From the NCBI RefSeq assembly GCF_000373745.1, contig NZ_KB892368.1, forward strand, positions 1 through 64,000: a DNA stretch of 64,000 bases. The letters run 5' to 3'. The stretch comes from Oligella ureolytica DSM 18253. Its GTDB lineage: Bacteria; Pseudomonadota; Gammaproteobacteria; Burkholderiales; Burkholderiaceae_B. A model generated the notes under the pieces. The model worked only from the letters and a program-made list of their open reading frames with translations. It did not search any database and was not told where the DNA came from. Below, piece after piece: positions 1-64,000 of this stretch (position 1 is its first letter; each line of letters opens with the position of its first letter). Both the position numbers and the translations under genes were made by a program.

Positions 1-223
1 ATTGACTTCGATAAGCAACTAACTTAAAAAGCTAATCACTCATCGCGCTTAATTACTTTATTACTCAAAGAAAAAGTACAGAGTTAAATATCACACAAGA
101 TATCAAACCTTACTATTTCTTCATAACTTAAGTATAAGCACTTAAAACATAATTTATTTGGCTCACCGTCGTGAAACGGTGACTGCACATTATGCCAAGT
201 GCCCACACTTATCGGTTGTTAAA

Positions 224-236
224 TTGTTAAAGAACA
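224..236 (-). promoter_or_regulatory. boxA antitermination element
   Basis: The minus strand reads TGTTCTTTAACAA, matching the rrn boxA recognised by NusB/NusE. It sits between P2 and the presumed 16S start, as expected for a leader boxA. Confidence 0.75.
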
Positions 237-394
237 TATTGGCTGATTTCAACCAAGTAATTAATCAAACTAAATCGCATCCTAACGATGCACCATTTAA
301 TCAATTAATTTGTTGTCATCACCCTGTCACATCCGCCGTTAATAATAAAAACTAGAACTTATTAACTCGTGCTTCGTGAGCAGCAAAGATTTAA

Positions 395-423
395 ATTATG
401 ACTCATCTAAATCTCTTTGTCAA
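395..423 (-). promoter_or_regulatory. rRNA promoter P2 (proximal)
   Basis: Second minus-strand promoter with TTGACA (418-423), a 17-base spacer and CATAAT (395-400). Its -35, spacer length and -10 match P1, placed 135 bp downstream. Tandem promoters are typical of rRNA operons. Confidence 0.8.
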
Positions 424-529
424 CACTTTTTATCAAAAACTTTAAATTAATTTAAAAGCTTAATTCGAAGTGTTGTTTTCTTTTGCAAAGAGTTAATATC
501 ACTAACCACTTGTTTTGCGAAAGATGATA

Positions 530-558
530 ATTATGAATTAACTAACTATCCTTGTCAA
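530..558 (-). promoter_or_regulatory. rRNA promoter P1 (distal)
   Basis: On the minus strand a perfect -35 TTGACA (553-558) is followed after exactly 17 bases by CATAAT (530-535). It lies upstream of the boxA-containing leader, so it most likely drives the rRNA operon off the left edge. Confidence 0.8.
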
Positions 559-650
559 GTCTTTTTGTTTAATTACACAAATCAATATAAACGGATAATC
601 TTATTACCCAACGTCAACTTGACTATATATACCAAATCAACAAAAAGAAT

Positions 651-726
651 TGGTGCCGGCTACAAGAGTCGAACTCGTGACCTTCTGATTACAAATCAGC
701 TGCTCTACCAACTGAGCTAAGCCGGC
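651..726 (-). tRNA. tRNA-Thr (anticodon TGT)
   Basis: The 76-base minus-strand sequence folds as a standard cloverleaf. The acceptor arm GCCGGC pairs between the two ends, the D arm contains AGCTCAGTTGGTAGAGC, and the anticodon stem-loop CTGATTTGTAATCAG presents TGT, which reads ACA (threonine). The T arm contains GTTCGA, and CCA is encoded at the 3' end. It lies about 90 bp upstream of rRNA promoter P1 in the same direction, and I see no clear terminator between them. Confidence 0.95.
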
Positions 727-737
727 TGAAGAATGAA

Positions 738-765
738 ATTATAGACCTTTTAGAAAAATATGCAA
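738..765 (-). promoter_or_regulatory. Promoter of tRNA-Thr
   Basis: On the minus strand TTGCAT (760-765), a 16-base spacer and a perfect TATAAT (738-743) end about 12 bases before the tRNA. The predicted start is near 731. Confidence 0.75.
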
Positions 766-826
766 GCCCTATTTTCATTCATTACCAAAAAAGATACGTT
801 TTTGTACTTTTTACAACAAATAGTGT

Positions 827-1249
827 TTATTTAATGATTTGCAACACGGTAGCTTTCTTATTATTAGCGCCGTCTTTTGCAGCGGCATCCGAAGAATCGG
901 CGCCGGCAGAAGGACTAGCCAGCTCATAATCCTCTTCAAAGGGAAAGCCCATACCCTCTTGAGTCTCTCGCGCAAAAAAACTGACAACAGTAGCGACAGG
1001 AAAATGTACATCTTGCGCCTGACCACCAAAGCGAGCACTAAATGAGACCCAATCATTATTAACCAAAAAATCTTTGGTCGCCATTGGCCCTACATTAAAA
1101 GTAATATAGCCATCTTTTACAAAGGCTTTTGGGACTTGGCAGTTTTTATCGACTCGCACAACAATATGAGGTGTTAAGCTCTCGTCATAACACCATTCAT
1201 ATAGCGCTCTAATTAAATATGGTTTACTAGATGCTGGAAACATAACCAC
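827..1249 (-). CDS. sspB: ClpXP protease specificity-enhancing factor SspB
   Basis: 140 residues. SspB is the adaptor that hands ssrA-tagged, incompletely translated proteins to the ClpXP protease. The N-terminal SspB fold is recognisable (SSKPYLIRALYEWCYDE, then the HIVVRVD and YITFNVGP segments). A variable acidic/Ala linker follows, and the protein ends in a short basic tail (KKATVLQIIK), the type of tail SspB uses to dock on ClpX. It lies downstream of sspA in the same direction, separated by a terminator-like hairpin, so the two may be only partly co-transcribed. Either of two nearby ATGs (1249 or 1243) could be the start. Confidence 0.93.
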   Translation of the reverse strand: MVMFPASSKPYLIRALYEWCYDESLTPHIVVRVDKNCQVPKAFVKDGYITFNVGPMATKDFLVNNDWVSFSARFGGQAQDVHFPVATVVSFFARETQEGMGFPFEEDYELASPSAGADSSDAAAKDGANNKKATVLQIIK

Positions 1250-1289
1250 CTCAACTATTTAATATGCCAATGTACAACAAGGTACGTTA

Positions 1290-1331
1290 TAAAAAATACC
1301 CGAACATTAGTATAACAACTGTTCGGGTATT
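1290..1331 (-). terminator. Rho-independent terminator between sspA and sspB
   Basis: An 11-bp perfect inverted repeat (AATACCCGAAC 1295-1305 / GTTCGGGTATT 1321-1331) with a 15-base loop is followed on the minus strand by a run of T. Confidence 0.7.
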
Positions 1332-1345
1332 AACTAGACAAGTAA

Positions 1346-1957
1346 TTAGCGACGCATTACTTTTTCGCTTGGTGTGAGCGCTTCAATAAATGAAGGTCGA
1401 GAAAACAATCTCTCTGCGTACTTCTGAATTGGTGCCGCACTGCGTGGCAGCTCAATACCATAATGCTCTAAACGCCACAATAATGGAGCAATAGCCACAT
1501 CAGGCATAGAGAATTCCTCGCCTAATAAGTAATCGTTTTTACTCATTACCGGCGCCAATACAGTCAACTGATCGCGAATACGATTACGGGCAGCCTCCGT
1601 TTCTTCAGAATCTGGACTTAACTGACGATCCTCAAGTACGATAACGTGAGAAAAAAGCTCACGCTCAAAGTTATGCAAGAACAAACGCGTACGAGCTCGC
1701 ATAATCGGTTCGGCCGGCATTAATTGTGGATGAGGAAATCGCTCATCGATATATTCATTGATGATATTAGACTCATATAGAATCAGATCGCGCTCTTCTA
1801 AAATAGGCACCTTACCATAAGGGTTCATCACTGAGATATCTTCCGGCATATTGAACAGGTCAATATCACGGATCTCAAAATCCATACCCTTTTCGTAAAG
1901 AACAAAGCGACAACGCTGTGAGAATGGGCAAGTTGTGCCTGAATGAAGAATCATCAT
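1346..1957 (-). CDS. sspA: Stringent starvation protein A (GST-fold)
   Basis: 203 residues with a thioredoxin-like N-terminal glutathione-S-transferase domain (residues 1-80, including GTTCPFSQRCRFVLYEKG and the cis-Pro segment GKVPIL) and a helical C-terminal domain. SspA binds RNA polymerase and alters transcription during starvation and acid stress; it is not thought to act as a GST enzyme. The gene sits between the bc1 operon and sspB, an arrangement common in beta- and gammaproteobacteria, and probably shares the petABC transcript (104-bp gap after petC). Confidence 0.92.
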   Translation of the reverse strand: MMILHSGTTCPFSQRCRFVLYEKGMDFEIRDIDLFNMPEDISVMNPYGKVPILEERDLILYESNIINEYIDERFPHPQLMPAEPIMRARTRLFLHNFERELFSHVIVLEDRQLSPDSEETEAARNRIRDQLTVLAPVMSKNDYLLGEEFSMPDVAIAPLLWRLEHYGIELPRSAAPIQKYAERLFSRPSFIEALTPSEKVMRR

Positions 1958-2061
1958 ATAAATTGGTCTCCGTTAAACAAATTAAGGTCAGCGCCCTAAG
2001 ACACTGACCTCGTATGCCCTGCAAGTGCTTTGCAATTGCAGGAGGTGTTGTCCATGCTGAA

Positions 2062-2910
2062 TTATTTTACATGCTTCCAGTATTGCTTGCTTAAGAACCA
2101 AGCAACAACAAAGAACAAGGCTAAGAAAATCATCACCCAAGTACCAAGTACTTTACGGAAATGTTGATCCGGCTCAGCCATCCAACCTAAAAAGGCGCTT
2201 AGATCGGCCATATCCTTATCAAAGGCTTCTTTCTTAGATTCATCTAAATACTTAATTTCAGCAGAATAGTCTTCGCCACCCTTATAGTTAGCTAATTCCT
2301 TTTCGCTTTCTAAGGTAGCAAACCCGTCTTTGTCAAAACGAGTAACTGTCTCTATCCACTTGATGCTGTCGCCATCTTCAACCGGCTTAACCTCAGTAAT
2401 AATTGCCTCAACAGGGCCTTGCGCTTTCCAGAAAGGATTAGGCATTGCCGCATTTGGGAAAACTAGGTTATTCCAGCCGGAAACGCTACTTTGGTCACGG
2501 TAAAAAGTACGTAAATAAGTATATACATAGTCTTCGCCCGGCTGACCTAAGTTAGCAGATCGAGAGCGTGTGATAACCGATAAATCCGGAGGAGTAACAC
2601 CCATCCATGCTTTGGCATCTTTGGCTGTCAAAGCGATATTCATCATATCGCCAACACGCTCACCAGTGAATAGCAAATTCTCTTCGATTTGCTCCTCGGT
2701 TAAACCGAGGTCCATCAACTTGTTATAGCGCATATAGTCAGCACTATGACAGTTCAGACAGTAATTAACAAATAGTTTGGCACCATTTTGCAACGCTGCT
2801 TTATCAGTCACTTTAACAGGCACCTCATCCCAAGCATAGCCTGAGGCAGCTGTCGACGTCGTAACCGCAGCAATAGTCAAAGCCAAAACACTTAATATCT
2901 TTTTAAACAT
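2062..2910 (-). CDS. petC: Ubiquinol-cytochrome c reductase, cytochrome c1
   Basis: 282 residues. Heme c subunit of the bc1 complex, passing electrons from the Rieske protein to soluble cytochrome c in the periplasm. A signal peptide covers about residues 1-25. The single heme attachment site is CLNCH (Cys51, Cys54, His55), a Met ligand probably lies in the NAAMPNPF segment, and one C-terminal membrane anchor spans about 255-275 before the basic tail SKQYWKHVK. It follows petB after 15 bases and closes the petA-petB-petC operon. Confidence 0.96.
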   Translation of the reverse strand: MFKKILSVLALTIAAVTTSTAASGYAWDEVPVKVTDKAALQNGAKLFVNYCLNCHSADYMRYNKLMDLGLTEEQIEENLLFTGERVGDMMNIALTAKDAKAWMGVTPPDLSVITRSRSANLGQPGEDYVYTYLRTFYRDQSSVSGWNNLVFPNAAMPNPFWKAQGPVEAIITEVKPVEDGDSIKWIETVTRFDKDGFATLESEKELANYKGGEDYSAEIKYLDESKKEAFDKDMADLSAFLGWMAEPDQHFRKVLGTWVMIFLALFFVVAWFLSKQYWKHVK

Positions 2911-2925
2911 GATTCACCCTTGCTC

Positions 2926-4311
2926 TTAGTGTGGCTTGTAAGTAACACGTTCCGGCACTTCTTTGAATGTACCCAAACGGCTCCAAATAGGCATAAAGAA
3001 GAAGAACGCTAAGTAGACTACAGTACTTATCTGAGAAATAAGGTTCAGCAAGTCACTAGGCACCTGAGTACCGATATAGCCTAAGATCACGAAGTTAATC
3101 ATGAACACCGCGTAAACCAACTTGTGCCAGCCCGGACGATAACGAATTGACTTAACAGGTGACTTGTCTAACCAAGGCAAGAAACCAAGGATAACAACCG
3201 TACCACCCATCACCACAACGCCCCAGAACTTAGCATCAAACACGCGTAACGTGATAGCCACAGCAATTAACACGACCGGCCAAACAATCTTCCAAATACC
3301 GCGAGTATTTTTGCTGAAGAACAAACCAATCGCGAAGATCACGCAGAAAGCAACTAACGCCCAAGTAAACTGGTCAGTTGTTGCACGCAACATTGAATAG
3401 AACGGTGTGAAGTACCATACAGGCGCAATGTGCGCAGGCGTCACATACGGGTCAGCAGGAATAAAGTTATTGGCTTCGAGGAAGTAACCACCCATGGTAG
3501 GCGCAAAGAACATAATTGCCGCAAACACCAATAAGAAACCGGCCACACCAAGAATGTCATGCACTGTGTAATAAGGATGGAATGGAATACCATCAAGCGG
3601 ACGACCTTTGTCATCTAGCTTGTCTTTAATTTCAACACCATCGGGGTTATTAGAACCTACTTCGTGCAACGCAATAACGTGCGCCACAATCAGACCGATT
3701 AACACTAATGGAATCGCGATCACGTGGAACGCAAAGAAGCGATTAAGTGTCGCGTCTGAAACAACGAAGTCTCCACGAATCCAAGTAGATAAACCCTCAC
3801 CCACAAATGGAACAGCAGCAAAGAGGTTAACAATAACCTGTGAACCCCAGTATGACATTTGACCCCATGGTAATAAGTAACCGAAGAAGGCCTCAGCCAT
3901 TAGACAGAGGAAAATTGCCACACCAAAAATCCACACTAACTCGCGTGGCTTACGATATGAACCATACAACATACCGCGTAGCATATGTAAATACACTACG
4001 ACAAAGAACATAGATGCACCCGTAGAGTGCATATAACGAATTAACCAACCAAAAGGCACCTCACGCATGATGTACTCTACGGAGGCAAATGCCAATTCGC
4101 CATCAGGCTTATAGTGCATCACCATAAAGATACCGGTCAAAATCTGGATGACCAGTACTAACATGGCTAATGAACCAAAAAAATACCAGAAGTTAAAATT
4201 CTTAGGGGCATAATACTCAGTCATGTGATCTTTGACCATTTTAGTCAAAGGAAAACGTCTATCAACCCAACCAAGAAGACCTGTTGTTTCAACAACTTTC
4301 TCGCCGGCCAT
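2926..4311 (-). CDS. petB: Ubiquinol-cytochrome c reductase, cytochrome b
   Basis: 461 residues, full length with eight predicted membrane helices. This subunit holds both b hemes and the two quinone sites. Paired histidines are visible in the second and fourth helices (RYMHSTGASMFF...YLHMLRG and FFAFHVIAIPL...AHVIALHE). The Qo-site signature PEWY is PVWY here (APVWYFTPFYS), so valine replaces the usual glutamate; I recall this variant from other beta/gammaproteobacteria. Middle gene of petABC. Confidence 0.97.
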   Translation of the reverse strand: MAGEKVVETTGLLGWVDRRFPLTKMVKDHMTEYYAPKNFNFWYFFGSLAMLVLVIQILTGIFMVMHYKPDGELAFASVEYIMREVPFGWLIRYMHSTGASMFFVVVYLHMLRGMLYGSYRKPRELVWIFGVAIFLCLMAEAFFGYLLPWGQMSYWGSQVIVNLFAAVPFVGEGLSTWIRGDFVVSDATLNRFFAFHVIAIPLVLIGLIVAHVIALHEVGSNNPDGVEIKDKLDDKGRPLDGIPFHPYYTVHDILGVAGFLLVFAAIMFFAPTMGGYFLEANNFIPADPYVTPAHIAPVWYFTPFYSMLRATTDQFTWALVAFCVIFAIGLFFSKNTRGIWKIVWPVVLIAVAITLRVFDAKFWGVVVMGGTVVILGFLPWLDKSPVKSIRYRPGWHKLVYAVFMINFVILGYIGTQVPSDLLNLISQISTVVYLAFFFFMPIWSRLGTFKEVPERVTYKPH

Positions 4312-4368
4312 GTAAGGCTCCTTTTATAACTAGCTAAAAATTAAAAATCCCTGCAAGTTCCCAAGCGA

Positions 4369-5016
4369 TTAAGCTGGACTATCCATACCAATCATGATGT
4401 TTGTATCATCGATGAAATAATATGGAGGAACAGGTAAGTTATCAGGGGCTGGCATGTTTTTAAACACACGGCCAGCAAAGTCAAACACAGAACCATGACA
4501 CGGGCATAAGTACCCGCCCAACCAATCAGAGCCCATGCCCTGAGAAGTGCCTGCAGCAAATCGCGAAGATGGTGAACAGCCTAGATGCGTACAAATACCC
4601 ACCATAACCATCCACTCCGGATTAATTGAACGATGCTCATTTTGAGCCCACTCCGGTGTAAAGCCCGGGCGCTGAGACATTGGATCTACTAAGTCATCAG
4701 TCAACTTAGAAAGCGTAGCTAACATCTCGGGCGTACGGCGTAAAATCCATACCGGCTTACCTTGCCACTCCGCAGTGATCATCTGCCCCGGAGCTACTGC
4801 TGAAATATCAACCTGCACAGGCGCCCCAGCAGCCTTTGCACGTTCTGATGGTGACATTGAAGCAACAAACGGTATCACCGTAGCAACTCCAGCAACGCCA
4901 CCTACCGCACAGGCGGTACCTAACCAAAAACGGCGACTCGGATCATCAGGCAACACATCCGGTGACGCCTGCTCGAACTCTACCACCTCTTTTGAAAAAG
5001 TAGATTCTTGACTCAT
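4369..5016 (-). CDS. petA: Ubiquinol-cytochrome c reductase, Rieske iron-sulfur subunit
   Basis: 215 residues from the ATG at 5016. An upstream TTG at 5037 is in frame, but AGGG is well placed only for this ATG. The N-terminus carries a twin-arginine motif (SRRFWLG, Arg28-Arg29) ahead of the single membrane helix, as expected for a Tat-exported Rieske protein. The 2Fe-2S cluster is bound by CTHLGC (Cys142, His144) and CPCHGS (Cys171, His174), with Cys147 and Cys173 forming the structural disulfide. First gene of petABC. The Tat translocase that would export it is encoded about 3 kb away in this window. Confidence 0.95.
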   Translation of the reverse strand: MSQESTFSKEVVEFEQASPDVLPDDPSRRFWLGTACAVGGVAGVATVIPFVASMSPSERAKAAGAPVQVDISAVAPGQMITAEWQGKPVWILRRTPEMLATLSKLTDDLVDPMSQRPGFTPEWAQNEHRSINPEWMVMVGICTHLGCSPSSRFAAGTSQGMGSDWLGGYLCPCHGSVFDFAGRVFKNMPAPDNLPVPPYYFIDDTNIMIGMDSPA

Positions 5017-5055
5017 ATCATTCCCTATTACTGCCAAGGTCTAAAAAAATAACGT

Positions 5056-5078
5056 ATAGCGACCCAAACTGTCGCTAT
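5056..5078 (-). promoter_or_regulatory. Hairpin in the petA leader
   Basis: A perfect 8-bp inverted repeat (ATAGCGAC / GTCGCTAT, 7-base loop) lies 40 bp upstream of petA. On the minus strand a run of seven T follows after a short gap (5042-5048). It could be an operator, a leader hairpin or a weak attenuator; the sequence alone does not decide. Confidence 0.35.
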
Positions 5079-5187
5079 TATCGTACAAATAAAATCTTGA
5101 AACGTAAAAATATTACGATACGCAATACTAATTAACCCCTTATTATATACTTTATAAATCTGTTACAACCAAGAAAAGGAACTTTTT

Positions 5188-5682
5188 ATGAGCAAGGCTT
5201 CTAATTTTGTACAAGAATTCAAAGAATTCGCGATCAAAGGAAATATGATTGACCTCGCTGTAGGGGTAATTATCGGTGCAGCGTTTGGAAAAATCATCGA
5301 CTCCTTGGTAAAAGATGTCATTATGCCCCTGATTAGTTTCATCATTGGAGGCTCTGCTGATTTCTCCAATATGTACGTCGTTCTCTCACGACCTGAAGGA
5401 TATAGTGGCCCCGAGACTTATCAAGCTCTGACAGAGGCTGGCGCCAACGTCTTTGCCTATGGCAGCTTTATCACCATCCTCATTAACTTTATCCTACTCG
5501 CCTTTGTCGTTTTTCTCTTAGTCAAAGTTATCGCAAAAGCTCGTGCCAGCTTTGAGGCAGAAAAACAAACAGTAGAGGAAGCCCCTGCGGAAGATCCTGC
5601 AGACGTCGCTCTACTCCGAGAAATTCGCGACTTATTACAAAAGCAAGAAAGTAACTTAACCTCGCCCAAGACGCTTGAGTAA
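5188..5682 (+). CDS. mscL: Large-conductance mechanosensitive channel MscL
   Basis: 164 residues. Pentameric inner-membrane channel that opens under membrane tension and releases solutes during hypo-osmotic shock. Typical N-terminus ([35 protein letters not shown]) with amphipathic helix and pore-lining TM1 to about residue 45. A periplasmic loop follows, then TM2 at about 90-113 and a charged cytoplasmic helix. It is somewhat longer than E. coli MscL because of the loop and the acidic linker before the C-terminal bundle. Single gene, divergent from petA, with its own terminator. Confidence 0.96.
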
Positions 5683-5708
5683 CATTAATTACTGACGATA
5701 TTACACAA

Positions 5709-5750
5709 TAAAGCGCGCCCTTAAATCAAGAGTGCGCTTTGTTTCTTTTG
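5709..5750 (+). terminator. Terminator of mscL
   Basis: AAAGCGC (5710-5716) and GCGCTTT (5734-5740) pair to form a stem, followed by a T-rich tract. It lies 27 bp after the mscL stop. Confidence 0.6.
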
Positions 5751-5762
5751 AGCTAAAGCAAA

Positions 5763-6542
5763 TCAAACCGGATTATCTATATCCAAGTATTCTAATTCAA
5801 GCATCGGGTACTGCTGCTGCATCACTTGCATCAGTCCCTGCACACCGTAGCGCTCTGTGGCATGATGCCCGGCACCGTAATAAGCCACGCCATACTCTTT
5901 GGCCAGATGAAACACAGGCTCAGAAGCCTCGCCGGTAATATAGGCATCGGCACCCGCCAAGATAGCCTCTTCAAACATACCCTGAGCACCTCCTGTACAC
6001 CATGCGACTGTCTCAACTTTTTGTTCCGGATCGCCAATAAATAATGGCTGACGAACCAACTTCTTTTCAATTGATTCGGCAAACTGTCCCGCATTTACCA
6101 CACCCTCAGGCGCCCTACCGAGCCAGATAAGACCGCCCCTACCGAAAGTCTGTGGTTTATTATCCACATAATTTACACACAAACCTAAGACTTGCGCTAA
6201 CATGGCATTATTGCCCCATTGGGGATGAGCATCCAGCGGCAAATGATATGCAATGAGGTTAATATCATGCTTGATTAGCTTAGCCAAGCGCTCATATTTG
6301 GCATTGATAATTTTGGGGTTTTCATTCTTCCAAAACCATCCATGGTGCACAATAATAGCGTCGGCTTGCTTTTTAATTGCTTGCTCAATAAAGTCCAAAC
6401 TTGCTGTGACGCCAAAGACCACTCTTTTAAGTTCAGGCTTCCCCTGCACCTGTAGTCCATTAGGTGCATAATCCTGAAATAGTGTTGGTTGAAGCTGTTG
6501 GTCTAGCCAAGCAATAAGTTCTTTGACTGTAATTTTATCCAC
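5763..6542 (-). CDS. Nif3-like dinuclear metal-centre protein (YbgI family)
   Basis: 259 residues with a GTG start preceded by AGGA. The family forms hexameric rings with a two-metal site. The expected ligands are visible: His66-His67 in IVHHGWFW, the YHLPLDAHPQWGNN segment, and the C-terminal GHHATERYG. Members are often labelled GTP cyclohydrolase I type 2 homologues, but no reaction is firmly established for the family. The gene is divergent from the protease gene with only 19 bp between the starts, so at least one promoter must lie inside a coding region. Confidence 0.9.
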   Translation of the reverse strand: MDKITVKELIAWLDQQLQPTLFQDYAPNGLQVQGKPELKRVVFGVTASLDFIEQAIKKQADAIIVHHGWFWKNENPKIINAKYERLAKLIKHDINLIAYHLPLDAHPQWGNNAMLAQVLGLCVNYVDNKPQTFGRGGLIWLGRAPEGVVNAGQFAESIEKKLVRQPLFIGDPEQKVETVAWCTGGAQGMFEEAILAGADAYITGEASEPVFHLAKEYGVAYYGAGHHATERYGVQGLMQVMQQQYPMLELEYLDIDNPV

Positions 6543-6561
6543 GATTGATTCCTAATAATAT

Positions 6562-7767
6562 ATGTACCGCTATTGGTTGATTTTCTCACAAGCAGTAACT
6601 ATTGTTTTGGCGCTGATTTTTACAATTAGCACAGTCAGACCCGGTTGGCTTGGTCAGCAAATCGAAATCCAGTCACAACCGACTGCCACGGTCAAAATTC
6701 AAGCTGAAGCGATCCCAAATCCAACAAACTCCAATAAAGCTCAAGCACCAATTACAACCACTGCAACCGTTTTTACATCGTATGCAGATGCGGTTAAATT
6801 AGCTGCGCCATCGGTCGTTAATATTTATACAACTAAACGCATCAACTCGCCGCTGCGGGATCTCAATGATATCCCATCACTGCGTCCTTTTATTCAAGAA
6901 CAAAATGAGCGTCAGCGCTTAAGCGATCCCACCAGCCTTGGCTCGGGAGTGATCGCCTCTGAACAAGGCTATATCTTAACCAATTATCACGTCGTTGAAG
7001 CAGCTGACGCGATTGAAGTCCTACTTCACGATGGCCAACGCGCCCCTGCTAAATTTATTGGCGCCGATCCGGACACCGATCTGGCCGTATTACAAATCAC
7101 GTCAACCGGCCTTCAACCGATTAAAACCGATCCCAATCAGGCCCTTAATATCGGTGATGTCGTCTTGGCCATTGGCAACCCGTTTGGGGTCGGCCAAACA
7201 ACGACCATGGGGATTATTTCAGCCCTTAACCGCTCAGGTTTAGGCATCAACACCTACGAAAACTTTATTCAAACAGATGCCGCCATTAATCCCGGTAACT
7301 CAGGTGGCGCACTCATTAATGTCAACGGCAGCTTGATTGGCATCAATACTGCCATTTATTCTGAAGCGCACTCCGGCGGCTCTTTAGGCATTGGCTTTGC
7401 CACACCGGCCAGCACAGCGGTGAAAATTATGGAAGAGATTATAGCCACCGGAAAAGTCTCCCGCGGTTGGCTCGGCGTAGAACCCCAAGACGTAACAGCC
7501 GATCTCGCCAAAGCTTTCAACCTGCCACAAGTACGCGGCGTGATTGTCGCTTCTATCGGTCAAAATAGTCCGGCCGCAAGTGCCGGCCTTGCCGTAGGCG
7601 ATATCATCATCAAGATCAATGACCTACAGGCAATCAATACGCGCCAGATGCTTAACGAGGTAGCGACCTTAAAGCCAGGCACCGTAGTCAAGCTGGAAGT
7701 ATTAAGAAGCGGCCGCCCGCTAGAGTTTAATGTCACGCTAGCACAACGACCGCAAACTTTTGAGTAA
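6562..7767 (+). CDS. Periplasmic trypsin-like protease with one PDZ domain (DegS/DegQ type)
   Basis: 401 residues. The N-terminal hydrophobic segment (about 5-25) is probably an uncleaved membrane anchor as in DegS. The protease domain (about 75-285) has the triad His143 (TNYHVVE), Asp173 (DTDLAVL) and Ser247 (NPGNSGGAL). A single PDZ domain follows (about 300-398), whereas DegP and DegQ usually have two. The architecture fits DegS/HhoB-like proteases of envelope stress control, though many betaproteobacterial orthologues are simply called Do-like. A sigma-E cascade role is inference; no rseA or rpoE is in the window. Confidence 0.9.
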   Translation: MYRYWLIFSQAVTIVLALIFTISTVRPGWLGQQIEIQSQPTATVKIQAEAIPNPTNSNKAQAPITTTATVFTSYADAVKLAAPSVVNIYTTKRINSPLRDLNDIPSLRPFIQEQNERQRLSDPTSLGSGVIASEQGYILTNYHVVEAADAIEVLLHDGQRAPAKFIGADPDTDLAVLQITSTGLQPIKTDPNQALNIGDVVLAIGNPFGVGQTTTMGIISALNRSGLGINTYENFIQTDAAINPGNSGGALINVNGSLIGINTAIYSEAHSGGSLGIGFATPASTAVKIMEEIIATGKVSRGWLGVEPQDVTADLAKAFNLPQVRGVIVASIGQNSPAASAGLAVGDIIIKINDLQAINTRQMLNEVATLKPGTVVKLEVLRSGRPLEFNVTLAQRPQTFE

Positions 7768-7819
7768 CAAAGCGATATCTCTTATAAGGCTGAGCGCATC
7801 AATTTGAATTGCCGGTGCT

Positions 7820-8581
7820 CTACTCTGCCTGCGGTTTTCTTACCTTAACAAAACGGCATAAGAAAATACCCAGCTCATACAAAAGACAAATGGGAATGGC
7901 CATTAATAGCTGACTAATAACGTCAGGCGGCGTAATAACGGCAGCGACAACAAAGGCGCCGACAATCACATAGCCCCGGACTGACTTTAGCTTTTCGACC
8001 GTAATGACGCCAAATGACACCAACACAATAACCGCTACCGGGACCTGAAAAGTCACGCCAAACGCCAGAAACATGGTCATCACAAAACTTAAATACGCAG
8101 CAATATCCGGTGCTACGGTAATAGACTGTGGCGCGACCATCGCAATAAACTGGAACACCGTGTTAAATACCACATAGTAGCAAAACAGCATACCGACAAA
8201 AAACAACAGGGTGCTGGCCAAAATCAAAGGCAAAACAAGACGCTTCTCATGTCGATAAAGGCCGGGAGCTACAAATGCCCACGCCTGATACAACACGACC
8301 GGCAAAGCGATCACAAAGGCCAGCAACAACGTCACCTTCAAGGGCACCAAGAAAGGAGTAATAACGCCCGTTGCAATCATCGTATGATTTTCCGGCAAGG
8401 TATTGACCATTGGTTGCGCCAAGAAATCATACACTGCACCGGTCCCGGGAAATATGGTCAAGACAACAAAAACGCCCAGTACCGCAAGCAGCATGCGGAT
8501 AATACGTGTGCGTAGCTCAATTAAATGCGAGAAAAAGCTTTGACCTACATCTTCTGCTGCAGACTTAACCTCTTTAGACAT
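7820..8581 (-). CDS. tatC: Twin-arginine translocase subunit TatC
   Basis: 253 residues, polytopic with six predicted membrane helices. TatC is the receptor for twin-arginine signal peptides. The cytoplasmic N-terminus has the conserved SHLIELRTRI motif, and the QAWAFVAPGLYRHEKR loop contributes to signal-peptide binding. Its start overlaps the end of tatB by 8 bp, indicating translational coupling. Likely clients in this window are the Rieske protein and TorA. Confidence 0.96.
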   Translation of the reverse strand: MSKEVKSAAEDVGQSFFSHLIELRTRIIRMLLAVLGVFVVLTIFPGTGAVYDFLAQPMVNTLPENHTMIATGVITPFLVPLKVTLLLAFVIALPVVLYQAWAFVAPGLYRHEKRLVLPLILASTLLFFVGMLFCYYVVFNTVFQFIAMVAPQSITVAPDIAAYLSFVMTMFLAFGVTFQVPVAVIVLVSFGVITVEKLKSVRGYVIVGAFVVAAVITPPDVISQLLMAIPICLLYELGIFLCRFVKVRKPQAE

Positions 8582-9590
8582 TTAAGCCACCATGATCATT
8601 AGAATTCTTTTTATCTTGCGTATTGGCATCGGCAATTGCCTGCCCATCCTGCCCTCTAACCACCTGCTCTTCGTCCGACGGCTCCTGAGGCATCTGTTCC
8701 CACAATGCCAATCCCTCTAAGCTCCTATCGGCATCAACAGGGCTAGCGCTGTCCTCGATAAACGCAGTCGAATCCTGACCCCAAGCTTCGCGCTCTTCAG
8801 GGCTAGGCTCCGGTGCTTCTAAAGGCTCAAACGTCGGACCATCATAAATACCTGCAACCTGCTGCGGTGCGGAGCCATCGGTGGACACCTGCTCGTCTGC
8901 GGCAGACCATCTTTGCTGAATCACATCAGCAGCGCTGGCTACGCTGTCATCATTTTCGTCGGGGTAAATCAGTGAACCACCCGCAACCGTAGACTGATGC
9001 GCATCCACCAGCGTACTGGTCGGCGCAAATGAAGCGGATGGATTAACGGAGAAGGCTTGCGAGGGCTCTATGACCTCCGCCTTAGCGTCAGAAACCACGC
9101 CCATGGCGGTAACGCCGGTTGTTTTACCGGCTTTAGCGACTGTATCGGTTGCTTTAACAGCTGCTGATTTAGAAGCGCTCGACAACGGATTGGCAACCGC
9201 TTCTTTGACCGATTTATCAATTGCCAACTCTTTTAAATCAGGTAGCGGATTAAGATCGCCCTTGAGCTGCTTTTCTAAATCCGTCACTTCCGACTTGACC
9301 GCATCTAAAGGATTACTGATTTTCTTTAAAGGATCTGTCACTGAAGCAATCTCCCCCTCAACAGAGGATTTCACCTGAGTGACATTAGACGCCACCTCAT
9401 CCTTAAACTTTTTGATGTCTTCGACATGCATCTCACGCTCGATATCGCTTTTGATATCGTTAACATAGCGTTGAGCACGCCCCACCAACAGACCTAAAGC
9501 TCTTGCCGTTTTAGGCAAGCGCTCTGGTCCTATGACAATTAAAGCGACCAGCGCAATAATAAATATCTCGGAAAGACTTAAACCAAACAT
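8574..9590 (-). CDS. tatB: Twin-arginine translocase subunit TatB with long C-terminal extension
   Basis: 338 residues, about twice the usual TatB length. The N-terminal hydrophobic helix with SLSEIFIIALVALIVIGPERLPK and the following amphipathic helix are canonical and form the TatBC receptor. After about residue 100 the protein becomes low-complexity: Ala/Ser/Val-rich first, then strongly acidic (Asp/Glu/Gln/Pro-rich). I see no fold in this extension, which faces the cytoplasm. Gene order tatA-tatB-tatC follows directly from the his genes. Confidence 0.93.
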   Translation of the reverse strand: MFGLSLSEIFIIALVALIVIGPERLPKTARALGLLVGRAQRYVNDIKSDIEREMHVEDIKKFKDEVASNVTQVKSSVEGEIASVTDPLKKISNPLDAVKSEVTDLEKQLKGDLNPLPDLKELAIDKSVKEAVANPLSSASKSAAVKATDTVAKAGKTTGVTAMGVVSDAKAEVIEPSQAFSVNPSASFAPTSTLVDAHQSTVAGGSLIYPDENDDSVASAADVIQQRWSAADEQVSTDGSAPQQVAGIYDGPTFEPLEAPEPSPEEREAWGQDSTAFIEDSASPVDADRSLEGLALWEQMPQEPSDEEQVVRGQDGQAIADANTQDKKNSNDHGGLNV

Positions 9591-9622
9591 ATTACCCTAA
9601 TACTACCTATCACGTTACGTGC

Positions 9623-9883
9623 TTAAGCAGTAGGTTTATCCTCACGCTTAACCTCTTTGAACTCTGCGTCTTGGACATCGCCGGCTTTTACAGCCTTAAT
9701 CTCATCTTCTGCACTGGCTTTCTGTGTGGTTGTATTGTCATCTTCCGCATCACCTAGGCCCTTTTTGAAGCCTTTGACTGCCGTGCCTAAGTCCTCGCCT
9801 ACATTACGTAGCTTCTTAGTACCAAAAACCAAAGCAACTACCACTAAAACGATTAACCAATGCCAAATACTTAATGAGCCCAT
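9623..9883 (-). CDS. tatA: Twin-arginine translocase subunit TatA
   Basis: 86 residues. One N-terminal membrane helix ([17 protein letters not shown]), the conserved [14 protein letters not shown] hinge and amphipathic helix, then a charged tail. TatA oligomerises to form the protein-conducting element. First of tatABC, 80 bp after hisE in the same direction. Confidence 0.95.
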
Positions 9884-9963
9884 CTCATTCTCCTAAAGAA
9901 TTTTTTGTTACTAAAAAATAGTATGTTAAATTTACACTCATCGATGAAACAAATCACCTATGC

Positions 9964-10314
9964 CTACTCACTGCGTGAGGCTTTTTCCACTAAACCGGAT
10001 AAGCCCTCACGTCGAGCTAATTCATTTAATATCTGCTCAGGCTTAACACCATAATAAGTTAAAGCGACCAAGCTATGGAACCATAAGTCTGCCGCTTCGT
10101 AAATTATCTTATTCTGATCCGCCTCTTTGCAGGCCATAATTAATTCAGCGCTTTCTTCGGCAACCTTTTTTAAAAAAGCGTCTTCGCCCTTATGGTATAG
10201 CTTAGCCACATAAGAACTACTAGGATCACCGCCATTTGCCGGTAACCGACTCTCAAGCACCTGCTCTAACTGCTTTAAAATATGCTTTGCATCAAATTCC
10301 ATGTGCTGTGACAT
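9964..10314 (-). CDS. hisE: Phosphoribosyl-ATP pyrophosphatase
   Basis: 116 residues from the ATG at 10314, which has AGGG six bases upstream; a longer in-frame start at 10380 would overlap hisI and lacks support. HisE hydrolyses phosphoribosyl-ATP to phosphoribosyl-AMP, step two of histidine synthesis. The MazG-like helical fold carries the metal-binding acidic signature ([16 protein letters not shown]) and the [13 protein letters not shown] helix. It follows hisI by 16 bp. Confidence 0.94.
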
Positions 10315-10330
10315 TGAATACCCTATGTAA

Positions 10331-10732
10331 CTACTCTGATGGATACATGGTGTCGGGATCAACCAGCACAGGATCGACATCTTCCCAATCCTGCACCTCG
10401 TTGCTGTGAGTTACTAACTTCTTATAGAAGCAACTTTCGCGACCCGTATGGCAAGCCACGCCGCCAATTTGTTCGACCTTGAGCAAAACGACATCCGCAT
10501 CACAATCCAAGTAAATATCATGCACTATTTGCGTATGACCGGAGCTCTCACCCTTGCGCCATAACTTCTTGCGGGAACGTGACCAATAAACGCCGCGCTT
10601 TGAATTGACAGTTTCAACCAACGCCTCGTGATTCATCCAAGCGACCATCAGTACACGCTCTGACTGCCAATCCTGCGCAATCACCGGAATGAGTCCTTGC
10701 TCATTGAAGTTGACACGAGTAATCCACTGCAT
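10331..10732 (-). CDS. hisI: Phosphoribosyl-AMP cyclohydrolase
   Basis: 133 residues. Opens the purine ring of phosphoribosyl-AMP, step three of histidine synthesis. The conserved [20 protein letters not shown] stretch, the metal-binding [10 protein letters not shown] motif and the zinc-binding segment [11 protein letters not shown] are all present. It is a stand-alone enzyme rather than the HisIE fusion of enterobacteria. It begins exactly where hisF ends. Confidence 0.95.
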
Positions 10733-11536
10733 TTAATCTAACCTAACCGAAATACCTTGATCACGCATAAACTGCTTGCACTCCTCGATGGTATAGTCAC
10801 CAAAGTGAAAAATACTGGCAGCTAACACAGCGCTTGCACCGCCAATAGTAACACCATCGGCCATATGCTGTAGATTACCGACACCACCTGAAGCAATCAC
10901 CGGGATAGTGACAGCGTCGCTAATTGCTCGCGTCAACTCCAAATCAAAACCGTCTTTGGTGCCATCTCTATCCATGCTGGTGACCAAAATCTCGCCGGCA
11001 CCATAATCTGCCATCTTAGAAGACCACTCAACCGGGTCTAAGCCGGTAGCGGTTCGCCCACCATGAGAGTAAACCTCCCATCGCAAAGGCTCGCCCTCTG
11101 CATTGACACGACCTGCGTCAACCGCAACCAGAATCCGCTCCGAGCCAAAGCGTTTGGCAGCGTCACGAATTAATTCCGGATTAGCGATTGCGGCACTGCC
11201 AATTGACACTTTGGAGGCACCAACATCTAAAAGACGCTGGATATCATCTACACTGCGTATGCCTCCACCAACAATTAAAGGAATCGAAATCACCGCAGCA
11301 GTTTGCTGAATAATCGGTAAAATCAAATCACGACCTTCACTTGTCGCCGTAATATCTAAAAAAGTCAGCTCATCAGCGCCCTGCTCACTGTAACGCTTCG
11401 CAATCTCAACCGGATCGCCCGCGTCACGCAGATCAACAAAATTTACACCCTTAACAACACGACCACCATTAACATCCAAGCACGGGATGACTCGCTTATA
11501 AGAACCAGATTGTTGGTTAGTTTGGTCGTGTTGCAT
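10733..11536 (-). CDS. hisF: Imidazole glycerol phosphate synthase, cyclase subunit
   Basis: 267 residues, a (beta/alpha)8 barrel. Uses ammonia from the HisH glutaminase to convert PRFAR into imidazole glycerol phosphate and AICAR. The two catalytic aspartates lie in [15 protein letters not shown] (Asp21 here because of about ten extra N-terminal residues) and in ILVAVDAGR. Phosphate-binding loops VGGGIRS and IASGGVG are intact. The partner hisH is not adjacent, which is unusual. Its start codon overlaps the hisA stop by one base. Confidence 0.96.
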
Positions 11537-12294
11537 TATGCCTGCTCCTCTATGCCATCAAAATAATCGTCAACATAATCTAAGGCTTCCTCAAAGTTTA
11601 AGGTACCTTCGTAAATGCTACGACCTAAAATCACCCCTTCGACACCCTCATCGGCTACCTTGCAAAGGGCTTCAATATCACGTAAATCTGTAACACCACC
11701 GGACGCAATCACCGGAATACGGGTCGCTTGTGCTAAACGCACGGTGGCTTCGATATTGACACCGCTCAACATGCCGTCTCTGCCAATATCAGTATAAATA
11801 ATTGACTCTACGCCTAGGTCTTCAAAGCGTTTAGCCATCTCAATGACGTCATTTTTAGTCACTTTCGCCCATCCGTCGGTAGCGACCTTGCCATCTTTGG
11901 CATCTAAACCAACAATGATGTGACCACTGAATGCGCTACAAGCGTCTTGTAAAAAACCGGGGTCCTTAACCGCAGCGGTACCGATAATGACATAATCCAT
12001 GCCAAGGTCAAGATAGCGCTCGATAGTTTCCATGTCGCGGATACCACCACCGATTTGCACCGGAATTTCGCGATCAATCACGTTTAAAATAGCTTCTATC
12101 GCGTCTTGATTTTTAGGGCGTCCCGCAAAAGCACCATTTAAATCAACTAAGTGTAAGCGCTCCGCACCTCGTTTGAGCCAAGTTTCAGCCATGGTGCCGG
12201 GGTTATCAGAAAAAATTGTGGTGTCGTTAAGATCACCTTGTCTAAGACGTACGCACTGGCCGTCTTTTAAGTCGATGGCTGGGATCAGCAGCAT
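11536..12294 (-). CDS. hisA: ProFAR isomerase
   Basis: 252 residues, a (beta/alpha)8 barrel related to HisF. Catalyses the Amadori rearrangement of ProFAR to PRFAR, using Asp8 ([14 protein letters not shown]) and the second aspartate in [11 protein letters not shown]. Phosphate-binding motifs IGGGIRD and IASGGVTD are present. It is now the first gene of a hisAFIE-tatABC unit: a terminator and 250 noncoding bases separate it from hisB, where hisH would normally be. Confidence 0.96.
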
Positions 12295-12544
12295 GATATT
12301 ACAGAAAAATAATTTAGATTTAAATCAAATAGCAGCGATACGTTATTCGCCACCCCGTAAATAGTATTTATACCCTATTTTTGATGTCGAGGATAAATAA
12401 TAACCGTCATAAATACAATTAAATTGTCCAAGCTCAATAATCACCGACAATTTGTCGTTCTAATCCGACGGAAAGAACTGATACACAAAAAATGAGGCCT
12501 CATAACAGAAGCCTCATTGCTTTATGGAATTACTAAACTCTCAC
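12295..12544. other. Gap in the his operon where hisH is expected
   Basis: 250 bp, AT-rich, with no ORF and no HisH-like motif that I can find in any frame. It holds the hisB terminator (12485-12518) and an inverted repeat CGACAA-T-TTGTCG near 12449. It must also hold the promoter for hisAFIE, although no -35/-10 pair stands out. Confidence 0.6.
12485..12518 (-). terminator. Terminator after hisB
   Basis: AATGAGGC (12491-12498) pairs with GCCTCATT (12511-12518). On the minus strand the stem is followed by a run of T. It ends the hisG-hisD-hisB transcript before hisA. Confidence 0.75.
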
Positions 12545-13132
12545 TTAGAGTACACCCTTGGTGGAAGGAATGACACCGGCCATACGAGGATCCTCTGCTA
12601 GGGCCATGCGCAAAGCTCGTCCAAACGCCTTAAACACAGTCTCAGCCTGGTGGTGCGAGTTAATGCCCTTTAAATTATCAATGTGTAGTGTTACCGCAGC
12701 GTGATTAACAAAGCCTTGGAAAAACTCTTGAAACAAATCCACATCAAAACGACCAATAAGCGCTCGAGTAAAGGGGATGTTGTAATACAACCCCGGACGA
12801 CCTGAAAAATCGATAACCACTCTGGACAGGGCCTCGTCTAATGGCACATAAGAGTGACCATAGCGCACAATTCCTTTTTTATCACCCACTGCTTTAGCAA
12901 AAGCCTGACCCAAGGTAATACCCACATCCTCTACCGAATGATGATCGTCAATGTGAGTATCACCATCACAGTGGACTTCTAAGTCAATTAAGCCGTGACG
13001 GGCGATTTGATCTAACATGTGATCTAAAAAAGGCACGCCCGTATTAATATCTTGCTTACCCGTACCATCCAAATTGATCGCGACGCGGATCTTGGTCTCT
13101 TGGGTATGACGACTAACTTCAGCACTACGCAT
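12545..13132 (-). CDS. hisB: Imidazoleglycerol-phosphate dehydratase
   Basis: 195 residues, the monofunctional form lacking the N-terminal histidinol-phosphatase domain of enterobacteria. Manganese-dependent dehydration of imidazole glycerol phosphate to imidazole acetol phosphate. The His-rich metal motifs [23 protein letters not shown] and [11 protein letters not shown] are intact. It follows hisD after 26 bp; hisC, which normally lies between them in relatives, is absent. Confidence 0.96.
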
Positions 13133-13158
13133 TGTAACTGTAACTCCTCAAAAATAGA

Positions 13159-14460
13159 TTAATTCTTATAACGATACTCTGCACTCTTGGCGTGGGCCTG
13201 CAACCCCTCACCATATGCTAAGGTGCTGGCGATTCGCCCTAATGTATCGGCTCCTCTCTTGGAGATATTGATTAAGCTTGATCGCTTTTCAAAATCATAA
13301 ACCCCTAGAGGTGATGAAAAACGTGCTGTTCTTGATGTGGGTAAAACGTGGTTAGTGCCCGCGCAATAATCACCCAAGGACTCAGAACTATAGGGCCCAA
13401 TAAAGATAGCGCCCGCATGTCGAATACGATCAACTAAAGGCTGGGGCTCTTGCACCGAGATTTCTAAGTGCTCTGCAGCAATGTGATTGGCAATATCACA
13501 GGCTTCATCCAAATCGCGAACTTGAATCAAGGCACCGCGATTAGCCAGACTGGTCGAAATAATCGCTTTACGCGACATCTCCGGCAACAATCGCTTGATT
13601 GACGCCTCAACCTCATCCAGATAAGCAGCGTCAGGGCACAGTAAAATGGCTTGAGCTAACTCATCATGCTCTGCTTGTGAAAACAGATCCATGGCAATCC
13701 ACTCAGCAGGCGTTTTGCCATCACATATAATCAAAATCTCGCTTGGACCGGCAATCATATCGATACCAACCACGCCGAATACTCGTCGCTTCGCCTCCGC
13801 AACATAGGCATTGCCCGGACCGACAATCTTATCAACCTGTGCAATACTCTCTGTACCATAAGCTAACGCCGCCACCGCCTGAGCACCGCCGATCGTAAGC
13901 ACACGATCCACACCTGCCACTGCAGCCGCAGCAAGCACGATAGGATTTTGCTCGCCACCGGGCGTAGGCGTGACCATGACGACTTCCCCAACGCCCGCAA
14001 CCTTGGCCGGAATCGCATTCATCAGCACAGAAGAAGGATAAGCAGCCTTGCCCCCCGGCACATATAGCCCAACACGGTCCATCGGTGTAACCTTTACACC
14101 CAATACCGTCCCGTCTTCCTCTTCATAGGTCCAACCGGTGCTTTTTTGGCGCTCATGATAGGCGCAAATGCGTTTTGCTGCCTGAGTTAGTGCATCACGC
14201 TGCTCCTGAGGTAAAGCGGCAAGCGCTGCTTCACATGCTTCATTAGAAACCTCCAGCTCAGCCATATGCTCTGCGCTAACCCCGTCAAACTTACGACTAT
14301 ACTCAACGACGGCCGCATCACCATGCTCGCGCACATTGGCCAAAATCTCACTCACAGCAGACTCAATTTGTGAGTCTTGCGCTTCATCGTAGGCTAGCAA
14401 CTGAGTTAATTGCTCATCAAAGCCCTGATCACTAGAATTTAAACGATTAATCACTGACAT
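13159..14460 (-). CDS. hisD: Histidinol dehydrogenase
   Basis: 433 residues. NAD-dependent, zinc-containing enzyme for the last two oxidations from histidinol to histidine. Visible motifs are [22 protein letters not shown], the zinc-ligand segment [11 protein letters not shown], the AAEHLEI catalytic segment and [13 protein letters not shown]. Two bases separate it from hisG, so translation is probably coupled. Confidence 0.96.
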
Positions 14461-14462
14461 AA

Positions 14463-15116
14463 CTATTCCAACGCGGCCTTTTCAAAGGCATCAAGAAATG
14501 GCTGTAAACTTTTACCACGGGTTTTTAACGCCGCCTGATTCACGATTAAGCGCGAAGAAACCGGCATCACATCCTCAACATCAATCAGATTATTGCCGCG
14601 TAAGGTGCCACCAGTGGAGACCACATCAACAATGGCGTCAGCCAAACCGGTTAGCGGCGCTAACTCCATCGAACCATACAACTTAATAATATCAACGTGT
14701 ACCCCCTTCTTAGCAAAATGCTCGCGCGTGATATTGACATACTTAGTTGCGACCCTTAAGCGACTGCCTTGGCGTACCGCCTTTTCGTAGTCAAAGCCCT
14801 GGCGTACAGCGACTGCCAAACGACACTTGGCAATATTTAAGTCAATCGGTTGATATAAACCACCCGCATGGTCTTGGCTGTATTCATATAAAATATCCAA
14901 ACCTGCCACGCCAAAATCTGCAGCACCATATTGCACATAGGTCGGCACATCCGAAGCCCGTACAATTAAAATCTGTAGATTTGGATCACTTGTCGGCAAA
15001 ATCAATTTGCGCGACTTGCTGGGGCTCTCTGTCACCTCAATACCTACCGCAGCTAAAAGCGGTAAAGTGTCATCAAAAATACGTCCTTTGGAGAGGGCAA
15101 GCGTGAGCTTATCCAT
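14463..15116 (-). CDS. hisG: ATP phosphoribosyltransferase, short form
   Basis: 217 residues. First committed enzyme of histidine synthesis. The length identifies the short HisG, which lacks the C-terminal feedback domain and in other organisms needs the regulatory protein HisZ; no hisZ is in the window. Motifs include LALSKGRI at the N-terminus, the AAFGVAGLD-type segment (here DFGVAGLD) and the PRPP-binding [14 protein letters not shown]. It starts 3 bp after murA. Confidence 0.95.
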
Positions 15117-15118
15117 GA

Positions 15119-16378
15119 TTAATTTATCCTTTCAATATTTGCGCCCACAGCACGGAGCTTTTCTTCCATATTGACATAACCGCGGTCAAGGTGGTAGATC
15201 CTATCAATGATTGTTTCACCCTCGGCAACCAAACCGGCAATCACCAAGCTGGCAGAAGCACGAAGGTCTGTCGCCATCACTATCGCACCAGAGAGCTTAT
15301 CCACACCATTAATCACCGCAGTGGGGCCATCGAGTAAAATATCGGCGTTTAAGCGCAATAACTCCGACACATGCATGAAGCGGTTTTCGAAAATATTTTC
15401 TACTACAACACCGGTGCCCTCGGCAACAATATTCATCGCCATCATCTGTGCTTGCATATCGGTAGGAAATCCGGGGTGTTCGGCTGTACGAAAACTGACT
15501 GCCTTGGGCCGGGTAGGCATTTTAGCGCAAATCCAGTCTTTGCCCTGTTCGATTTGCAGCCCTGCTTCTTCTAACTTATCTAAGGTAGCACCCATGGTCG
15601 CCGGAGCGACATGGCGCAAAAGTAATTCGCCACCGGTAGCGGCAACTGCGCACAAGAACGTGCCTGCTTCGATCCGATCAGGAACAATCGAGTAGTCAGT
15701 ACCATGCAAACGCTCAACCCCCTCGATCTCGATTCGATCGGTACCATGGCCGGTAATCTTTGCCCCCATCGCAATGAGGATATTAGCTAAATCAACGACT
15801 TCCGGCTCTCGCGCTGCATTTTCCAGCACGGTTGTGCCCTTGGCCAGTGCAGCTGTCATTAAAAACTGCTCAGTCCCGCCCACGGTCACCATATCGGTAC
15901 GGATTGAACCACCCACCAAGCCGCCATCAGTGACTGCGCCAACAACATATCCGTGCTCAACCTCTAACTGAGCACCTAATTCTTTTAGGCCTTTGAGATG
16001 CTGATCCACCGGACGCGAGCCAATGGCACAACCACCCGGCAAACTGACTTTTGCTTGACCGATGCGAGCCAATAACGGCCCTAAGACTAATATGGATGCG
16101 CGCATGGTACTGACCAACTCATACGGCGCTTCATAGGAGCTGACTTCCTTTGTTTGTAAACGCAGCACATCATCGTCAAGCCACTCAGCTTCTACACCTA
16201 ACTGCTGGAGGACAGCGACCATTGTTTCCACGTCTTTGAGGCGAGGAATATTGCGCAAAATAACCGGCTCATCAGTCAACAACGTCGTGCACAAAATAGG
16301 TAATGCTGCATTTTTTGCACCTGAAATAACGACCTCACCGTGCAGGGGTTGGCCGCCGATGATTTTTAATTTAGCCAT
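15119..16378 (-). CDS. murA: UDP-N-acetylglucosamine 1-carboxyvinyltransferase
   Basis: 419 residues, full length. Transfers enolpyruvate from PEP to UDP-GlcNAc, the first committed step of peptidoglycan synthesis. The catalytic, fosfomycin-target cysteine is present (Cys117 in [13 protein letters not shown]), as is the N-terminal AKNAALPIL signature. It overlaps ibaG by 8 bp. The ibaG-murA-hisG order is conserved in many betaproteobacteria. Confidence 0.97.
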
Positions 16379-16613
16379 TTTGTGCGAATTCTTCTGGTGT
16401 TAAGGTTTTCATAGATAACGCGTGAATTTCAGCCTTCATGCGATCACCCAATGCCGCATAAACCAACTGATGACGTTGAATCAAGCGCTTACCGGCAAAT
16501 TCCGGACTGACAATAATTGCTTGAAAATGTGAGCCATCACCTACCACATGCACGTGCTCACAGGTCATATTACTCTCAATATATTCTTTGATCTGATCAG
16601 GTGTAGGTAACAT
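16371..16613 (-). CDS. ibaG: BolA/IbaG family protein
   Basis: 80 residues. A small BolA-like protein with the class II KH-like fold ([31 protein letters not shown]). The conserved His in the RHQLVY helix is the usual Fe-S ligand when BolA proteins pair with monothiol glutaredoxins. The IbaG subgroup is characteristically located next to murA, as here. A role in Fe-S trafficking or acid stress is known for the family; the specific role here is inference. Confidence 0.92.
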
Positions 16614-16640
16614 AGTGATAAAACCCTTTAAACTTAAAAA

Positions 16641-17501
16641 TTAATTTCTTAACTTATAACCGCTAACAATTAATCGTAAAGCGATGATTGAAACAAAAAT
16701 AAAAACCCCGCCCACCACGAGTAAACAAAGCCATGGTGAGCTATCGGACACGCCGAAGAAACCATATCGCATCCCGTCGATCATGTAAAAAACCGGATTC
16801 CACTGGGACACTGCCTGCCAAAATGGAGGCAAGGAGTGAGTCGAATAGAACACACCCGATAAGAAACTCAGGGGCATGATTAGGAAGTTTTGGAATACCG
16901 CGAGCTGATCAAACTTCTCAGCCCATAAGCCTGCAACCAATCCTAAAGTAGACATAATACCGCAAGCCATTACGCCAAACACTAAAACCCACAGTATATT
17001 ATAAGGTAGTACAACCCTAAAAAGCATTGAAAACAGCCATAGAAAAATACCAACTAATAAACCTCGAGCAACGCCACCAAGCACATACGCTGCGTACAGC
17101 TCGTAAGCAGACATCGGTGGCAGCAAAATAAACACTAAGTTACCGGTAATTCTGCTTTGGATTAATGAAGAAGAAGCATTAGCAAAGGCATTTTGCTGCA
17201 TACTCATCATGATTAAGCCGGGAATTAAAAAGGCGACATAATCAATCACAATATTAGAATCCGGATAGGCCTGAACTCGCCCTTCTAGCACATGAGAAAA
17301 CACCAACAAATAGAGTAAAGACGTCACGACCGGCGCTAAAATCGTTTGCAAAGCGACACGCCAAAAACGCCTAAACTCCTTGTATAGTAGTGTGGGAAAG
17401 CCTGAACCAAAGTGCTGATTATTACGCAATCTCTGGTAGGCCTCGCTACCCAACGAATCAGTTTTGTGCTGATCGGAAAATTGCTGAACCTGATTATTCA
17501 T
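16641..17501 (-). CDS. ABC-2 type exporter, permease subunit (YadH-like)
   Basis: 286 residues from the ATG at 17501 (MNNQVQQF...); a longer in-frame start would overlap the ATPase gene. Six predicted membrane helices in the ABC-2 permease arrangement, with the LSFLSGVFYSTHSLPPFWQ segment typical of drug, polysaccharide or lipid exporters of this class. Four bases after the ATPase gene, so the two form one transporter. Substrate unknown; the Mla genes upstream suggest an envelope role but do not prove it. Confidence 0.9.
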   Translation of the reverse strand: MNNQVQQFSDQHKTDSLGSEAYQRLRNNQHFGSGFPTLLYKEFRRFWRVALQTILAPVVTSLLYLLVFSHVLEGRVQAYPDSNIVIDYVAFLIPGLIMMSMQQNAFANASSSLIQSRITGNLVFILLPPMSAYELYAAYVLGGVARGLLVGIFLWLFSMLFRVVLPYNILWVLVFGVMACGIMSTLGLVAGLWAEKFDQLAVFQNFLIMPLSFLSGVFYSTHSLPPFWQAVSQWNPVFYMIDGMRYGFFGVSDSSPWLCLLVVGGVFIFVSIIALRLIVSGYKLRN

Positions 17502-17505
17502 GCTG

Positions 17506-18300
17506 TTACTCACTGACCATCTCCTGCGCCGGCGTATACATAGCACGTGTAAAGGCATCTTCTAAGTTTGAACTCCCATAACGCGCTAAGATCGCTTCTG
17601 TTGTCTCTAAAGCAATTAAATTACCGCGCTTTAAAAAAGCTAAACGGTCACACATCGACTCAGCCTCTTCGAGATAATGTGTTGTTAATAAAATTGTATG
17701 ACCCTTTTTGTTTAATCTTGAAATAAACTCCCAAAGACCACGACGCAAATCAACATCAACACCGGCTGTCGGCTCATCCAAAATAATGACTGGAGGACAG
17801 TGCACCAAGGCTTGTGCCACTAACACACGTCGCTTCATACCGCCGGACAAGGCACGCATATTTTCCTCGGCCTTGTCAGTCAATCCCAAATTAAAAAGGA
17901 TCTCGTCAATCCAGTCATCATTTTTCCCTAAACCGAAATAACCGGATTGTAAACGTAATGTTTCGCGAACAGTAAAAAACGGGTCATAGACAAGCTCTTG
18001 TGGCACAACACCTAATGCTCGACGTGCCTGCCTAAACTCGCTTTGCACATCATACCCCATGACCTTGGCGGTACCGGAAGTTGCTTTGACCAAACCGGCC
18101 AACACTGAAATCAATGTGGTTTTACCCGCACCATTCGGACCCAGCAAGCCAAAGAACTCGCCCTCTTTAACCTCAAACGAGACATCGCTAAGCGCCTGAA
18201 ATCCGTCTATGTCCGCATCGTTGCTAAAAATACGGCGCCACATAGACACATCTTTTGCATAGGCTTTTGAAACATGCTCGAATTGAATTGCACTTGACAT
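17506..18300 (-). CDS. ABC exporter, ATPase subunit (YadG-like)
   Basis: 264 residues, a complete nucleotide-binding domain: Walker A GPNGAGKTT, the Q-loop region around VVPQELVYD, signature LSGGMKRR, Walker B VIILDEPTAGVD and a switch histidine in LLTTHYLEEAE. It pairs with the adjacent permease. In related genomes this pair follows the mla operon; here 146 bp and a hairpin separate it from mlaC. Confidence 0.93.
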   Translation of the reverse strand: MSSAIQFEHVSKAYAKDVSMWRRIFSNDADIDGFQALSDVSFEVKEGEFFGLLGPNGAGKTTLISVLAGLVKATSGTAKVMGYDVQSEFRQARRALGVVPQELVYDPFFTVRETLRLQSGYFGLGKNDDWIDEILFNLGLTDKAEENMRALSGGMKRRVLVAQALVHCPPVIILDEPTAGVDVDLRRGLWEFISRLNKKGHTILLTTHYLEEAESMCDRLAFLKRGNLIALETTEAILARYGSSNLEDAFTRAMYTPAQEMVSE

Positions 18301-18446
18301 GATTTTTTAGTTTCTTATAACGTAAGAAGTGAGGTTAAGCCACTTGAACCTAACCTCACTTTGATAATTTGACGGTGTTTGAAGAGTACGCTAGCTAGCG
18401 ATTAACTCATCAAATAAGTATGTTTAAAATGTGTGGCAATTGACAC
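18301..18446. other. mlaC-ABC intergenic region with hairpin, no mlaB
   Basis: Contains a perfect 11-bp inverted repeat (18327-18337 / 18351-18361, arm AAGTGAGGTTA, 13-base loop), without a clear T run in the minus direction, and a 12-bp palindrome CGCTAGCTAGCG (18389-18400). The STAS-domain gene mlaB, expected here in relatives, is absent and I see no remnant. Confidence 0.55.
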
Positions 18447-19061
18447 CTAGCGCTGTAGGCTTTTAATTAAGCCATCGATCCCATTGCGGTTAATTTCGCC
18501 TGCAAACTGGTTACGGTAATTTTGAATTAACCAAATGCCCTCAACATTCACATCATAAACTTTCCACGAATCACCGCTTTTTTCTAATCGGTAATCCACG
18601 CCCACCGGTGTATTGCTAACACCACTAATTGTAGTGCGTACAACCACGTCATCCGCATTAGGATCGCCACGGAACTGCAGCATATTAATGATTGTACTGT
18701 CTTTAACATCCTTGAGTGCGCCACTATAAGTACGAATCAGCGTACCCTTGAAGCCTTCAACCAATGCCGCTCGCTGCTCGGCAGTCGCCTGACGCCACGG
18801 CTGCCCCACGGCTAAACGTGTTGTCTTCTCCATATTAACATGTGGCACCACATGTTGTTCAATCAAGCGGTTTGCTGCGTTGATATCACCGGAACGCGCG
18901 GCTGTATCAGCTAACAAACTTTTTAGCGCTCTATCAGCGATCTCTTCAACAAAGTCATTGGGATGTACTGCTGCTTGTGCATGTACACCGGCAAACACAC
19001 TGGTCGCTAATAATGCTGCTAATGCGCTACGGCTTACTACTTTATTGGTAACAAACTTCAT
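18447..19061 (-). CDS. mlaC: Periplasmic phospholipid-binding protein MlaC
   Basis: 204 residues with a signal peptide (about 1-30, ending ...VHAQA). MlaC (Ttg2D family) shuttles phospholipid between the MlaA complex in the outer membrane and MlaFED in the inner membrane. The core IRTYSGALKDV...VDYRLEKSGDSWKVYDVNVEGIWLIQNYRNQF is the family signature. It is last in the mlaF-E-D-A-C series and starts 162 bp after mlaA. Confidence 0.95.
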   Translation of the reverse strand: MKFVTNKVVSRSALAALLATSVFAGVHAQAAVHPNDFVEEIADRALKSLLADTAARSGDINAANRLIEQHVVPHVNMEKTTRLAVGQPWRQATAEQRAALVEGFKGTLIRTYSGALKDVKDSTIINMLQFRGDPNADDVVVRTTISGVSNTPVGVDYRLEKSGDSWKVYDVNVEGIWLIQNYRNQFAGEINRNGIDGLIKSLQR

Positions 19062-19152
19062 AAACTCTCTCCATCATCAGAATCAGATGAGTTATCGATC
19101 AACATAAGGTAGACGGTGGAACTTCATAACACCTGCGATAACTCGTTGACTC

Positions 19153-19183
19153 AATGTACAGCATTTGATGCTGTACATTTTTT
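19153..19183 (+). terminator. Plus-strand terminator-like hairpin between mlaA and mlaC
   Basis: A perfect 11-bp inverted repeat, AATGTACAGCA / TGCTGTACATT with a 5-base loop, is followed by six T on the plus strand. Both flanking genes run on the minus strand, where no T run follows, so it does not look like their terminator. It may be an operator or end an unknown plus-strand transcript. Confidence 0.5.
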
Positions 19184-19223
19184 AGTCTTTGTATAGATAT
19201 GTAACCTGCCAGAAACCCCGATT

Positions 19224-20171
19224 TTATTCTTCGGGATCGTCATATTGAGGTACGCCACCCGCTGTGCCTGTACTACCTGCCGCACCAGCTTCCGGATCAT
19301 CGTAAGCTTCAGGGTCATCGTAGCCCGGGAGAGTCTGATACTCATAATCATCGGTCGTAGGTACGTATTTATCAAACGTAGGCTTCATGAACATATCCTC
19401 GCCCGGACCATACCTTCTATCGTCTTCTTTAGTCCATGCCGGGACCTTGGTACCATCCTTAATTTCAGGCTCTTTCTTTTGTGCGACTAAAGCTCGACGG
19501 TTCTGTAAATACGCATCACGTACAAAACTATACTTATCCAGCGCAATGTCAGACGCCAAATCATCGGCATCCAGCAGCGAAGCGCGAGTATCAATCGCAT
19601 CAATAACGACCACTGGATTACGTAGACGGACATTATCAATACTCCATGGCGAAATATGAGCAGCTGTTGAACCGACTGAATCAACCGCCAGACCACCCAT
19701 GTCACGGAAAGTGCTGGAAGCAAGGACGGGTAACACAACATAATTACCTTCACCAAAGCCCCAAACAGCCAGAGTCGTACCAAAATCATTAGGGATTTTA
19801 TGGGCACCATTCATTGATGCCACATCAATACAGCCACCCAGACCCATCGTGGTATTAAACATAACACGCCCAAAGGTATTGACGGCATCTAAGCCACGCC
19901 CTTGCAGCATGCTATTAAAGCCGGACCAGACATCACCCAAGTTGCCGAATATATTACTGATACATGTTCTAATCGGATTGGGTGTCAACACCTCATAGGT
20001 ACGAGCGACCGGACGCAGAATGGCACCATCTAAGGCCTCATTCACCTCGAACATCGTACGGTTATAACTTTCAAAGGGATCGTTTGGATCAGGATTTGGT
20101 ACGGATACACAAGCCGACAAACCCAATCCGACAGCCCCTATTGCGGCTAATCTTTTGGTTGCATTAAGCAT
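19224..20171 (-). CDS. mlaA: Outer-membrane lipoprotein MlaA (VacJ)
   Basis: 315 residues. Lipoprotein signal with lipobox LSAC (Cys21). The VacJ domain follows (DPFESYNRTMFEVNEALDGAILRPVARTYE ... GRVMFNTTMGLGGCIDVAS ... DFGTTLAVWGFGEGNYVVLPVLASSTFRD). MlaA removes mislocalised phospholipid from the outer leaflet. The last 60 or so residues are acidic and repetitive (DDPEAYDDPEAGAAGS), an extension beyond the conserved domain. In this lineage mlaA sits inside the mla operon rather than apart as in E. coli. Confidence 0.95.
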   Translation of the reverse strand: MLNATKRLAAIGAVGLGLSACVSVPNPDPNDPFESYNRTMFEVNEALDGAILRPVARTYEVLTPNPIRTCISNIFGNLGDVWSGFNSMLQGRGLDAVNTFGRVMFNTTMGLGGCIDVASMNGAHKIPNDFGTTLAVWGFGEGNYVVLPVLASSTFRDMGGLAVDSVGSTAAHISPWSIDNVRLRNPVVVIDAIDTRASLLDADDLASDIALDKYSFVRDAYLQNRRALVAQKKEPEIKDGTKVPAWTKEDDRRYGPGEDMFMKPTFDKYVPTTDDYEYQTLPGYDDPEAYDDPEAGAAGSTGTAGGVPQYDDPEE

Positions 20172-20220
20172 AAAATTCTCAATTAGTAATGTAGTTTTTT
20201 ATAAAAATTGTGCTTAGCTC

Positions 20221-20688
20221 TTAATCCGATGAGCCTGCCTTGTCTGCGGTTGAAAATAGGAATCGACTAATGAGATCCTCAATGACAACAGCGCTCTGAG
20301 TATACATAATAGAACCGCCATCCTTTAACATCGCTTCCTCAGCGCCCGGTGTCAGATCGAGGTATTGCTCACCAATCAGACCTTGGGTTTTAATCGATGC
20401 CGACGTATCCGTAGGAAACTCATACTGCTGCTCAATGTCTAATTCAACGATAGCACGATAAGACTGATTATCAAATGCAATATTTTTTACTCGACCAACG
20501 ACAACACCATTACTCTTGATCGCGGAACGCTTTTTTAAGGAGCCGATATTGTCGAAGTAAGCACTGACCGTATAATTTGGTTGTAGACTAAAAGTGCTTA
20601 AGTTACCGGCGCGCATCGCCAAAAAAGCGAGAGCTAAAAGCCCTAACAAAACGAAAACACCAACTACAAACTCTACTCGTTTACTCAT
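20221..20688 (-). CDS. mlaD: MCE-domain protein MlaD
   Basis: 155 residues. One N-terminal membrane helix (VEFVVGVFVLLGLLALAFLAMRAG) followed by an MCE domain (YTVSAYFDNIGSLKKRSAIKSNGVVVGRVKNI ... GLIGEQYLDLTPG). MlaD hexamers bind lipid and sit on the MlaFE transporter. Fifteen bp after mlaE. Confidence 0.96.
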   Translation of the reverse strand: MSKRVEFVVGVFVLLGLLALAFLAMRAGNLSTFSLQPNYTVSAYFDNIGSLKKRSAIKSNGVVVGRVKNIAFDNQSYRAIVELDIEQQYEFPTDTSASIKTQGLIGEQYLDLTPGAEEAMLKDGGSIMYTQSAVVIEDLISRFLFSTADKAGSSD

Positions 20689-20703
20689 TCTTAAACCTTT
20701 GAT

Positions 20704-21477
20704 TTAAAACATGACGGCGGTCATTAAGAAATCCAGACCTAAGACCGTTAAAGAACTAATTACCACAGTACGAGTGGTGGCTTGCGACACACCTTCCGGC
20801 GTGGCTCTACACGTCCAACCTTGGTGCAAGGCAATCAACATACATGCCACACCAAAAACCAAGCTTTTAATCGCACCATTTAACACATCGTCAAAGACAT
20901 CTACCCCTGCCTGCATTTGTGACCAGAAGGAACCATCATCAACGCCTAATGAGACAACCCCAACAAACCAACCGCCCAACACTCCGACAGCAGAGAAAAT
21001 GGTGCCCAAAATCGGCATTGCGATCACGCCCCCCCAAAAGCGGGGTACTAAAATACGCTCGACGGGATTAATCCCCATCACCTCAACAGCATCTAATTGC
21101 TCTCCGGCCTTCATCAAGCCAATCTCAGCTGTCATTGACGTCCCGGCACGACCTGCAAAAAGTAAAGCCGTCACGACCGGCCCCAATTCTCGCATCAGAG
21201 AAAGTGCCACCATCATACCGAGCGCCTGCTCTGAACCGAACATCGACAGGATGCTATAGCCCTGAAAGCCTAAAACAAAGCCGACAAATAAACCGGATAC
21301 AGCAATAATCAGCAGCGAATAAACACCGATAAAGTGAATTTGCTCAATCAACAAACGAGGCCGCTTAAAAATAAAGCCGGTGCGCGCCAACATCTGGAAT
21401 AGCAAGATGAAAATATTGCCTAAATAGGCGATGGATTTAATAACACAACCACCTAAAGTAGCGATCCACTGAAACAT
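20704..21477 (-). CDS. mlaE: Phospholipid transporter permease MlaE
   Basis: 257 residues from the ATG at 21477; the frame stays open further upstream but that part is antiphase within mlaF. Multi-pass MlaE family permease with GSEQALGMMVALSLMRELGPVVTALLFAGRAGTSMTAEIGLMKAGEQLDAVEVMGINPVERILVPR, the family hallmark. It begins just after the mlaF stop. Confidence 0.95.
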   Translation of the reverse strand: MFQWIATLGGCVIKSIAYLGNIFILLFQMLARTGFIFKRPRLLIEQIHFIGVYSLLIIAVSGLFVGFVLGFQGYSILSMFGSEQALGMMVALSLMRELGPVVTALLFAGRAGTSMTAEIGLMKAGEQLDAVEVMGINPVERILVPRFWGGVIAMPILGTIFSAVGVLGGWFVGVVSLGVDDGSFWSQMQAGVDVFDDVLNGAIKSLVFGVACMLIALHQGWTCRATPEGVSQATTRTVVISSLTVLGLDFLMTAVMF

Positions 21478-21478
21478 A

Positions 21479-22411
21479 CTATCGCTCCCTATGTTGAGAT
21501 GGTTTATGACGGGCGAGCAGCTTTTGCTTTTCTGTATACCAGCTCTCGTAATCAGGCGTGATAGGATACTCAAAGCGCGCGCCTTCCTCTGGCGGCAAGC
21601 CATTGATGAAATTTTGTACTCGGCTGTCATCCAGCGCTCGAATCTGCTCAGGCGTACCCTCTGCAATGACCGCCCCTTGGTGCAGCATATACACATAATC
21701 CACGATTCGGAAAGACTCCTCGATGTCATGAGTAATTAACAAACCCGCCGTACCTAACTTATCTGTAATGCCACGCAACATATCCGCTGTCTGATTCATT
21801 GAAATCGGGTCAAGCCCCGCAAACGGTTCATCGTAGAGGAGCAGCTCAGGCTCCATGACGATAGCGCGGGCTAAAGCAATACGTCTCGCCATACCGCCCG
21901 ATACCTCTGACATACCCAAGTGCGCAGCAGCCTTTAAGCCGACGGCAGATAATTTTTCCAATACTCTATCAACAACCTGTGCTTCATCCATCGTGGTTAA
22001 CTCCCGCAATGGATAGGCGACATTTTCAAACGTATTTAAATCAGTAAATAAAGCACCTTGCTGAAACAACACGCCCATTTTTTTGCGTAATAGGCTCAGC
22101 TCTTTTTTGTTGATATGATTGATCACTTGGCCAAATAGTCTCGCCTCTCCGGCCATAGGACGAATTTGTCCGGTCACGCCACGCAAAATGGTTGACTTAC
22201 CGGAGCCGGAACCACCAATTAAGGCGATTAACTGCCCCTTGTGGATGGAAAGATTAACTCCAGTGAGGACGACTCGCGAACCGTAACCAAGACTAACATT
22301 ATTAAACTCGACTACTTTTTCCGAACGAGAGAAATCAGTTTGTTTAGCTGGGTGATCGGACGATACGATCGGTGTATCCCTAGAAGAGCTATCAGAGCTA
22401 GTAATTGACAT
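21479..22411 (-). CDS. mlaF: Phospholipid transporter ATPase MlaF
   Basis: 310 residues. ABC ATPase with Walker A GGSGSGKST, signature VSGGMARRIALARA, Walker B LLLYDEPFAGLDP and switch His in LLITHDIEES. About 30 extra Ser/Asp-rich residues precede the conserved domain, and a 50-residue tail follows it. First gene of mlaFEDAC. The usual ATPase partner MlaB is missing from this operon. Confidence 0.95.
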   Translation of the reverse strand: MSITSSDSSSRDTPIVSSDHPAKQTDFSRSEKVVEFNNVSLGYGSRVVLTGVNLSIHKGQLIALIGGSGSGKSTILRGVTGQIRPMAGEARLFGQVINHINKKELSLLRKKMGVLFQQGALFTDLNTFENVAYPLRELTTMDEAQVVDRVLEKLSAVGLKAAAHLGMSEVSGGMARRIALARAIVMEPELLLYDEPFAGLDPISMNQTADMLRGITDKLGTAGLLITHDIEESFRIVDYVYMLHQGAVIAEGTPEQIRALDDSRVQNFINGLPPEEGARFEYPITPDYESWYTEKQKLLARHKPSQHRER

Positions 22412-22549
22412 TAAATGTATTATTTACTTTATATTTAATAAAGAATGCTTAATTGTAGAAAATCAAATTTTTTTATGCAATAAATATAACATCAATTTAG
22501 CCACCTCGTTACAATAAGTGGTATCAATCAACTATTTACTGCTTAGGCA

Positions 22550-23944
22550 ATGAAAAACAATCATCAACCCCACCCATACTCCTTTCATCAACTTAACTTA
22601 GCGACCGAGCAGTTGCGTAATTTGCAACAACTTGGCTTTGAGCAAATGACTCAGGTTCAAGAACTTGCTCTGCCGCCGGCATTGGCTGGCGATGACCTGA
22701 TTGTACAGGCCCACACAGGCAGCGGAAAAACCTTGGTTTTTGCTTTGACGATTATGCAAAAGCTGGCACTTGAACTAAACAACGCACAAGCGGTGGTGCT
22801 TTGTCCCACGCGTGAGCTCGCCTCTCAGGTCGCTGACTCCATCCGCCAAGTGGCTCGCGCCTATCCTTCTGTCAAAGTCAGTTTATTATGCGGTGGCAGT
22901 TCGGTGCCTCGACAAATCGATTCCCTGGCACACGGCACTCATATTATTGTCGGTACGCCAGGACGCATTGAGGACCTAATCGCTCGTGGCGCTCTTTTAT
23001 TAGGTGACGTCAACACATTAGTATTAGATGAAGCGGACAAGATGATGGATATGGGTTTTTACGATAGCCTTAGCGCGATTGCTAATGCCTGCCCTCTAAA
23101 GCGCCAAACGCTGATGTTTTCCGCGACCTACACACCGGAGCTGTTAGAGAGAACGGAGGGGTTTCTCATCAATCCACACATGATCCAAGCCATCGACCAA
23201 CAGAAGCCCGCTATCCAGCAAAGCTTCTACGTAGTGGAAGAGGAGGATCGTGCGTCAGCCATCATCAATCTCTTAGACCAACTTCAGCCGCTGTCTACGA
23301 TTGCTTTTTGCAATACGCGTGATGACTGCGAAGTCTTGCAACAGCAACTGACACGAGCCGGGATTCACAGCGCTGTGTTGCACGGCCAAATTGATCAAAG
23401 AGAACGAGAAGACATTATTATTCAATTTGCTAACAACAGCTTAAGCGTCTTAGTGGCGACGGATGTTGCCGCTCGTGGTCTCGACATCAAAGAATTAGAC
23501 TTAGTAATTAATGTGCAAATCTCGCCCAATGCTGACACCCATATTCATCGTATCGGTCGTACGGGCCGTCAAGGCGCAGAGGGTCGTGCAATTACCTTGG
23601 TCAGCAAAGATGAACTATTTCGCAAAAAAAGAATCGAAGAATCATTAGGCACAGAGTTTGAGCTCATGCAAATCCCTTCACGTCGTCGCACTCATTCCAC
23701 GCTCAAACCACCAAGACAAACCATTATGATTCGTGGGGGCAAGAAAGACAAATTAAGAGCAGGTGATATTCTAGGTTCATTGACAAAAAATATGGGACTC
23801 ACCATGGAGCAAGTCGGCAAAATCACGATTCACGATTTTGTCAGTTTTGTAGCGATAGATCGTACTATCGCACCGCAATTGATTCAGCGTTGGCACGCTG
23901 AGACCATCAAGGGCAAGACTCGCAAGATGCGTTTACTACCCTAA
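22550..23944 (+). CDS. dbpA: ATP-dependent RNA helicase DbpA
   Basis: 464 residues. DEAD-box helicase with motifs AHTGSGKT, PTRELA, GTPGR, DEAD, SAT, ATDVAARGLDI and HRIGRTGR in order. The last 75 or so residues (KDKLRAGDILGSLTKNMGLTMEQVGKITIHDFVSFVAI) match the DbpA RNA-binding domain, which directs the enzyme to hairpin 92 of 23S rRNA during 50S assembly. It is divergent from mlaF across 138 bp. Confidence 0.92.
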   Translation: MKNNHQPHPYSFHQLNLATEQLRNLQQLGFEQMTQVQELALPPALAGDDLIVQAHTGSGKTLVFALTIMQKLALELNNAQAVVLCPTRELASQVADSIRQVARAYPSVKVSLLCGGSSVPRQIDSLAHGTHIIVGTPGRIEDLIARGALLLGDVNTLVLDEADKMMDMGFYDSLSAIANACPLKRQTLMFSATYTPELLERTEGFLINPHMIQAIDQQKPAIQQSFYVVEEEDRASAIINLLDQLQPLSTIAFCNTRDDCEVLQQQLTRAGIHSAVLHGQIDQREREDIIIQFANNSLSVLVATDVAARGLDIKELDLVINVQISPNADTHIHRIGRTGRQGAEGRAITLVSKDELFRKKRIEESLGTEFELMQIPSRRRTHSTLKPPRQTIMIRGGKKDKLRAGDILGSLTKNMGLTMEQVGKITIHDFVSFVAIDRTIAPQLIQRWHAETIKGKTRKMRLLP

Positions 23945-24011
23945 TTCACTTGTGATATCAAAGAGTTAATTCCAAAAACTGAGGAACTTATCAGCCAATT
24001 GATAGTCCAAA

Positions 24012-24038
24012 TTAGCACTCAGACAGAGAGAGTGCTAA
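24012..24038 (+). promoter_or_regulatory. Perfect CIRCE operator (HrcA site) upstream of rpoH
   Basis: TTAGCACTC (24012-24020), nine bases, GAGTGCTAA (24030-24038): an exact match to the CIRCE consensus TTAGCACTC-N9-GAGTGCTAA bound by the heat-shock repressor HrcA. It ends 70 bp before the rpoH ATG and overlaps a -10-like TAAAAT (24036-24041), so a bound repressor would block transcription. Confidence 0.9.
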
Positions 24039-24108
24039 AATATACACTGACATTTCCGTATAAGACAGCGTTTTATCTGCGAAATCACCTTAAAGGACAA
24101 ATATTACT

Positions 24109-24999
24109 ATGACAAACCAAGCATTAGCTTTAACTAACCGCGAATTAGCCACACTTGGCTCAGGTTCGATAGGGAGTATTGAGTCATATATTAGTAGTGT
24201 TAATCAAATTCCTATGCTGACGCCTGAACAAGAAAAAGACTATGCAGAGCGCCTACAATACCATGGAGATTTACAGGCAGCCCAATCACTGGTCTTGTCT
24301 CATTTACGCTTGGTCGTGTCGATTGCACGCCAGTATTTAGGTTATGGCTTGCCTCATGCCGATCTTATCCAAGAGGGTAATATCGGTCTCATGAAGGCGG
24401 TTAAGCGCTTTGATATTAACCGCGGGGTACGTTTAGTTTCTTTTGCTGTGCATTGGATTAAAGCCGAGATTCATGAGTACGTGATCCGCAACTGGCGCAT
24501 GGTACGAATCGCCACCACCAAGGCACAGCGCAAGCTATTCTTCAATCTACGCAGCATGCGCCCCGACAGCTCAAGCTTAGATCCTGAGCAAATTCAAGGC
24601 ATTGCAGACAAGCTTAATGTTAAGCCCACCGACGTTGTAGAAATGGAGATTCGCCTGACCGGTCGTGATATGTCACTCGATCCGGGACCAAGCTCACGCT
24701 CTGACGACGAAGAGTTTACACCTATTGACTACCTGGCTGACGAAGAAAATACGCCCTATGAGGTGCTTGCCAGACGCGATCATGAGGAACTACAAACCCA
24801 TGGCTTAGCAGCTGCACTGGAGTCGTTAGATCCGCGCTCGCGTCGCATTGTAGAATCTCGTTGGTTACAAGATGATGGCGGCTTAACCCTTCATCAGCTG
24901 GCTGAAGAGTTTGGTGTATCTGCCGAGCGTATTCGCCAGATTGAGGCCGCAGCGATGAAAAAAATGCGCGCTTTTCTCGGTGAAGATGCCTTGCAATAA
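24109..24999 (+). CDS. rpoH: RNA polymerase heat-shock sigma factor RpoH (sigma-32)
   Basis: 296 residues. Sigma-70 family group 3 factor directing heat-shock transcription. Region 2 (HLRLVVSIARQYLGYGLPHADLIQEGNIGLMKAVKRFD), the RpoH box (QRKLFFNLRSMRP) that distinguishes it from other sigmas, and region 4 with the HTH (TLHQLAEEFGVSAERIRQIEAAAMKKMRAFL) are complete. A perfect CIRCE element in the promoter implies repression by HrcA. A candidate small RNA follows 84 bp downstream. Confidence 0.97.
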   Translation: MTNQALALTNRELATLGSGSIGSIESYISSVNQIPMLTPEQEKDYAERLQYHGDLQAAQSLVLSHLRLVVSIARQYLGYGLPHADLIQEGNIGLMKAVKRFDINRGVRLVSFAVHWIKAEIHEYVIRNWRMVRIATTKAQRKLFFNLRSMRPDSSSLDPEQIQGIADKLNVKPTDVVEMEIRLTGRDMSLDPGPSSRSDDEEFTPIDYLADEENTPYEVLARRDHEELQTHGLAAALESLDPRSRRIVESRWLQDDGGLTLHQLAEEFGVSAERIRQIEAAAMKKMRAFLGEDALQ

Positions 25000-25049
25000 G
25001 TCATCACCGGTTATTCACAAAAAGATACAATTTAAAAGCGATTTTTCTT

Positions 25050-25077
25050 GGAACAAAACGAGAAACCAACTGACTAA
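25050..25077 (+). promoter_or_regulatory. Candidate alternative-sigma promoter of the sRNA
   Basis: GGAACAA (25050-25056), 15 bases, then GACTAA (25072-25077) resembles the sigma-E pattern GGAACTT-N15-GTCTAA. The overlapping CTTGGAA...CCAACT could instead be a weak sigma-32 match. The predicted start falls at about 25083, exactly where the first hairpin begins. Confidence 0.45.
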
Positions 25078-25082
25078 CACAC

Positions 25083-25202
25083 ATGAGCGGCAGAAGATAT
25101 AGCAACTGCGCTCATCATTCGTCCGTTTTTCTCCTCTTTCCCTTCCCCTTGAGGACGAATGCTTACAACACTTCCGGCTCCCTTACCGGAAGTGTTTTTT
25201 TT
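25083..25202 (+). ncRNA. Candidate small RNA downstream of rpoH
   Basis: About 120 noncoding bases that fold into three successive hairpins. Hairpin 1: ATGAGCG (25083-25089) with CGCTCAT (25109-25115). Hairpin 2: a perfect 9-bp stem CATTCGTCC (25116-25124) / GGACGAATG (25153-25161) holding a 28-base loop that is almost entirely C and T, including CTCCTCTTTCCCTTCCCC. Hairpin 3: an 11-bp stem AACACTTCCGG (25167-25177) / CCGGAAGTGTT (25186-25196) followed by eight T, a textbook intrinsic terminator. The C/U-rich loop is complementary to Shine-Dalgarno purines, as in many trans-acting sRNAs. I cannot name a known family. Confidence 0.65.
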
Positions 25203-25225
25203 AGTTATTCTAAAGCGGTATAGAG

Positions 25226-25864
25226 TTATTGAAACTGCTGCAATTTTCGCAAATCGCTCAGCATGTCTTCGATAGGCATACCCTCTCTAAAAAGCAAGAC
25301 AGATCGTGCCTCTTTATCCAAAACAAACACATAAGCACTATGCTCCATCGTGTATTGCTCTCCTGCTATTGGTACTTTGTTGTAAAACACATGAAACGAT
25401 TTAGCCATTGCTGCCACTTGCTCTTGGGTGCCTGTCAGCGCTTTAAAATCAGGATCAAAATAAGACAAGTACTCTGTCAGACGATCAGGTGTATCACGCT
25501 CCGGATCAACAGTAATTAAATACACTTGTAGCTGTTCTGCTTCATCTGCAGTTAACGCAGTTTTTAACTGGCTCAGTTGTAATAAGGTCGTCGGACAAAC
25601 ATCAGGACATAGGGTGAAGCCAAAAAAAACCAAACTGATTTTCCCCTTGAAGTCCTCAAAATAAAATGCCTCACCCCCTTCATCTGTCGCCACTAATTCC
25701 CGACCAAACTCCGTCCCTCGAATATCACTCCCATGAAAATCTGCAGTGGTCAGATTAAATAGATTTCTTAATTGTCCCTGAGCAGAAGAAGTGACCAAGA
25801 AACTGCTGCTCAATCCTAACAATATTAAGCAGCCAACACTCAACAACTTCCTCATCATTTTCAA
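25226..25864 (-). CDS. SCO1/SenC/PrrC family copper-binding thioredoxin-fold protein
   Basis: 212 residues, secreted (signal peptide about 1-28). The copper site is complete: GFTLCPDVCPTT (Cys86, Cys90) and His175 (YTMEHSAYVF). Family members deliver copper to the CuA centre of cytochrome oxidase or act as periplasmic thiol reductases. No oxidase genes are nearby, so the partner cannot be named. It is convergent with the sRNA, whose terminator ends 24 bp away. Confidence 0.92.
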   Translation of the reverse strand: MKMMRKLLSVGCLILLGLSSSFLVTSSAQGQLRNLFNLTTADFHGSDIRGTEFGRELVATDEGGEAFYFEDFKGKISLVFFGFTLCPDVCPTTLLQLSQLKTALTADEAEQLQVYLITVDPERDTPDRLTEYLSYFDPDFKALTGTQEQVAAMAKSFHVFYNKVPIAGEQYTMEHSAYVFVLDKEARSVLLFREGMPIEDMLSDLRKLQQFQ

Positions 25865-25994
25865 CCCTCTTCAAATCGACCCCATGATGTGACCTAAGTC
25901 ACCACTGGACACAGTTCAAGCACTAACTGTTGTTATATACTGAGTGATACAATAATTTTTAATATAAGCTAGTATACATAGGAAGATTTAATCA

Positions 25995-26813
25995 TTGAAG
26001 CGTGAGAAACTGCAGGCGCTCTATAGGCAATTAAACCAAAAAGTACAAGAAGTCCCGGTTAAGGGGTCAAGACCACTCATCATTGCCGACAAAATAGCCG
26101 GATTTATTCATCCTGGGGCAATTCTTGCTCTACAAGACAAGGAATATTGTAAGCAAGACGAGCAGGCGGTTTATTTGGCAGAGTCGTCCATGCCTAAACC
26201 CATCTTGAATGACATTCTACTTGATGTCGCTTTAAGCCTCCGTGCTGCAGGACTGACTAGAGCTTGGCGCGACGAACTACTTAATGTATACGCCGAAGGC
26301 ACCGCCATCGGTCAAATAGAGCGTGCGGCCATGCGTCCTTTGGGTTTATTAACCCAAGCTATTCATTTAAATGGCTGGACCCCTGACGGTGATATTTATC
26401 TACAATTACGAGCCAGCACCAAAGCCTTCGATCCTAATATGTGGGACACCTTGGTCGGTGGTCTGCTCAATGCCGAGGATAGCGTCACCGAAGGTTTAAA
26501 CCGCGAATCAGAAGAGGAAGCCGGGCTCAGTCCAAGTGATATGAAGTTACGCACGCCAATCCGCTCGATTTTGCGAATGCGTCGCAGGCTTCCCGAAGGC
26601 TATCAACTCGAAGACATTTTAGTCAGTGACTGTATCATTCCGCCCGGCACCCAACTAAAAAACCAAGATGGTGAGGTCGAACGTATTGAGTGCTTCACAC
26701 CCAAAGAAGTAGTACAAATGATCGAGGATAGGGTCATTACGATTGAAGCCGCTATTGTGCTCTTAGACAGCCTAATCAATCCCCATGTTAACAATCTACG
26801 TCAATCAACTTAA
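25995..26813 (+). CDS. Nudix hydrolase with N-terminal DUF4743 domain
   Basis: 272 residues, apparently from a TTG start at 25995 preceded by AGGAAG; no ATG is available near the N-terminus. The first 110 residues match the DUF4743-type domain seen in proteins related to fungal and plant thiamine-diphosphate-linked Nudix enzymes. The Nudix box occupies about 155-178 (GGLLNAEDSVTEGLNRESEEEAGL), with all glutamates of GX5EX7REUXEEXGU present. Substrate unknown; oxidised thiamine diphosphate derivatives are one possibility from the family. Confidence 0.85.
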   Translation: MKREKLQALYRQLNQKVQEVPVKGSRPLIIADKIAGFIHPGAILALQDKEYCKQDEQAVYLAESSMPKPILNDILLDVALSLRAAGLTRAWRDELLNVYAEGTAIGQIERAAMRPLGLLTQAIHLNGWTPDGDIYLQLRASTKAFDPNMWDTLVGGLLNAEDSVTEGLNRESEEEAGLSPSDMKLRTPIRSILRMRRRLPEGYQLEDILVSDCIIPPGTQLKNQDGEVERIECFTPKEVVQMIEDRVITIEAAIVLLDSLINPHVNNLRQST

Positions 26814-26851
26814 GCGACCCCATCAATCAACAGCACCCCAAGGAGAGCAAA

Positions 26852-27634
26852 ATGAGTAACGATCCTATTAATTTCAATTTTCCGTTTGTTAATATGATGC
26901 CGGACGATATGGGAGACCCCAATCTCATGCTCAATAGCATGAAAATGATGGGACAAGCATGGCAAAATTTTGCGACTGTCGCGCCACAGGCGTCGGGTAT
27001 GGCCATCGATCCTAAGGAACTCGATAAGCGCATTGAGGAATTAAAAGCCGTCGAGGCCTGGCTTAAATTAAACTTATCCATGCTAAGCAGCAGCATTCAT
27101 AGCTTAGAAATTCAAAAAGCCAATCTACAACACTTCAATAGCCTGATGGAAATGATGAGCGAACCCATCAAGGCGGCTCAAGCGACAGCAGCGAGCACAG
27201 CAAAACAGCCACAAGATGAAAAGCAAAGCCAAGCCGGCACTCAAGAAAACAACCCAACAGCACAAAGCGATGATACGGACAAAGCGCCGGAAGACAATAA
27301 TGACGAGGAAGCAAGCTTTGCTGAAGCCAGTAGCCTAGTCCAAGAACAGGCACTCAACTGGTTTAACTTGCTGGGCGAACAGTTCAAAACCATCGTTGCC
27401 TCTGTCGCTTCAGCTACACCGACAGAAGCAAACCAAGATAATCCGCTCAAAGAAACAACTGAAGGCATCAAAGCAAGTGCTAAAAAAGCCACTAAAAAAG
27501 TCGTAAAAAAAGCCGCAAAACGTACGACTCAAAAAACAGCCGGTGCCAAAAAAACCGGTGCCAAAAAAAGCAGCACAACCGTAGCCAAAAAAACAGCCGC
27601 CACAAAAAAAACGGCGACAAATAAAGACAACTAA
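26852..27634 (+). CDS. phaM: PhaM-like polyhydroxyalkanoate granule protein
   Basis: 260 residues. The N-terminal 100 residues (DPNLMLNSMKMMGQAWQNFA ... RIEELKAVEAWLKLNLSMLSSSIHSLEIQKANL) match the PhaM domain that binds PHB synthase. An acidic linker follows, and the last 50 residues are a histone H1-like Lys/Ala tract (AKKATKKVVKKAAKR, repeated AKK units) expected to bind DNA. PhaM links PHB granules to the nucleoid in Ralstonia. No phaC or phaP is in the window. The tract makes the C-terminus low-complexity. Confidence 0.85.
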   Translation: MSNDPINFNFPFVNMMPDDMGDPNLMLNSMKMMGQAWQNFATVAPQASGMAIDPKELDKRIEELKAVEAWLKLNLSMLSSSIHSLEIQKANLQHFNSLMEMMSEPIKAAQATAASTAKQPQDEKQSQAGTQENNPTAQSDDTDKAPEDNNDEEASFAEASSLVQEQALNWFNLLGEQFKTIVASVASATPTEANQDNPLKETTEGIKASAKKATKKVVKKAAKRTTQKTAGAKKTGAKKSSTTVAKKTAATKKTATNKDN

Positions 27635-27697
27635 TTAAGACAACCTAAGCATCAATCACATACACATTAACCATTTATTAATTTACACAATAGAGTC

Positions 27698-29074
27698 ATG
27701 AAATTAACCATCGTAATCTTAGCTGCCGGCATGGGTAAGCGCATGCAATCCGACTTACCTAAAGTACTTCACACACTGGCGGGCAAACCCATGTTGGCTC
27801 ATGTCATAGATAGTGCGAAGCAATTAAAGCCGGCACAAATTGCCGTCGTCGTAGGTCATGGTGCTGACACAGTAAAAGCGGCTTTTGAACAGCAAAAAGA
27901 CTTAGTCTTTGCTTTACAGCAGCCACAACACGGCACAGGCCACGCAGTGCAGCAAGCCGAACCTTTATTTGTTGGTGATAGCGATGAAGATAGGACCTTA
28001 ATTCTTTACGGTGATGTCCCTTTAGTGCAAGCAGCGACCTTAGAGCGCTTACTTAATGCCTCTGAAAATGGCGTTGCGGTATTAACTGAATTCCTTGATG
28101 ACCCGACAGGTTATGGTCGCATTGTTCGAGACGATCAAGGCAATGTCAATCGCATTGTTGAGCACAAAGACGCCACCCCGCAAGAGCATGAGATTCAGGA
28201 GGTTAACACAGGTATTCTTTGTGCCCCTACCAATCAACTGAAAAAGTGGTTAGCCAACATTGACAACAACAATGCCCAAGGGGAGTACTATCTGACAGAC
28301 GTCATCGCCTTAGCGGTCAAAGATGGAGTGACTGTCAGTGCAGCTCATCCTGAGGCCTCATGGGAAACGCTCGGTGTGAATAGCCGCCTACAACAAGTCG
28401 AACTGGAGCGCGCCTGGCAGCAAGAGCAAGCTCGTCAGCTGTTGGTTCAAGGCGTGGCCCTAGCCGATGACAAACGCATTGATATCCGTGGCACTCTCAC
28501 GTGCGGACGTGACGTGTTTATTGATGTGGGTTGTATTTTTGAAGGTGAGGTAGTGCTTGAGGATGGTGTACAAATCGGTCCTTATTGTGTACTGAAAAAC
28601 GTGAAAATCGCTAAAGACAGTCAAGTCGATGCTTTCAGTCACCTAGTTCAAGCAGACGTTGCAGACCAGTGTAAAGTGGGGCCTTATGCTCGCCTTCGTC
28701 CGGGTGCACAGCTTAGCAAGGGTAGCCAGGTAGGTAACTTTGTAGAAATTAAAAACACCCGCTTAGGTGCCTTTAGTAAAGCGAGCCACCTTAGCTACCT
28801 CGGTGATGCAGTCATCGGTCAGCGCGTCAATATTGGCGCAGGCACCATTACCTGCAACTACGACGGTGTTAATAAATTCACGACAACCATCGGTGATGAC
28901 GCCTTTATCGGCTCAGATACCCAATTAGTAGCGCCAGTCACTGTTGGCGAAGGGGCGACCATTGGCGCCGGCACTTCCTTGCGTCAAGATGCACCGGCCA
29001 ATCAATTAACAGTCACGCAAAGTACTCAAACTACCATTGCTAACTGGAAGCGCCCAACTAAGAAAAAGCACTGA
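27698..29074 (+). CDS. glmU: Bifunctional GlmU (GlcNAc-1-P uridyltransferase / GlcN-1-P acetyltransferase)
   Basis: 458 residues. Makes UDP-GlcNAc for peptidoglycan and LPS. The N-terminal nucleotidyltransferase (1-230) has the [18 protein letters not shown] signature, [10 protein letters not shown] and YGDVPL. The C-terminal left-handed beta-helix (about 255-450) carries the acetyl-CoA and active-site segment around [26 protein letters not shown] and [10 protein letters not shown]. It feeds the same pathway as murA in this window. Confidence 0.97.
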
Positions 29075-29084
29075 TAAGCAATCC

Positions 29085-30512
29085 ATGCCAAAAATCAAAG
29101 CCAAACCCAGTAGCAGCCCCAAACCTCAGCACACCGGCACTGAACGGCCTGAAGCCATAGGTACTAAGGGCCTGCCCAAGCCTCAACGCTACTGGGCGGT
29201 GATAGCCATCATCTTGGCTATCTCTGTCAGTGTCATGGATGCAAGTATTGCGAACTTGGCCCTACCCACCATTTCTAACGATCTTGGCGTTCCGCCACAC
29301 CAAAGTGTGTGGGTAGTTAACGCATATTTAGTGACATTAATCGCAACGACCCTACCCATGTCGGCTCTTGGTGAGCGAATTGGCTTTGTTAGCATGTTCC
29401 GCAGTGGGATATCGATTTTTATGTTTGGTAGTATCATCTGTGCTTTATCTACCAACCTACCCATGTTGCTCACGGGCCGAGTAATTAACGGGCTGGGCGG
29501 TGCAGTGATGATGAGTATTTTCGGTGCCATGATGCGGCATATTTATCCTCCCAGAGAAATTGCTAATGGCATCAGTATCAACGCCATGGTAGTGGGGACA
29601 ACAGCCGTATTAAGTCCGGCATTGGGCGCGTTTATTATATCGATTGCTTCTTGGCAATGGATTTTTATCATTGCCATACCGCTTTGCATTTTATCGTTAT
29701 TTTTCTCACACGCTTTGCCTAAAGTTGCTCGTGTGACCAGTCCTTATGATTTTAAAAGTGCTTTTTTAAACATTATTACCTTAGGTAGCTTTATTACCGG
29801 CTGTGATTTGGTCGTGAGTAATACGCCGGTGGGTATTGCTTTGCTGAGTCTTGCGCTCATTTGCGGCATCATTTTGTGGCGCTTTTCCTCTAGGCTGGAA
29901 GCACCGCTTTTTCCGGTCGATTTGTTTCGTATACCGACCTTTAAATATGCCGTGATTGTGTCCGCTCTATGCTTTGGGGCAGCGGCTTCAGCCATGTTAA
30001 GCCTACCTTTTTTCTATGAAAATACGATTGGGCTGGCAACCAGTACGGTGGGCATGTTGTTTATGGCTTGGCCTGTAGGCTCGACACTCATGGCCAGACC
30101 GGCAGCTTATCTGTCAAATAAATACCCCGCCTCTATCTTGGCCGCTATCGGCTCTACCGTGATGTGCTGCGCTCTGAGCATATTGATATTACTCCCCAAC
30201 GATGCTTGGCTGGGCTTGTATGCACTGTGCATGTTCTTCTGCGGCGTAGGCTTCGGTTTTATTCAAACCCCTAACAACAAAACGATTTTATTATCGACTC
30301 CCATCCACCGTAGTGGTGCGACGGGTGCAACACAATCCAGTGCTCGCGTGTTTGGCCAAAGTGTGGGTGCTGCCTGTGTGGCGATTTGCTTTCATTTATC
30401 GGTCAATCACGGAGTATACTATGCGATAACGACAGGTATTGTGGCTGTCGCTATTTCCACACTCATCAATTTAGTGCGCTTTTTCCGTGGCAAAGACATC
30501 GAAATTATTTAA
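29085..30512 (+). CDS. MFS multidrug exporter, 14-helix DHA2 type (EmrB/QacA-like)
   Basis: 475 residues from the ATG at 29085, 11 bp after glmU; an upstream in-frame start would lie inside glmU. The soluble basic N-terminus (about 45 residues) precedes 14 predicted helices. Motif D1 (SVMDASIANLALPTISNDLG) and motif A-like ALGERIGF identify the DHA2 family. Such pumps export hydrophobic drugs by proton antiport; the substrate is unknown and no membrane-fusion partner gene is adjacent. Confidence 0.88.
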   Translation: MPKIKAKPSSSPKPQHTGTERPEAIGTKGLPKPQRYWAVIAIILAISVSVMDASIANLALPTISNDLGVPPHQSVWVVNAYLVTLIATTLPMSALGERIGFVSMFRSGISIFMFGSIICALSTNLPMLLTGRVINGLGGAVMMSIFGAMMRHIYPPREIANGISINAMVVGTTAVLSPALGAFIISIASWQWIFIIAIPLCILSLFFSHALPKVARVTSPYDFKSAFLNIITLGSFITGCDLVVSNTPVGIALLSLALICGIILWRFSSRLEAPLFPVDLFRIPTFKYAVIVSALCFGAAASAMLSLPFFYENTIGLATSTVGMLFMAWPVGSTLMARPAAYLSNKYPASILAAIGSTVMCCALSILILLPNDAWLGLYALCMFFCGVGFGFIQTPNNKTILLSTPIHRSGATGATQSSARVFGQSVGAACVAICFHLSVNHGVYYAITTGIVAVAISTLINLVRFFRGKDIEII

Positions 30513-30518
30513 ACATTA

Positions 30519-31328
30519 ATGAACAGTTCAACGACTTTATCCCGCCCGACACTCGCCGTGGCAATGATTGTTAAAAACGAAGCCAAGGTCATTGAGCAAT
30601 GCTTAGAAAGTATCGCTCAATTGGCCGATGAAATTGTGATTTTGGACGCCGGCAGCACCGATGAGACCGAAGCAATTGCCCGTCGCTATACCGATAAATT
30701 TTATGTTAATAGCAACTGGCCGGGCTTTGGACGACAAAGACAAATAGCACAAGGCCACATCACTTCTGACTGGATCTTATGGCTAGATGCAGATGAGGTC
30801 GTCACCCCCGAGCTCGCTGAGAGTATCCGGGATGTGCTTGATAAAAATGATCAGCAAACCGTTTATAGGGTGGATCGCTTAAACTGGTATTTTGACCAAT
30901 TTATTCGCTATGGCAGCGCAAATCCTGATTTTGTCACCAGGCTCTACGCCACCGCTTACACGGGCTATAACGACAATCTAGTTCACGAAAGCGTCATTAT
31001 TCCCGATGGGACCAAGCAAGCTAGACTCAAAGGCCACCTACTCCACTATACCTTTAGCAGCTATCATGAGTATTTAAAAAAAAGCACTGCCTACGCAGAA
31101 GCTTGGGCCGAGCAACGGGCTCAGGCTGGAGAGACCGCCAGCATTACTAAAGCGATTCTGAAATCCCTTGGTCGCATACCCAGAGACTATATTTTAAAAA
31201 GAGGTTTCCTTGATGGCCGTGCCGGCATCACCCTCACGATCCTATCGATGCAGTACGTTTTTAATAAATACGCGATGCTGCATTACAAGTCGAAGGGAAA
31301 AAGAGATCATGAAAATCCTCCAAATTAA
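30519..31328 (+). CDS. Family 2 glycosyltransferase (WaaE/LgtF-like)
   Basis: 269 residues, starting 6 bp after the MFS gene. GT-A fold with AMIVKNEAKVIEQCLESI, the nucleotide-binding DAGSTDET and the metal-binding WLDADE (DxD). The pattern matches enzymes adding beta-1,4-glucose to heptose in the LPS inner core (WaaE/LgtF); the acceptor here is inferred. The reading frame stops at 31328, but an in-frame open stretch continues for 48 codons afterwards (see the adjacent remnant). Confidence 0.87.
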   Translation: MNSSTTLSRPTLAVAMIVKNEAKVIEQCLESIAQLADEIVILDAGSTDETEAIARRYTDKFYVNSNWPGFGRQRQIAQGHITSDWILWLDADEVVTPELAESIRDVLDKNDQQTVYRVDRLNWYFDQFIRYGSANPDFVTRLYATAYTGYNDNLVHESVIIPDGTKQARLKGHLLHYTFSSYHEYLKKSTAYAEAWAEQRAQAGETASITKAILKSLGRIPRDYILKRGFLDGRAGITLTILSMQYVFNKYAMLHYKSKGKRDHENPPN

Positions 31329-31475
31329 GATAGCCTTAACCAAGCACTCAATCGGGATGATATAACCAAAAATCAGCTTATACTGGCAGAAGAGTATGCG
31401 ATTGCAAATCACACCGCAGAGGTCATGGCGAATCGCTACTTAACTGCCTTTCAGGTTTTACTTGACCAATCCTAG
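31309..31475 (+). pseudogene. Probable remnant of a second glycosyltransferase
   Basis: An ATG at 31309 starts MKILQIK, a typical beginning for family 4 glycosyltransferases, but the frame stops after 18 codons. In another frame, 31329-31475 encodes a coding-like tail (ALNRDDITKNQLILAEEYA ... VMANRYLTAFQVLL, then a stop) that looks like the C-terminal helices of such an enzyme. I infer that a large internal deletion removed the catalytic core. Short matches make this tentative. Confidence 0.35.
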
Positions 31476-31518
31476 CAGATTATCGCTTAGGCAAAGCAAA
31501 GGCTAACTTCATGGAGAG

Positions 31519-32076
31519 ATGACGATGAGCTCAACTACGCCTATTATTTACTATGCGAGCGCTAAGACGGACATAGCGACCGTGTTAGTGGCAACACTTA
31601 ACGAAGAAATATACTCCATATCGCTTGGCGACTCAGAAAAAGAGCCTTTGCAAGATTTGCGTGACTATGTGGCAGAGCATTTAAGCGATGCCGATATCCA
31701 CAAAGCAGATAAAAACAATCAACTTCTCAATCAATCCCTGAAGCTTTTAACAGACTACCTAAGCAGCCCAAGCGTAGCTACCTACAAGAAAATGCAAAAA
31801 CTGCCTTTATACATCGAGGGTACTGAGTTTCAGAAAAAAGTCTGGCATGTTCTTAAGGATATCCCTGTCGGCAAAACCGCGTCCTATTCGGAAATAGCTC
31901 ACCATATCGGTTCGCCAAAAGCAGTTCGTGCGGTAGCCAACGCGTGTGCGCATAATCGTCATGGCATTGTTGTACCTTGTCATCGTGTGCTACGCAGCGA
32001 CGGCGGCATTTCGGGCTATCGCTGGGGAGTTGAAAGGAAGAAACAAATCATTGCTTTAGAAGCGAAAGCAGTTTAA
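31519..32076 (+). CDS. ogt: Methylated-DNA--protein-cysteine methyltransferase
   Basis: 185 residues. Suicide repair enzyme that removes O6-methyl groups from guanine. The active-site PCHRV is present (Cys154, GIVVPCHRVLRSDGGISGYRWG), as is the DNA-binding helix-turn-helix (SYSEIAHHIGSPKAVRAVANACAHN) with its arginine finger. The N-terminal domain is degenerate, as in Ogt, and lacks the Ada regulatory part. An ATG at 31525 is an alternative start. Confidence 0.93.
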   Translation: MTMSSTTPIIYYASAKTDIATVLVATLNEEIYSISLGDSEKEPLQDLRDYVAEHLSDADIHKADKNNQLLNQSLKLLTDYLSSPSVATYKKMQKLPLYIEGTEFQKKVWHVLKDIPVGKTASYSEIAHHIGSPKAVRAVANACAHNRHGIVVPCHRVLRSDGGISGYRWGVERKKQIIALEAKAV

Positions 32077-32094
32077 TAAATGTTGGAGTATAGG

Positions 32095-33556
32095 ATGGAC
32101 TTTACACATCGTGATCTGAAGAGCCACCTTGCCTGGCAGGACCGGTTTGACCCGGATGTTTCCGGGTCCGGCTCAGCGCGTGAGGTCAGAACCCCTTGGG
32201 AGCGTGATTATGCGCGCCTCATTCACTCTTCAGCGTTTAGACGCATGCAGTCCAAGACTCAGGTCTTGGGCTTAGGTGAGAGTGACTTTTATCGTACTCG
32301 CCTAACCCATTCTCTCGAGGTCGCACAAATCGGTGTAGGTATCGTCCGTTGGCTGGAGCAAAAGCTGCAACACGATGAATTTCGTATGACCGAAGTAGAG
32401 CAGAACTACATCGCACAACTTCAGCAACTCTTACCTGATTATGAGTTAATGAATGCCATTTGTCTGGCGCACGATATTGGTCACCCACCCTTTGGTCATG
32501 GCGGTGAAGTCGCACTAAATATCTGCATGCGCGACTACGGTGGCTTTGAGGGCAATGGTCAAAGTCTAAGAATTTTATCGCGCCTCGACAAATACACCGA
32601 ATACAACGGCATGAACCCGACAAGACGGCTTCTACTTGGCGTACTTAAGTACCCACTAGCCTATAGTCACGTCGTTAACCACACTGCTTATGGTGAGCTT
32701 AAAGAGCCGCTATGGCTCTGCAAAGCCAGTCAACAACTTCCGCCTAAGTGCTTCTTAGACTCAGAGCAAGATATTGTGGATTGGATTCTTGAGCCTTTGT
32801 CAGAAGAGGAAAGGCAGGCATTTACATCAACAAAGGACGCGTCGACTGAAACCGAAGCAAAGCATTTAAAAACACGCTATAAATCCTTTGACACGTCCAA
32901 TTATGGAACTAGCGGATGATATTTCCTACGGACTACACGATCTGGAAGATGCTATTTCGCTTGGCCTGATTACTCGTGAAATGTGGCAAAGGCACTTTGA
33001 CGGCAAAATTGACTTATTTAAATCCCTCTTAGACGAAGCCGAGAAGTCGGATGAGAAGACGATTCAAGATAAAGCCAAAGAAGTAGAGGAGCTTTTATTT
33101 TCTCAAGCAAGCTATCAACGCAAGCGCCAAATCGGTCGTCTGGTTCATAGCTGCATTACTCATATTTTTATTGATACGAGCGGTATTAAAGAAGCAAAAG
33201 AACCCTTGATAAAATTTAATGCTTTTCTTCATAAACCACAACTCGAACTGCTGAAACATATTGCGGATTTGGTGATGAAGAAAGTCATTCTCAGCGCCAA
33301 TGTACAGCAACTGGAGTTTAAAGGACAAAAAATCATCATTGAGCTGTTTCAGGCGCTTAGTGCAGACCCTTTACGGCTACTGCCTGACAGCCATAAAGAA
33401 CGCTATCAAAAGACAGCCGAGGCTTATCCTGATAATGAAGCGAAGTTAAAGCGTGTTATTTGTGATTTTATTGCCGGTATGACCGATGAATATGCCGCAC
33501 GTTTTTATGAGCGCATCTTCCAACCCCACAAAGGCTCTGTATTTGATCGTATGTAG
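32095..33556 (+). pseudogene. dgt: dGTPase-like triphosphohydrolase, disrupted by a one-base frameshift
   Basis: HD-domain dNTP triphosphohydrolase split over two frames. The first frame (from the ATG at 32095 with GGAG upstream; 32080 is an alternative) contains SSAFRRMQSKTQV, the HD motifs RLTHSLEV and CLAHDIGHPPFGHGGE, and ends after KSFDTS. The second frame (stop at 33556) resumes with IMELADDISYGLHDLEDAI and runs to the normal C-terminus. The junction needs TCC-ATT-ATG, but the sequence has TCC-AATT-ATG: one extra A at 32899-32900. Corrected, the protein would be about 486 residues. It could be a real mutation or a sequencing error. Confidence 0.85.
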
Positions 33557-33560
33557 GGAA

Positions 33561-33596
33561 AAAATTCAAGCCGCTCCCAGCTGAGAGCGGCTTGAA
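33561..33596 (-). terminator. Terminator of the thiolase gene
   Basis: A 12-bp inverted repeat TTCAAGCCGCTC (33565-33576) / GAGCGGCTTGAA (33585-33596) is followed on the minus strand by a T run. It may also stop dgt transcripts from the other side. Confidence 0.75.
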
Positions 33597-33626
33597 CCTA
33601 ACTAATACAATGAGCAGTGTAAAGAA

Positions 33627-34811
33627 TTACTCAACACGCTCAAAAATAGCAGCAATACCCTGACCACCACCGATACACATGGTCACTAAAGCGTATTTAC
33701 CACCGGTACGGTGTAATTCGTGAATGGCTTTAGTTGTAATGATGGCACCGGTTGCACCGATTGGGTGACCTAGACCAACGCCACTACCATTAGGGTTAAC
33801 TTTGGCAGGATCAAGGCCTAAGCCTTTAGAAACGGCTAGCGCTTGGGCTGCAAAGGCTTCGTTAGCTTCGATCACATCCATATCCTCTACCTTGAGACCG
33901 GCTTTTTCTAAAGCTTGCTTAGAAGCAGGTACGGGGCCAATGCCCATGATGTGTGGCTCAACACCGGCGTGCGCATAGGATACTAGGCGCGCTAAAGGCT
34001 TAGCACCGTGCTTTTTAACCGCTTCTTCGCTCATTAATACGACAGCAGCGGCACCATCGTTAATACCTGATGCATTACCTGCAGTCACTGAACCATTTTC
34101 TTTAACGAAAACCGGACGCATCTTAGCTAGGCTCTCAACCGTGGTGTCCGGACGTACGTGCTCGTCCGTGTCAAAGACGGTCTCACCCTTGCGCGTCTTA
34201 AGCACAACAGGAACAATTTGCTCTTTGAAGTAGCCTTGCTCAATCGCATTAGCAGCACGGCGATGAGATTCAGCGGCTAAAGCATCCTGCGCTTCGCGGG
34301 AAATATCAAACTCTTTGGCCACGTTTTCAGCTGTCACACCCATGTGGACAACTTCAAATGGATCGGTAACCGCACCGGTCATCATATCGACGATCTTATT
34401 GTCGCCCATACGCGCACCCCAACGTGAGGTAGGTAGGATATAGGCGCCACGGCTCATCACCTCAACGCCACCGCCGATAGCAACATCCGTATCACCTAAT
34501 TTAATAGATTGTGCCGCAGAAATAATGGCTTGTAGACCGGAGCCACATAAACGGTTAACGTTCATAGCAACAGAGTCTTTAGAAACACCGGCATTAACCG
34601 ATGCTAGGCGCGATAAGTATTGATCGCGTGGCTCAGTATTAACCACATGACCGATCACCACATGACCTACATCATCACCGGAAATGCCGGCTTTATCGAT
34701 GGCTGCCTTGAGCACCGTCGTACCGAGTTCATGAGGCGGTACATCTTTTAAAGAGCCACCAAAACCACCGATAGCTGAGCGCATGGCTGATACTACATAT
34801 ACGTCTGTCAT
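33627..34811 (-). CDS. phaA: Acetyl-CoA C-acetyltransferase (thiolase)
   Basis: 394 residues. Condenses two acetyl-CoA to acetoacetyl-CoA or cleaves it. The catalytic Cys89 (NRLCGSGLQAI), the His in GHPIGATGA and the second Cys in TMCIGGGQG are all present. It could serve PHB synthesis (phaA/bktB) or acetoacetate degradation (atoB). A PhaM protein in the window is mild support for the first, but phaB and phaC are not adjacent. Monocistronic, with its own promoter and terminator. Confidence 0.93.
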   Translation of the reverse strand: MTDVYVVSAMRSAIGGFGGSLKDVPPHELGTTVLKAAIDKAGISGDDVGHVVIGHVVNTEPRDQYLSRLASVNAGVSKDSVAMNVNRLCGSGLQAIISAAQSIKLGDTDVAIGGGVEVMSRGAYILPTSRWGARMGDNKIVDMMTGAVTDPFEVVHMGVTAENVAKEFDISREAQDALAAESHRRAANAIEQGYFKEQIVPVVLKTRKGETVFDTDEHVRPDTTVESLAKMRPVFVKENGSVTAGNASGINDGAAAVVLMSEEAVKKHGAKPLARLVSYAHAGVEPHIMGIGPVPASKQALEKAGLKVEDMDVIEANEAFAAQALAVSKGLGLDPAKVNPNGSGVGLGHPIGATGAIITTKAIHELHRTGGKYALVTMCIGGGQGIAAIFERVE

Positions 34812-34841
34812 AATCTCTTCCCAGAAAAGTGAAATAATTAT

Positions 34842-34872
34842 TTAAGTTATAAAACAAGAGTTTATAACTTAA
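34842..34872. repeat. 12-bp palindrome in the thiolase leader
   Basis: Perfect inverted repeat TTAAGTTATAAA (34842-34853) / TTTATAACTTAA (34861-34872) with a 7-base loop, lying between the predicted promoter and the start codon. Candidate operator or mRNA hairpin. Confidence 0.6.
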
Positions 34873-34899
34873 TCACAATGCTTGATTTTTATTGTCTTA

Positions 34900-34927
34900 C
34901 TTATATTCTATGCTAAAAGTGTGTCAA
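34900..34927 (-). promoter_or_regulatory. Promoter of the thiolase gene
   Basis: On the minus strand a perfect TTGACA (34922-34927), a 16-base spacer and TATAAG (34900-34905). The predicted start near 34893 gives a leader of about 80 bases. Confidence 0.65.
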
Positions 34928-34959
34928 ATATATTATTTTTGAACAAACATGTTTATTTA

Positions 34960-34992
34960 GTAAAACGCCCTACTCAATGGTAAGCAGGGCGT
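34960..34992 (-). terminator. Terminator after the baeRF gene
   Basis: ACGCCCT (34965-34971) pairs with AGGGCGT (34986-34992). On the minus strand the stem is followed by TTTT, 30 bp after the stop of the release-factor-like gene. Confidence 0.55.
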
Positions 34993-35021
34993 CATAATAC
35001 AACCAATTAATCACTACAACA

Positions 35022-36173
35022 TTAGAAGCGATAAATAGCTGCTAGGCCTGTATCAGTTGGCATATACTGGCTTGGAATGATTTTTACATCACCACTGCGA
35101 CGGATAACCATCTCAGCTAAGTCATCTAATACGTCCTCTGCCTCGGGATCAGAGAAATCGTTTAATAGCTCAACCTTACGATTTTCGCGATCGATCTTAC
35201 CAGCGATTCTCTTTTCAGCATCAACCATTAAGGTATCCACGCGACCGTCTAAGACAGCGCCTAAGACATTTTCTAAATCGCCATTAGCTAGACCGGTACC
35301 ATGGGCTTGCTTAAAGCGAGCAATTTCATCTTGAACACGCTTAGCTGCCACTGGCTCGACCACCGGCCACGCCTTTTTAAGTAGCTGCTCAACAGTAAGA
35401 GAGGTAGGATCAATATTGATCTCCTGCTCTAATACGTATGGGTTTTGGTTGTTTTTCCTGAAAACACCAATGTTTTCGGGTAACCCTACTAGAACCACAG
35501 GCAACTTACCTTCTTTACTGATATTGTTATATAAAGCGCGTGCCACAGCACCTAAGAAGCGCTCTTTATCAGTTTGGATCGCATCCTTGCGACTGCCCTT
35601 ATAGTACATTACTTGGCCCTGTCGATTTGATGGACCTAAGCCATAAGAAGTAACAGGAACATCTACAACCTCTTCCGTAGGATCATCAATATGCTCAGGG
35701 AAATCATCCGCAAACAATACTTGGTCTAAACCATCACGAGTACCCTCGTACATTTGAATATCAGTACGTGACACACATAAAACTTGGAATCTGTCTTGTG
35801 TCTGAGTTAAGCGTAACAAAGGCTTTAAGTGGAAAGAGTCTGACACGACGGCAAACTCCTCGGGCTGCCTTTGTAGGGTGAAAATCTGGAAGCGCGTTTC
35901 ATCAGCCAAAATGGCTAAGCCATCAAGAACTTTTTGCTGCCAAAAATCACGATCCTCACCTAAGTCATGAAACGGCTTCATGATGGCTGTGATATCACGT
36001 TTAGCATATTTTTCAGCTAAAGAACTCTCAAGCTCTTTAACTAAATTCTTGTAACGAATAATATCCTGTTGGTTTTCAGGATGGCTACGATGAGTCGGCT
36101 GGTATAAAGACAAACATGGACCCTCGTGTCTTTCCAGGAAATAAGTTAAACCTTGAAGATTTACTTGTTGCAT
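35022..36173 (-). CDS. Bacterial eRF1-like protein (baeRF3-type)
   Basis: 383 residues from the ATG at 36173, chosen because AGGAG precedes it by 8 bases; a longer in-frame start at 36209 is unsupported. The N-terminus (CLSLYQPTHRSHPENQQDIIRYKNLVKELESSL) and the overall layout fit the bacterial/archaeal-type release factor family 3, relatives of eRF1 and Pelota predicted to act on ribosomes. I see no GGQ-like peptide-release motif. The gene lies directly downstream of a ribosome hibernation factor, which supports a ribosome-linked role. Function otherwise unproven. Confidence 0.7.
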   Translation of the reverse strand: MQQVNLQGLTYFLERHEGPCLSLYQPTHRSHPENQQDIIRYKNLVKELESSLAEKYAKRDITAIMKPFHDLGEDRDFWQQKVLDGLAILADETRFQIFTLQRQPEEFAVVSDSFHLKPLLRLTQTQDRFQVLCVSRTDIQMYEGTRDGLDQVLFADDFPEHIDDPTEEVVDVPVTSYGLGPSNRQGQVMYYKGSRKDAIQTDKERFLGAVARALYNNISKEGKLPVVLVGLPENIGVFRKNNQNPYVLEQEINIDPTSLTVEQLLKKAWPVVEPVAAKRVQDEIARFKQAHGTGLANGDLENVLGAVLDGRVDTLMVDAEKRIAGKIDRENRKVELLNDFSDPEAEDVLDDLAEMVIRRSGDVKIIPSQYMPTDTGLAAIYRF

Positions 36174-36227
36174 AAGACTCTCCTTTTTAATGTTTTTTAT
36201 GAAAACCACCTCTAATCATCGGATCCC

Positions 36228-36551
36228 TTAGGCGCGATGATTTTGTGATTTGGATATTACTTTTTCTAAGCCACGAACTAATTGACGTGTTGCCTCTAGA
36301 ATGGCTTGTTGAATATCTTCTGAGTGATGCTCTGCCGTTACTGGTTTTAGACCAGCAACGCGACCCTCGACCAAGCAACGCTTATCGGTGGCGCCTGCAC
36401 GGGTCTCACTATTAATATCAGACAAATGATACTCAACGCGAGTTAATTGTTGTGCTTGATGTTTTAATTCTTTTTGAGCGATAGCCTCAACACGCTCTAC
36501 TAAATCTGCAGTGCGTTCGATATGTCTATCAGTGTTAATGAATACTTGCAT
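36228..36551 (-). CDS. HPF/RaiA-family ribosome hibernation protein
   Basis: 107 residues from the ATG at 36551, which has GGAGG at good spacing. The pattern (MQVFINTDRHIERTADLVERVEAIAQKELKH...VEYHLSDINSETRAGATDKRCLVEGRVAGLKPVTAEHHSEDIQQAILEATRQLVRGLEKV) fits the RaiA/HPF fold, which binds the decoding centre of idle ribosomes. It is a short form without the dimerising C-terminal domain. It heads a two-gene unit with the baeRF protein 54 bp downstream. Confidence 0.8.
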   Translation of the reverse strand: MQVFINTDRHIERTADLVERVEAIAQKELKHQAQQLTRVEYHLSDINSETRAGATDKRCLVEGRVAGLKPVTAEHHSEDIQQAILEATRQLVRGLEKVISKSQNHRA

Positions 36552-36923
36552 ATTGCCTCCTTGTATAGCAGAACCGATTAAATTTAGTTCATTAAAAACT
36601 AACACTCTGTACTATTATTATTGCTGTTTCTACAACAATAATCCAATGCTTAGTCAATATTCATAAATACGTTAGATTGCAACTAAAAGTAATTTTCATT
36701 TATGGCTTTTTATACTCACAAAGCCTCTAAGCCTTATTAGCACTAATCAGTGAAAGTAGTAATCTAAATATGGTAACGCTCTTTTAAGAAAATGCATAGT
36801 GCAATAAAACTTACAAACGCTTATATTTATAGTCAATTTTTAAAGCATTGTTGTCATAATCTGTATAAAATCAATTGATTAGGCAACCATTAAAATGAGC
36901 AACTGAGGACAACGAGAAACTTT
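36552..36923. other. Divergent intergenic region, hpf / DUF3108 gene
   Basis: 372 AT-rich bases with no gene. A near-perfect hairpin (ATTATTGCTG / CAACAATAAT, about 36618-36643) lies upstream of the hpf gene. TTGACT (about 36653-36658, minus strand) is a possible -35. No confident promoter could be assigned for the DUF3108 gene; a TATAAA near 36865 is the best candidate -10. Confidence 0.35.
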
Positions 36924-37667
36924 ATGAGTTTATTTACTACCTATAAATCGCGCTATAAACACGGAATGTGGCTCCTTACTTTAACCTTAGTCAGCCTATT
37001 TTCTACTCCCATTTACGCCCAAAGCAAGGGTGATGTTGAGTTCGTTGATGCTGTTTTTGCGGTGTCTTATAACAATGCAGCCTCAGCCGGAGATGCCAAA
37101 TTAATGATTAAAAACCATCAAAACACCTATGATGTGAGCTTTAATCTTAAGCATAGCTTGATCGATATCAATCAAAAAGCGAGTTTTAGCGCCAAAGATT
37201 GCCACATCACACCACAAAGCTATCAGTCGTCAACGAGTCCGGCACTGCGCAGCACCACCAAGGAGTCACTTAACTTTAATTGGGCCAACAAAACGGCGAT
37301 CCGTCACTACAGTAAAGACGGGGATACGACGTTTAATTTGAAGCAGCACGTTTATGATCCGATGAGTTTATTTTTTAAAGCGCGTTGCGACTTAATGGCG
37401 GGCAAGAAACAACTCTCCTACCCTCTGCTCTACAAAGGGCGGGAAGCTAATCATCAGTATCAAGTGATCGGTACGGAGAAGGTCAGTACCGGCATGGGTG
37501 ATTTTGAAGCATTAGTAGTACAACGTCAACGCCGTAACCCTGATCGTCGTACTACCTTTTTTGTGGCACCGGAATTAGACTATTTGATCGTTAAAATCCA
37601 TCATCGTGAGAGCAAGATGGCTAACGTTACCATGACCTTAAAGAGCATGGACTACAAGACCAAATAG
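36924..37667 (+). CDS. Exported DUF3108 domain protein
   Basis: 247 residues with a signal peptide (about 10-32, cleavage after IYAQ). The rest matches the DUF3108 pattern of beta-rich periplasmic proteins (VSFNLKHSLIDINQKASFSAKDCHITPQSYQSS...QVIGTEKVSTGMGDFEALVVQRQRRNPDRRTTFFVAPELDYLIVKIHHRE). No catalytic residues or established function; an envelope role is likely from location. It is convergent with the polyamine-binding gene, 14 bp apart. Confidence 0.8.
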   Translation: MSLFTTYKSRYKHGMWLLTLTLVSLFSTPIYAQSKGDVEFVDAVFAVSYNNAASAGDAKLMIKNHQNTYDVSFNLKHSLIDINQKASFSAKDCHITPQSYQSSTSPALRSTTKESLNFNWANKTAIRHYSKDGDTTFNLKQHVYDPMSLFFKARCDLMAGKKQLSYPLLYKGREANHQYQVIGTEKVSTGMGDFEALVVQRQRRNPDRRTTFFVAPELDYLIVKIHHRESKMANVTMTLKSMDYKTK

Positions 37668-37681
37668 CTCCCGACAGCGCC

Positions 37682-38800
37682 CTAACGACCTGCCTTCAAC
37701 TCAGCCCACAGGCGGGTCTGTAGTCTCAATAATTCCATCGACTGCGGTTGCATTAAGAATAGGTTTTCACGTACTTCTGCCGGCGGATACAGCATGGGGT
37801 CATTAGCGATTTCAGGTTTCACGTGCTTGACTGATTCGAGATTCGCATTGGAGAAGAACATTTCATTGGTAATTTCAGCGTGAACCTCCGGCGTTTCCAT
37901 GTAGTTAATAAACGCCATGGCATTGTCAAAGTTTGGCGCCCCCTTAGCAACGGCCATCATGTCCATCCAGACTAAGGCTCCTCCACGAGGGATAAAGTAA
38001 CCAATTTCATAAGGGCGATTAGCCTCCGCAGCACGGTCTTTGGCAATATACACATCACCATCACCCGCATAGACTAAGCAAATATCATTTTGCGCTAATT
38101 CTTCGATATGTGCCGCCGGACTAAAGTGCTTGATATAGGGACGAATCGACTTTAGCACCTCGAAAGCGGCCAGATAATCATCCTTATCCTGAGATGCAGG
38201 GTCCTTGCCCATGTAGTTCAGAACGGCAGGGAAAATCAATCCCGCTTCATCATAGAGAGAAATACCGCACTCAGCGAATTTCTTAGCTTTTTCAGGGTCA
38301 AACAAATTACCCCAATCCAAGAAATCAATGTCTTCACCCGCTACTTCCTTGGCGCGCGTCATGTTGTAACCCAGACCTAAGGTACCCATCGCCCACGGCA
38401 CTAAATACTCATTACCCGGATCGACCTCTTCTAAAATCTTCATAATCTCAGGGTCCAAGTGCTTAAGGTTAGGAATCTGAGACTTATCGAGCTTTTCTAA
38501 CAGACCGGCTTCGATCTGACGCTTTGCATAGTAACTACTGGGGATCACTACGTCATAACCGGATTTACCAATCAGTAATTTAGTTTGTAAAACGTCATTA
38601 TTGTCAAAGGTATCAAAATTGACCTTAATGCCGGTCGTACGTTCAAATCGCGGGATCGTGTCCTCAGCCACGTACTCAGCCCAGTGATAAATATTGACCA
38701 CGCCTTTGTCTTGAGAAAAAGCACCACCACTAACAGCAACGAGTGCGCCCACCAAGGCAGTGCGTTTAGCAATGCCTTTAATTAACTTATTAATCTTCAT
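37682..38800 (-). CDS. potF: Polyamine ABC transporter periplasmic binding protein (PotF/PotD-like)
   Basis: 372 residues with a signal peptide (about 1-29). Typical binding-protein core: NIYHWAEYVAEDTIPRFERTTGIKVNFDTFDNNDVLQTKLL, DVVIPSSYYAKRQI and GGALVWMDMMAVAKGAPN. The aromatic and acidic residues in these segments are those that clamp putrescine or spermidine. No permease or ATPase genes are adjacent, so this is either an orphan receptor or its transporter lies elsewhere. Whether it prefers putrescine or spermidine cannot be told. Confidence 0.88.
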   Translation of the reverse strand: MKINKLIKGIAKRTALVGALVAVSGGAFSQDKGVVNIYHWAEYVAEDTIPRFERTTGIKVNFDTFDNNDVLQTKLLIGKSGYDVVIPSSYYAKRQIEAGLLEKLDKSQIPNLKHLDPEIMKILEEVDPGNEYLVPWAMGTLGLGYNMTRAKEVAGEDIDFLDWGNLFDPEKAKKFAECGISLYDEAGLIFPAVLNYMGKDPASQDKDDYLAAFEVLKSIRPYIKHFSPAAHIEELAQNDICLVYAGDGDVYIAKDRAAEANRPYEIGYFIPRGGALVWMDMMAVAKGAPNFDNAMAFINYMETPEVHAEITNEMFFSNANLESVKHVKPEIANDPMLYPPAEVRENLFLMQPQSMELLRLQTRLWAELKAGR

Positions 38801-38922
38801 TACATCCCCCAGTTAAAGTAGGATATCGTTAAAAAAGACATTGCTGTCTCACCAAATTTTTAGGTAGATTTTATTGTATTTTGACGACAGAAAAGAGCCT
38901 ATTAACTAAATTTGACAAAAAA

Positions 38923-40200
38923 CTACTGTAAAAAAGGTAGTTGGGTAAAGATTTGCAAGACCGTTGCGTTAATCAGATCCACAAAAAACGCCCCCACGAT
39001 TGGCACTAACAAAAAAGCCTTATACGACGGACCGTACCTATCGGTCACCGCCTGCATATTAGCTACCGCTGTAGGTGTCGCTCCCATACCGAAGCCACAA
39101 TGGCCTGCGGCCAACACAACCGCATCATAACCCTTGCCCATGACGTGATAGGTAATGAAAATAACGTAAGTGATCATGAGCACGATTTGCACCGCTAAAA
39201 TCGCCAACACGGGCAATGCCAAGTCCACAAGCTCCCATAGTCTTAGCGAAAGCAGAGCCATCGCCAAAAATAACGACAACGAGGCATTACCGAAGATATC
39301 AATGGCACGATCAAACATGTCGAAGCTAAACACATGGGTCAACACATTACGAATAATCACACCGCCCATCAACGCCCAGACAAAGGTCGGCAACTCAATG
39401 AAAGTACCTTTAGCGACATGCGTCATTACATCAGCAAACGCTAAGCAAGCAGCAAACAATGCCAAGGTTTCGATCGCGGAAGAAACGGTCAGACGACGAA
39501 TTTGATCCGGCTTATCAAAAAGCGCGTCCATAAAACCATCATCATCTTCATCGTGCTGCGTCTTATACAGTGACGCTTTACTTGCCTGCTCTTCAAGAGG
39601 CGTAAGATGCTCTTGTGGCGGCAATGGCTCTCGCTTCATTTTTTTTAATAAAATCTTAGCTACCGGACCTCCAATCATGCCGCCAGCCACTAAACCAAAG
39701 GTCGCTGTCGCCACGCCGAGTGTTGTCGCACCGACCACACCATAACGGTCCTCCAGAATTGGCCCCCATGCAGCAGCGGTACCATGACCACCGGTTAGGG
39801 TGATAGAGCCCGTCACTAAGCCCATCAGAGGGTCTAAACCAACCAAGGCAGCCATTGACACACCGACCACATTTTGCACAATAATTAATCCGGATACCGT
39901 CATACTGAAGATAACTAATGGTATCCCGCCAACCTTCAGGCGTTTAAAATCAGCACTTAAGCCGATGGAGGCGAAAAACATCAGCATAAAGGCGGTTTGC
40001 AAATCACTATCAAAGATAAACGAGACGCCGATGAAATACTTAATCAGTACAACAACACAACCTGCCAACAAACCGCCGGCAACCGGCTCGGGAATGTTAT
40101 AAGTCGCTAAAAACTTGATTCTGCGGGTCAGAAAACGCCCGAGAAGCAGCACCAGAGTCGCAAGAATCAGGGTGTAATAAGCATTTAATGTTATTTCCAT
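38923..40200 (-). CDS. gltS: Sodium/glutamate symporter GltS
   Basis: 425 residues, about ten membrane helices in two inverted halves. The family motifs GGHGTAAAWG and GHCGFGMGATPTAVANMQAV mark the two re-entrant loops that form the substrate and sodium path. A central charged cytoplasmic loop (about residues 190-225) is somewhat long. Imports glutamate with sodium. Single gene, 122 bp upstream of the polyamine-binding gene in the same direction. Confidence 0.93.
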   Translation of the reverse strand: MEITLNAYYTLILATLVLLLGRFLTRRIKFLATYNIPEPVAGGLLAGCVVVLIKYFIGVSFIFDSDLQTAFMLMFFASIGLSADFKRLKVGGIPLVIFSMTVSGLIIVQNVVGVSMAALVGLDPLMGLVTGSITLTGGHGTAAAWGPILEDRYGVVGATTLGVATATFGLVAGGMIGGPVAKILLKKMKREPLPPQEHLTPLEEQASKASLYKTQHDEDDDGFMDALFDKPDQIRRLTVSSAIETLALFAACLAFADVMTHVAKGTFIELPTFVWALMGGVIIRNVLTHVFSFDMFDRAIDIFGNASLSLFLAMALLSLRLWELVDLALPVLAILAVQIVLMITYVIFITYHVMGKGYDAVVLAAGHCGFGMGATPTAVANMQAVTDRYGPSYKAFLLVPIVGAFFVDLINATVLQIFTQLPFLQ

Positions 40201-40399
40201 CTCTATCTCTCTTGTTCTTTTTACAAAATTGCTGACAGTTTAAAGCCATCTGCTCTACACGTAAACCCTTAATTCACCCATAACGATCTTTTACCGGTAG
40301 TTGACGTCACGTTACCTAGCACTTATGCTTATTTCCATTCGCGTCAAACTAACTTATGCTGTTAGCACGTCATTTATTTAGAACCTGATTAATTGAACT

Positions 40400-41212
40400 A
40401 TGAACGCTTATTACACCCTTCTTTCCAGACAAACCAACGCCGATGGCAGCGTTGTTGCTGAGTACCAAGCCAATATCCACAGCCAGGGTGCATGGAATGC
40501 ACACGAACAGCATATGGCACCGGCGTCAGGCCTGATGAGTTATGAGTTGGAACTGTTTGATCCGCGTGAAGAGATGGTTTACGGCCGCATCAGTTACGAT
40601 ATTTTAGGTCTCATCCCACTTAAAAACTTCACCGTGACGACACGCTCTATCCGTCCCGGCAAAACCATCGAACTTATTGAAGCCGTGCTAAGCTGTGACG
40701 GTAAAGCAGCCATCACGGCAAGAGCATGGCGTTTAATTAAAAGTGATACCTCGGCGGTCGCCAGCTATGAAGATCAGGCGATTATCAGTCGCAACGACAT
40801 GCGACCGTGGCCCGAAGTAACCGATATTTGGGCAGGTGGCTACATTAAGTCAATAAAAAACCATCTTCATACCAGCGTTGATCGCCGTAACGGCAGAGCA
40901 CAACTATGGCTTAGCAATGACTTAGAGATGGTGGAGGGGGTTAAGACCAGTCCCTTTGTGAAGCTCATCGGTATGGTGGATACCACCAACGGCATGGCGA
41001 TCGCTCAAAACTCCCCATTTAGCCATATGTTCCCTAATGTTGACTTGCAAATTCATCTGTACCGCCTGCCTGTAGGCCAGTGGTTAGGTTTAGACACTCG
41101 TCAGCAGTACGGCGCCAGCGGTGTGGGTTTAACCTCCACTGTCTTACACGATGAAGAAGGACCTTTTGGTCATAGCGAGCAAATCCTAACCGTGCGCCCT
41201 ATGCCTACCTAG
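40400..41212 (+). CDS. Acyl-CoA thioesterase family protein (double hotdog, TesB-like)
   Basis: 270 residues without signal peptide. The layout fits TesB-like double-hotdog thioesterases: an N-terminal hotdog with GRISYDILGLIPLKNFTVTTRSIRPGKTIELIEAVLSCDGKAAITARAW, then a second with the substrate-side VDLQIHLYRLPVGQWLGLDTRQQYGASGVGLTSTVLHDEEGPFGHSEQ, where the Asp/Thr/Gln trio expected of the family can be placed. Substrate unknown. It stands alone between gltS and pdxA. Confidence 0.8.
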   Translation: MNAYYTLLSRQTNADGSVVAEYQANIHSQGAWNAHEQHMAPASGLMSYELELFDPREEMVYGRISYDILGLIPLKNFTVTTRSIRPGKTIELIEAVLSCDGKAAITARAWRLIKSDTSAVASYEDQAIISRNDMRPWPEVTDIWAGGYIKSIKNHLHTSVDRRNGRAQLWLSNDLEMVEGVKTSPFVKLIGMVDTTNGMAIAQNSPFSHMFPNVDLQIHLYRLPVGQWLGLDTRQQYGASGVGLTSTVLHDEEGPFGHSEQILTVRPMPT

Positions 41213-41235
41213 GCACCCTGCCTAAGCTCTGACAT

Positions 41236-42276
41236 TTAGGCACTTTGTCGGGCTGCTTCCCAAACAGCAGCCCAACCCACTGCCAATTCTGCCGCGCGCT
41301 CTGCCGCCATCACTAAGCTGTCCTCACGGGCTATATTTTTGCCGGCAATATCAAATGCGGTACCATGATCCACCGATACTCGAACCACCGGCAAACCCAC
41401 CGTAATATTAACGCCTTGATCACCGTAAACCGCCTTAAATGGCGCATGTCCCTGATCGTGATAGCACATCACCAAGAACTTCCAACGCTTCTCGCGTACC
41501 GTTTGCGGCCAAATAACATCACCGGGAATGGGGCCATGCACATTAATCCCACGCGCCTTGGCACGATTGATTGCCGGCATAATGATCTCAGACTCCTCGG
41601 TACCGAAAAGATTATTTTCACCGGCATGAGGGTTTAAACCCGCAACGGCAATCGCTTCGCCTTTACGGCCTAAGGCCGTAGAAAAAGCATGCACTAAGTT
41701 GAAAATCTCATCAAAACGGGCCGGTGTGCAATCCTCAACCGCCTGCTTCATTGAAACATGAGTCGTCGCGTGAAAGACAAACAGATCGTCATTGGATAAC
41801 ACAAGCGAAAAGTTATCTACACCAAATTCATGTGCTAATAACTCCGTGTGACCCGGCCAGTCGTAGCCACCCATATGCATCGCTTCTTTGTTAAGCGGTG
41901 CGGTCACAATACCATCCACCTCACCGGCACGAGCGAGCGCACAGGCTCTCATGACAAACTCCGCAGCACCGGCTCCGGCTCGTGCATCGACAGCGGCCAG
42001 TTGCACATCCGCTAAGCTCGGACCGACTTGAATCACCTCAATCGTCCCCGGCGCATTGCTAAGCTCTGCCGGGCTTTGTACCTCAAACACCTGACTACCA
42101 TCAAAGCCTATTTGCTGCGCTGCCTTTTTTAATGAGGCCACATCACCAATCACGACGAACTTTGCTTTTTGGCGTAAATTATCGTGTTTTAGCAACATCT
42201 TAGCGGTAACTTCAGGACCGATACCCGCCACATCACCCAAGGTAACAGCCAAGACAGGCAATACATTGTTATTCAT
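41236..42276 (-). CDS. pdxA: 4-hydroxythreonine-4-phosphate dehydrogenase
   Basis: 346 residues. NAD-dependent step of pyridoxal 5'-phosphate synthesis. Metal-binding histidines and conserved segments are visible (TLGDVAGIGPEVTAKML, TAPLNKEAMHMGGYDWPGHTELLA, GLNPHAGENNLFGTEE, CYHDQGHAPFKAV, VRVSVDHGTAFDIAGK). Full length. Convergent with the thioesterase gene, 23 bp apart. Confidence 0.96.
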   Translation of the reverse strand: MNNNVLPVLAVTLGDVAGIGPEVTAKMLLKHDNLRQKAKFVVIGDVASLKKAAQQIGFDGSQVFEVQSPAELSNAPGTIEVIQVGPSLADVQLAAVDARAGAGAAEFVMRACALARAGEVDGIVTAPLNKEAMHMGGYDWPGHTELLAHEFGVDNFSLVLSNDDLFVFHATTHVSMKQAVEDCTPARFDEIFNLVHAFSTALGRKGEAIAVAGLNPHAGENNLFGTEESEIIMPAINRAKARGINVHGPIPGDVIWPQTVREKRWKFLVMCYHDQGHAPFKAVYGDQGVNITVGLPVVRVSVDHGTAFDIAGKNIAREDSLVMAAERAAELAVGWAAVWEAARQSA

Positions 42277-42358
42277 TAACCTTCCTTTTTACTGGTTTGT
42301 CACCGCTCGCCGATGCGCCCTCAACTCAACAATAAAAAGCTGACAGCACAACAAGCCG

Positions 42359-43111
42359 CTAGACTAACTTGCCATCAACGACGGTAACTTCATAATTGTT
42401 TATTTTAGTCGTTGTGCCTAAAAACTTGGCAGAAGACTGTGCAGCATAATGAATATTTAATGCTTTAACCTTGTCTGTATCGCTTACCACGCGAATAGAA
42501 TTGGTAAATGCTGAGGTGGCAGTTTGCGCAACAATATCTAGTTTGGTGGCGTTTTGTTTTAAATTGCCGGCACTCAAATAATATTGACTCGTCACTGAGC
42601 TCGCGTGATTTGCCTTAAGGCTATAGGCGCTGGTCGCTATCGTAAACTTTTTACTTTGAACCGTAAAATCACCGGCACTGAATGTCAATGACTTAGCGCC
42701 AACTACCGAGTCTTCGGGCAGATCGATACGCGTGACGACATCCTTTGACTTAGCAGACTCTAACACCGCCATCACATAGATGGAGCCGTCCTCAAAGCCC
42801 TGCAACATCACCAAATCATCGGTTGCAGGTACTTGCAGACAGGAAGAAGCACGCAAGGCGACAAATCGTTCCTTTGAGACAACAGCTTCCAGCTCAAGTG
42901 TTTTATGATCTTTACGCGCTCTAAGTACCCTGGCCTTGCGCACAAAAACTCGCTCTGTCGACTCATGCTTAGTGAGTGTTTCTTTGCGCATTAAGGACTG
43001 AAAATCACTGCTATCAGACACTACTTTTTGCTGTACCGAACGCTCTTCATCCTCTTTGTAGATGTGTGCGGCTGCCGTCTCACCGTGATTTAATTCCCTC
43101 GTCATGTACAC
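42359..43111 (-). CDS. Orphan DUF3540-type protein (type VI secretion associated family)
   Basis: 250 residues, start GTG at 43111 or ATG at 43105. The N-terminal 100 residues are charged; the second half is a repetitive beta-rich stretch (SLTFSAGDFTVQSKKFTIATSAYSLKANHASSVTSQYYLSAGNLKQNATKLDIVAQTATSAFTNSIRVVSDTDKVKALNIHYAAQSSAKFLG) like the parallel beta-helix of VgrG spike tips. This matches my picture of DUF3540 proteins, which normally accompany VgrG, DUF2169 and PAAR genes. None of those is near. Family call is by memory of the pattern. Confidence 0.6.
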   Translation of the reverse strand: MYMTRELNHGETAAAHIYKEDEERSVQQKVVSDSSDFQSLMRKETLTKHESTERVFVRKARVLRARKDHKTLELEAVVSKERFVALRASSCLQVPATDDLVMLQGFEDGSIYVMAVLESAKSKDVVTRIDLPEDSVVGAKSLTFSAGDFTVQSKKFTIATSAYSLKANHASSVTSQYYLSAGNLKQNATKLDIVAQTATSAFTNSIRVVSDTDKVKALNIHYAAQSSAKFLGTTTKINNYEVTVVDGKLV

Positions 43112-43329
43112 ACCGCCTCATCCATATCAATCAACTGTAAAAATTGTAAGAATGCCAATTTAACCACGTTTATATTTAATTAGTGTGACGAAATAATGAC
43201 ACTTACGATGTAAAAATCACAAGGATTTAATGAAATAAAGCCGACAAAATAAAACCCAATAGCAATTAACAATCGTAAACCCTAAGAAATAGATAGCCAA
43301 AAGAAGTAAAAGTTTGTATACTCCCTTTA

Positions 43330-43352
43330 AAGATGTATTTTTTATATATCTT
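43330..43352 (+). promoter_or_regulatory. NsrR-like operator upstream of norB
   Basis: AAGATGTATTT, one base, TTATATATCTT. The left half equals the NsrR half-site AAGATGYATTT exactly; the right half is degenerate but keeps the outer ATCTT. NsrR is the NO-sensing repressor that commonly controls NO reductase genes, so position and target fit. Confidence 0.65.
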
Positions 43353-43365
43353 TAATCTTTATAAG

Positions 43366-43407
43366 TAACGTGGTTTTACTTATAAATAACGTGGTTTTAC
43401 TTATAAA
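43366..43407 (+). repeat. Two perfect 21-bp tandem repeats in the norB leader
   Basis: TAACGTGGTTTTACTTATAA plus A, copied twice without mismatch (43366-43386 and 43387-43407), with a partial third copy of the right end just before (CTTATAAGTAAC). Each copy ends in a -10-like TATAAA. The first copy also forms an inverted repeat ATAAGTAA / TTACTTAT. Confidence 0.85.
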
Positions 43408-43452
43408 TGTTTAGCCGCCGAGCAACTGCTTGGTTTTTTCATGGAGCACCGT

Positions 43453-45774
43453 ATGGGACAGTATAAAAAACTTTGGTGGACTCTTATCGCAGTAATGATA
43501 ATAGGGATGTCGCTTCTAGGATATCTAGGAGTCGAGATTTACCGCCACGTGCCGCCTACTCCGGCACAATTTAAAGTTCAAACAACAGATCAAGTCCTCA
43601 TGACAAAAGAGGACATTTTACGCGGTCAGTCCGCCTGGCAAAGCACAGGTGGTATGCAAGTCGGATCAATTTGGGGGCATGGTGCATACCAAGCACCCGA
43701 CTGGACAGCTGACTGGTTACACCGCGAGTTAGTCGAATGGTTAGAGTTAGCAGCACAGGAAGAATTCGGTGTTGCTTTTGACCAATTAGACGTTGGCCAG
43801 AAAGCGATGCTTGAAGGGCAATTAAAGGCTGAGTATCGCACCAACACCTATGATGCAGCGACAGATACTGTGACTATCTCTGAGCGTCGCGCTCAGGCGA
43901 TTGAAAATATCAGTGGCTATTATCAGGGCGTATACGGCGATGAGCCAAGCTTACGCACGACGCGCCAAAGCTTTGCGATGAAGGAAAATACACTTCCTGA
44001 TCCCGAGCGTCGCGAAAGACTGACCAACTTCTTCTTCTGGACTGCCTGGGCAGCCGCCACGGACAGACCGGGTCATGACGTAACGTACACCAATAACTGG
44101 CCGCCTGAGCCTTTAATTGATAACGTACCTTCTGCTGAAAACGTTGTCTGGTCGATTATTTCTATCGTCTTATTATTAGCGGGTGTGGGCTTCTTAGTCT
44201 GGGGCTGGTCATTCTTACGCAATGAAGAGCCGGATACCACAACGCCTCCTAAGCGTGACCCAATTAAGGCGATTGCACTGACTCCTTCTCAGAAGACGCT
44301 ATGGAAATTCGCCGTCCTGACGGTCGCTCTCTTTGTCTTCCAGATATTCCTTGGCGGTGCACTTGCTCACTACACGGTTGAAGGTCAGCACTTCTATGGG
44401 ATTGAGCTATCTAAGTGGTTCCCTTACTCCCTATTAAGAACCTGGCACTTGCAGAGTGCGGTGTTATGGATTGCCAGTGGTTTCCTAACGGCAGGTCTAT
44501 TCTTGACGCCTATCATTAATGGCGGCACCGACCCTAAAGGTCAGCGCTTAGGAGTGAACCTATTGTTTGGCGCGCTTTTAGTGGTCACCATCGGTTCCTT
44601 TGTAGGTAACTACATCGCCATTGCCGGTCATATGCCTGAGCACCTTAATTTTATGTGGGGTCACCAGGGTTATGAGTACCTCGACTTAGGTCGCGTATGG
44701 CAATTCTTACTCTTTGTCGGCCTTGCTTTCTGGTTAGGTCTCATGATTCGCGGTTTAATTAACGGCGTACGTCGTGAAACTGACAAGAGCTTGCTGATTA
44801 TATTTACCGCCTCCGTCGTCGCTATCGGTCTATTCTACGGTACCGGCTTATTCTACGGCGAGCGCACACCATTGCCGATTATGGAGTACTGGCGCTGGTG
44901 GGTTGTTCACCTATGGGTAGAGGGCTTCTTTGAAGTATTTGCAACTGCTTCTTTATCTGTTATTTTCGTTGCGCTGGGTCTGGTATCTAAGCGTATGGCG
45001 ACCATGGCAACGCTTATCGCTGCCTCGCTCTTTTTGGTTGGCGGTATTCCGGGTACATTCCACCACTTATACTTCGCCGGTACAACAACACCGGTGATGG
45101 CTGTGGGTGCTGCGTTTAGTGCTCTGGAGTCAGTACCTCTGATCCTCTTAGGCTACGAAGCTTGGGAAAACTGGAGATTAAGAGAAAAAGCGCCTTGGAT
45201 GGATACCCTTCGTTGGCCGATCATGTTCTTCGTTGCCGTTGCATTCTGGAATATGCTTGGTGCAGGGGTCTTCGGTTTCATGATTAACCCACCGATCTCA
45301 TTGTTCTACATCCAGGGTCTTAACACCACGCCAGTTCACGCTCACGCTGCCCTCTTCGGTGTCTATGGCTTCCTATCTTTAGGCTTTGTCCTATTGGTAT
45401 TGCGCTATATCCGTCCGGACATGGTCTTTAGCGAGAAACTGATGAAAACCGGTTTCTGGAGCTTAAACCTTGGCTTAGTACTGATGATCGCAATCAGCTT
45501 ATTACCTATCGGTTTATTTCAATTCCACGCGAGTGTGACTGAAGGTATGTGGTATGCACGTAGTGAAGGCTTCTTACAGCAAGACTTCCTACAAACCTTG
45601 CGCTGGTTACGAACTATCGGTGACGTGGTCTTCATCGTCGGTGGTTTAGCTATCTTCTGGCAAGTTGTTAAAGCGATTTTAAACAAATCCAACAGCACGA
45701 CTTCTGAGGAAGAGACAGAAGATGAAAATGCCTTTAGCTGCTGCGGTGGTTGTGGCTCTGCAAGCGGTCACTAA
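43453..45774 (+). CDS. norB: Quinol-dependent nitric oxide reductase (qNor)
   Basis: 773 residues from the ATG at 43453, which has GGAG six bases upstream; an in-frame ATG at 43441 is less likely. The N-terminal cytochrome-c-like periplasmic domain without heme (about 35-220) fused to 14 helices identifies the single-subunit qNor (NorZ) rather than cNor. Heme and non-heme iron histidines are visible in LLRTWHLQSAVLWIASG, WWVVHLWVEGFFEV, GTFHHLYFAG and TTPVHAHAALFGVYGF. It reduces NO to N2O with quinol. The C-terminus ends in an unusual cysteine cluster (FSCCGGCGSASGH). Monogenic, with its own terminator. Confidence 0.96.
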   Translation: MGQYKKLWWTLIAVMIIGMSLLGYLGVEIYRHVPPTPAQFKVQTTDQVLMTKEDILRGQSAWQSTGGMQVGSIWGHGAYQAPDWTADWLHRELVEWLELAAQEEFGVAFDQLDVGQKAMLEGQLKAEYRTNTYDAATDTVTISERRAQAIENISGYYQGVYGDEPSLRTTRQSFAMKENTLPDPERRERLTNFFFWTAWAAATDRPGHDVTYTNNWPPEPLIDNVPSAENVVWSIISIVLLLAGVGFLVWGWSFLRNEEPDTTTPPKRDPIKAIALTPSQKTLWKFAVLTVALFVFQIFLGGALAHYTVEGQHFYGIELSKWFPYSLLRTWHLQSAVLWIASGFLTAGLFLTPIINGGTDPKGQRLGVNLLFGALLVVTIGSFVGNYIAIAGHMPEHLNFMWGHQGYEYLDLGRVWQFLLFVGLAFWLGLMIRGLINGVRRETDKSLLIIFTASVVAIGLFYGTGLFYGERTPLPIMEYWRWWVVHLWVEGFFEVFATASLSVIFVALGLVSKRMATMATLIAASLFLVGGIPGTFHHLYFAGTTTPVMAVGAAFSALESVPLILLGYEAWENWRLREKAPWMDTLRWPIMFFVAVAFWNMLGAGVFGFMINPPISLFYIQGLNTTPVHAHAALFGVYGFLSLGFVLLVLRYIRPDMVFSEKLMKTGFWSLNLGLVLMIAISLLPIGLFQFHASVTEGMWYARSEGFLQQDFLQTLRWLRTIGDVVFIVGGLAIFWQVVKAILNKSNSTTSEEETEDENAFSCCGGCGSASGH

Positions 45775-45807
45775 TCCGCTACAGCCTAATTAATACAGGC
45801 TAAACTT

Positions 45808-45848
45808 AAAGCCGCTACGCCATACAACTCCGGCGTAGCGGCTTTTTT
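45808..45848 (+). terminator. Terminator of norB
   Basis: A 14-bp stem AAAGCCGCTACGCC (45808-45821) / GGCGTAGCGGCTTT (45832-45845) with a 10-base loop and a T run. It probably also stops ccm transcripts from the other side. Confidence 0.85.
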
Positions 45849-45868
45849 ATGTCCTTAAGACGAGATGC

Positions 45869-46699
45869 TTATTGATGTGGATTAGGCATATCCGATGGGG
45901 CACCAAACATAAAATCAGGATGCGGTGACCCGCCAGTTGGCGGCATACCCATCACAGGATCTGAGCCCATACGACCAACGGCTCCACTAGGATGCGCACC
46001 ACCCTCACCGAACATTTCCTGTTCACGTTCAGCAAGTAGTTCTGCATAAGCTGCCGGGTCTTCATAAGCAAGCTTGGCTTCTTCAACCTGCTGCTCTATC
46101 CAGACCTTATCCTCGTCTTGAATGCGTTTGTCGGCTAGTAACTTTTCCCAACTTTTAATGGCTTCTGCATAGTTTTGCTGCTGGAACATAGCGCCCCCTA
46201 ACAGCATTAAGGCATCGGGATTGTCCGGCTCTAAAGCAAGTGCCTGACTGATTAACTCCAGTGGCTTGCCCTCAAAACCACCGCGGAAAATAGCCAAAGA
46301 ACCGGCAAACAGCGCTAAGTTATTAGGGTCTTTTTCAACAATCGGCCATGCCTTACCAAAACGCGCAACCGCATCTTCATAGCGTCCCATGGCTCGATAA
46401 CTATGAGCCAACATCACTTGACCTTGATAGTCCTCAGGATTAGCGTCAACACGCTGCTCCAACATACCGACTGCATCAATAAACTGACCAATATTACCGG
46501 TTCGCTCAAAGGTAGCCGCCGGATTGGCCTGATCCTTTAAGATTAAGAAATAAAAAACGCCACCGGCAATGATCGGAATCAATAAAAAACCGAGATACCA
46601 GCTACGGCCATGCTCTTTGGGGCGTAGGCGCAAAAACAAAACAATACAAACGAGCAGCGCGGCAATGACACCGGCAATTAACCAATAAGAACTTTCCAT
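45869..46699 (-). CDS. ccmI: Cytochrome c biogenesis protein CcmI (TPR)
   Basis: 276 residues. Two N-terminal membrane helices (about 5-23 and 35-53) are followed by tetratricopeptide repeats (DYQGQVMLAHSYRAMGRYEDAVARFGKA, DALMLLGGAMFQQQNYAEAIKSWEKLL). CcmI delivers apocytochrome c to the heme ligation complex. The tail is Gly/Pro/Met-rich. It starts within the ccmH stop (TAATG), so translation is coupled. Last gene of the ccm operon. Confidence 0.9.
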   Translation of the reverse strand: MESSYWLIAGVIAALLVCIVLFLRLRPKEHGRSWYLGFLLIPIIAGGVFYFLILKDQANPAATFERTGNIGQFIDAVGMLEQRVDANPEDYQGQVMLAHSYRAMGRYEDAVARFGKAWPIVEKDPNNLALFAGSLAIFRGGFEGKPLELISQALALEPDNPDALMLLGGAMFQQQNYAEAIKSWEKLLADKRIQDEDKVWIEQQVEEAKLAYEDPAAYAELLAEREQEMFGEGGAHPSGAVGRMGSDPVMGMPPTGGSPHPDFMFGAPSDMPNPHQ

Positions 46700-47166
46700 T
46701 ATTCAGCAGACTCCGAATCCTTCATACTTAACCCCTTACTCTGTTTGCCAATAGTACGTATTAAAAAAAACAGCATAAACAATAACACCAAGCCCGGTCC
46801 TATCCAAAGCAAAAAGGTTTTACTGTTAAGTGGCGGGTTGTAATTAATAAACTCACCATAGCGATCGACCATGTGCTGGACAATCTCCTGATCACTTTTA
46901 CCTAAGCTCAGCTGCAGACGAATCTCTGCTTTTAGGTCATCGGCCAGACCGGCACCTGACTCAGCAATGGATTGGTTTTGGCAAACTAAACAGCGTAATC
47001 GCTTAGACAACTCATGTTCGCGCTTCTCCAGCTCAGGACTCAGCGCCAAACGTTCCGTGGTTTGAGGTTGAGCGTGTGCGGTCGAATTGATGAGACTAAT
47101 AAACAGCGTCGCTAAGACTGCACTTAATAAAACAGCCAATAGCTTTAAATTCAAATTTTTATTCAT
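46699..47166 (-). CDS. ccmH: Cytochrome c maturation protein CcmH
   Basis: 155 residues from the ATG at 47166; the open frame extends into ccmG but that start is implausible. Signal peptide about 8-30 (ending THAQ), redox motif LRCLVCQNQSIAES, and a C-terminal membrane anchor with LLWIGPGLVLLFMLFFLIRTIG. CcmH reduces the CxxCH cysteines of apocytochromes before heme attachment. It is the short, NrfF-like form, with the TPR part in separate CcmI. Confidence 0.94.
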   Translation of the reverse strand: MNKNLNLKLLAVLLSAVLATLFISLINSTAHAQPQTTERLALSPELEKREHELSKRLRCLVCQNQSIAESGAGLADDLKAEIRLQLSLGKSDQEIVQHMVDRYGEFINYNPPLNSKTFLLWIGPGLVLLFMLFFLIRTIGKQSKGLSMKDSESAE

Positions 47167-47179
47167 AAGAGTAATACGA

Positions 47180-47725
47180 TTAATTAGACTGCTTTTCTTC
47201 GAGTGCTCGATAAACAGCAGGTAATAAATTCTGCTGCCACGATTCCTCATCAAAAGCACCTACATGACGATAGGTGATAATGCCCTGCTCATTAATGACA
47301 TAAGTCTCAGGTACCCCATAAACACCCAGTTCAAAGCCCAAACGACCCTGTACATCCTGTAGGATTAACTCATAAGGATCGCCTAAATCACGTAACCACA
47401 TCAGCGCCGGTCCAGTTTGATCTTTATAATTCAATCCAATCAGCATGGCGTCCTCAGGCAAGGGCGATTCAACAAAAATCTTATGTTCATAGGTACAAGC
47501 CTCACACCAAGAAGCCCAGACATTTAACACAAACACCCGCCCCTTAAATAGGGACTCATCATAAGTGACTCGCTGATTTTTCAATGCAGGCAATTCAAAG
47601 GCCGGCATGGGTTTACCGACCAAGGCAGACGCCAACGGCTTCTGCTCTCTGCCCAATCCAAACGCTAATAAAAGCACCAAAGCAGCAAGCAATAACAAAG
47701 GCCAGAAACGCTTAAGAAACATCAT
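47180..47725 (-). CDS. ccmG: Thiol:disulfide interchange protein CcmG/DsbE
   Basis: 181 residues. N-terminal membrane anchor (about 6-22) and a periplasmic thioredoxin fold with active site WASWCEACTYEHK (WCxxC), the GVPETYVIN cis-Pro segment and the family-specific GLNYKDQ. It keeps CcmH and apocytochrome thiols reduced. It ends 13 bp before ccmH and abuts ccmF. Confidence 0.95.
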   Translation of the reverse strand: MMFLKRFWPLLLLAALVLLLAFGLGREQKPLASALVGKPMPAFELPALKNQRVTYDESLFKGRVFVLNVWASWCEACTYEHKIFVESPLPEDAMLIGLNYKDQTGPALMWLRDLGDPYELILQDVQGRLGFELGVYGVPETYVINEQGIITYRHVGAFDEESWQQNLLPAVYRALEEKQSN

Positions 47726-49681
47726 TTACTCCTTTACTTGCGGCTCTTTTTTAAACTTTTGACGCTTAACCCCACGAAATGAGAGGGCAGCGGCAATCGC
47801 CATCATCACAAACCCCGCCCACACCCAATTCATTAAGGGCTTATAGTAGAGTCGCACCGTCCATGGACTGGTTTCAAAATCCACGCCCTGCATTTCGCCT
47901 AAGCTCATGTACAGGTCTCGGAAAAAACCACGGTCAATCGAGGTCTCGGTCGTTGGCTCGCCACCTGAAAAATACTGGCGCTTTTCGGGACGTAGTCGCG
48001 CAATGCGCTTACCATCAACGACCACATCAAAATGCCCAATTAAGGAATCAAAGTTTGAACCGACCTTACCCTCTAAATGCATAAACGTCACATCATAGCC
48101 CTCTACGTGCAGGGTTTGACGAGGGTAAATCACACGATTGTATTCGCCGGCATAGTTTTTAGCGGCCAAAGCGCCCACCACAAAAATGGCTAAACCAAGG
48201 TGTCCCAGACTCATGCCAAGGAAGTGCTTAGGTAAACTCCACAACGCCTGACGGTTGCGACGCATTCTATCAATCACCTGATAAATAGTCGAAAAGGCAA
48301 CCCACCAAGCCACACTGAAGCCCAGTCCGATCCAGAGCGAGAAATCTGCCCAAATCATCGGCATTGTCATACCGAGCATGACTGCCGGCACCAAAGGAAT
48401 CAGCAAGTCCCGACGAATCCGAGCGACTGAGTCATACTTCCAGCGCGCAAAAATACCAAAAGGCACTAAAATCAGCAACAACAGCCAAAGCGGTGCCAGC
48501 ACAGACTCAAAATACGGCGGGCCAACGGAAAACTGACCAACGGCAAAGGCCTCTGTAAAGAGTGGGAATAATGTCCCCACCATCACCGTGACACAAGACA
48601 CGACGAGTAAGACGTTATTAACCAGCAGCAAAGACTCTCTGGAAAAAATCGCAAAGCGCTGCGCATTTTCTTGTAATTTAGGGGCACGCCACGCATACAA
48701 GGTGAGTGCCACACCAATCACCAGAAATAAGAACATTAAAATAAAGATACCGCGCGTCGCATCACTGGCAAAGGCGTGTACCGAGGTTAAAACCCCTGAA
48801 CGCACCAAGAACGTGCCAAGTAGCGACAAGGCAAAGGCGGTAATACTCAATAAAATACTCCAGTGCCTAAAGACCTCTCGCTTCTCCACTACCAGTAAAC
48901 AATGAATTAGCGCGGTTAAACAAAACCATGGCATCAGAGACGCATTTTCCACCGGATCCCAGAACCACCAGCCACCCCAGCCCAGTTCATAGTAGGCCCA
49001 CATACTACCGATTAAAATACCGATCGATAGAAAGCCCCAAGCCGCCAAGGCCCAAGGACGGCAGCTGCTGGCCCACGCTCTACCGGCATCACCGGCAATC
49101 AGGGCAGCCAAAGACAAGGCAAAGACATAGGTCGTGCCCACATAGCCCAAATATAGAAATGGCGGATGAATAACCAGACCGATATCTTGCAATAGAGGAT
49201 TTAAATCCGCGCCATCGGCCGGTGGGTTATCTAATAAGGCAAAAGGACTGGAACCGGCTAAAATAAACAGCAAAAAGCCACTCATGACCGCATTTAGCAC
49301 GCCCAGTGCATTAAGCGCTAAGCTTGGCGTTAGGCTTTTAGCCCAGCGCTGGAAGATCTGATTCCATATCCCCAATAATAAAGCCCAGAATAATAACGAG
49401 CCCTCATGACCACCCCAAGCAGCAGAAATCTTATAAAAAACCGGTAATTGACTATTGGAGTGCTGTGCCACATAGCGCACATAAAACTGATCATTAATCA
49501 GTAACACCAATAAAGCAATAAAGGCAATCAGCACGAAGAGATTGGTCAACGTGCCGCTTAACTTAACTAAAGGCGCCAGCTCACGACGCTTTTGCGCCGC
49601 ATAAAAAGCGGCCACAGCGGCAAAAAGCGAAAACATCACGCCCAACAATAAGGAGAAACTACCTAAATTCACCCAAATCAT
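47726..49681 (-). CDS. ccmF: Cytochrome c heme lyase subunit CcmF
   Basis: 651 residues, about 15 membrane helices. The tryptophan-rich WWD domain (WAYYELGWGGWWFWDPVENASLMPW) binds holo-CcmE, and heme-ligand histidines occur in flanking helices (AWGGHEGSLLFW, DIGLVIHPPFLYLGYVG). Forms the heme ligation machine with CcmH and CcmI. Its start overlaps the ccmE stop by 4 bp. Confidence 0.97.
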   Translation of the reverse strand: MIWVNLGSFSLLLGVMFSLFAAVAAFYAAQKRRELAPLVKLSGTLTNLFVLIAFIALLVLLINDQFYVRYVAQHSNSQLPVFYKISAAWGGHEGSLLFWALLLGIWNQIFQRWAKSLTPSLALNALGVLNAVMSGFLLFILAGSSPFALLDNPPADGADLNPLLQDIGLVIHPPFLYLGYVGTTYVFALSLAALIAGDAGRAWASSCRPWALAAWGFLSIGILIGSMWAYYELGWGGWWFWDPVENASLMPWFCLTALIHCLLVVEKREVFRHWSILLSITAFALSLLGTFLVRSGVLTSVHAFASDATRGIFILMFLFLVIGVALTLYAWRAPKLQENAQRFAIFSRESLLLVNNVLLVVSCVTVMVGTLFPLFTEAFAVGQFSVGPPYFESVLAPLWLLLLILVPFGIFARWKYDSVARIRRDLLIPLVPAVMLGMTMPMIWADFSLWIGLGFSVAWWVAFSTIYQVIDRMRRNRQALWSLPKHFLGMSLGHLGLAIFVVGALAAKNYAGEYNRVIYPRQTLHVEGYDVTFMHLEGKVGSNFDSLIGHFDVVVDGKRIARLRPEKRQYFSGGEPTTETSIDRGFFRDLYMSLGEMQGVDFETSPWTVRLYYKPLMNWVWAGFVMMAIAAALSFRGVKRQKFKKEPQVKE

Positions 49682-50166
49682 GGTGTCCCCTCGGCATAAG
49701 CGTCTTTTTCAGCACCCTCCAGAGGAATCGCACCACCGGTGTATTTGTTGTGCATGTCGGTCGCTGCCTTGGCAACCTCAGGCGGCATGTAGTTTTCGTC
49801 GTGCTTGGCAAAGACGCGTGTAGCCATAAAGCGCTCACCGTTCCACTCACCCTCCAGCACAGCACCTTGGCCCTCACCGAAGAGATCCGGCAACAACCCC
49901 TCATAACTCACGGGAATACTGTCCCAATCATCGACTAATTCAAAATCAATTTGCACCGATCCCACGTGCTTGACTAAGGTTCCCGGCTTAACCAGGCCAC
50001 CGACACGCACGTACTTATTATGTTCGACTTTTTCAGCACGGACATCGGTCGGTGTATGGAAAAACACCATGTTATTACGTAAAGCGTTGACCACCAGCAC
50101 GGCACAGACAATCAAGACCAGTACCAACGCTAAGACCCAAAGCAACCTTTTTTGCCGCTTATTCAT
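49678..50166 (-). CDS. ccmE: Heme chaperone CcmE
   Basis: 162 residues. N-terminal membrane anchor (about 8-28) and an OB-fold periplasmic domain. The histidine that binds heme covalently is His122 in FAKHDENYMPPEV, with the expected tyrosine three residues on (HDENY). Overlaps ccmD and ccmF by 4 bp each. Confidence 0.97.
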   Translation of the reverse strand: MNKRQKRLLWVLALVLVLIVCAVLVVNALRNNMVFFHTPTDVRAEKVEHNKYVRVGGLVKPGTLVKHVGSVQIDFELVDDWDSIPVSYEGLLPDLFGEGQGAVLEGEWNGERFMATRVFAKHDENYMPPEVAKAATDMHNKYTGGAIPLEGAEKDAYAEGTP

Positions 50167-50354
50167 TTACTACCCTTTTTAGATGCTAAAAGACGAATCC
50201 GACGGAAACGCTTCACTGTTTTTTGCTTTAATTGCCTGAGGGAAAATAACTCACCCAGCACTAACAGTACGGTTAAGAAAAAAACAGACCAAACATAAAC
50301 ACCATGCCCATCCATGGCCAAAAACTCATTAAAGGACTGCCAATACATGATCAA
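50163..50354 (-). CDS. ccmD: Heme exporter subunit CcmD
   Basis: 63 residues, one membrane helix (GVYVWSVFFLTVLLVLGELF) and a basic cytoplasmic tail. Helps release holo-CcmE from the CcmABC complex. The N-terminal FNEFLAMDGHGVYVW matches the family. Overlaps ccmC and ccmE by 4 bp each. Confidence 0.93.
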   Translation of the reverse strand: MIMYWQSFNEFLAMDGHGVYVWSVFFLTVLLVLGELFSLRQLKQKTVKRFRRIRLLASKKGSK

Positions 50355-51133
50355 TCCTCCTCAGTAAGCACTAATTGCTGTGCCCACTCACTATGTGCGT
50401 ATTTATTGAGTAACAGCCAACGCGCGCGTTTTAAAATCACTGCAATTGCATACGCCCAGGCAGCAAAGGTCATAAACAACAACGCGTAGAACATCGCGGG
50501 ATGAATCGAGATACCGCGACTCATACTGATACTCGCCCCCTGATGTAAGGTGTTCCACCAAATGACCGAAAAATAAATAATCGGTACATTGACTGCACCT
50601 ACAATAGACCACAAAGCGGCCACTAAGTTCGCTCGTTGCTCACTACGAATACTTTGTAATAAAGCAATGAGGCCTAAATAAAGAAACAGCAAGAGCAACA
50701 TGGAGGTCAAGCGAGCGTCCCAGACCCAAAAAGTACCCCACGTCGGCTTACCCCAGATGGCCCCACTGACTAACGACAGCAGACACATCATCGCTCCGGT
50801 AGGCACCATCGCTCGCACCATCAAAATCGACGTGTGGGTACGCCAAACCAAATAAACCAGCGACCAAAACGCCATGGCCATATAGATAATCATGGCCATC
50901 CAACTACTCGGCACATGCAAAAACATAATGCGGTAGCTATTACCCTGCACCCCATCGACCGGAGCATATAAAAAGCCGTAAACACAACCAATCACGCCCA
51001 ATACCGCTGCAATGATCAGCGCAATGATCGAGCCACGCTTGGCAACGTGCTGAAAATACAAAGGACTGGCAAAGCGACGCCAAGACAATGGCTTTTTCTG
51101 CGCTTGATCTGAAGAACTCATCTGATTACTCAT
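50351..51133 (-). CDS. ccmC: Heme transporter / CcmE loading protein CcmC
   Basis: 260 residues from the ATG at 51133 (ATGAGTAA, overlapping the ccmB stop); an ATG at 51121 is also possible. Six helices with the WWD-type motif WGTFWVWDARLTSMLLLLFLYLG and external histidines in MFLHVPSSW and NTLHQGAS. It loads heme onto CcmE. About 35 N-terminal residues precede the first helix. Confidence 0.96.
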   Translation of the reverse strand: MSNQMSSSDQAQKKPLSWRRFASPLYFQHVAKRGSIIALIIAAVLGVIGCVYGFLYAPVDGVQGNSYRIMFLHVPSSWMAMIIYMAMAFWSLVYLVWRTHTSILMVRAMVPTGAMMCLLSLVSGAIWGKPTWGTFWVWDARLTSMLLLLFLYLGLIALLQSIRSEQRANLVAALWSIVGAVNVPIIYFSVIWWNTLHQGASISMSRGISIHPAMFYALLFMTFAAWAYAIAVILKRARWLLLNKYAHSEWAQQLVLTEED

Positions 51134-51770
51134 AGGTTGTTTTAATAGCAAAGCGTGACGCTAATGGAAAAAATGCCCACGAAAATAAAGCTAATGCAAT
51201 TAACAGCTGCAAGTGAACAAAATGATTATGCTCATCTAAGGCACCTGCCGAAAAAATCAAGGCCGGCACACACAAGGGAATATACAGCAAAGCCGGCAAT
51301 AAGCTTTGGGACAGTCCCACGGTTAGCGCCGCTGCCAAGGTACCCACAGCCGTTAAAATTAATGTAAAACAAAACAACAGCGGTAGAATTTGCACAATTT
51401 GAGCGAGATCAAAATGATATTGCACCGCCAGCAACAACGCCCCAAACAGTAAGGGCAAGCAAATACATAGCCAATGCGCCAGCATCTTGCTATAAATCAG
51501 ATACAGCGCATCCACCGGTGATAGCAGCATTTGGGCAAGACTACCATCCTGAAAATCGTCCTCAAAAATCAACGAAAGTGATAGTAAATTAGCCAATAAG
51601 GCGGCGATCATCATCACCCCAAGACCGATTTGTCGCAAAAACACTGGATCCCCACTGATCGCCAACGGAAATAAAGCCGCAACCAATAACAAGAAAAACA
51701 CCGCGCGATAGATCGCTGAACGATTTTTGAGTATTAATTGCACTTCACGACTAACTAAGGACCACAACAT
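51126..51770 (-). CDS. ccmB: Heme exporter permease CcmB
   Basis: 214 residues, six membrane helices. CcmB family signature near the middle (LIFEDDFQDGSLAQMLLSPVDALYLIYSKMLAHWL). It works with CcmA to release holo-CcmE using ATP. Begins 3 bp after ccmA. Confidence 0.96.
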   Translation of the reverse strand: MLWSLVSREVQLILKNRSAIYRAVFFLLLVAALFPLAISGDPVFLRQIGLGVMMIAALLANLLSLSLIFEDDFQDGSLAQMLLSPVDALYLIYSKMLAHWLCICLPLLFGALLLAVQYHFDLAQIVQILPLLFCFTLILTAVGTLAAALTVGLSQSLLPALLYIPLCVPALIFSAGALDEHNHFVHLQLLIALALFSWAFFPLASRFAIKTTYE

Positions 51771-51773
51771 AGG

Positions 51774-52445
51774 CTACTCGCTCCCAAGCTGAGGGCTGAC
51801 AGTATCTGATAAATACAGTGAACGCACGGCCAACTCTCGGCATTGATCGGTATGACTGACCATAATCACCGCTCCCTGAGCCGCAATCTGCGCTTCAATC
51901 CACGACTCAAGACGCTCAACCGCGGTGCGGTCTAAGGAGCTGAACGGCTCATCTAAGAACCACACGCTACGGGCATCAAAAAGACGCAAACGCGCTAAGG
52001 CTATCTGCTTTTGCTGGCCCTGAGAAAGCAATCCTGCCGGCTCATCTAATAACGACAATAAAGCCACCTCATCGGCCCACGCCTCAATCGCAGCACCGGT
52101 CAGTTTAGCCTTGGCCCACAAGGCTTGCCGTTGAAGATTTTCTCTGATCGTCAAACGCGGATTCACCGCATTTTGTTGACGACAATAATGGACAAGGCGT
52201 TGCGCTGCCGCTTCAGTCGGTTTGAGTGCGGAGGCCTTTGGCATATCACAAAACCATCGTACCACCCCCTCATCTGCACTGTTTAAACCGACCAACAAAT
52301 CCAAGAGCGAGCTTTTGCCACTGCCATTATCACCGCGCAAATGCCAAAGTTCGCCCCTCTGTATTTCAAAACTGAGGTTTGTAAAAAGCTGTCGATCACG
52401 ACGGCTCAGGCATAGATTTTGGGCATGTAATAACACGGCAGACAC
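51774..52445 (-). CDS. ccmA: Heme exporter ATPase CcmA
   Basis: 223 residues. ABC ATPase with Walker A GDNGSGKSS, signature LSQGQQKQIALARL, Walker B VWFLDEPFSSLD and switch His in MVSHTDQ. The N-terminal SRRDRQLFTNLSF matches CcmA. First ccm gene, 10 bp after torD, so the cytochrome c maturation operon continues directly from the tor genes. Confidence 0.95.
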   Translation of the reverse strand: MSAVLLHAQNLCLSRRDRQLFTNLSFEIQRGELWHLRGDNGSGKSSLLDLLVGLNSADEGVVRWFCDMPKASALKPTEAAAQRLVHYCRQQNAVNPRLTIRENLQRQALWAKAKLTGAAIEAWADEVALLSLLDEPAGLLSQGQQKQIALARLRLFDARSVWFLDEPFSSLDRTAVERLESWIEAQIAAQGAVIMVSHTDQCRELAVRSLYLSDTVSPQLGSE

Positions 52446-52455
52446 GCTTATCTAC

Positions 52456-53199
52456 TTAGTGCAGGGTATGATTACCGTCGACCGATTTGCGCACAACCTC
52501 GTCGACCGTTTTAGCAGACGCACCGTCATCCTGACCATCCAACATGGCTTCAGCATCGGTTTGGACATAGCTTAATAACAGCTGACCCATCGCCGGATAG
52601 AAAGTAAAGCTAAGGTTCGGCACTGCATCTAATCGCTTTGCCCAGCCTTCTAACCAGGGCAGTAATGCCTCGGTGAGGAACTCGTGCTGTTCAGCGATTT
52701 GACGTTGAATTTCAACCGGCTCCGTCAGATTAGCAACTTCGGTACACCAATCCGCCATCACCGCCAAATACACCACTAAGTGATCGGCCGGCTCCCTGAA
52801 ATCCTCATGCAATTGCAATTGATTGCCTTGCAAAAACTCACGCATACGTGTGGTTGCCTCACCATAAAGCAACTTACTTTCTTCCAAATAATAAGAAGCG
52901 TAGGGTAAGGCTGACTGACGGCTATCCAATAAAAAGCAGGAAGCGAAATCAGCCATGAGATTGATACGCTCATCCTCTGTGCCTTTTAAGGAAGAAGTAA
53001 ACGCTTGCAGTCGCTCTACCTCGGTCTCAAAGCCAAGCTGCTTCAGTACGTCAAGCAGAGAATCCAAACTGCCGTCACTGTAAAACTCAAACGCCTGCTT
53101 TGATAATTCTGTCGAAAAAGCACCGGCAAACCAACCGTAAAAAGCGGCTCGTTGCTGGTTAATTTTGTTCCAGTTTTGTTGTAACTCTTGATCCATCAT
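52456..53199 (-). CDS. torD: TorA-specific chaperone TorD
   Basis: 247 residues. All-helical TorD/DmsD family protein that binds apo-TorA, protects its Tat signal and assists molybdenum-cofactor insertion. Family features are the N-terminal RAAFYGWFAGAFSTEL helix, the central YASYYLEESKLLYGEATTRMREF segment and EPADHLVVYLAVMADW. It is placed after torA as expected, with a terminator hairpin between. Confidence 0.9.
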   Translation of the reverse strand: MMDQELQQNWNKINQQRAAFYGWFAGAFSTELSKQAFEFYSDGSLDSLLDVLKQLGFETEVERLQAFTSSLKGTEDERINLMADFASCFLLDSRQSALPYASYYLEESKLLYGEATTRMREFLQGNQLQLHEDFREPADHLVVYLAVMADWCTEVANLTEPVEIQRQIAEQHEFLTEALLPWLEGWAKRLDAVPNLSFTFYPAMGQLLLSYVQTDAEAMLDGQDDGASAKTVDEVVRKSVDGNHTLH

Positions 53200-53231
53200 C
53201 TACTCAGTGATTGATATATTAATTTAGAGAC

Positions 53232-53262
53232 AAAAAGGCTGCGCCGTCCGGCCAGCCTTTTT
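53232..53262 (-). terminator. Terminator-like hairpin between torA and torD
   Basis: AAAAAGGCTG (53232-53241) pairs with CAGCCTTTTT (53253-53262) around an 11-base loop and is followed by T in either direction. It probably lowers torD-ccm transcription relative to torECA. A second, imperfect hairpin lies just after the torA stop (53281-53312). Confidence 0.65.
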
Positions 53263-53314
53263 GATGGTAATAGCACCGCTATGCCTTAGTCATAAACTAA
53301 GAGAGGCATCGTGA

Positions 53315-55864
53315 TTAAGAAGCTTGCACTTCTTCCTCTTCCTCGTCATCAGGCACCGGTTGAATCGGATTGCCGTCGATATCGACTTCAATAGGACCAC
53401 CAAAGGAAGTCACTGCCGGCGCTTCACCACGGAAGAACTCTACCTCAACCAAGCACGTATTGGCACTCGGTCCCTGAGCTAACTGAGACGTACCGACATC
53501 AAGCGTGACCGTGTTGGGGTCGCCATAGGTATCTAAGGCACCGATTTCCGGTCCGGTTGGACCATACCAAGCACCCTCTTGGATGCGTACAACGCCTTTA
53601 GGGAAGTTTGGAGACACCACCAAGCCGGCTAATAACTGGCCACGGTCATTGAACACACGCACCAAGTCACCGGATTTGAGTCCTCGCATCATGGCGTCTT
53701 CAGGTCCCATATAAATAGGCTCACGACCCTGAACAGTATAAACTGCACGACGAGTCTCTGACTCACACGTCTGCGAGTGCAGGCGCGTATCGGGGTGCAC
53801 CGACTGTAACCACAGAGGATACTTGTCAGAGCCCGGACCACCGTGTGAACGCTCTGCCTTTTCCATCCAAATCGGATGGCCCGGGCAGTCGTCGTAACCA
53901 TAGCTGGCAATGCGTCGACTGAAAATCTCAATATAGCCTGACGGTGTACCTAAGGCATTAACCTCGGGGTCTTCACGAAAGTCGGCATGACGTACCCAGT
54001 TTGGCCCCTCCGGGAACAGCACATAGCCGGTTTCCCAGAACTCCTCAAACGGCGGCATAGGGATGTCCTTGCGGGCATTTTCTGCGCGACACTCTTCGTA
54101 CAGGAAGCGAACCCACTGCATCTCGTCCATATTGCGGCTGTATTCGATATCACGGTTCATACGACGGGCAAAGTTACGCCAAATATCAAAGTCGGAACGT
54201 GAGTGGTACAAAGGATCCACCAACTTATGCATGGCAATGACACCACGGTTTGAATACGAACCATAGGCATCAAGGTCGTTACGCTCATACGGCGTACACG
54301 CAGGCAACACAATATCAGCGAAGCGACACGTAGCAGTCCAGTTATAGTCAACCGACAAGACGGTTTCGAGCTCTAAATAAGCGCGTTTCATGCGGTTACG
54401 GTCTTGGTGACGATGCCACTGGTTACTACCGGAGAAAACCGCCATTTTATAAGGTGGTAAGGTAACCTCGGTACCGTTGAAATTAATTTTCTTACCGGGC
54501 TCTAATAAGGCATCAACTACCCGTGCGACCGGAATCACCGAACTATAGCCCTTATAATCATTATTATTGTGCTTAGGCGTACGACCGGTATCTAAGTTAA
54601 GCGGGAAGCTGCCCGGCATGGAAGCGCCGCTCGAGTTAACACCCACTGAACTATAGTGGTGTGAATAACTGATACCGCCACCCGGTAGACCAATCTGACC
54701 CAGCATAGAGGCAAGAATCGCACCCATCCAATACGGCTGCTCACCGTGCTGTTGACGCTGAATAGCCCAACCAAGCATCAATTGCGTGCGACCGGCCGCC
54801 ATCAGACGTGCCAACTCGCGAATATCGTCTGCCGCTACACCGCAAATTTCCGCAGCCCACTCAGGTGTTTTTTCAACCATATCAATGGTTTTACCCATCA
54901 GGTACGGCGTAAAGTCATCAAAGCCCATCGCATAGGTATCAATAAACTCGCGATCATACAGTTCTTCGGTAAAGAGCGTATGGGCAATCGCCAGCATAAG
55001 TGCTACGTCAGTCATCGGATTAACGTAAAGCTGATCAGAGCCTAAGTAGTTTTGAGTTTTACTCTTGACCGGGTCAATCGAAATCACCTTAATCTCGCCG
55101 GCGGCTACTTTATCCTTGAGCTTTTCAAGATAGGCAAAGGCCTCGTGCGTCTCGGTGTTCCAGCCTACTTGGAGGTTTTTGATGGGGTCATTAGCCCAGA
55201 GAATAATGGTATCTGTCTCTTGTAGAATAATATCCCACGACGTACCTTGAGAATAAACCTCGGTCGAACCCAAGATATACGGCATAATCATCTGACCGGC
55301 ACCGGTTGAATAGTCACCAGCCGTACCTACGCCATTACCGTGCATACCGACACCGCGCAACATGTGGTTACCGCAGCTATGCACCTGACCAACCGAGCGC
55401 CAGCCGACGTTGGCAATGTGTAGCGCCCAAGGTCCGTAATCCTTTTGGATACGCTCTAACTCTTCGTACAGAAGATCTAAGGCCTCGTCCCAGCTCACAC
55501 GAATGAAGCGATTATCGCCACGTTGTGAACGATCACTGTGCTGGCGCTTGCGATACCAATCCAAACGCACCATGGGATAGCGCACACGAGAGGCACTGTA
55601 AATCACATCTAAGGTACCGTCTAAAATAGGTGTCGGGTTTTTATCAAACTCAAAGGGCTTAATTTCTACCACTCGGTCAGCCACAACGCGGGCACGAAAT
55701 GCACCCCAATGCGCGCCTGAAAAGCGCCAACGTCCTAACTCCGGCGATGACGTTGTCGTAGCTTCTTGGGCTTTAACAATACCGGAACCGAGTAAGAAGC
55801 TGGGGACAGTGGCAACACCGGCTGATGCGGCCATCCCCTTTAGAAATTGACGACGTGTATGCAT
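53315..55864 (-). CDS. torA: Trimethylamine-N-oxide reductase TorA
   Basis: 849 residues. Periplasmic molybdenum enzyme of the DMSO reductase family without an N-terminal Fe-S cluster. Tat signal [14 protein letters not shown] at residues 3-16. The molybdenum ligand is most likely Ser186 in [10 protein letters not shown], the expected serine of TorA/BisC/DorA enzymes. Further family segments are [33 protein letters not shown] and [26 protein letters not shown]. Adjacent torC and torD fix the assignment as TMAO rather than biotin-sulfoxide reductase. The last 20 residues are highly acidic. Confidence 0.93.
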
Positions 55865-55882
55865 AAATATCTCTCCAAAATC

Positions 55883-57124
55883 TTAAGGACGTGCAGATTG
55901 AATAGTACTTTCTAACCCTGTCTCACTTGCAGTCGCAAAGTCAGATGAGTTCAGCTGTAAATACTTGAGCACAATATCTGCAGTATCATCATCCATATTG
56001 GTGAAACCAACCATACCCGCAAACAGACCAGGCCACTGGTTAGCATCATGGGATGCAGGTTGAGGTTGACGGTGACACACACTACAAGCATTATCATAAC
56101 TATGACGTGCAATATCCCAAATTGGCTCAACACTGGTCAATAAATGACCCGGTTCAATCCAGACACTCGCTCTGACCTTTTGCCACTCCAAGCCACTCAT
56201 TTCATCCATACGCGATTCGACAACAGAAATGAACTCTGAGTCCTTGTTAATATCACGATTTAAAATCGCATTGGTCACGTTCATACCGAACGTGTTGTAC
56301 CAAACTCGAGCTAAGCCCTTATTTTTGCGCCATAAATCCAACTCAACCAAGAGCGCACTATCGGTCGCTTCAAGGATTTTAACCGGTGTACTGACCTCAA
56401 TTGAACCAATTTGATTGCTTAAACCCTGATCCGAGTAAATTGCTTGTGGCGCAACCGAAATATAAGAACCGCCCGGACTGGCGTTGACATGGCTCGCCTC
56501 AGAAAGTAAGGAAGCGAATGCCGGGTTGCCTGCACCCTTAATTTCAGGTAACTCGTGGGCAATCCCGCGGTGACAATCCACGCAACTGGCATTACGCTCA
56601 GCCGCACTGCGCATCATCATTTGTGACGTCACCTTCATCTTATCGAAGTCCATGCTGTCATAATCGTGACAGTTACGGCACTCCTTGGAGTTGTTGGCTT
56701 TAAAACGAGCCCACTCACGCTGCGCTAACACCAGACGATGCTCTAAGAACTTCTCACGTGTACCGATAGTACCCACCACGTGACTCAACACCTCACGTGA
56801 GGCCTGCATCTTGCGGGCGATCTTGTCTGTGAACTCATGCGGTACGTGACAGTCCATACAGTAAGCACGAACCCCTGTGCGGTTCTTCCAGTGGACTGTC
56901 TTTTGTAGCTCAGGTAGCAGGTTATCGCCCATCGTATGACAGGAAACACAGAATTCTTCGGTGTTAGTATAGTCCATACCTGCGTTAAAACTTGCCCAGA
57001 ACCCAACACCGGCAATAAAGCCACCGGTGACTAACAGCCCCAAACCAATACGGCGAGCCGGACGCGTAAACCAATCATAGATCCAACGAAATAAATTCGC
57101 TATCCAACGAAATATTGCTCTCAT
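55883..57124 (-). CDS. torC: Pentaheme cytochrome c TorC
   Basis: 413 residues. An N-terminal membrane anchor (about 25-50) and a NapC/NirT tetraheme domain with four CxxCH sites (CVSCH, CMDCH, CRNCH, CVDCH), followed by a C-terminal domain with a fifth (CSVCH, in the last 90 residues). This fusion is the TorC hallmark: it takes electrons from quinol and hands them to TorA. Maturation needs the Ccm system encoded just downstream. 18 bp before torA. Confidence 0.95.
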   Translation of the reverse strand: MRAIFRWIANLFRWIYDWFTRPARRIGLGLLVTGGFIAGVGFWASFNAGMDYTNTEEFCVSCHTMGDNLLPELQKTVHWKNRTGVRAYCMDCHVPHEFTDKIARKMQASREVLSHVVGTIGTREKFLEHRLVLAQREWARFKANNSKECRNCHDYDSMDFDKMKVTSQMMMRSAAERNASCVDCHRGIAHELPEIKGAGNPAFASLLSEASHVNASPGGSYISVAPQAIYSDQGLSNQIGSIEVSTPVKILEATDSALLVELDLWRKNKGLARVWYNTFGMNVTNAILNRDINKDSEFISVVESRMDEMSGLEWQKVRASVWIEPGHLLTSVEPIWDIARHSYDNACSVCHRQPQPASHDANQWPGLFAGMVGFTNMDDDTADIVLKYLQLNSSDFATASETGLESTIQSARP

Positions 57125-57276
57125 GGCTTATACCTTTAATTATTACTTATTGAATAAAAGCAATCGTCCAACCTCTTTATTGAAGCTAATTGCTCTGACG
57201 TAAAATAAATTATCATAAAACAAGTGACGGCCAGCCGATCATTTTCCCCACCGGGCGGGCACCGACAGACTGACTA

Positions 57277-57471
57277 TCATGGTCCCGGAGGCCCCCAGAA
57301 CAACTCCTGACCAAACCAAACAACAAAACCATAAGCACAGATTAATAAAAGCGTAAAAATGGGTAAAACTATAAAACCCATTAATAAAAAACGCTTCCAT
57401 TCAGAAACTTTTTTGTCACTTGGTTGAAGATTATTTTGATCCTTGATAGCGGAAGATTGAGCTTGACTCAT
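57277..57471 (-). CDS. torE: TorE/NapE-like small membrane protein
   Basis: 64 residues from the ATG at 57471, preceded by GGAG; a longer in-frame start at 57510 is less likely. One membrane helix with the NapE/TorE pattern WKRFLLMGFIVLPIFTLLLICAYGFVVWFGQELFWGPPGP. Function of the family is unknown. Leads the torECA genes, as torE does in Shewanella-type operons; 152 noncoding bases separate it from torC. Confidence 0.85.
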   Translation of the reverse strand: MSQAQSSAIKDQNNLQPSDKKVSEWKRFLLMGFIVLPIFTLLLICAYGFVVWFGQELFWGPPGP

Positions 57472-57535
57472 AACGGACTCCAAAAACTTCAAACAAAAGC
57501 AAAACACCATTCAACATGAAGGCCATGCACAAAGG

Positions 57536-57565
57536 ATTGTAGCATTGACGATACAAAGTTGTTAA
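57536..57565 (-). promoter_or_regulatory. Promoter of torECA
   Basis: On the minus strand TTAACA (57560-57565), an 18-base spacer and TACAAT (57536-57541). The predicted start is near 57529, giving a leader of about 58 bases. Confidence 0.55.
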
Positions 57566-57571
57566 GTGATA

Positions 57572-57613
57572 TTACCGTGACAAACAAGAAATAACAGCCA
57601 GTTGTCACAGTAA
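57572..57613. promoter_or_regulatory. Paired activator-type elements upstream of torE
   Basis: TTACCGTGACAA (57572-57583) and, inverted, TTGTCACAGTAA (57602-57613) differ at one of 12 positions and are 30 bp apart centre to centre, about three helical turns. The proximal copy is centred near -49 of the predicted torE start. A near-identical element occurs upstream of narK1. Confidence 0.6.
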
Positions 57614-57899
57614 TTTTTTGACTTTATGATACGATCCACACCTACATTCTTAATGAATTTAAAAAATTAAGAACCTAGGGTTGGTCCCAATACCCATTAT
57701 TCTATTACGCCTATTATTATCACAGTTTAATAATGATCAACATTGTCACTCATTAGACATTTCTAAAATAAAACGATTTAGTTATAAATCTGGTCTCTCA
57801 GTGTCCTCTAAAAATGCAATATCTAAATACTTAACTCATTATTCGTAATACACTAGAACGCATCAAATTTAACAATGAATATTAAGAGAGTGATTAAAT

Positions 57900-58334
57900 A
57901 TGAACGATAAGAACATTCCTGAAGGTTTCATTGCATTAGACCGTGATAGTCCTTTTTCGGATTTGACTGGTCCTTATTATGAGAAACTGGATACTAACGG
58001 CAAACACGAAGTACTCGGACTTCGTCTACGTCATGAACATCTTAATAAAGCCCGTATGGCACATGGCGGTCTTTTTATGACCATAGCGGATAATGCCTTG
58101 GGCGATGCAATCCTGGCACAATCAGACGAGCCCATTTCCTTTGCCACCGTCAGTTTTAGTAGTGAATTTTTATCAGCTGGACGCGAAGGAGACTGGGTAG
58201 AGGCACGAGTTGCTATCAACCGTCGCGGTCGACGCCTGATCTTTGCTCAATGTGCCTTGAGCATTGAAGGTAAAAACATCTTTAATGCTAGTGCTGTCTT
58301 TACCATCCTTGAGAAAAAACAAACTCTCGATTGA
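57900..58334 (+). CDS. PaaI-family hotdog thioesterase
   Basis: 144 residues. Single hotdog domain with the PaaI/YbgC-type active segment HLNKARMAHGGLFMTIADNALGDAI (HGG followed by the helix with the catalytic Asp) and the closing strands FATVSFSSEFLSAGREGDWVEARV. Probably hydrolyses an acyl- or aryl-CoA; substrate unknown. It lies alone between the tor and nar genes and converges with narL. Confidence 0.85.
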   Translation: MNDKNIPEGFIALDRDSPFSDLTGPYYEKLDTNGKHEVLGLRLRHEHLNKARMAHGGLFMTIADNALGDAILAQSDEPISFATVSFSSEFLSAGREGDWVEARVAINRRGRRLIFAQCALSIEGKNIFNASAVFTILEKKQTLD

Positions 58335-58383
58335 TGCTATTACTCAGCTATGACAATGTGCCACTTCGGATGTGGCAGTGGTA

Positions 58384-59073
58384 CTAATGATCAGCTTGAA
58401 TGTTAAACTGTACAGCAATAACCGCTGCCTGGACTCGGCTATTTACCTCGAGTTTCTTTAAAACATTTTGCACATGTACTTTCACAGTATTTTCAGCAAC
58501 ATCCAGACTCCTAGCAATCTGCTTATTACTTTCCCCTGCAGCAATATAGGCTAGGATTTCACGCTCACGATTTGTTAGCTGATCGATCTTCACCTGATTA
58601 GCATTGAGCTCCTGAGAATCCTCTTGTGGTGATTTAAGCGCAGCATTCGTAGAGATAATCTGATTTAGAAGTTTTTGAGTCATCTCTGGAGAAAATACGG
58701 TATCACCATTTAAGGCTTTATCAATAGATTCCAGCAAAAAATCCGCCTCAATATTTTTTAATAAAAAGCCTTTGGCGCCTAGCTGCATGCACTCTGTTAG
58801 ATCAGTAGCATCCTCAGAGACAGTCAGCATAAGAACTACTTGCTCCGGATTAATATTCATAATTTGCTGGAGTGTTTCCTTACCATTCATCACGGGCATT
58901 GACAGGTCAAGCAAAATAATATCGGGGCTATACTTGGCCATCATCTTGACTCCCTCAAGCCCATCAGCAGCCTCTGCCACTACTTCATACCTAGACTCAG
59001 CCTCGCGCTGAATCAAAGACTTCAAGCCACTCCTGAAAAGTGTATGATCATCAATCAATAAAATCTTAACCAT
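58384..59073 (-). CDS. narL: Nitrate/nitrite response regulator NarL
   Basis: 229 residues. Receiver domain (1-125) with the acidic pocket IDDH and phosphorylation site Asp56 (ILLDLSMPVMNG), then a LuxR-type HTH (LTNREREILAYIAAGESNKQIARSLDVAENTVKVHVQNVLKKLEV). The partner NarX is encoded 24 bp upstream. Likely targets include narK and other anaerobic respiratory genes. Confidence 0.93.
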   Translation of the reverse strand: MVKILLIDDHTLFRSGLKSLIQREAESRYEVVAEAADGLEGVKMMAKYSPDIILLDLSMPVMNGKETLQQIMNINPEQVVLMLTVSEDATDLTECMQLGAKGFLLKNIEADFLLESIDKALNGDTVFSPEMTQKLLNQIISTNAALKSPQEDSQELNANQVKIDQLTNREREILAYIAAGESNKQIARSLDVAENTVKVHVQNVLKKLEVNSRVQAAVIAVQFNIQADH

Positions 59074-59097
59074 TTATGTTGCTCATATTATTTTATC

Positions 59098-60990
59098 TTA
59101 GGCCATTCTGGGAATAACTAAACGGAGCTCTGTCCCTTTGTCAGGTTGCGATTCGATACTTAGCTGTCCACCGATTTTCTGCGCCCGCTCTTCCATAATT
59201 AATAATCCAGCATGCTCCAAAGACTTTTCTCGTAAAATATCTTTCTCAAAGCCTTGCCCATTATCCACTACTTTAATGATGTAGTTTTCTTCGTCAGTGT
59301 ATATTTGCAAAGCTACCTTAGTCGCATTGGCATGCTTACGAATATTGGAAAGAGCTTCCTGAATGATTAATACAACCTCCAACTTTTCCTTATCTGACAG
59401 GTGGATATTACTCGCTTCAACCATTGCCGTTACGTCTATATTAGTCTGCTGCCTAAAACGCTTTATCAATTCTTCCAAGTGATGAGAAAAGGACTCTAAA
59501 CGTAATGGTGTCCTGAAGTTTAATAACAACTCACGTACATTATCATAGCTTTCCTTAAGTCCATCTTTGATAAAAGCCAAGTTTTCACTAGCTTCGGCTT
59601 TATTATCCGCATGAAAAGCTTTTTCAAGCATTTGCACTTGTAAATTAAGAAAGTTCAAGGTCTGGGCAATAGAATCATGAAGCCCTTGAGCCAAGACATT
59701 GCGTTCTTCTAGCACCGCGATTCTACTACTTCTCTCGAGTAGTCGCACCCCACCGATCGCCACACCCAACTGATTGGCTAATGACTCAATCAAATGCTTT
59801 TTGGGTACATTCAGCTCTTGGGAATCATAGCTAAAAAAAGTGATAATCCCTATTTTCTCCCTATCATAAAAAATCGGAAAAATATGCAGTGATTTATATG
59901 TACCGACTGAGCAAGGAGGCTCACTTTGTAAAAAACTTTGTATCGCTGTTTCTTCTGCTGCAGAGTCCGTCACTGCAAAACGACCACAATAGCACTCATC
60001 GAAGCGTCCACACTTTAAAGAGCTTCTTAAGTCATTGGATAAATTAATCTCAGCAACTAGCTGCATCTCCTGGGCATTATAGTCAAGCAGGCGAATGGCA
60101 CCAGCATCTGCCTTAATAATTGGCATGACCTGAGCTAAAAACCCCTGGCAAATCGTTTTAATATCGTACTGATCATGCAAAAAAGAGGTCACGCGGTAAA
60201 GTGACTCTAGCTCCGAATTCCGCATCTGTAAAGCATGCGTTTTTTCTTTTATGTTTTCTTCCAAGCCACGATGAACCTCTTCCAAACGTTTGGTCATTTT
60301 GTTATAGCCAATACTTAATAAACCAAACTCATCATCTCGCTGATTAAGGGTTTCTTGATACGAAAAATCACCTTGTTGTGCATGTGCAAAAGCATAATTC
60401 AGTCGCTGCAGTGGTCGGATTATCAAACGACACAATATATACAGCATCACAATTGAACCTGCAACAACTAAGGCTATCAAAAAGTATTGATGAAAATTAA
60501 GACGAGTCAGTGTATTAGCATTACTTCTCTCAACCATTTGCACCAAAGCATCAATCTCACTAATAAAAATCGTCGCTTTCTCATAATCAAAAGCCCCCCT
60601 CTCACCCTCAACCAACTCAGCTCGCACACGATCATTCCATATTTGGAGGATTAAGTTAGCCTGCTCAGTAATTTCTTTATCTTTGGGCAACATCAAGGGA
60701 CGCTTGGGATCCCCCTCAACCAGTCGATTAAGAACCTCACTAAAATCATCCGTTGCTGCTAAGACTGTCGCTTTATCATGAGTATGATCAAGAATTGCCA
60801 ACTTGTAAGTCCGCATACGCAAACTACCGGCATCATTAATCGCCGCCGCTGCCCCCTCAAGCTGCCAAAGCAGTGAGAGGGTAAAGAAGAGAGATAAAAG
60901 GGCACTTATCCACCAGATAGTCGTAACAACAAATAGCTTTGTTGATAGTTTTTTCCTCAGTGGTAATCCCGAGAAAGGAATTTTTTCCAT
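59098..60990 (-). CDS. narX: Nitrate/nitrite sensor histidine kinase NarX
   Basis: 630 residues. Two membrane helices (about 20-42 and 168-188) flank a periplasmic PilJ-type sensor with the nitrate P-box (NDAGSLRMRTYKLA, 52-65). HAMP (about 190-240), a coiled signalling helix and a GAF-like central module (about 265-420) follow, the last with a Cys cluster KCGRFDECYCG (Cys327, 333, 335). The HisKA_3 domain has its phospho-His at 438 (GLHDSIAQT), then N box (ALSNIRKHANA) and G box (DNGQGFE). Three bp after narK2. Confidence 0.93.
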   Translation of the reverse strand: MEKIPFSGLPLRKKLSTKLFVVTTIWWISALLSLFFTLSLLWQLEGAAAAINDAGSLRMRTYKLAILDHTHDKATVLAATDDFSEVLNRLVEGDPKRPLMLPKDKEITEQANLILQIWNDRVRAELVEGERGAFDYEKATIFISEIDALVQMVERSNANTLTRLNFHQYFLIALVVAGSIVMLYILCRLIIRPLQRLNYAFAHAQQGDFSYQETLNQRDDEFGLLSIGYNKMTKRLEEVHRGLEENIKEKTHALQMRNSELESLYRVTSFLHDQYDIKTICQGFLAQVMPIIKADAGAIRLLDYNAQEMQLVAEINLSNDLRSSLKCGRFDECYCGRFAVTDSAAEETAIQSFLQSEPPCSVGTYKSLHIFPIFYDREKIGIITFFSYDSQELNVPKKHLIESLANQLGVAIGGVRLLERSSRIAVLEERNVLAQGLHDSIAQTLNFLNLQVQMLEKAFHADNKAEASENLAFIKDGLKESYDNVRELLLNFRTPLRLESFSHHLEELIKRFRQQTNIDVTAMVEASNIHLSDKEKLEVVLIIQEALSNIRKHANATKVALQIYTDEENYIIKVVDNGQGFEKDILREKSLEHAGLLIMEERAQKIGGQLSIESQPDKGTELRLVIPRMA

Positions 60991-60993
60991 AAT

Positions 60994-62373
60994 TTAACAC
61001 TTATAACGTGCATTTTTACGCGCATAGTACCAATAGTTTAATAAGACACAACTAATATAGAAAATTATAAACCCAATGAAGGCAGCACTGATGCTTCCAG
61101 TCATTTCTAGCGCCATACCGTAGCTTTTAGGAATAAAAAAACCACCATAAGCAGCGATTGCTGCACTAAAACCAACCACTGTCGCACCTTCTTTTGCTGC
61201 TGTTTTTTCCGCTTCTTCTCTTGATATAAGCCCCGCTTCCGCACGGTAACCATGTACTTTAGAAAAAATAATTGGAATCTGCATAAAGGTTGAGCCGTTG
61301 CCAATACCACTCAAAGCAAAAAGCACCATAAAAGCTATAAAGAAACCAAGAAAATTACCGGAGGTTCCTTCAGACGGTAACGAAGCAATTACCCCACAAA
61401 TCGCTATCACCATACCGATAAATACCCAATGCGTCACGCGAGCGCCGCCTAATTTATCCGAGATCCAACCGCCAACAGGACGAGTGATAGCTCCAATAAG
61501 AGGTCCGAAAAACGCCAAATGCAAGGCATTTTGATCTGCAAATTGGTTTCTCAGTAAAAATGGAAAAGCTGCTGAAAAGCCAATAAATGAACCAAAGGTA
61601 CCTAAATAAAGCCAACACATATACCAATTATGTTTGCTTTTAAGTGCTGTTAGCTGATCTTTGAAACTCGCCTTCATCAAGCTTAAATCATTCATACCAA
61701 ACCAAGCTAATAGACCGGATAACACAATAAACGGCACCCAAACAAAGCCTGCATTTTGCAACCAAATAGTTTGTGTTGCGCCATTAGTTACTATTTGTTG
61801 ACCTTCACCACCAAGCGCTCCAAAAATACTGAAACCGACAACCACTGGGATTAAGAACTGCATAATGGAAATACCTAAATTTCCGAGACCCGCGTTAAGT
61901 CCGAGGGCTGTACCCTTTTTATCCTTAGGAAAGAAATAACTGATATTTGCCATACTGGAACTGAAGTTACCACTACCGAAACCACAGAAAAGCGCCAAAA
62001 TTAATAAGGTACTGTAACTAGTCTCTGGGTTCTGTACGGCAATCCCTAAACCTAGGGACGGAATTAACAACAGTAAAGTTGAAATGGCGGTCCAACGACG
62101 ACCACCAAAAATAGGTACTACAAATGAATAAAATATTCTCAAGGTCGCACCCGATAGAGCAGGCGCTCCAATAAGCCAGGCTTGCTGATTAGCCGTCAAT
62201 TCAAATCCTACTTGTGGAAGATAAACGACCGTAACACTCCATAACTGCCACACAATAAAGGCCAGCGCCAGTGCGAAAATGGATAGTGAGAGGTTTCGAT
62301 TAGCAATTTTTTTGCCGGTATCTTCCCAAAACTCAGGACTTTCCACACGCCAGTCGGTTAATACATATCTCAT
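60994..62373 (-). CDS. narK2: Nitrate/nitrite transporter NarK2-like
   Basis: 459 residues, 12 predicted helices, NarK/NNP family of the MFS. The nitrate-signature glycine-rich motifs are visible in helix 5 (GLNAGLGNLGISIMQFLIPVVVG) and helix 11 (GFSAAIAAYGGFFIPKSYG). A preceding 30-residue cytoplasmic stretch (SPEFWEDTGKKIANRNL) is typical of the NarK2 nitrate/nitrite antiporter type. Second of narK1-narK2-narX-narL. Confidence 0.9.
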   Translation of the reverse strand: MRYVLTDWRVESPEFWEDTGKKIANRNLSLSIFALALAFIVWQLWSVTVVYLPQVGFELTANQQAWLIGAPALSGATLRIFYSFVVPIFGGRRWTAISTLLLLIPSLGLGIAVQNPETSYSTLLILALFCGFGSGNFSSSMANISYFFPKDKKGTALGLNAGLGNLGISIMQFLIPVVVGFSIFGALGGEGQQIVTNGATQTIWLQNAGFVWVPFIVLSGLLAWFGMNDLSLMKASFKDQLTALKSKHNWYMCWLYLGTFGSFIGFSAAFPFLLRNQFADQNALHLAFFGPLIGAITRPVGGWISDKLGGARVTHWVFIGMVIAICGVIASLPSEGTSGNFLGFFIAFMVLFALSGIGNGSTFMQIPIIFSKVHGYRAEAGLISREEAEKTAAKEGATVVGFSAAIAAYGGFFIPKSYGMALEMTGSISAAFIGFIIFYISCVLLNYWYYARKNARYKC

Positions 62374-62417
62374 GATAATGTCCTCATTATTGAGTCAAAA
62401 AATTGATTAATTACTTA

Positions 62418-63659
62418 TTACTCTTCATTTAAGGTCTTGCGTGACCAAGCCAAATAAATCAGTGACACACAGGTCGTACCAAAAAGAAGCATGAAGCAAG
62501 AAGAACGTATGCCTGTCATATCTAGGGCAAAGCCAAACAAGATGGGTAATAAGAAGCCGCCAAGACCGCCTGCTAAACCTACAATGCCTGAAACAGCACC
62601 GATATTTTCATCATATTCATCAGAAATAAACTTAAAAACTGAGGCTTTACCAACGGCCATCGCTACTCCGACGATGAATAAAATCGTTGTAAAGACATAC
62701 ACATTCAGCGCGATATGCAAACTGATATCACCGCGCGTCGTTTCGATAATGAAATCTGTTTTGGGATAAGACAGGATAAAAAAGCTGATAAAACAAATCC
62801 ATAAAACTGCCGCGGTTACTCTATAAGCACCAAACTTATCTGACAACCATCCTCCCAAAGCTCGCAACACTCCTCCTGGCATAGAAAAACAGGCCGCTAG
62901 AACACCAGCTACCGTTAAAGGCAGGGCAAACTCTGCGCGATAGTAACTAGTCAACCACAGCGCCAATCCTACATAACCACCAAACACCACGCTATACAAT
63001 TGGCTATAGCAAAGCACCTTCGGATCTTTCAGTAATTTGAGTTGGTTTTTTAATGAAGCCCCTTCATGCGAAATATGGCTTTCATCATGAAAGCTAAAGA
63101 GCAAAAAAACGACAAACGTCATGGCCATCATGACCGCATACACTTTGGGTACTAAATGCCATGTACCAATGGCAATAATTGATGGTGCAATCAGAGTATT
63201 AATTGACGAACCCATATTACCGGCACCAAAAATGCCCATTGCCAAGCCCTTACGGTGCGGTGGAAACCACTTAGCGACATAAGGTGTACCCACAGAGAAA
63301 GAACCTCCGGCAAGCCCCATCACTAAACCGATAGCTAACAAAGCATAATAATTACTGACAGACTGAATAAAATAAATCGGCACAATGGAAAGACCGAGAA
63401 GCCAGAGAAAGACCTTACGACCACCAAATCGGTCGGTCATCATACCTAAAGGAATCCGGATTAAAGAGCCTGAGAGCACTGGCATCGCAGTTAAGAGACC
63501 AAACTGGAACTCATTGAGACCCAATTCATCCCGAATGGGTATAGCAATGACCGAGAACATAGTCCACACCATAAAACACATGGTAAATGCGAATGTACTA
63601 CTCGCTAGGACTGAATTTCGTTTAAAACTATCCGAGAGTTGATTACGATTCAATAGCAT
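62418..63659 (-). CDS. narK1: Nitrate transporter NarK1-like
   Basis: 413 residues from the ATG at 63659, which has AGGAAG upstream; a start at 63725 would add 22 residues. NNP-family MFS protein with FGAGNMGSSINTLIAPSIIAIG and GIVGLAGGLGGFLLPILFGFALDMTG as its two nitrate-signature motifs, and RFGGRKVFLWLLGL in the helix 2-3 loop. NarK1-type porters take up nitrate with protons. First gene of the nar cluster. Confidence 0.9.
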   Translation of the reverse strand: MLLNRNQLSDSFKRNSVLASSTFAFTMCFMVWTMFSVIAIPIRDELGLNEFQFGLLTAMPVLSGSLIRIPLGMMTDRFGGRKVFLWLLGLSIVPIYFIQSVSNYYALLAIGLVMGLAGGSFSVGTPYVAKWFPPHRKGLAMGIFGAGNMGSSINTLIAPSIIAIGTWHLVPKVYAVMMAMTFVVFLLFSFHDESHISHEGASLKNQLKLLKDPKVLCYSQLYSVVFGGYVGLALWLTSYYRAEFALPLTVAGVLAACFSMPGGVLRALGGWLSDKFGAYRVTAAVLWICFISFFILSYPKTDFIIETTRGDISLHIALNVYVFTTILFIVGVAMAVGKASVFKFISDEYDENIGAVSGIVGLAGGLGGFLLPILFGFALDMTGIRSSCFMLLFGTTCVSLIYLAWSRKTLNEE

Positions 63660-63768
63660 AATTGGCTTCCTTTTCTTGTTGAGCAAGTCTGAAAAAGCAC
63701 TTGTTTTATCCAAATACTTAGCCACTATCTGATATTTTTCCGAGTAAATTTTTGTTGAAAAATCACTT

Positions 63769-63818
63769 ATTATATTCAGAAAACCACCATAAACTTCTAG
63801 CTGTTATTACTGTAACAA
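63769..63818 (-). promoter_or_regulatory. narK1 promoter region with tor-like element
   Basis: A perfect TATAAT (63769-63774, minus strand) lacks a recognisable -35, as expected for an activated promoter. TTACTGTAACAA (63807-63818) lies 32 bp upstream of the -10 and differs at one position from the distal torE element. The surrounding GTTATTAC-T-GTAACAAC is nearly palindromic. Confidence 0.55.
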
Positions 63819-63949
63819 CCCCACCAAATCTAAGATATTGACCTCATTAGCTAATTTTTGAATCTTTATAATTAGTCTGCTCTAATCACTTCGGGTTAAT
63901 CTTTATGAGCACAAAAGCAGCACACACTTCATTCATTTCGTTTAAAATT

Positions 63950-63987
63950 AAACAAAAAAAGGACTAATCAAAAACGACTAGTCCTTT
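63950..63987 (-). terminator. Terminator of a gene beyond the right edge
   Basis: AAAGGACTA (63958-63966) pairs with TAGTCCTTT (63979-63987); on the minus strand a run of seven T follows. It should end a minus-strand transcript entering from outside the window, so narK1 is transcribed independently. Confidence 0.7.
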
Positions 63988-64000
63988 AACACCAACTTTT

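Follow-up and report, generated by a model that had tools for sequence, protein, structure and literature searches.

Behind the heat-shock sigma factor gene rpoH of Oligella ureolytica DSM 18253, three consecutive hairpins are predicted. They raise the question of whether this DNA encodes a small RNA of its own or only the structured end of the rpoH messenger and, in the first case, which sigma factor would read it and on what it would act. The window is the whole stretch of 64,000 nt that was analysed around this locus. The reading preferred here, with a probability of about 0.85, is that the locus encodes an sRNA induced by sigma-E and assisted by Hfq, which masks Shine-Dalgarno sites and is the ortholog of bprN/CT_521 of Bordetella pertussis. 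The elements of the locus are as follows.

24109..24999, + strand: rpoH, heat-shock sigma factor, host gene (NCBIfam NF005143 and TIGR02392 RpoH)
25050..25077, + strand: candidate sRNA promoter of sigma-E type, GGAACAA-N15-GACTAA (conservation in genus and family)
25083..25115, + strand: 5' hairpin (fold)
25116..25161, + strand: C/U presentation hairpin with a 9-bp stem and a 28-nt loop at 25125-25152, the seed (fold, covariation, model R1)
25167..25202, + strand: intrinsic terminator, an 11-bp hairpin and a T-run ending at 25202 (fold, terminator scan)

The host gene is assigned to RpoH by TIGR02392 with an E value of 4e-121. Between its end at 24999 and the hairpins lie the promoter boxes GGAAC (25050-25054) and GACTAA (25072-25077), and transcription is predicted to start at about 25083/25084. 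The RNA would be 120 nt long (25083-25202), lies on the same strand as rpoH and begins 84 nt past the rpoH stop. Its minimum free energy is -41.0 kcal/mol, versus a mean of -22.1 (sd 2.9) for 200 dinucleotide shuffles, none of which is as stable (z -6.6). The three hairpins, the 9-bp stem, the 28-base C/U loop and the terminator of the original prediction were all found again at these positions. The loop of the middle hairpin reads GUUUUUCUCCUCUUUCCCUUCCCCUUGA. The terminator scan recovers the same terminator as the fold; taken alone it is not significant, with one terminator in the 2.1-kb region versus 2.4 expected from shuffles. In the genus, the 5' hairpin has six outer pairs, the sixth being C-G in four of seven sequences, U-A in two and broken in one.

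A small peptide starting from the ATG at 25083, the predicted transcription start, was also considered and was rejected by reading, not by computation. Among the seven genus sequences, indels between the ATG and the stem shift the frame and one sequence has GTG (by reading); the ATG is absent in several other genera. Behind the sRNA lies a convergent gene (25226-25864, - strand) without NCBIfam match, presumably SCO/SenC-like by its CPDVCP motif. Its start region gave the best pairing with the loop among 61 in the window (-18.7 kcal/mol).

DNA similarity finds the element in seven of 61 genomes, its own included, all of the same genus, and one of the eight genomes of the genus has no such match. 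Conservation reaches further when the rpoH loci are read directly. Among the best 30 fetched from the 61 genomes, 27 have the C/U loop within 520 nt downstream of rpoH, where absence of the stems and loop from relatives had been named beforehand as evidence against an sRNA. The three other loci differ from each other: G015 has a model match about 1.4 kb downstream, in G011 the promoter is there but the loop is degenerate, and G029 has no C/U loop within 520 nt downstream. In G011 (L026 2380-2600) the promoter is kept as GGAACTA-N15-GACTAA and the loop is shrunk to the shorter GGUUUCUCCUUACCC.

The stem alignment A2 was built from 26 of the 27 loci, L042 being omitted for its shortened loop and the three loci without loop also lying outside it; 25 distinct rows were counted. 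Of their 250 stem cells, 97.6% are paired, and pairings slid by one to three columns drop to 28-45%. The changes in the stem are compensatory around a conserved pyrimidine core, which the original prediction had named as support. They are two-sided at eight of ten pairs, chiefly C-G versus U-A, and the covariation score is 0.483 versus a shuffle mean of 0.267, a value reached by none of 500 shuffles, with the counts inflated by kinship among the sequences. Further pair types show no excess over shuffles (497 of 500 as high). Within the loop, 16 of 28 positions keep the same base in 90% or more of the alignment rows, a conservation that is in part by construction, the alignment requiring the loop and the named loci having been found by a loop-and-stem pattern. 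The stem covaries around a conserved C/U core, which suggests that selection keeps the presentation of a sequence complementary to Shine-Dalgarno sites.

R1, a covariance model built on the middle hairpin, finds a match in 173 of the family's 268 genomes, covering 35 of its 43 genera; 26 of the matching genomes had trained the model, which leaves 147 of 242 as independent matches, and the large searches used strict filters that lose weak matches. All but two of the genomes listed (G003 and G080) have a single match. Across 399 genomes of the order, 11 matches were obtained, all in this family. We take the searched family to be the Alcaligenaceae and place the sRNA there. In the 20 of 24 relatives from other families whose DNA behind rpoH was read, no such C/U hairpin was found, often just a short terminator; three other-family regions downstream of rpoH show C/U runs of 11-14 nt, of a different kind.

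A pattern search of named genomes gave 97 matches in 96 stretches, and the 80 rows listed belong to Bordetella, Achromobacter, Advenella, Alcaligenes, Castellaniella, Pollutimonas, Candidimonas, Oligella and relatives. The match lies at most 600 nt downstream of rpoH in 84 of the 97. Eight of the remaining ones are cut off by the end of their stretch, two are further off, both in one duplicated Achromobacter locus, and three come without an rpoH that passed the filter; among these three, L116 does have rpoH, missed by the filter by one residue, and would be the 85th such match, and L100 and L136 show none in the DNA examined. The Achromobacter locus L098 carries two copies of the hairpin (3517-3549 and 7251-7283, also seen as G080 C25), 3.7 kb apart and flanking a second, partial RpoH match; this is either a tandem duplication or an assembly artefact. 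The 2.0-Mb genome G021 has a weak R1 match (L253 475-549) at some 7 kb from rpoH, where it coincides in part with a match to Rfam ncS54 below threshold (RF02871; 29.7 bits vs 43); it is perhaps a different RNA.

The original prediction could not place the RNA in a named family, and here a counterpart was found in the literature. In B. pertussis, bprN1 and bprN2, of 80 and 110 nt by Northern blot, map between BP3747 and BP3748 (rpoH) on the strand of BP3748 (Hot et al. 2011, PMC3110155). CT_521, of about 120 nt, was described between bp3747 and rpoH (bp3748) (Kumar et al. 2025, PMC12235514). It is Hfq-dependent, its level rises in mutants of RNase E and RNase III, and it has a C/T-rich conserved region directly before its terminator (PMC12235514). 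By position, size and seed, bprN and CT_521 are taken to be one RNA. Both this RNA and that of Oligella follow immediately after rpoH on its strand, measure 110-120 nt (here a predicted 120) and end at an intrinsic terminator. The seed precedes the terminator in the Bordetella, Achromobacter, Alcaligenes and Oligella loci, all of which fit one pattern (B. pertussis is absent among the 80 named rows listed in this comparison), and R1 spans 35 genera. Differences exist as well: the Oligella stem is CAUUCGUCC versus the CAUCCGUCUC type in the fetched Bordetella loci, its loop has CCCUUCCCC versus CCCCUCCC, and the 5' hairpins differ. The Oligella RNA was filed as an ortholog because it shares place, strand, predicted length and seed with bprN/CT_521, and it is most likely just that, by gene interval and these features. 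The claim of an sRNA at this locus is supported by conservation, by covariation and by a Bordetella counterpart confirmed by Northern blot (PMC3110155, PMC12235514).

The DNA ahead of the hairpins points to a promoter of their own. GGAAC and GACTAA are invariant across the seven genus sequences, in surrounding DNA and a spacer that vary. Scored out of 13, the best GGAACTT/GACTAA pairs of the 27 loci with the loop reach 10 to 13, and the two boxes are separated by 15 nt in 25 of these loci. Ninety-one distinct upstream regions of named genomes were left after matches with less than 140 nt upstream and repeated upstream sequences had been dropped; 84 of these score at least 11/13 and 88 have a spacer of 15, versus 10 of 1820 dinucleotide shuffles that reach at least 11/13, with no preferred spacer. 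The bare GGAAC-N-GACTAA motif is unspecific, with three matches in the genome versus ten for the reversed control. Across the named loci the RNA is predicted to span 94-126 nt (median 118); for the ten of 13 Bordetella loci listed the range is 117-125 nt, compared with about 120 nt for CT_521.

These boxes bear on the possibility that the hairpins belong to the rpoH mRNA, as its structured 3' end or as a fragment processed from its 3'-UTR, and have no promoter of their own. The common strand and the distance of 84 nt from the rpoH stop would suit such an origin, and the 80-nt bprN1 beside the 110-nt form fits processing (PMC3110155). It is nevertheless considered very unlikely, given boxes that are invariant in variable genus DNA and far above shuffles family-wide, and a deletion of the -10 that served as the B. 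pertussis mutant of the sRNA (PMC12235514). The 20 other-family regions that lack such a hairpin behind rpoH argue in the same direction, as does the conserved loop core, which would be useless to a mere stabiliser. The preferred reading stays that of an independently transcribed sRNA.

Sigma-E (ECF02) promoters consist of GGAACTT, a spacer of about 15-16 and a TCTAA-like -10. The sRNA promoter fits this class. Its -10 is GACTAA, or GCCTAA in many Achromobacter loci, whereas the -10 ahead of rpoH is usually GTCNAA and differs at the second base. This deviation could mean that a different holoenzyme reads the promoter or that the site is a weaker one for sigma-E. The DNA upstream of rpoE, scanned as a positive control, gave no good sigma-E match, and the promoter of rpoH was used instead. 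Two elements precede rpoH.

23983..24010, + strand: sigma-E-type promoter of rpoH, GGAACTT-N15-GTCCAA (sequence; compared with the sRNA promoter)
24012..24038, + strand: operator TTAGCACTC-N9-GAGTGCTAA ahead of rpoH (sequence)

The rpoH element shares its -35 and its 15-nt spacer with the sRNA promoter. Two of 100 shuffles score as well as the site at 23983, and in 23 of 30 family loci the element ahead of rpoH is equalled by at most 5 of 100. It is chance-like in four loci (L028, L035, L041, L044; 21-66 of 100) and borderline in three (L031, L040, L042; 7-10 of 100); these shuffles preserve mononucleotide composition only, and scoring used a matrix derived from 72 sRNA promoters. The operator, which we take to be CIRCE, the site of HrcA, sits between this promoter and the gene and is present in exact form ahead of rpoH in 26 of the 30 family loci. 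From these letters, rpoH appears to be under dual control by HrcA and sigma-E. In Bordetella bronchiseptica, SigE transcribes the promoter region of fam (rpoH) in vitro (PMC3490749).

The sigma-like matches over the cut-off in the Oligella genome are RpoD, RpoE, RpoH, a FliA-like protein beside flagellin and a 143-aa fragment; six further ones fall below it. RpoD and the FliA-like protein are presumed identities, from size and gene neighbour. No full-length ECF sigma other than RpoE was found, and an hfq gene is present. The 143-aa ORF resembling a sigma region (L210 1480-1911, G000 C29:9528-9917) lies near a small helix-turn-helix-like gene and is perhaps part of a mobile element, judged by eye. 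Among the 37 family genomes in the set of relatives, all 31 with an R1 match have an RpoE match. Four of the six without R1 match have rpoE, one of these (G011) with the degenerate copy; the only two without RpoE (G014, G029) are both small and also lack the sRNA. This co-occurrence is suggestive, confounded as it is by small genome size.

The family-wide conservation of the sRNA promoter supports its description as sigma-E-like and makes RpoE the likely activator; sigma-E control, read from the promoter letters, is in itself judged probable. The competing view, that a sigma factor other than sigma-E, for instance the housekeeping one, reads the bprN/CT_521 ortholog, which would then not be an envelope-stress RNA, appears unlikely. 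It would account for a -10 unlike the GTCNAA usual ahead of rpoH and could draw on the several ECF-like matches found in larger genomes of the family. A sigma-70-type scan of 23900-26000, however, finds two sites, neither near 25050, and GAACTT with a fixed 15-nt spacer is a sigma-E pattern resembling the rpoH promoter read by SigE. The single full-length ECF sigma of this genome and the two small genomes without RpoE and without sRNA also speak against it. A literature search of open-licence papers returned no report of sigma-E control of bprN/CT_521. In the passages of Kumar et al. that were consulted, the rseA mutant is reported for CT_532 and not for CT_521 (PMC12235514).

The complementarity of the C/U loop to Shine-Dalgarno sites, also part of the original prediction, is supported by its conservation, by covariation of the stem that presents it, and by the published counterpart. 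Against the -25 to +6 regions of 61 window genes, called by a simple rule, the loop pairs with a mean of -8.0 kcal/mol versus -5.9 for gene interiors (p = 5e-5). Four of 200 composition-shuffled loops, scored against one third of the interior windows, match this preference for start regions; composition explains about half of it. A single long, specific target was looked for and rejected: GGAAAGAGGAGAA occurs twice in the genome with at most one mismatch, versus three times for the reversed control, and its sites are the sRNA gene itself and one that is not start-region-like (by reading).

In B. pertussis, RIL-seq gave 22 chimeric partners of CT_521 with a common SD-like motif to which the seed is complementary, and the chimeric reads fall mostly on that C/T-rich seed (PMC12235514). 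These data bear on the suggestion that the loop binds an RNA-binding protein as a decoy or sponge and is not an antisense regulator. A loop core conserved family-wide and the lack of a long target would be compatible with a decoy, yet the position of the reads and the complementary motif of the partners (PMC12235514) make it most improbable, and antisense action through the loop is retained. The repression of many mRNAs, as originally proposed, has been demonstrated only in part, even in B. pertussis. The 22 partners agree with it, and the effects in the promoter mutant, a deletion of the -10, are mixed: tcfA fell, two mRNAs rose significantly, and the amounts of the ptxA and fhaB proteins were unchanged (PMC12235514).

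The following course of events is proposed. Envelope stress would free sigma-E (RpoE), which would transcribe rpoH from the 23983 promoter and, separately, the sRNA from the 25050 promoter. The sRNA would terminate at the intrinsic terminator, whose U-tail would suit Hfq. The covarying stem would keep the C/U loop open, so that CUCCUCUUU and CCCUUCCCC could pair with purine-rich Shine-Dalgarno regions; this pairing would keep ribosomes off a set of mRNAs, which would then decay. For Oligella, transcription of the RNA, its dependence on sigma-E and its individual targets are predictions from sequence and from relatives. On this reading the RNA itself was already known in B. pertussis, where CT_521 is one of two central Hfq hubs (PMC12235514); new here are the covariation model, the range at the level of the family and the sigma-E-type promoter.

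The Rfam scan that the original prediction had proposed retrieved no family at the locus at gathering score. In the 64,000-nt window only a tRNA reaches that score, the five matches at E <= 5 within 24900-25350 are all far below theirs, and the loci of eight relatives gave no match. R1 supplies the family definition that was not found in Rfam and places the RNA in the Alcaligenaceae. Membership in RF02278, the Betaproteobacteria toxic sRNA of the S17/bdhR1 kind, was considered and rejected, this family not being among the five matches. The same genome has a separate RF02278 RNA at C6:42501-42564 (L259 1501-1564), with the stretch UCUCCUCCACCCUCCUCCUUU. The degenerate copy of G011 has a sub-threshold RF02278 score (26 bits vs 50), a hint that the two SD-mimic RNAs, the rpoH-adjacent one and RF02278, may be related.

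Several known RNAs resemble that of Oligella in part. CT_433/S17 of B. pertussis and bdhR1 have C/U-rich stretches complementary to ribosome binding sites before the terminator and many such targets, but they differ in locus and sequence; transcription of S17 begins at a housekeeping promoter, and RNase E processes the transcript (PMC11722255). The sX13 RNA of Xanthomonas also presents C-rich loops on stable stems and acts on G-rich motifs near start codons, but it has three such loops, Hfq is dispensable for it and it belongs to another lineage, which makes it an analogue only (PMC3771888). The CcsR RNAs of alphaproteobacteria, with a CUCCUCCC loop, combine stress-sigma control with C/U loops, and MicA and RybB of enterobacteria are sigma-E-driven Hfq sRNAs. 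A broader view can be offered only tentatively, namely that the Alcaligenaceae have a sigma-E module peculiar to the family, with a single sigma factor behind the transcription of rpoH and, from a second promoter downstream of that gene, of an SD-mimic RNA, as a broad translational brake in envelope stress. If this is true, the module would be a functional counterpart of MicA/RybB, with a generic anti-Shine-Dalgarno loop instead of porin-specific seeds.
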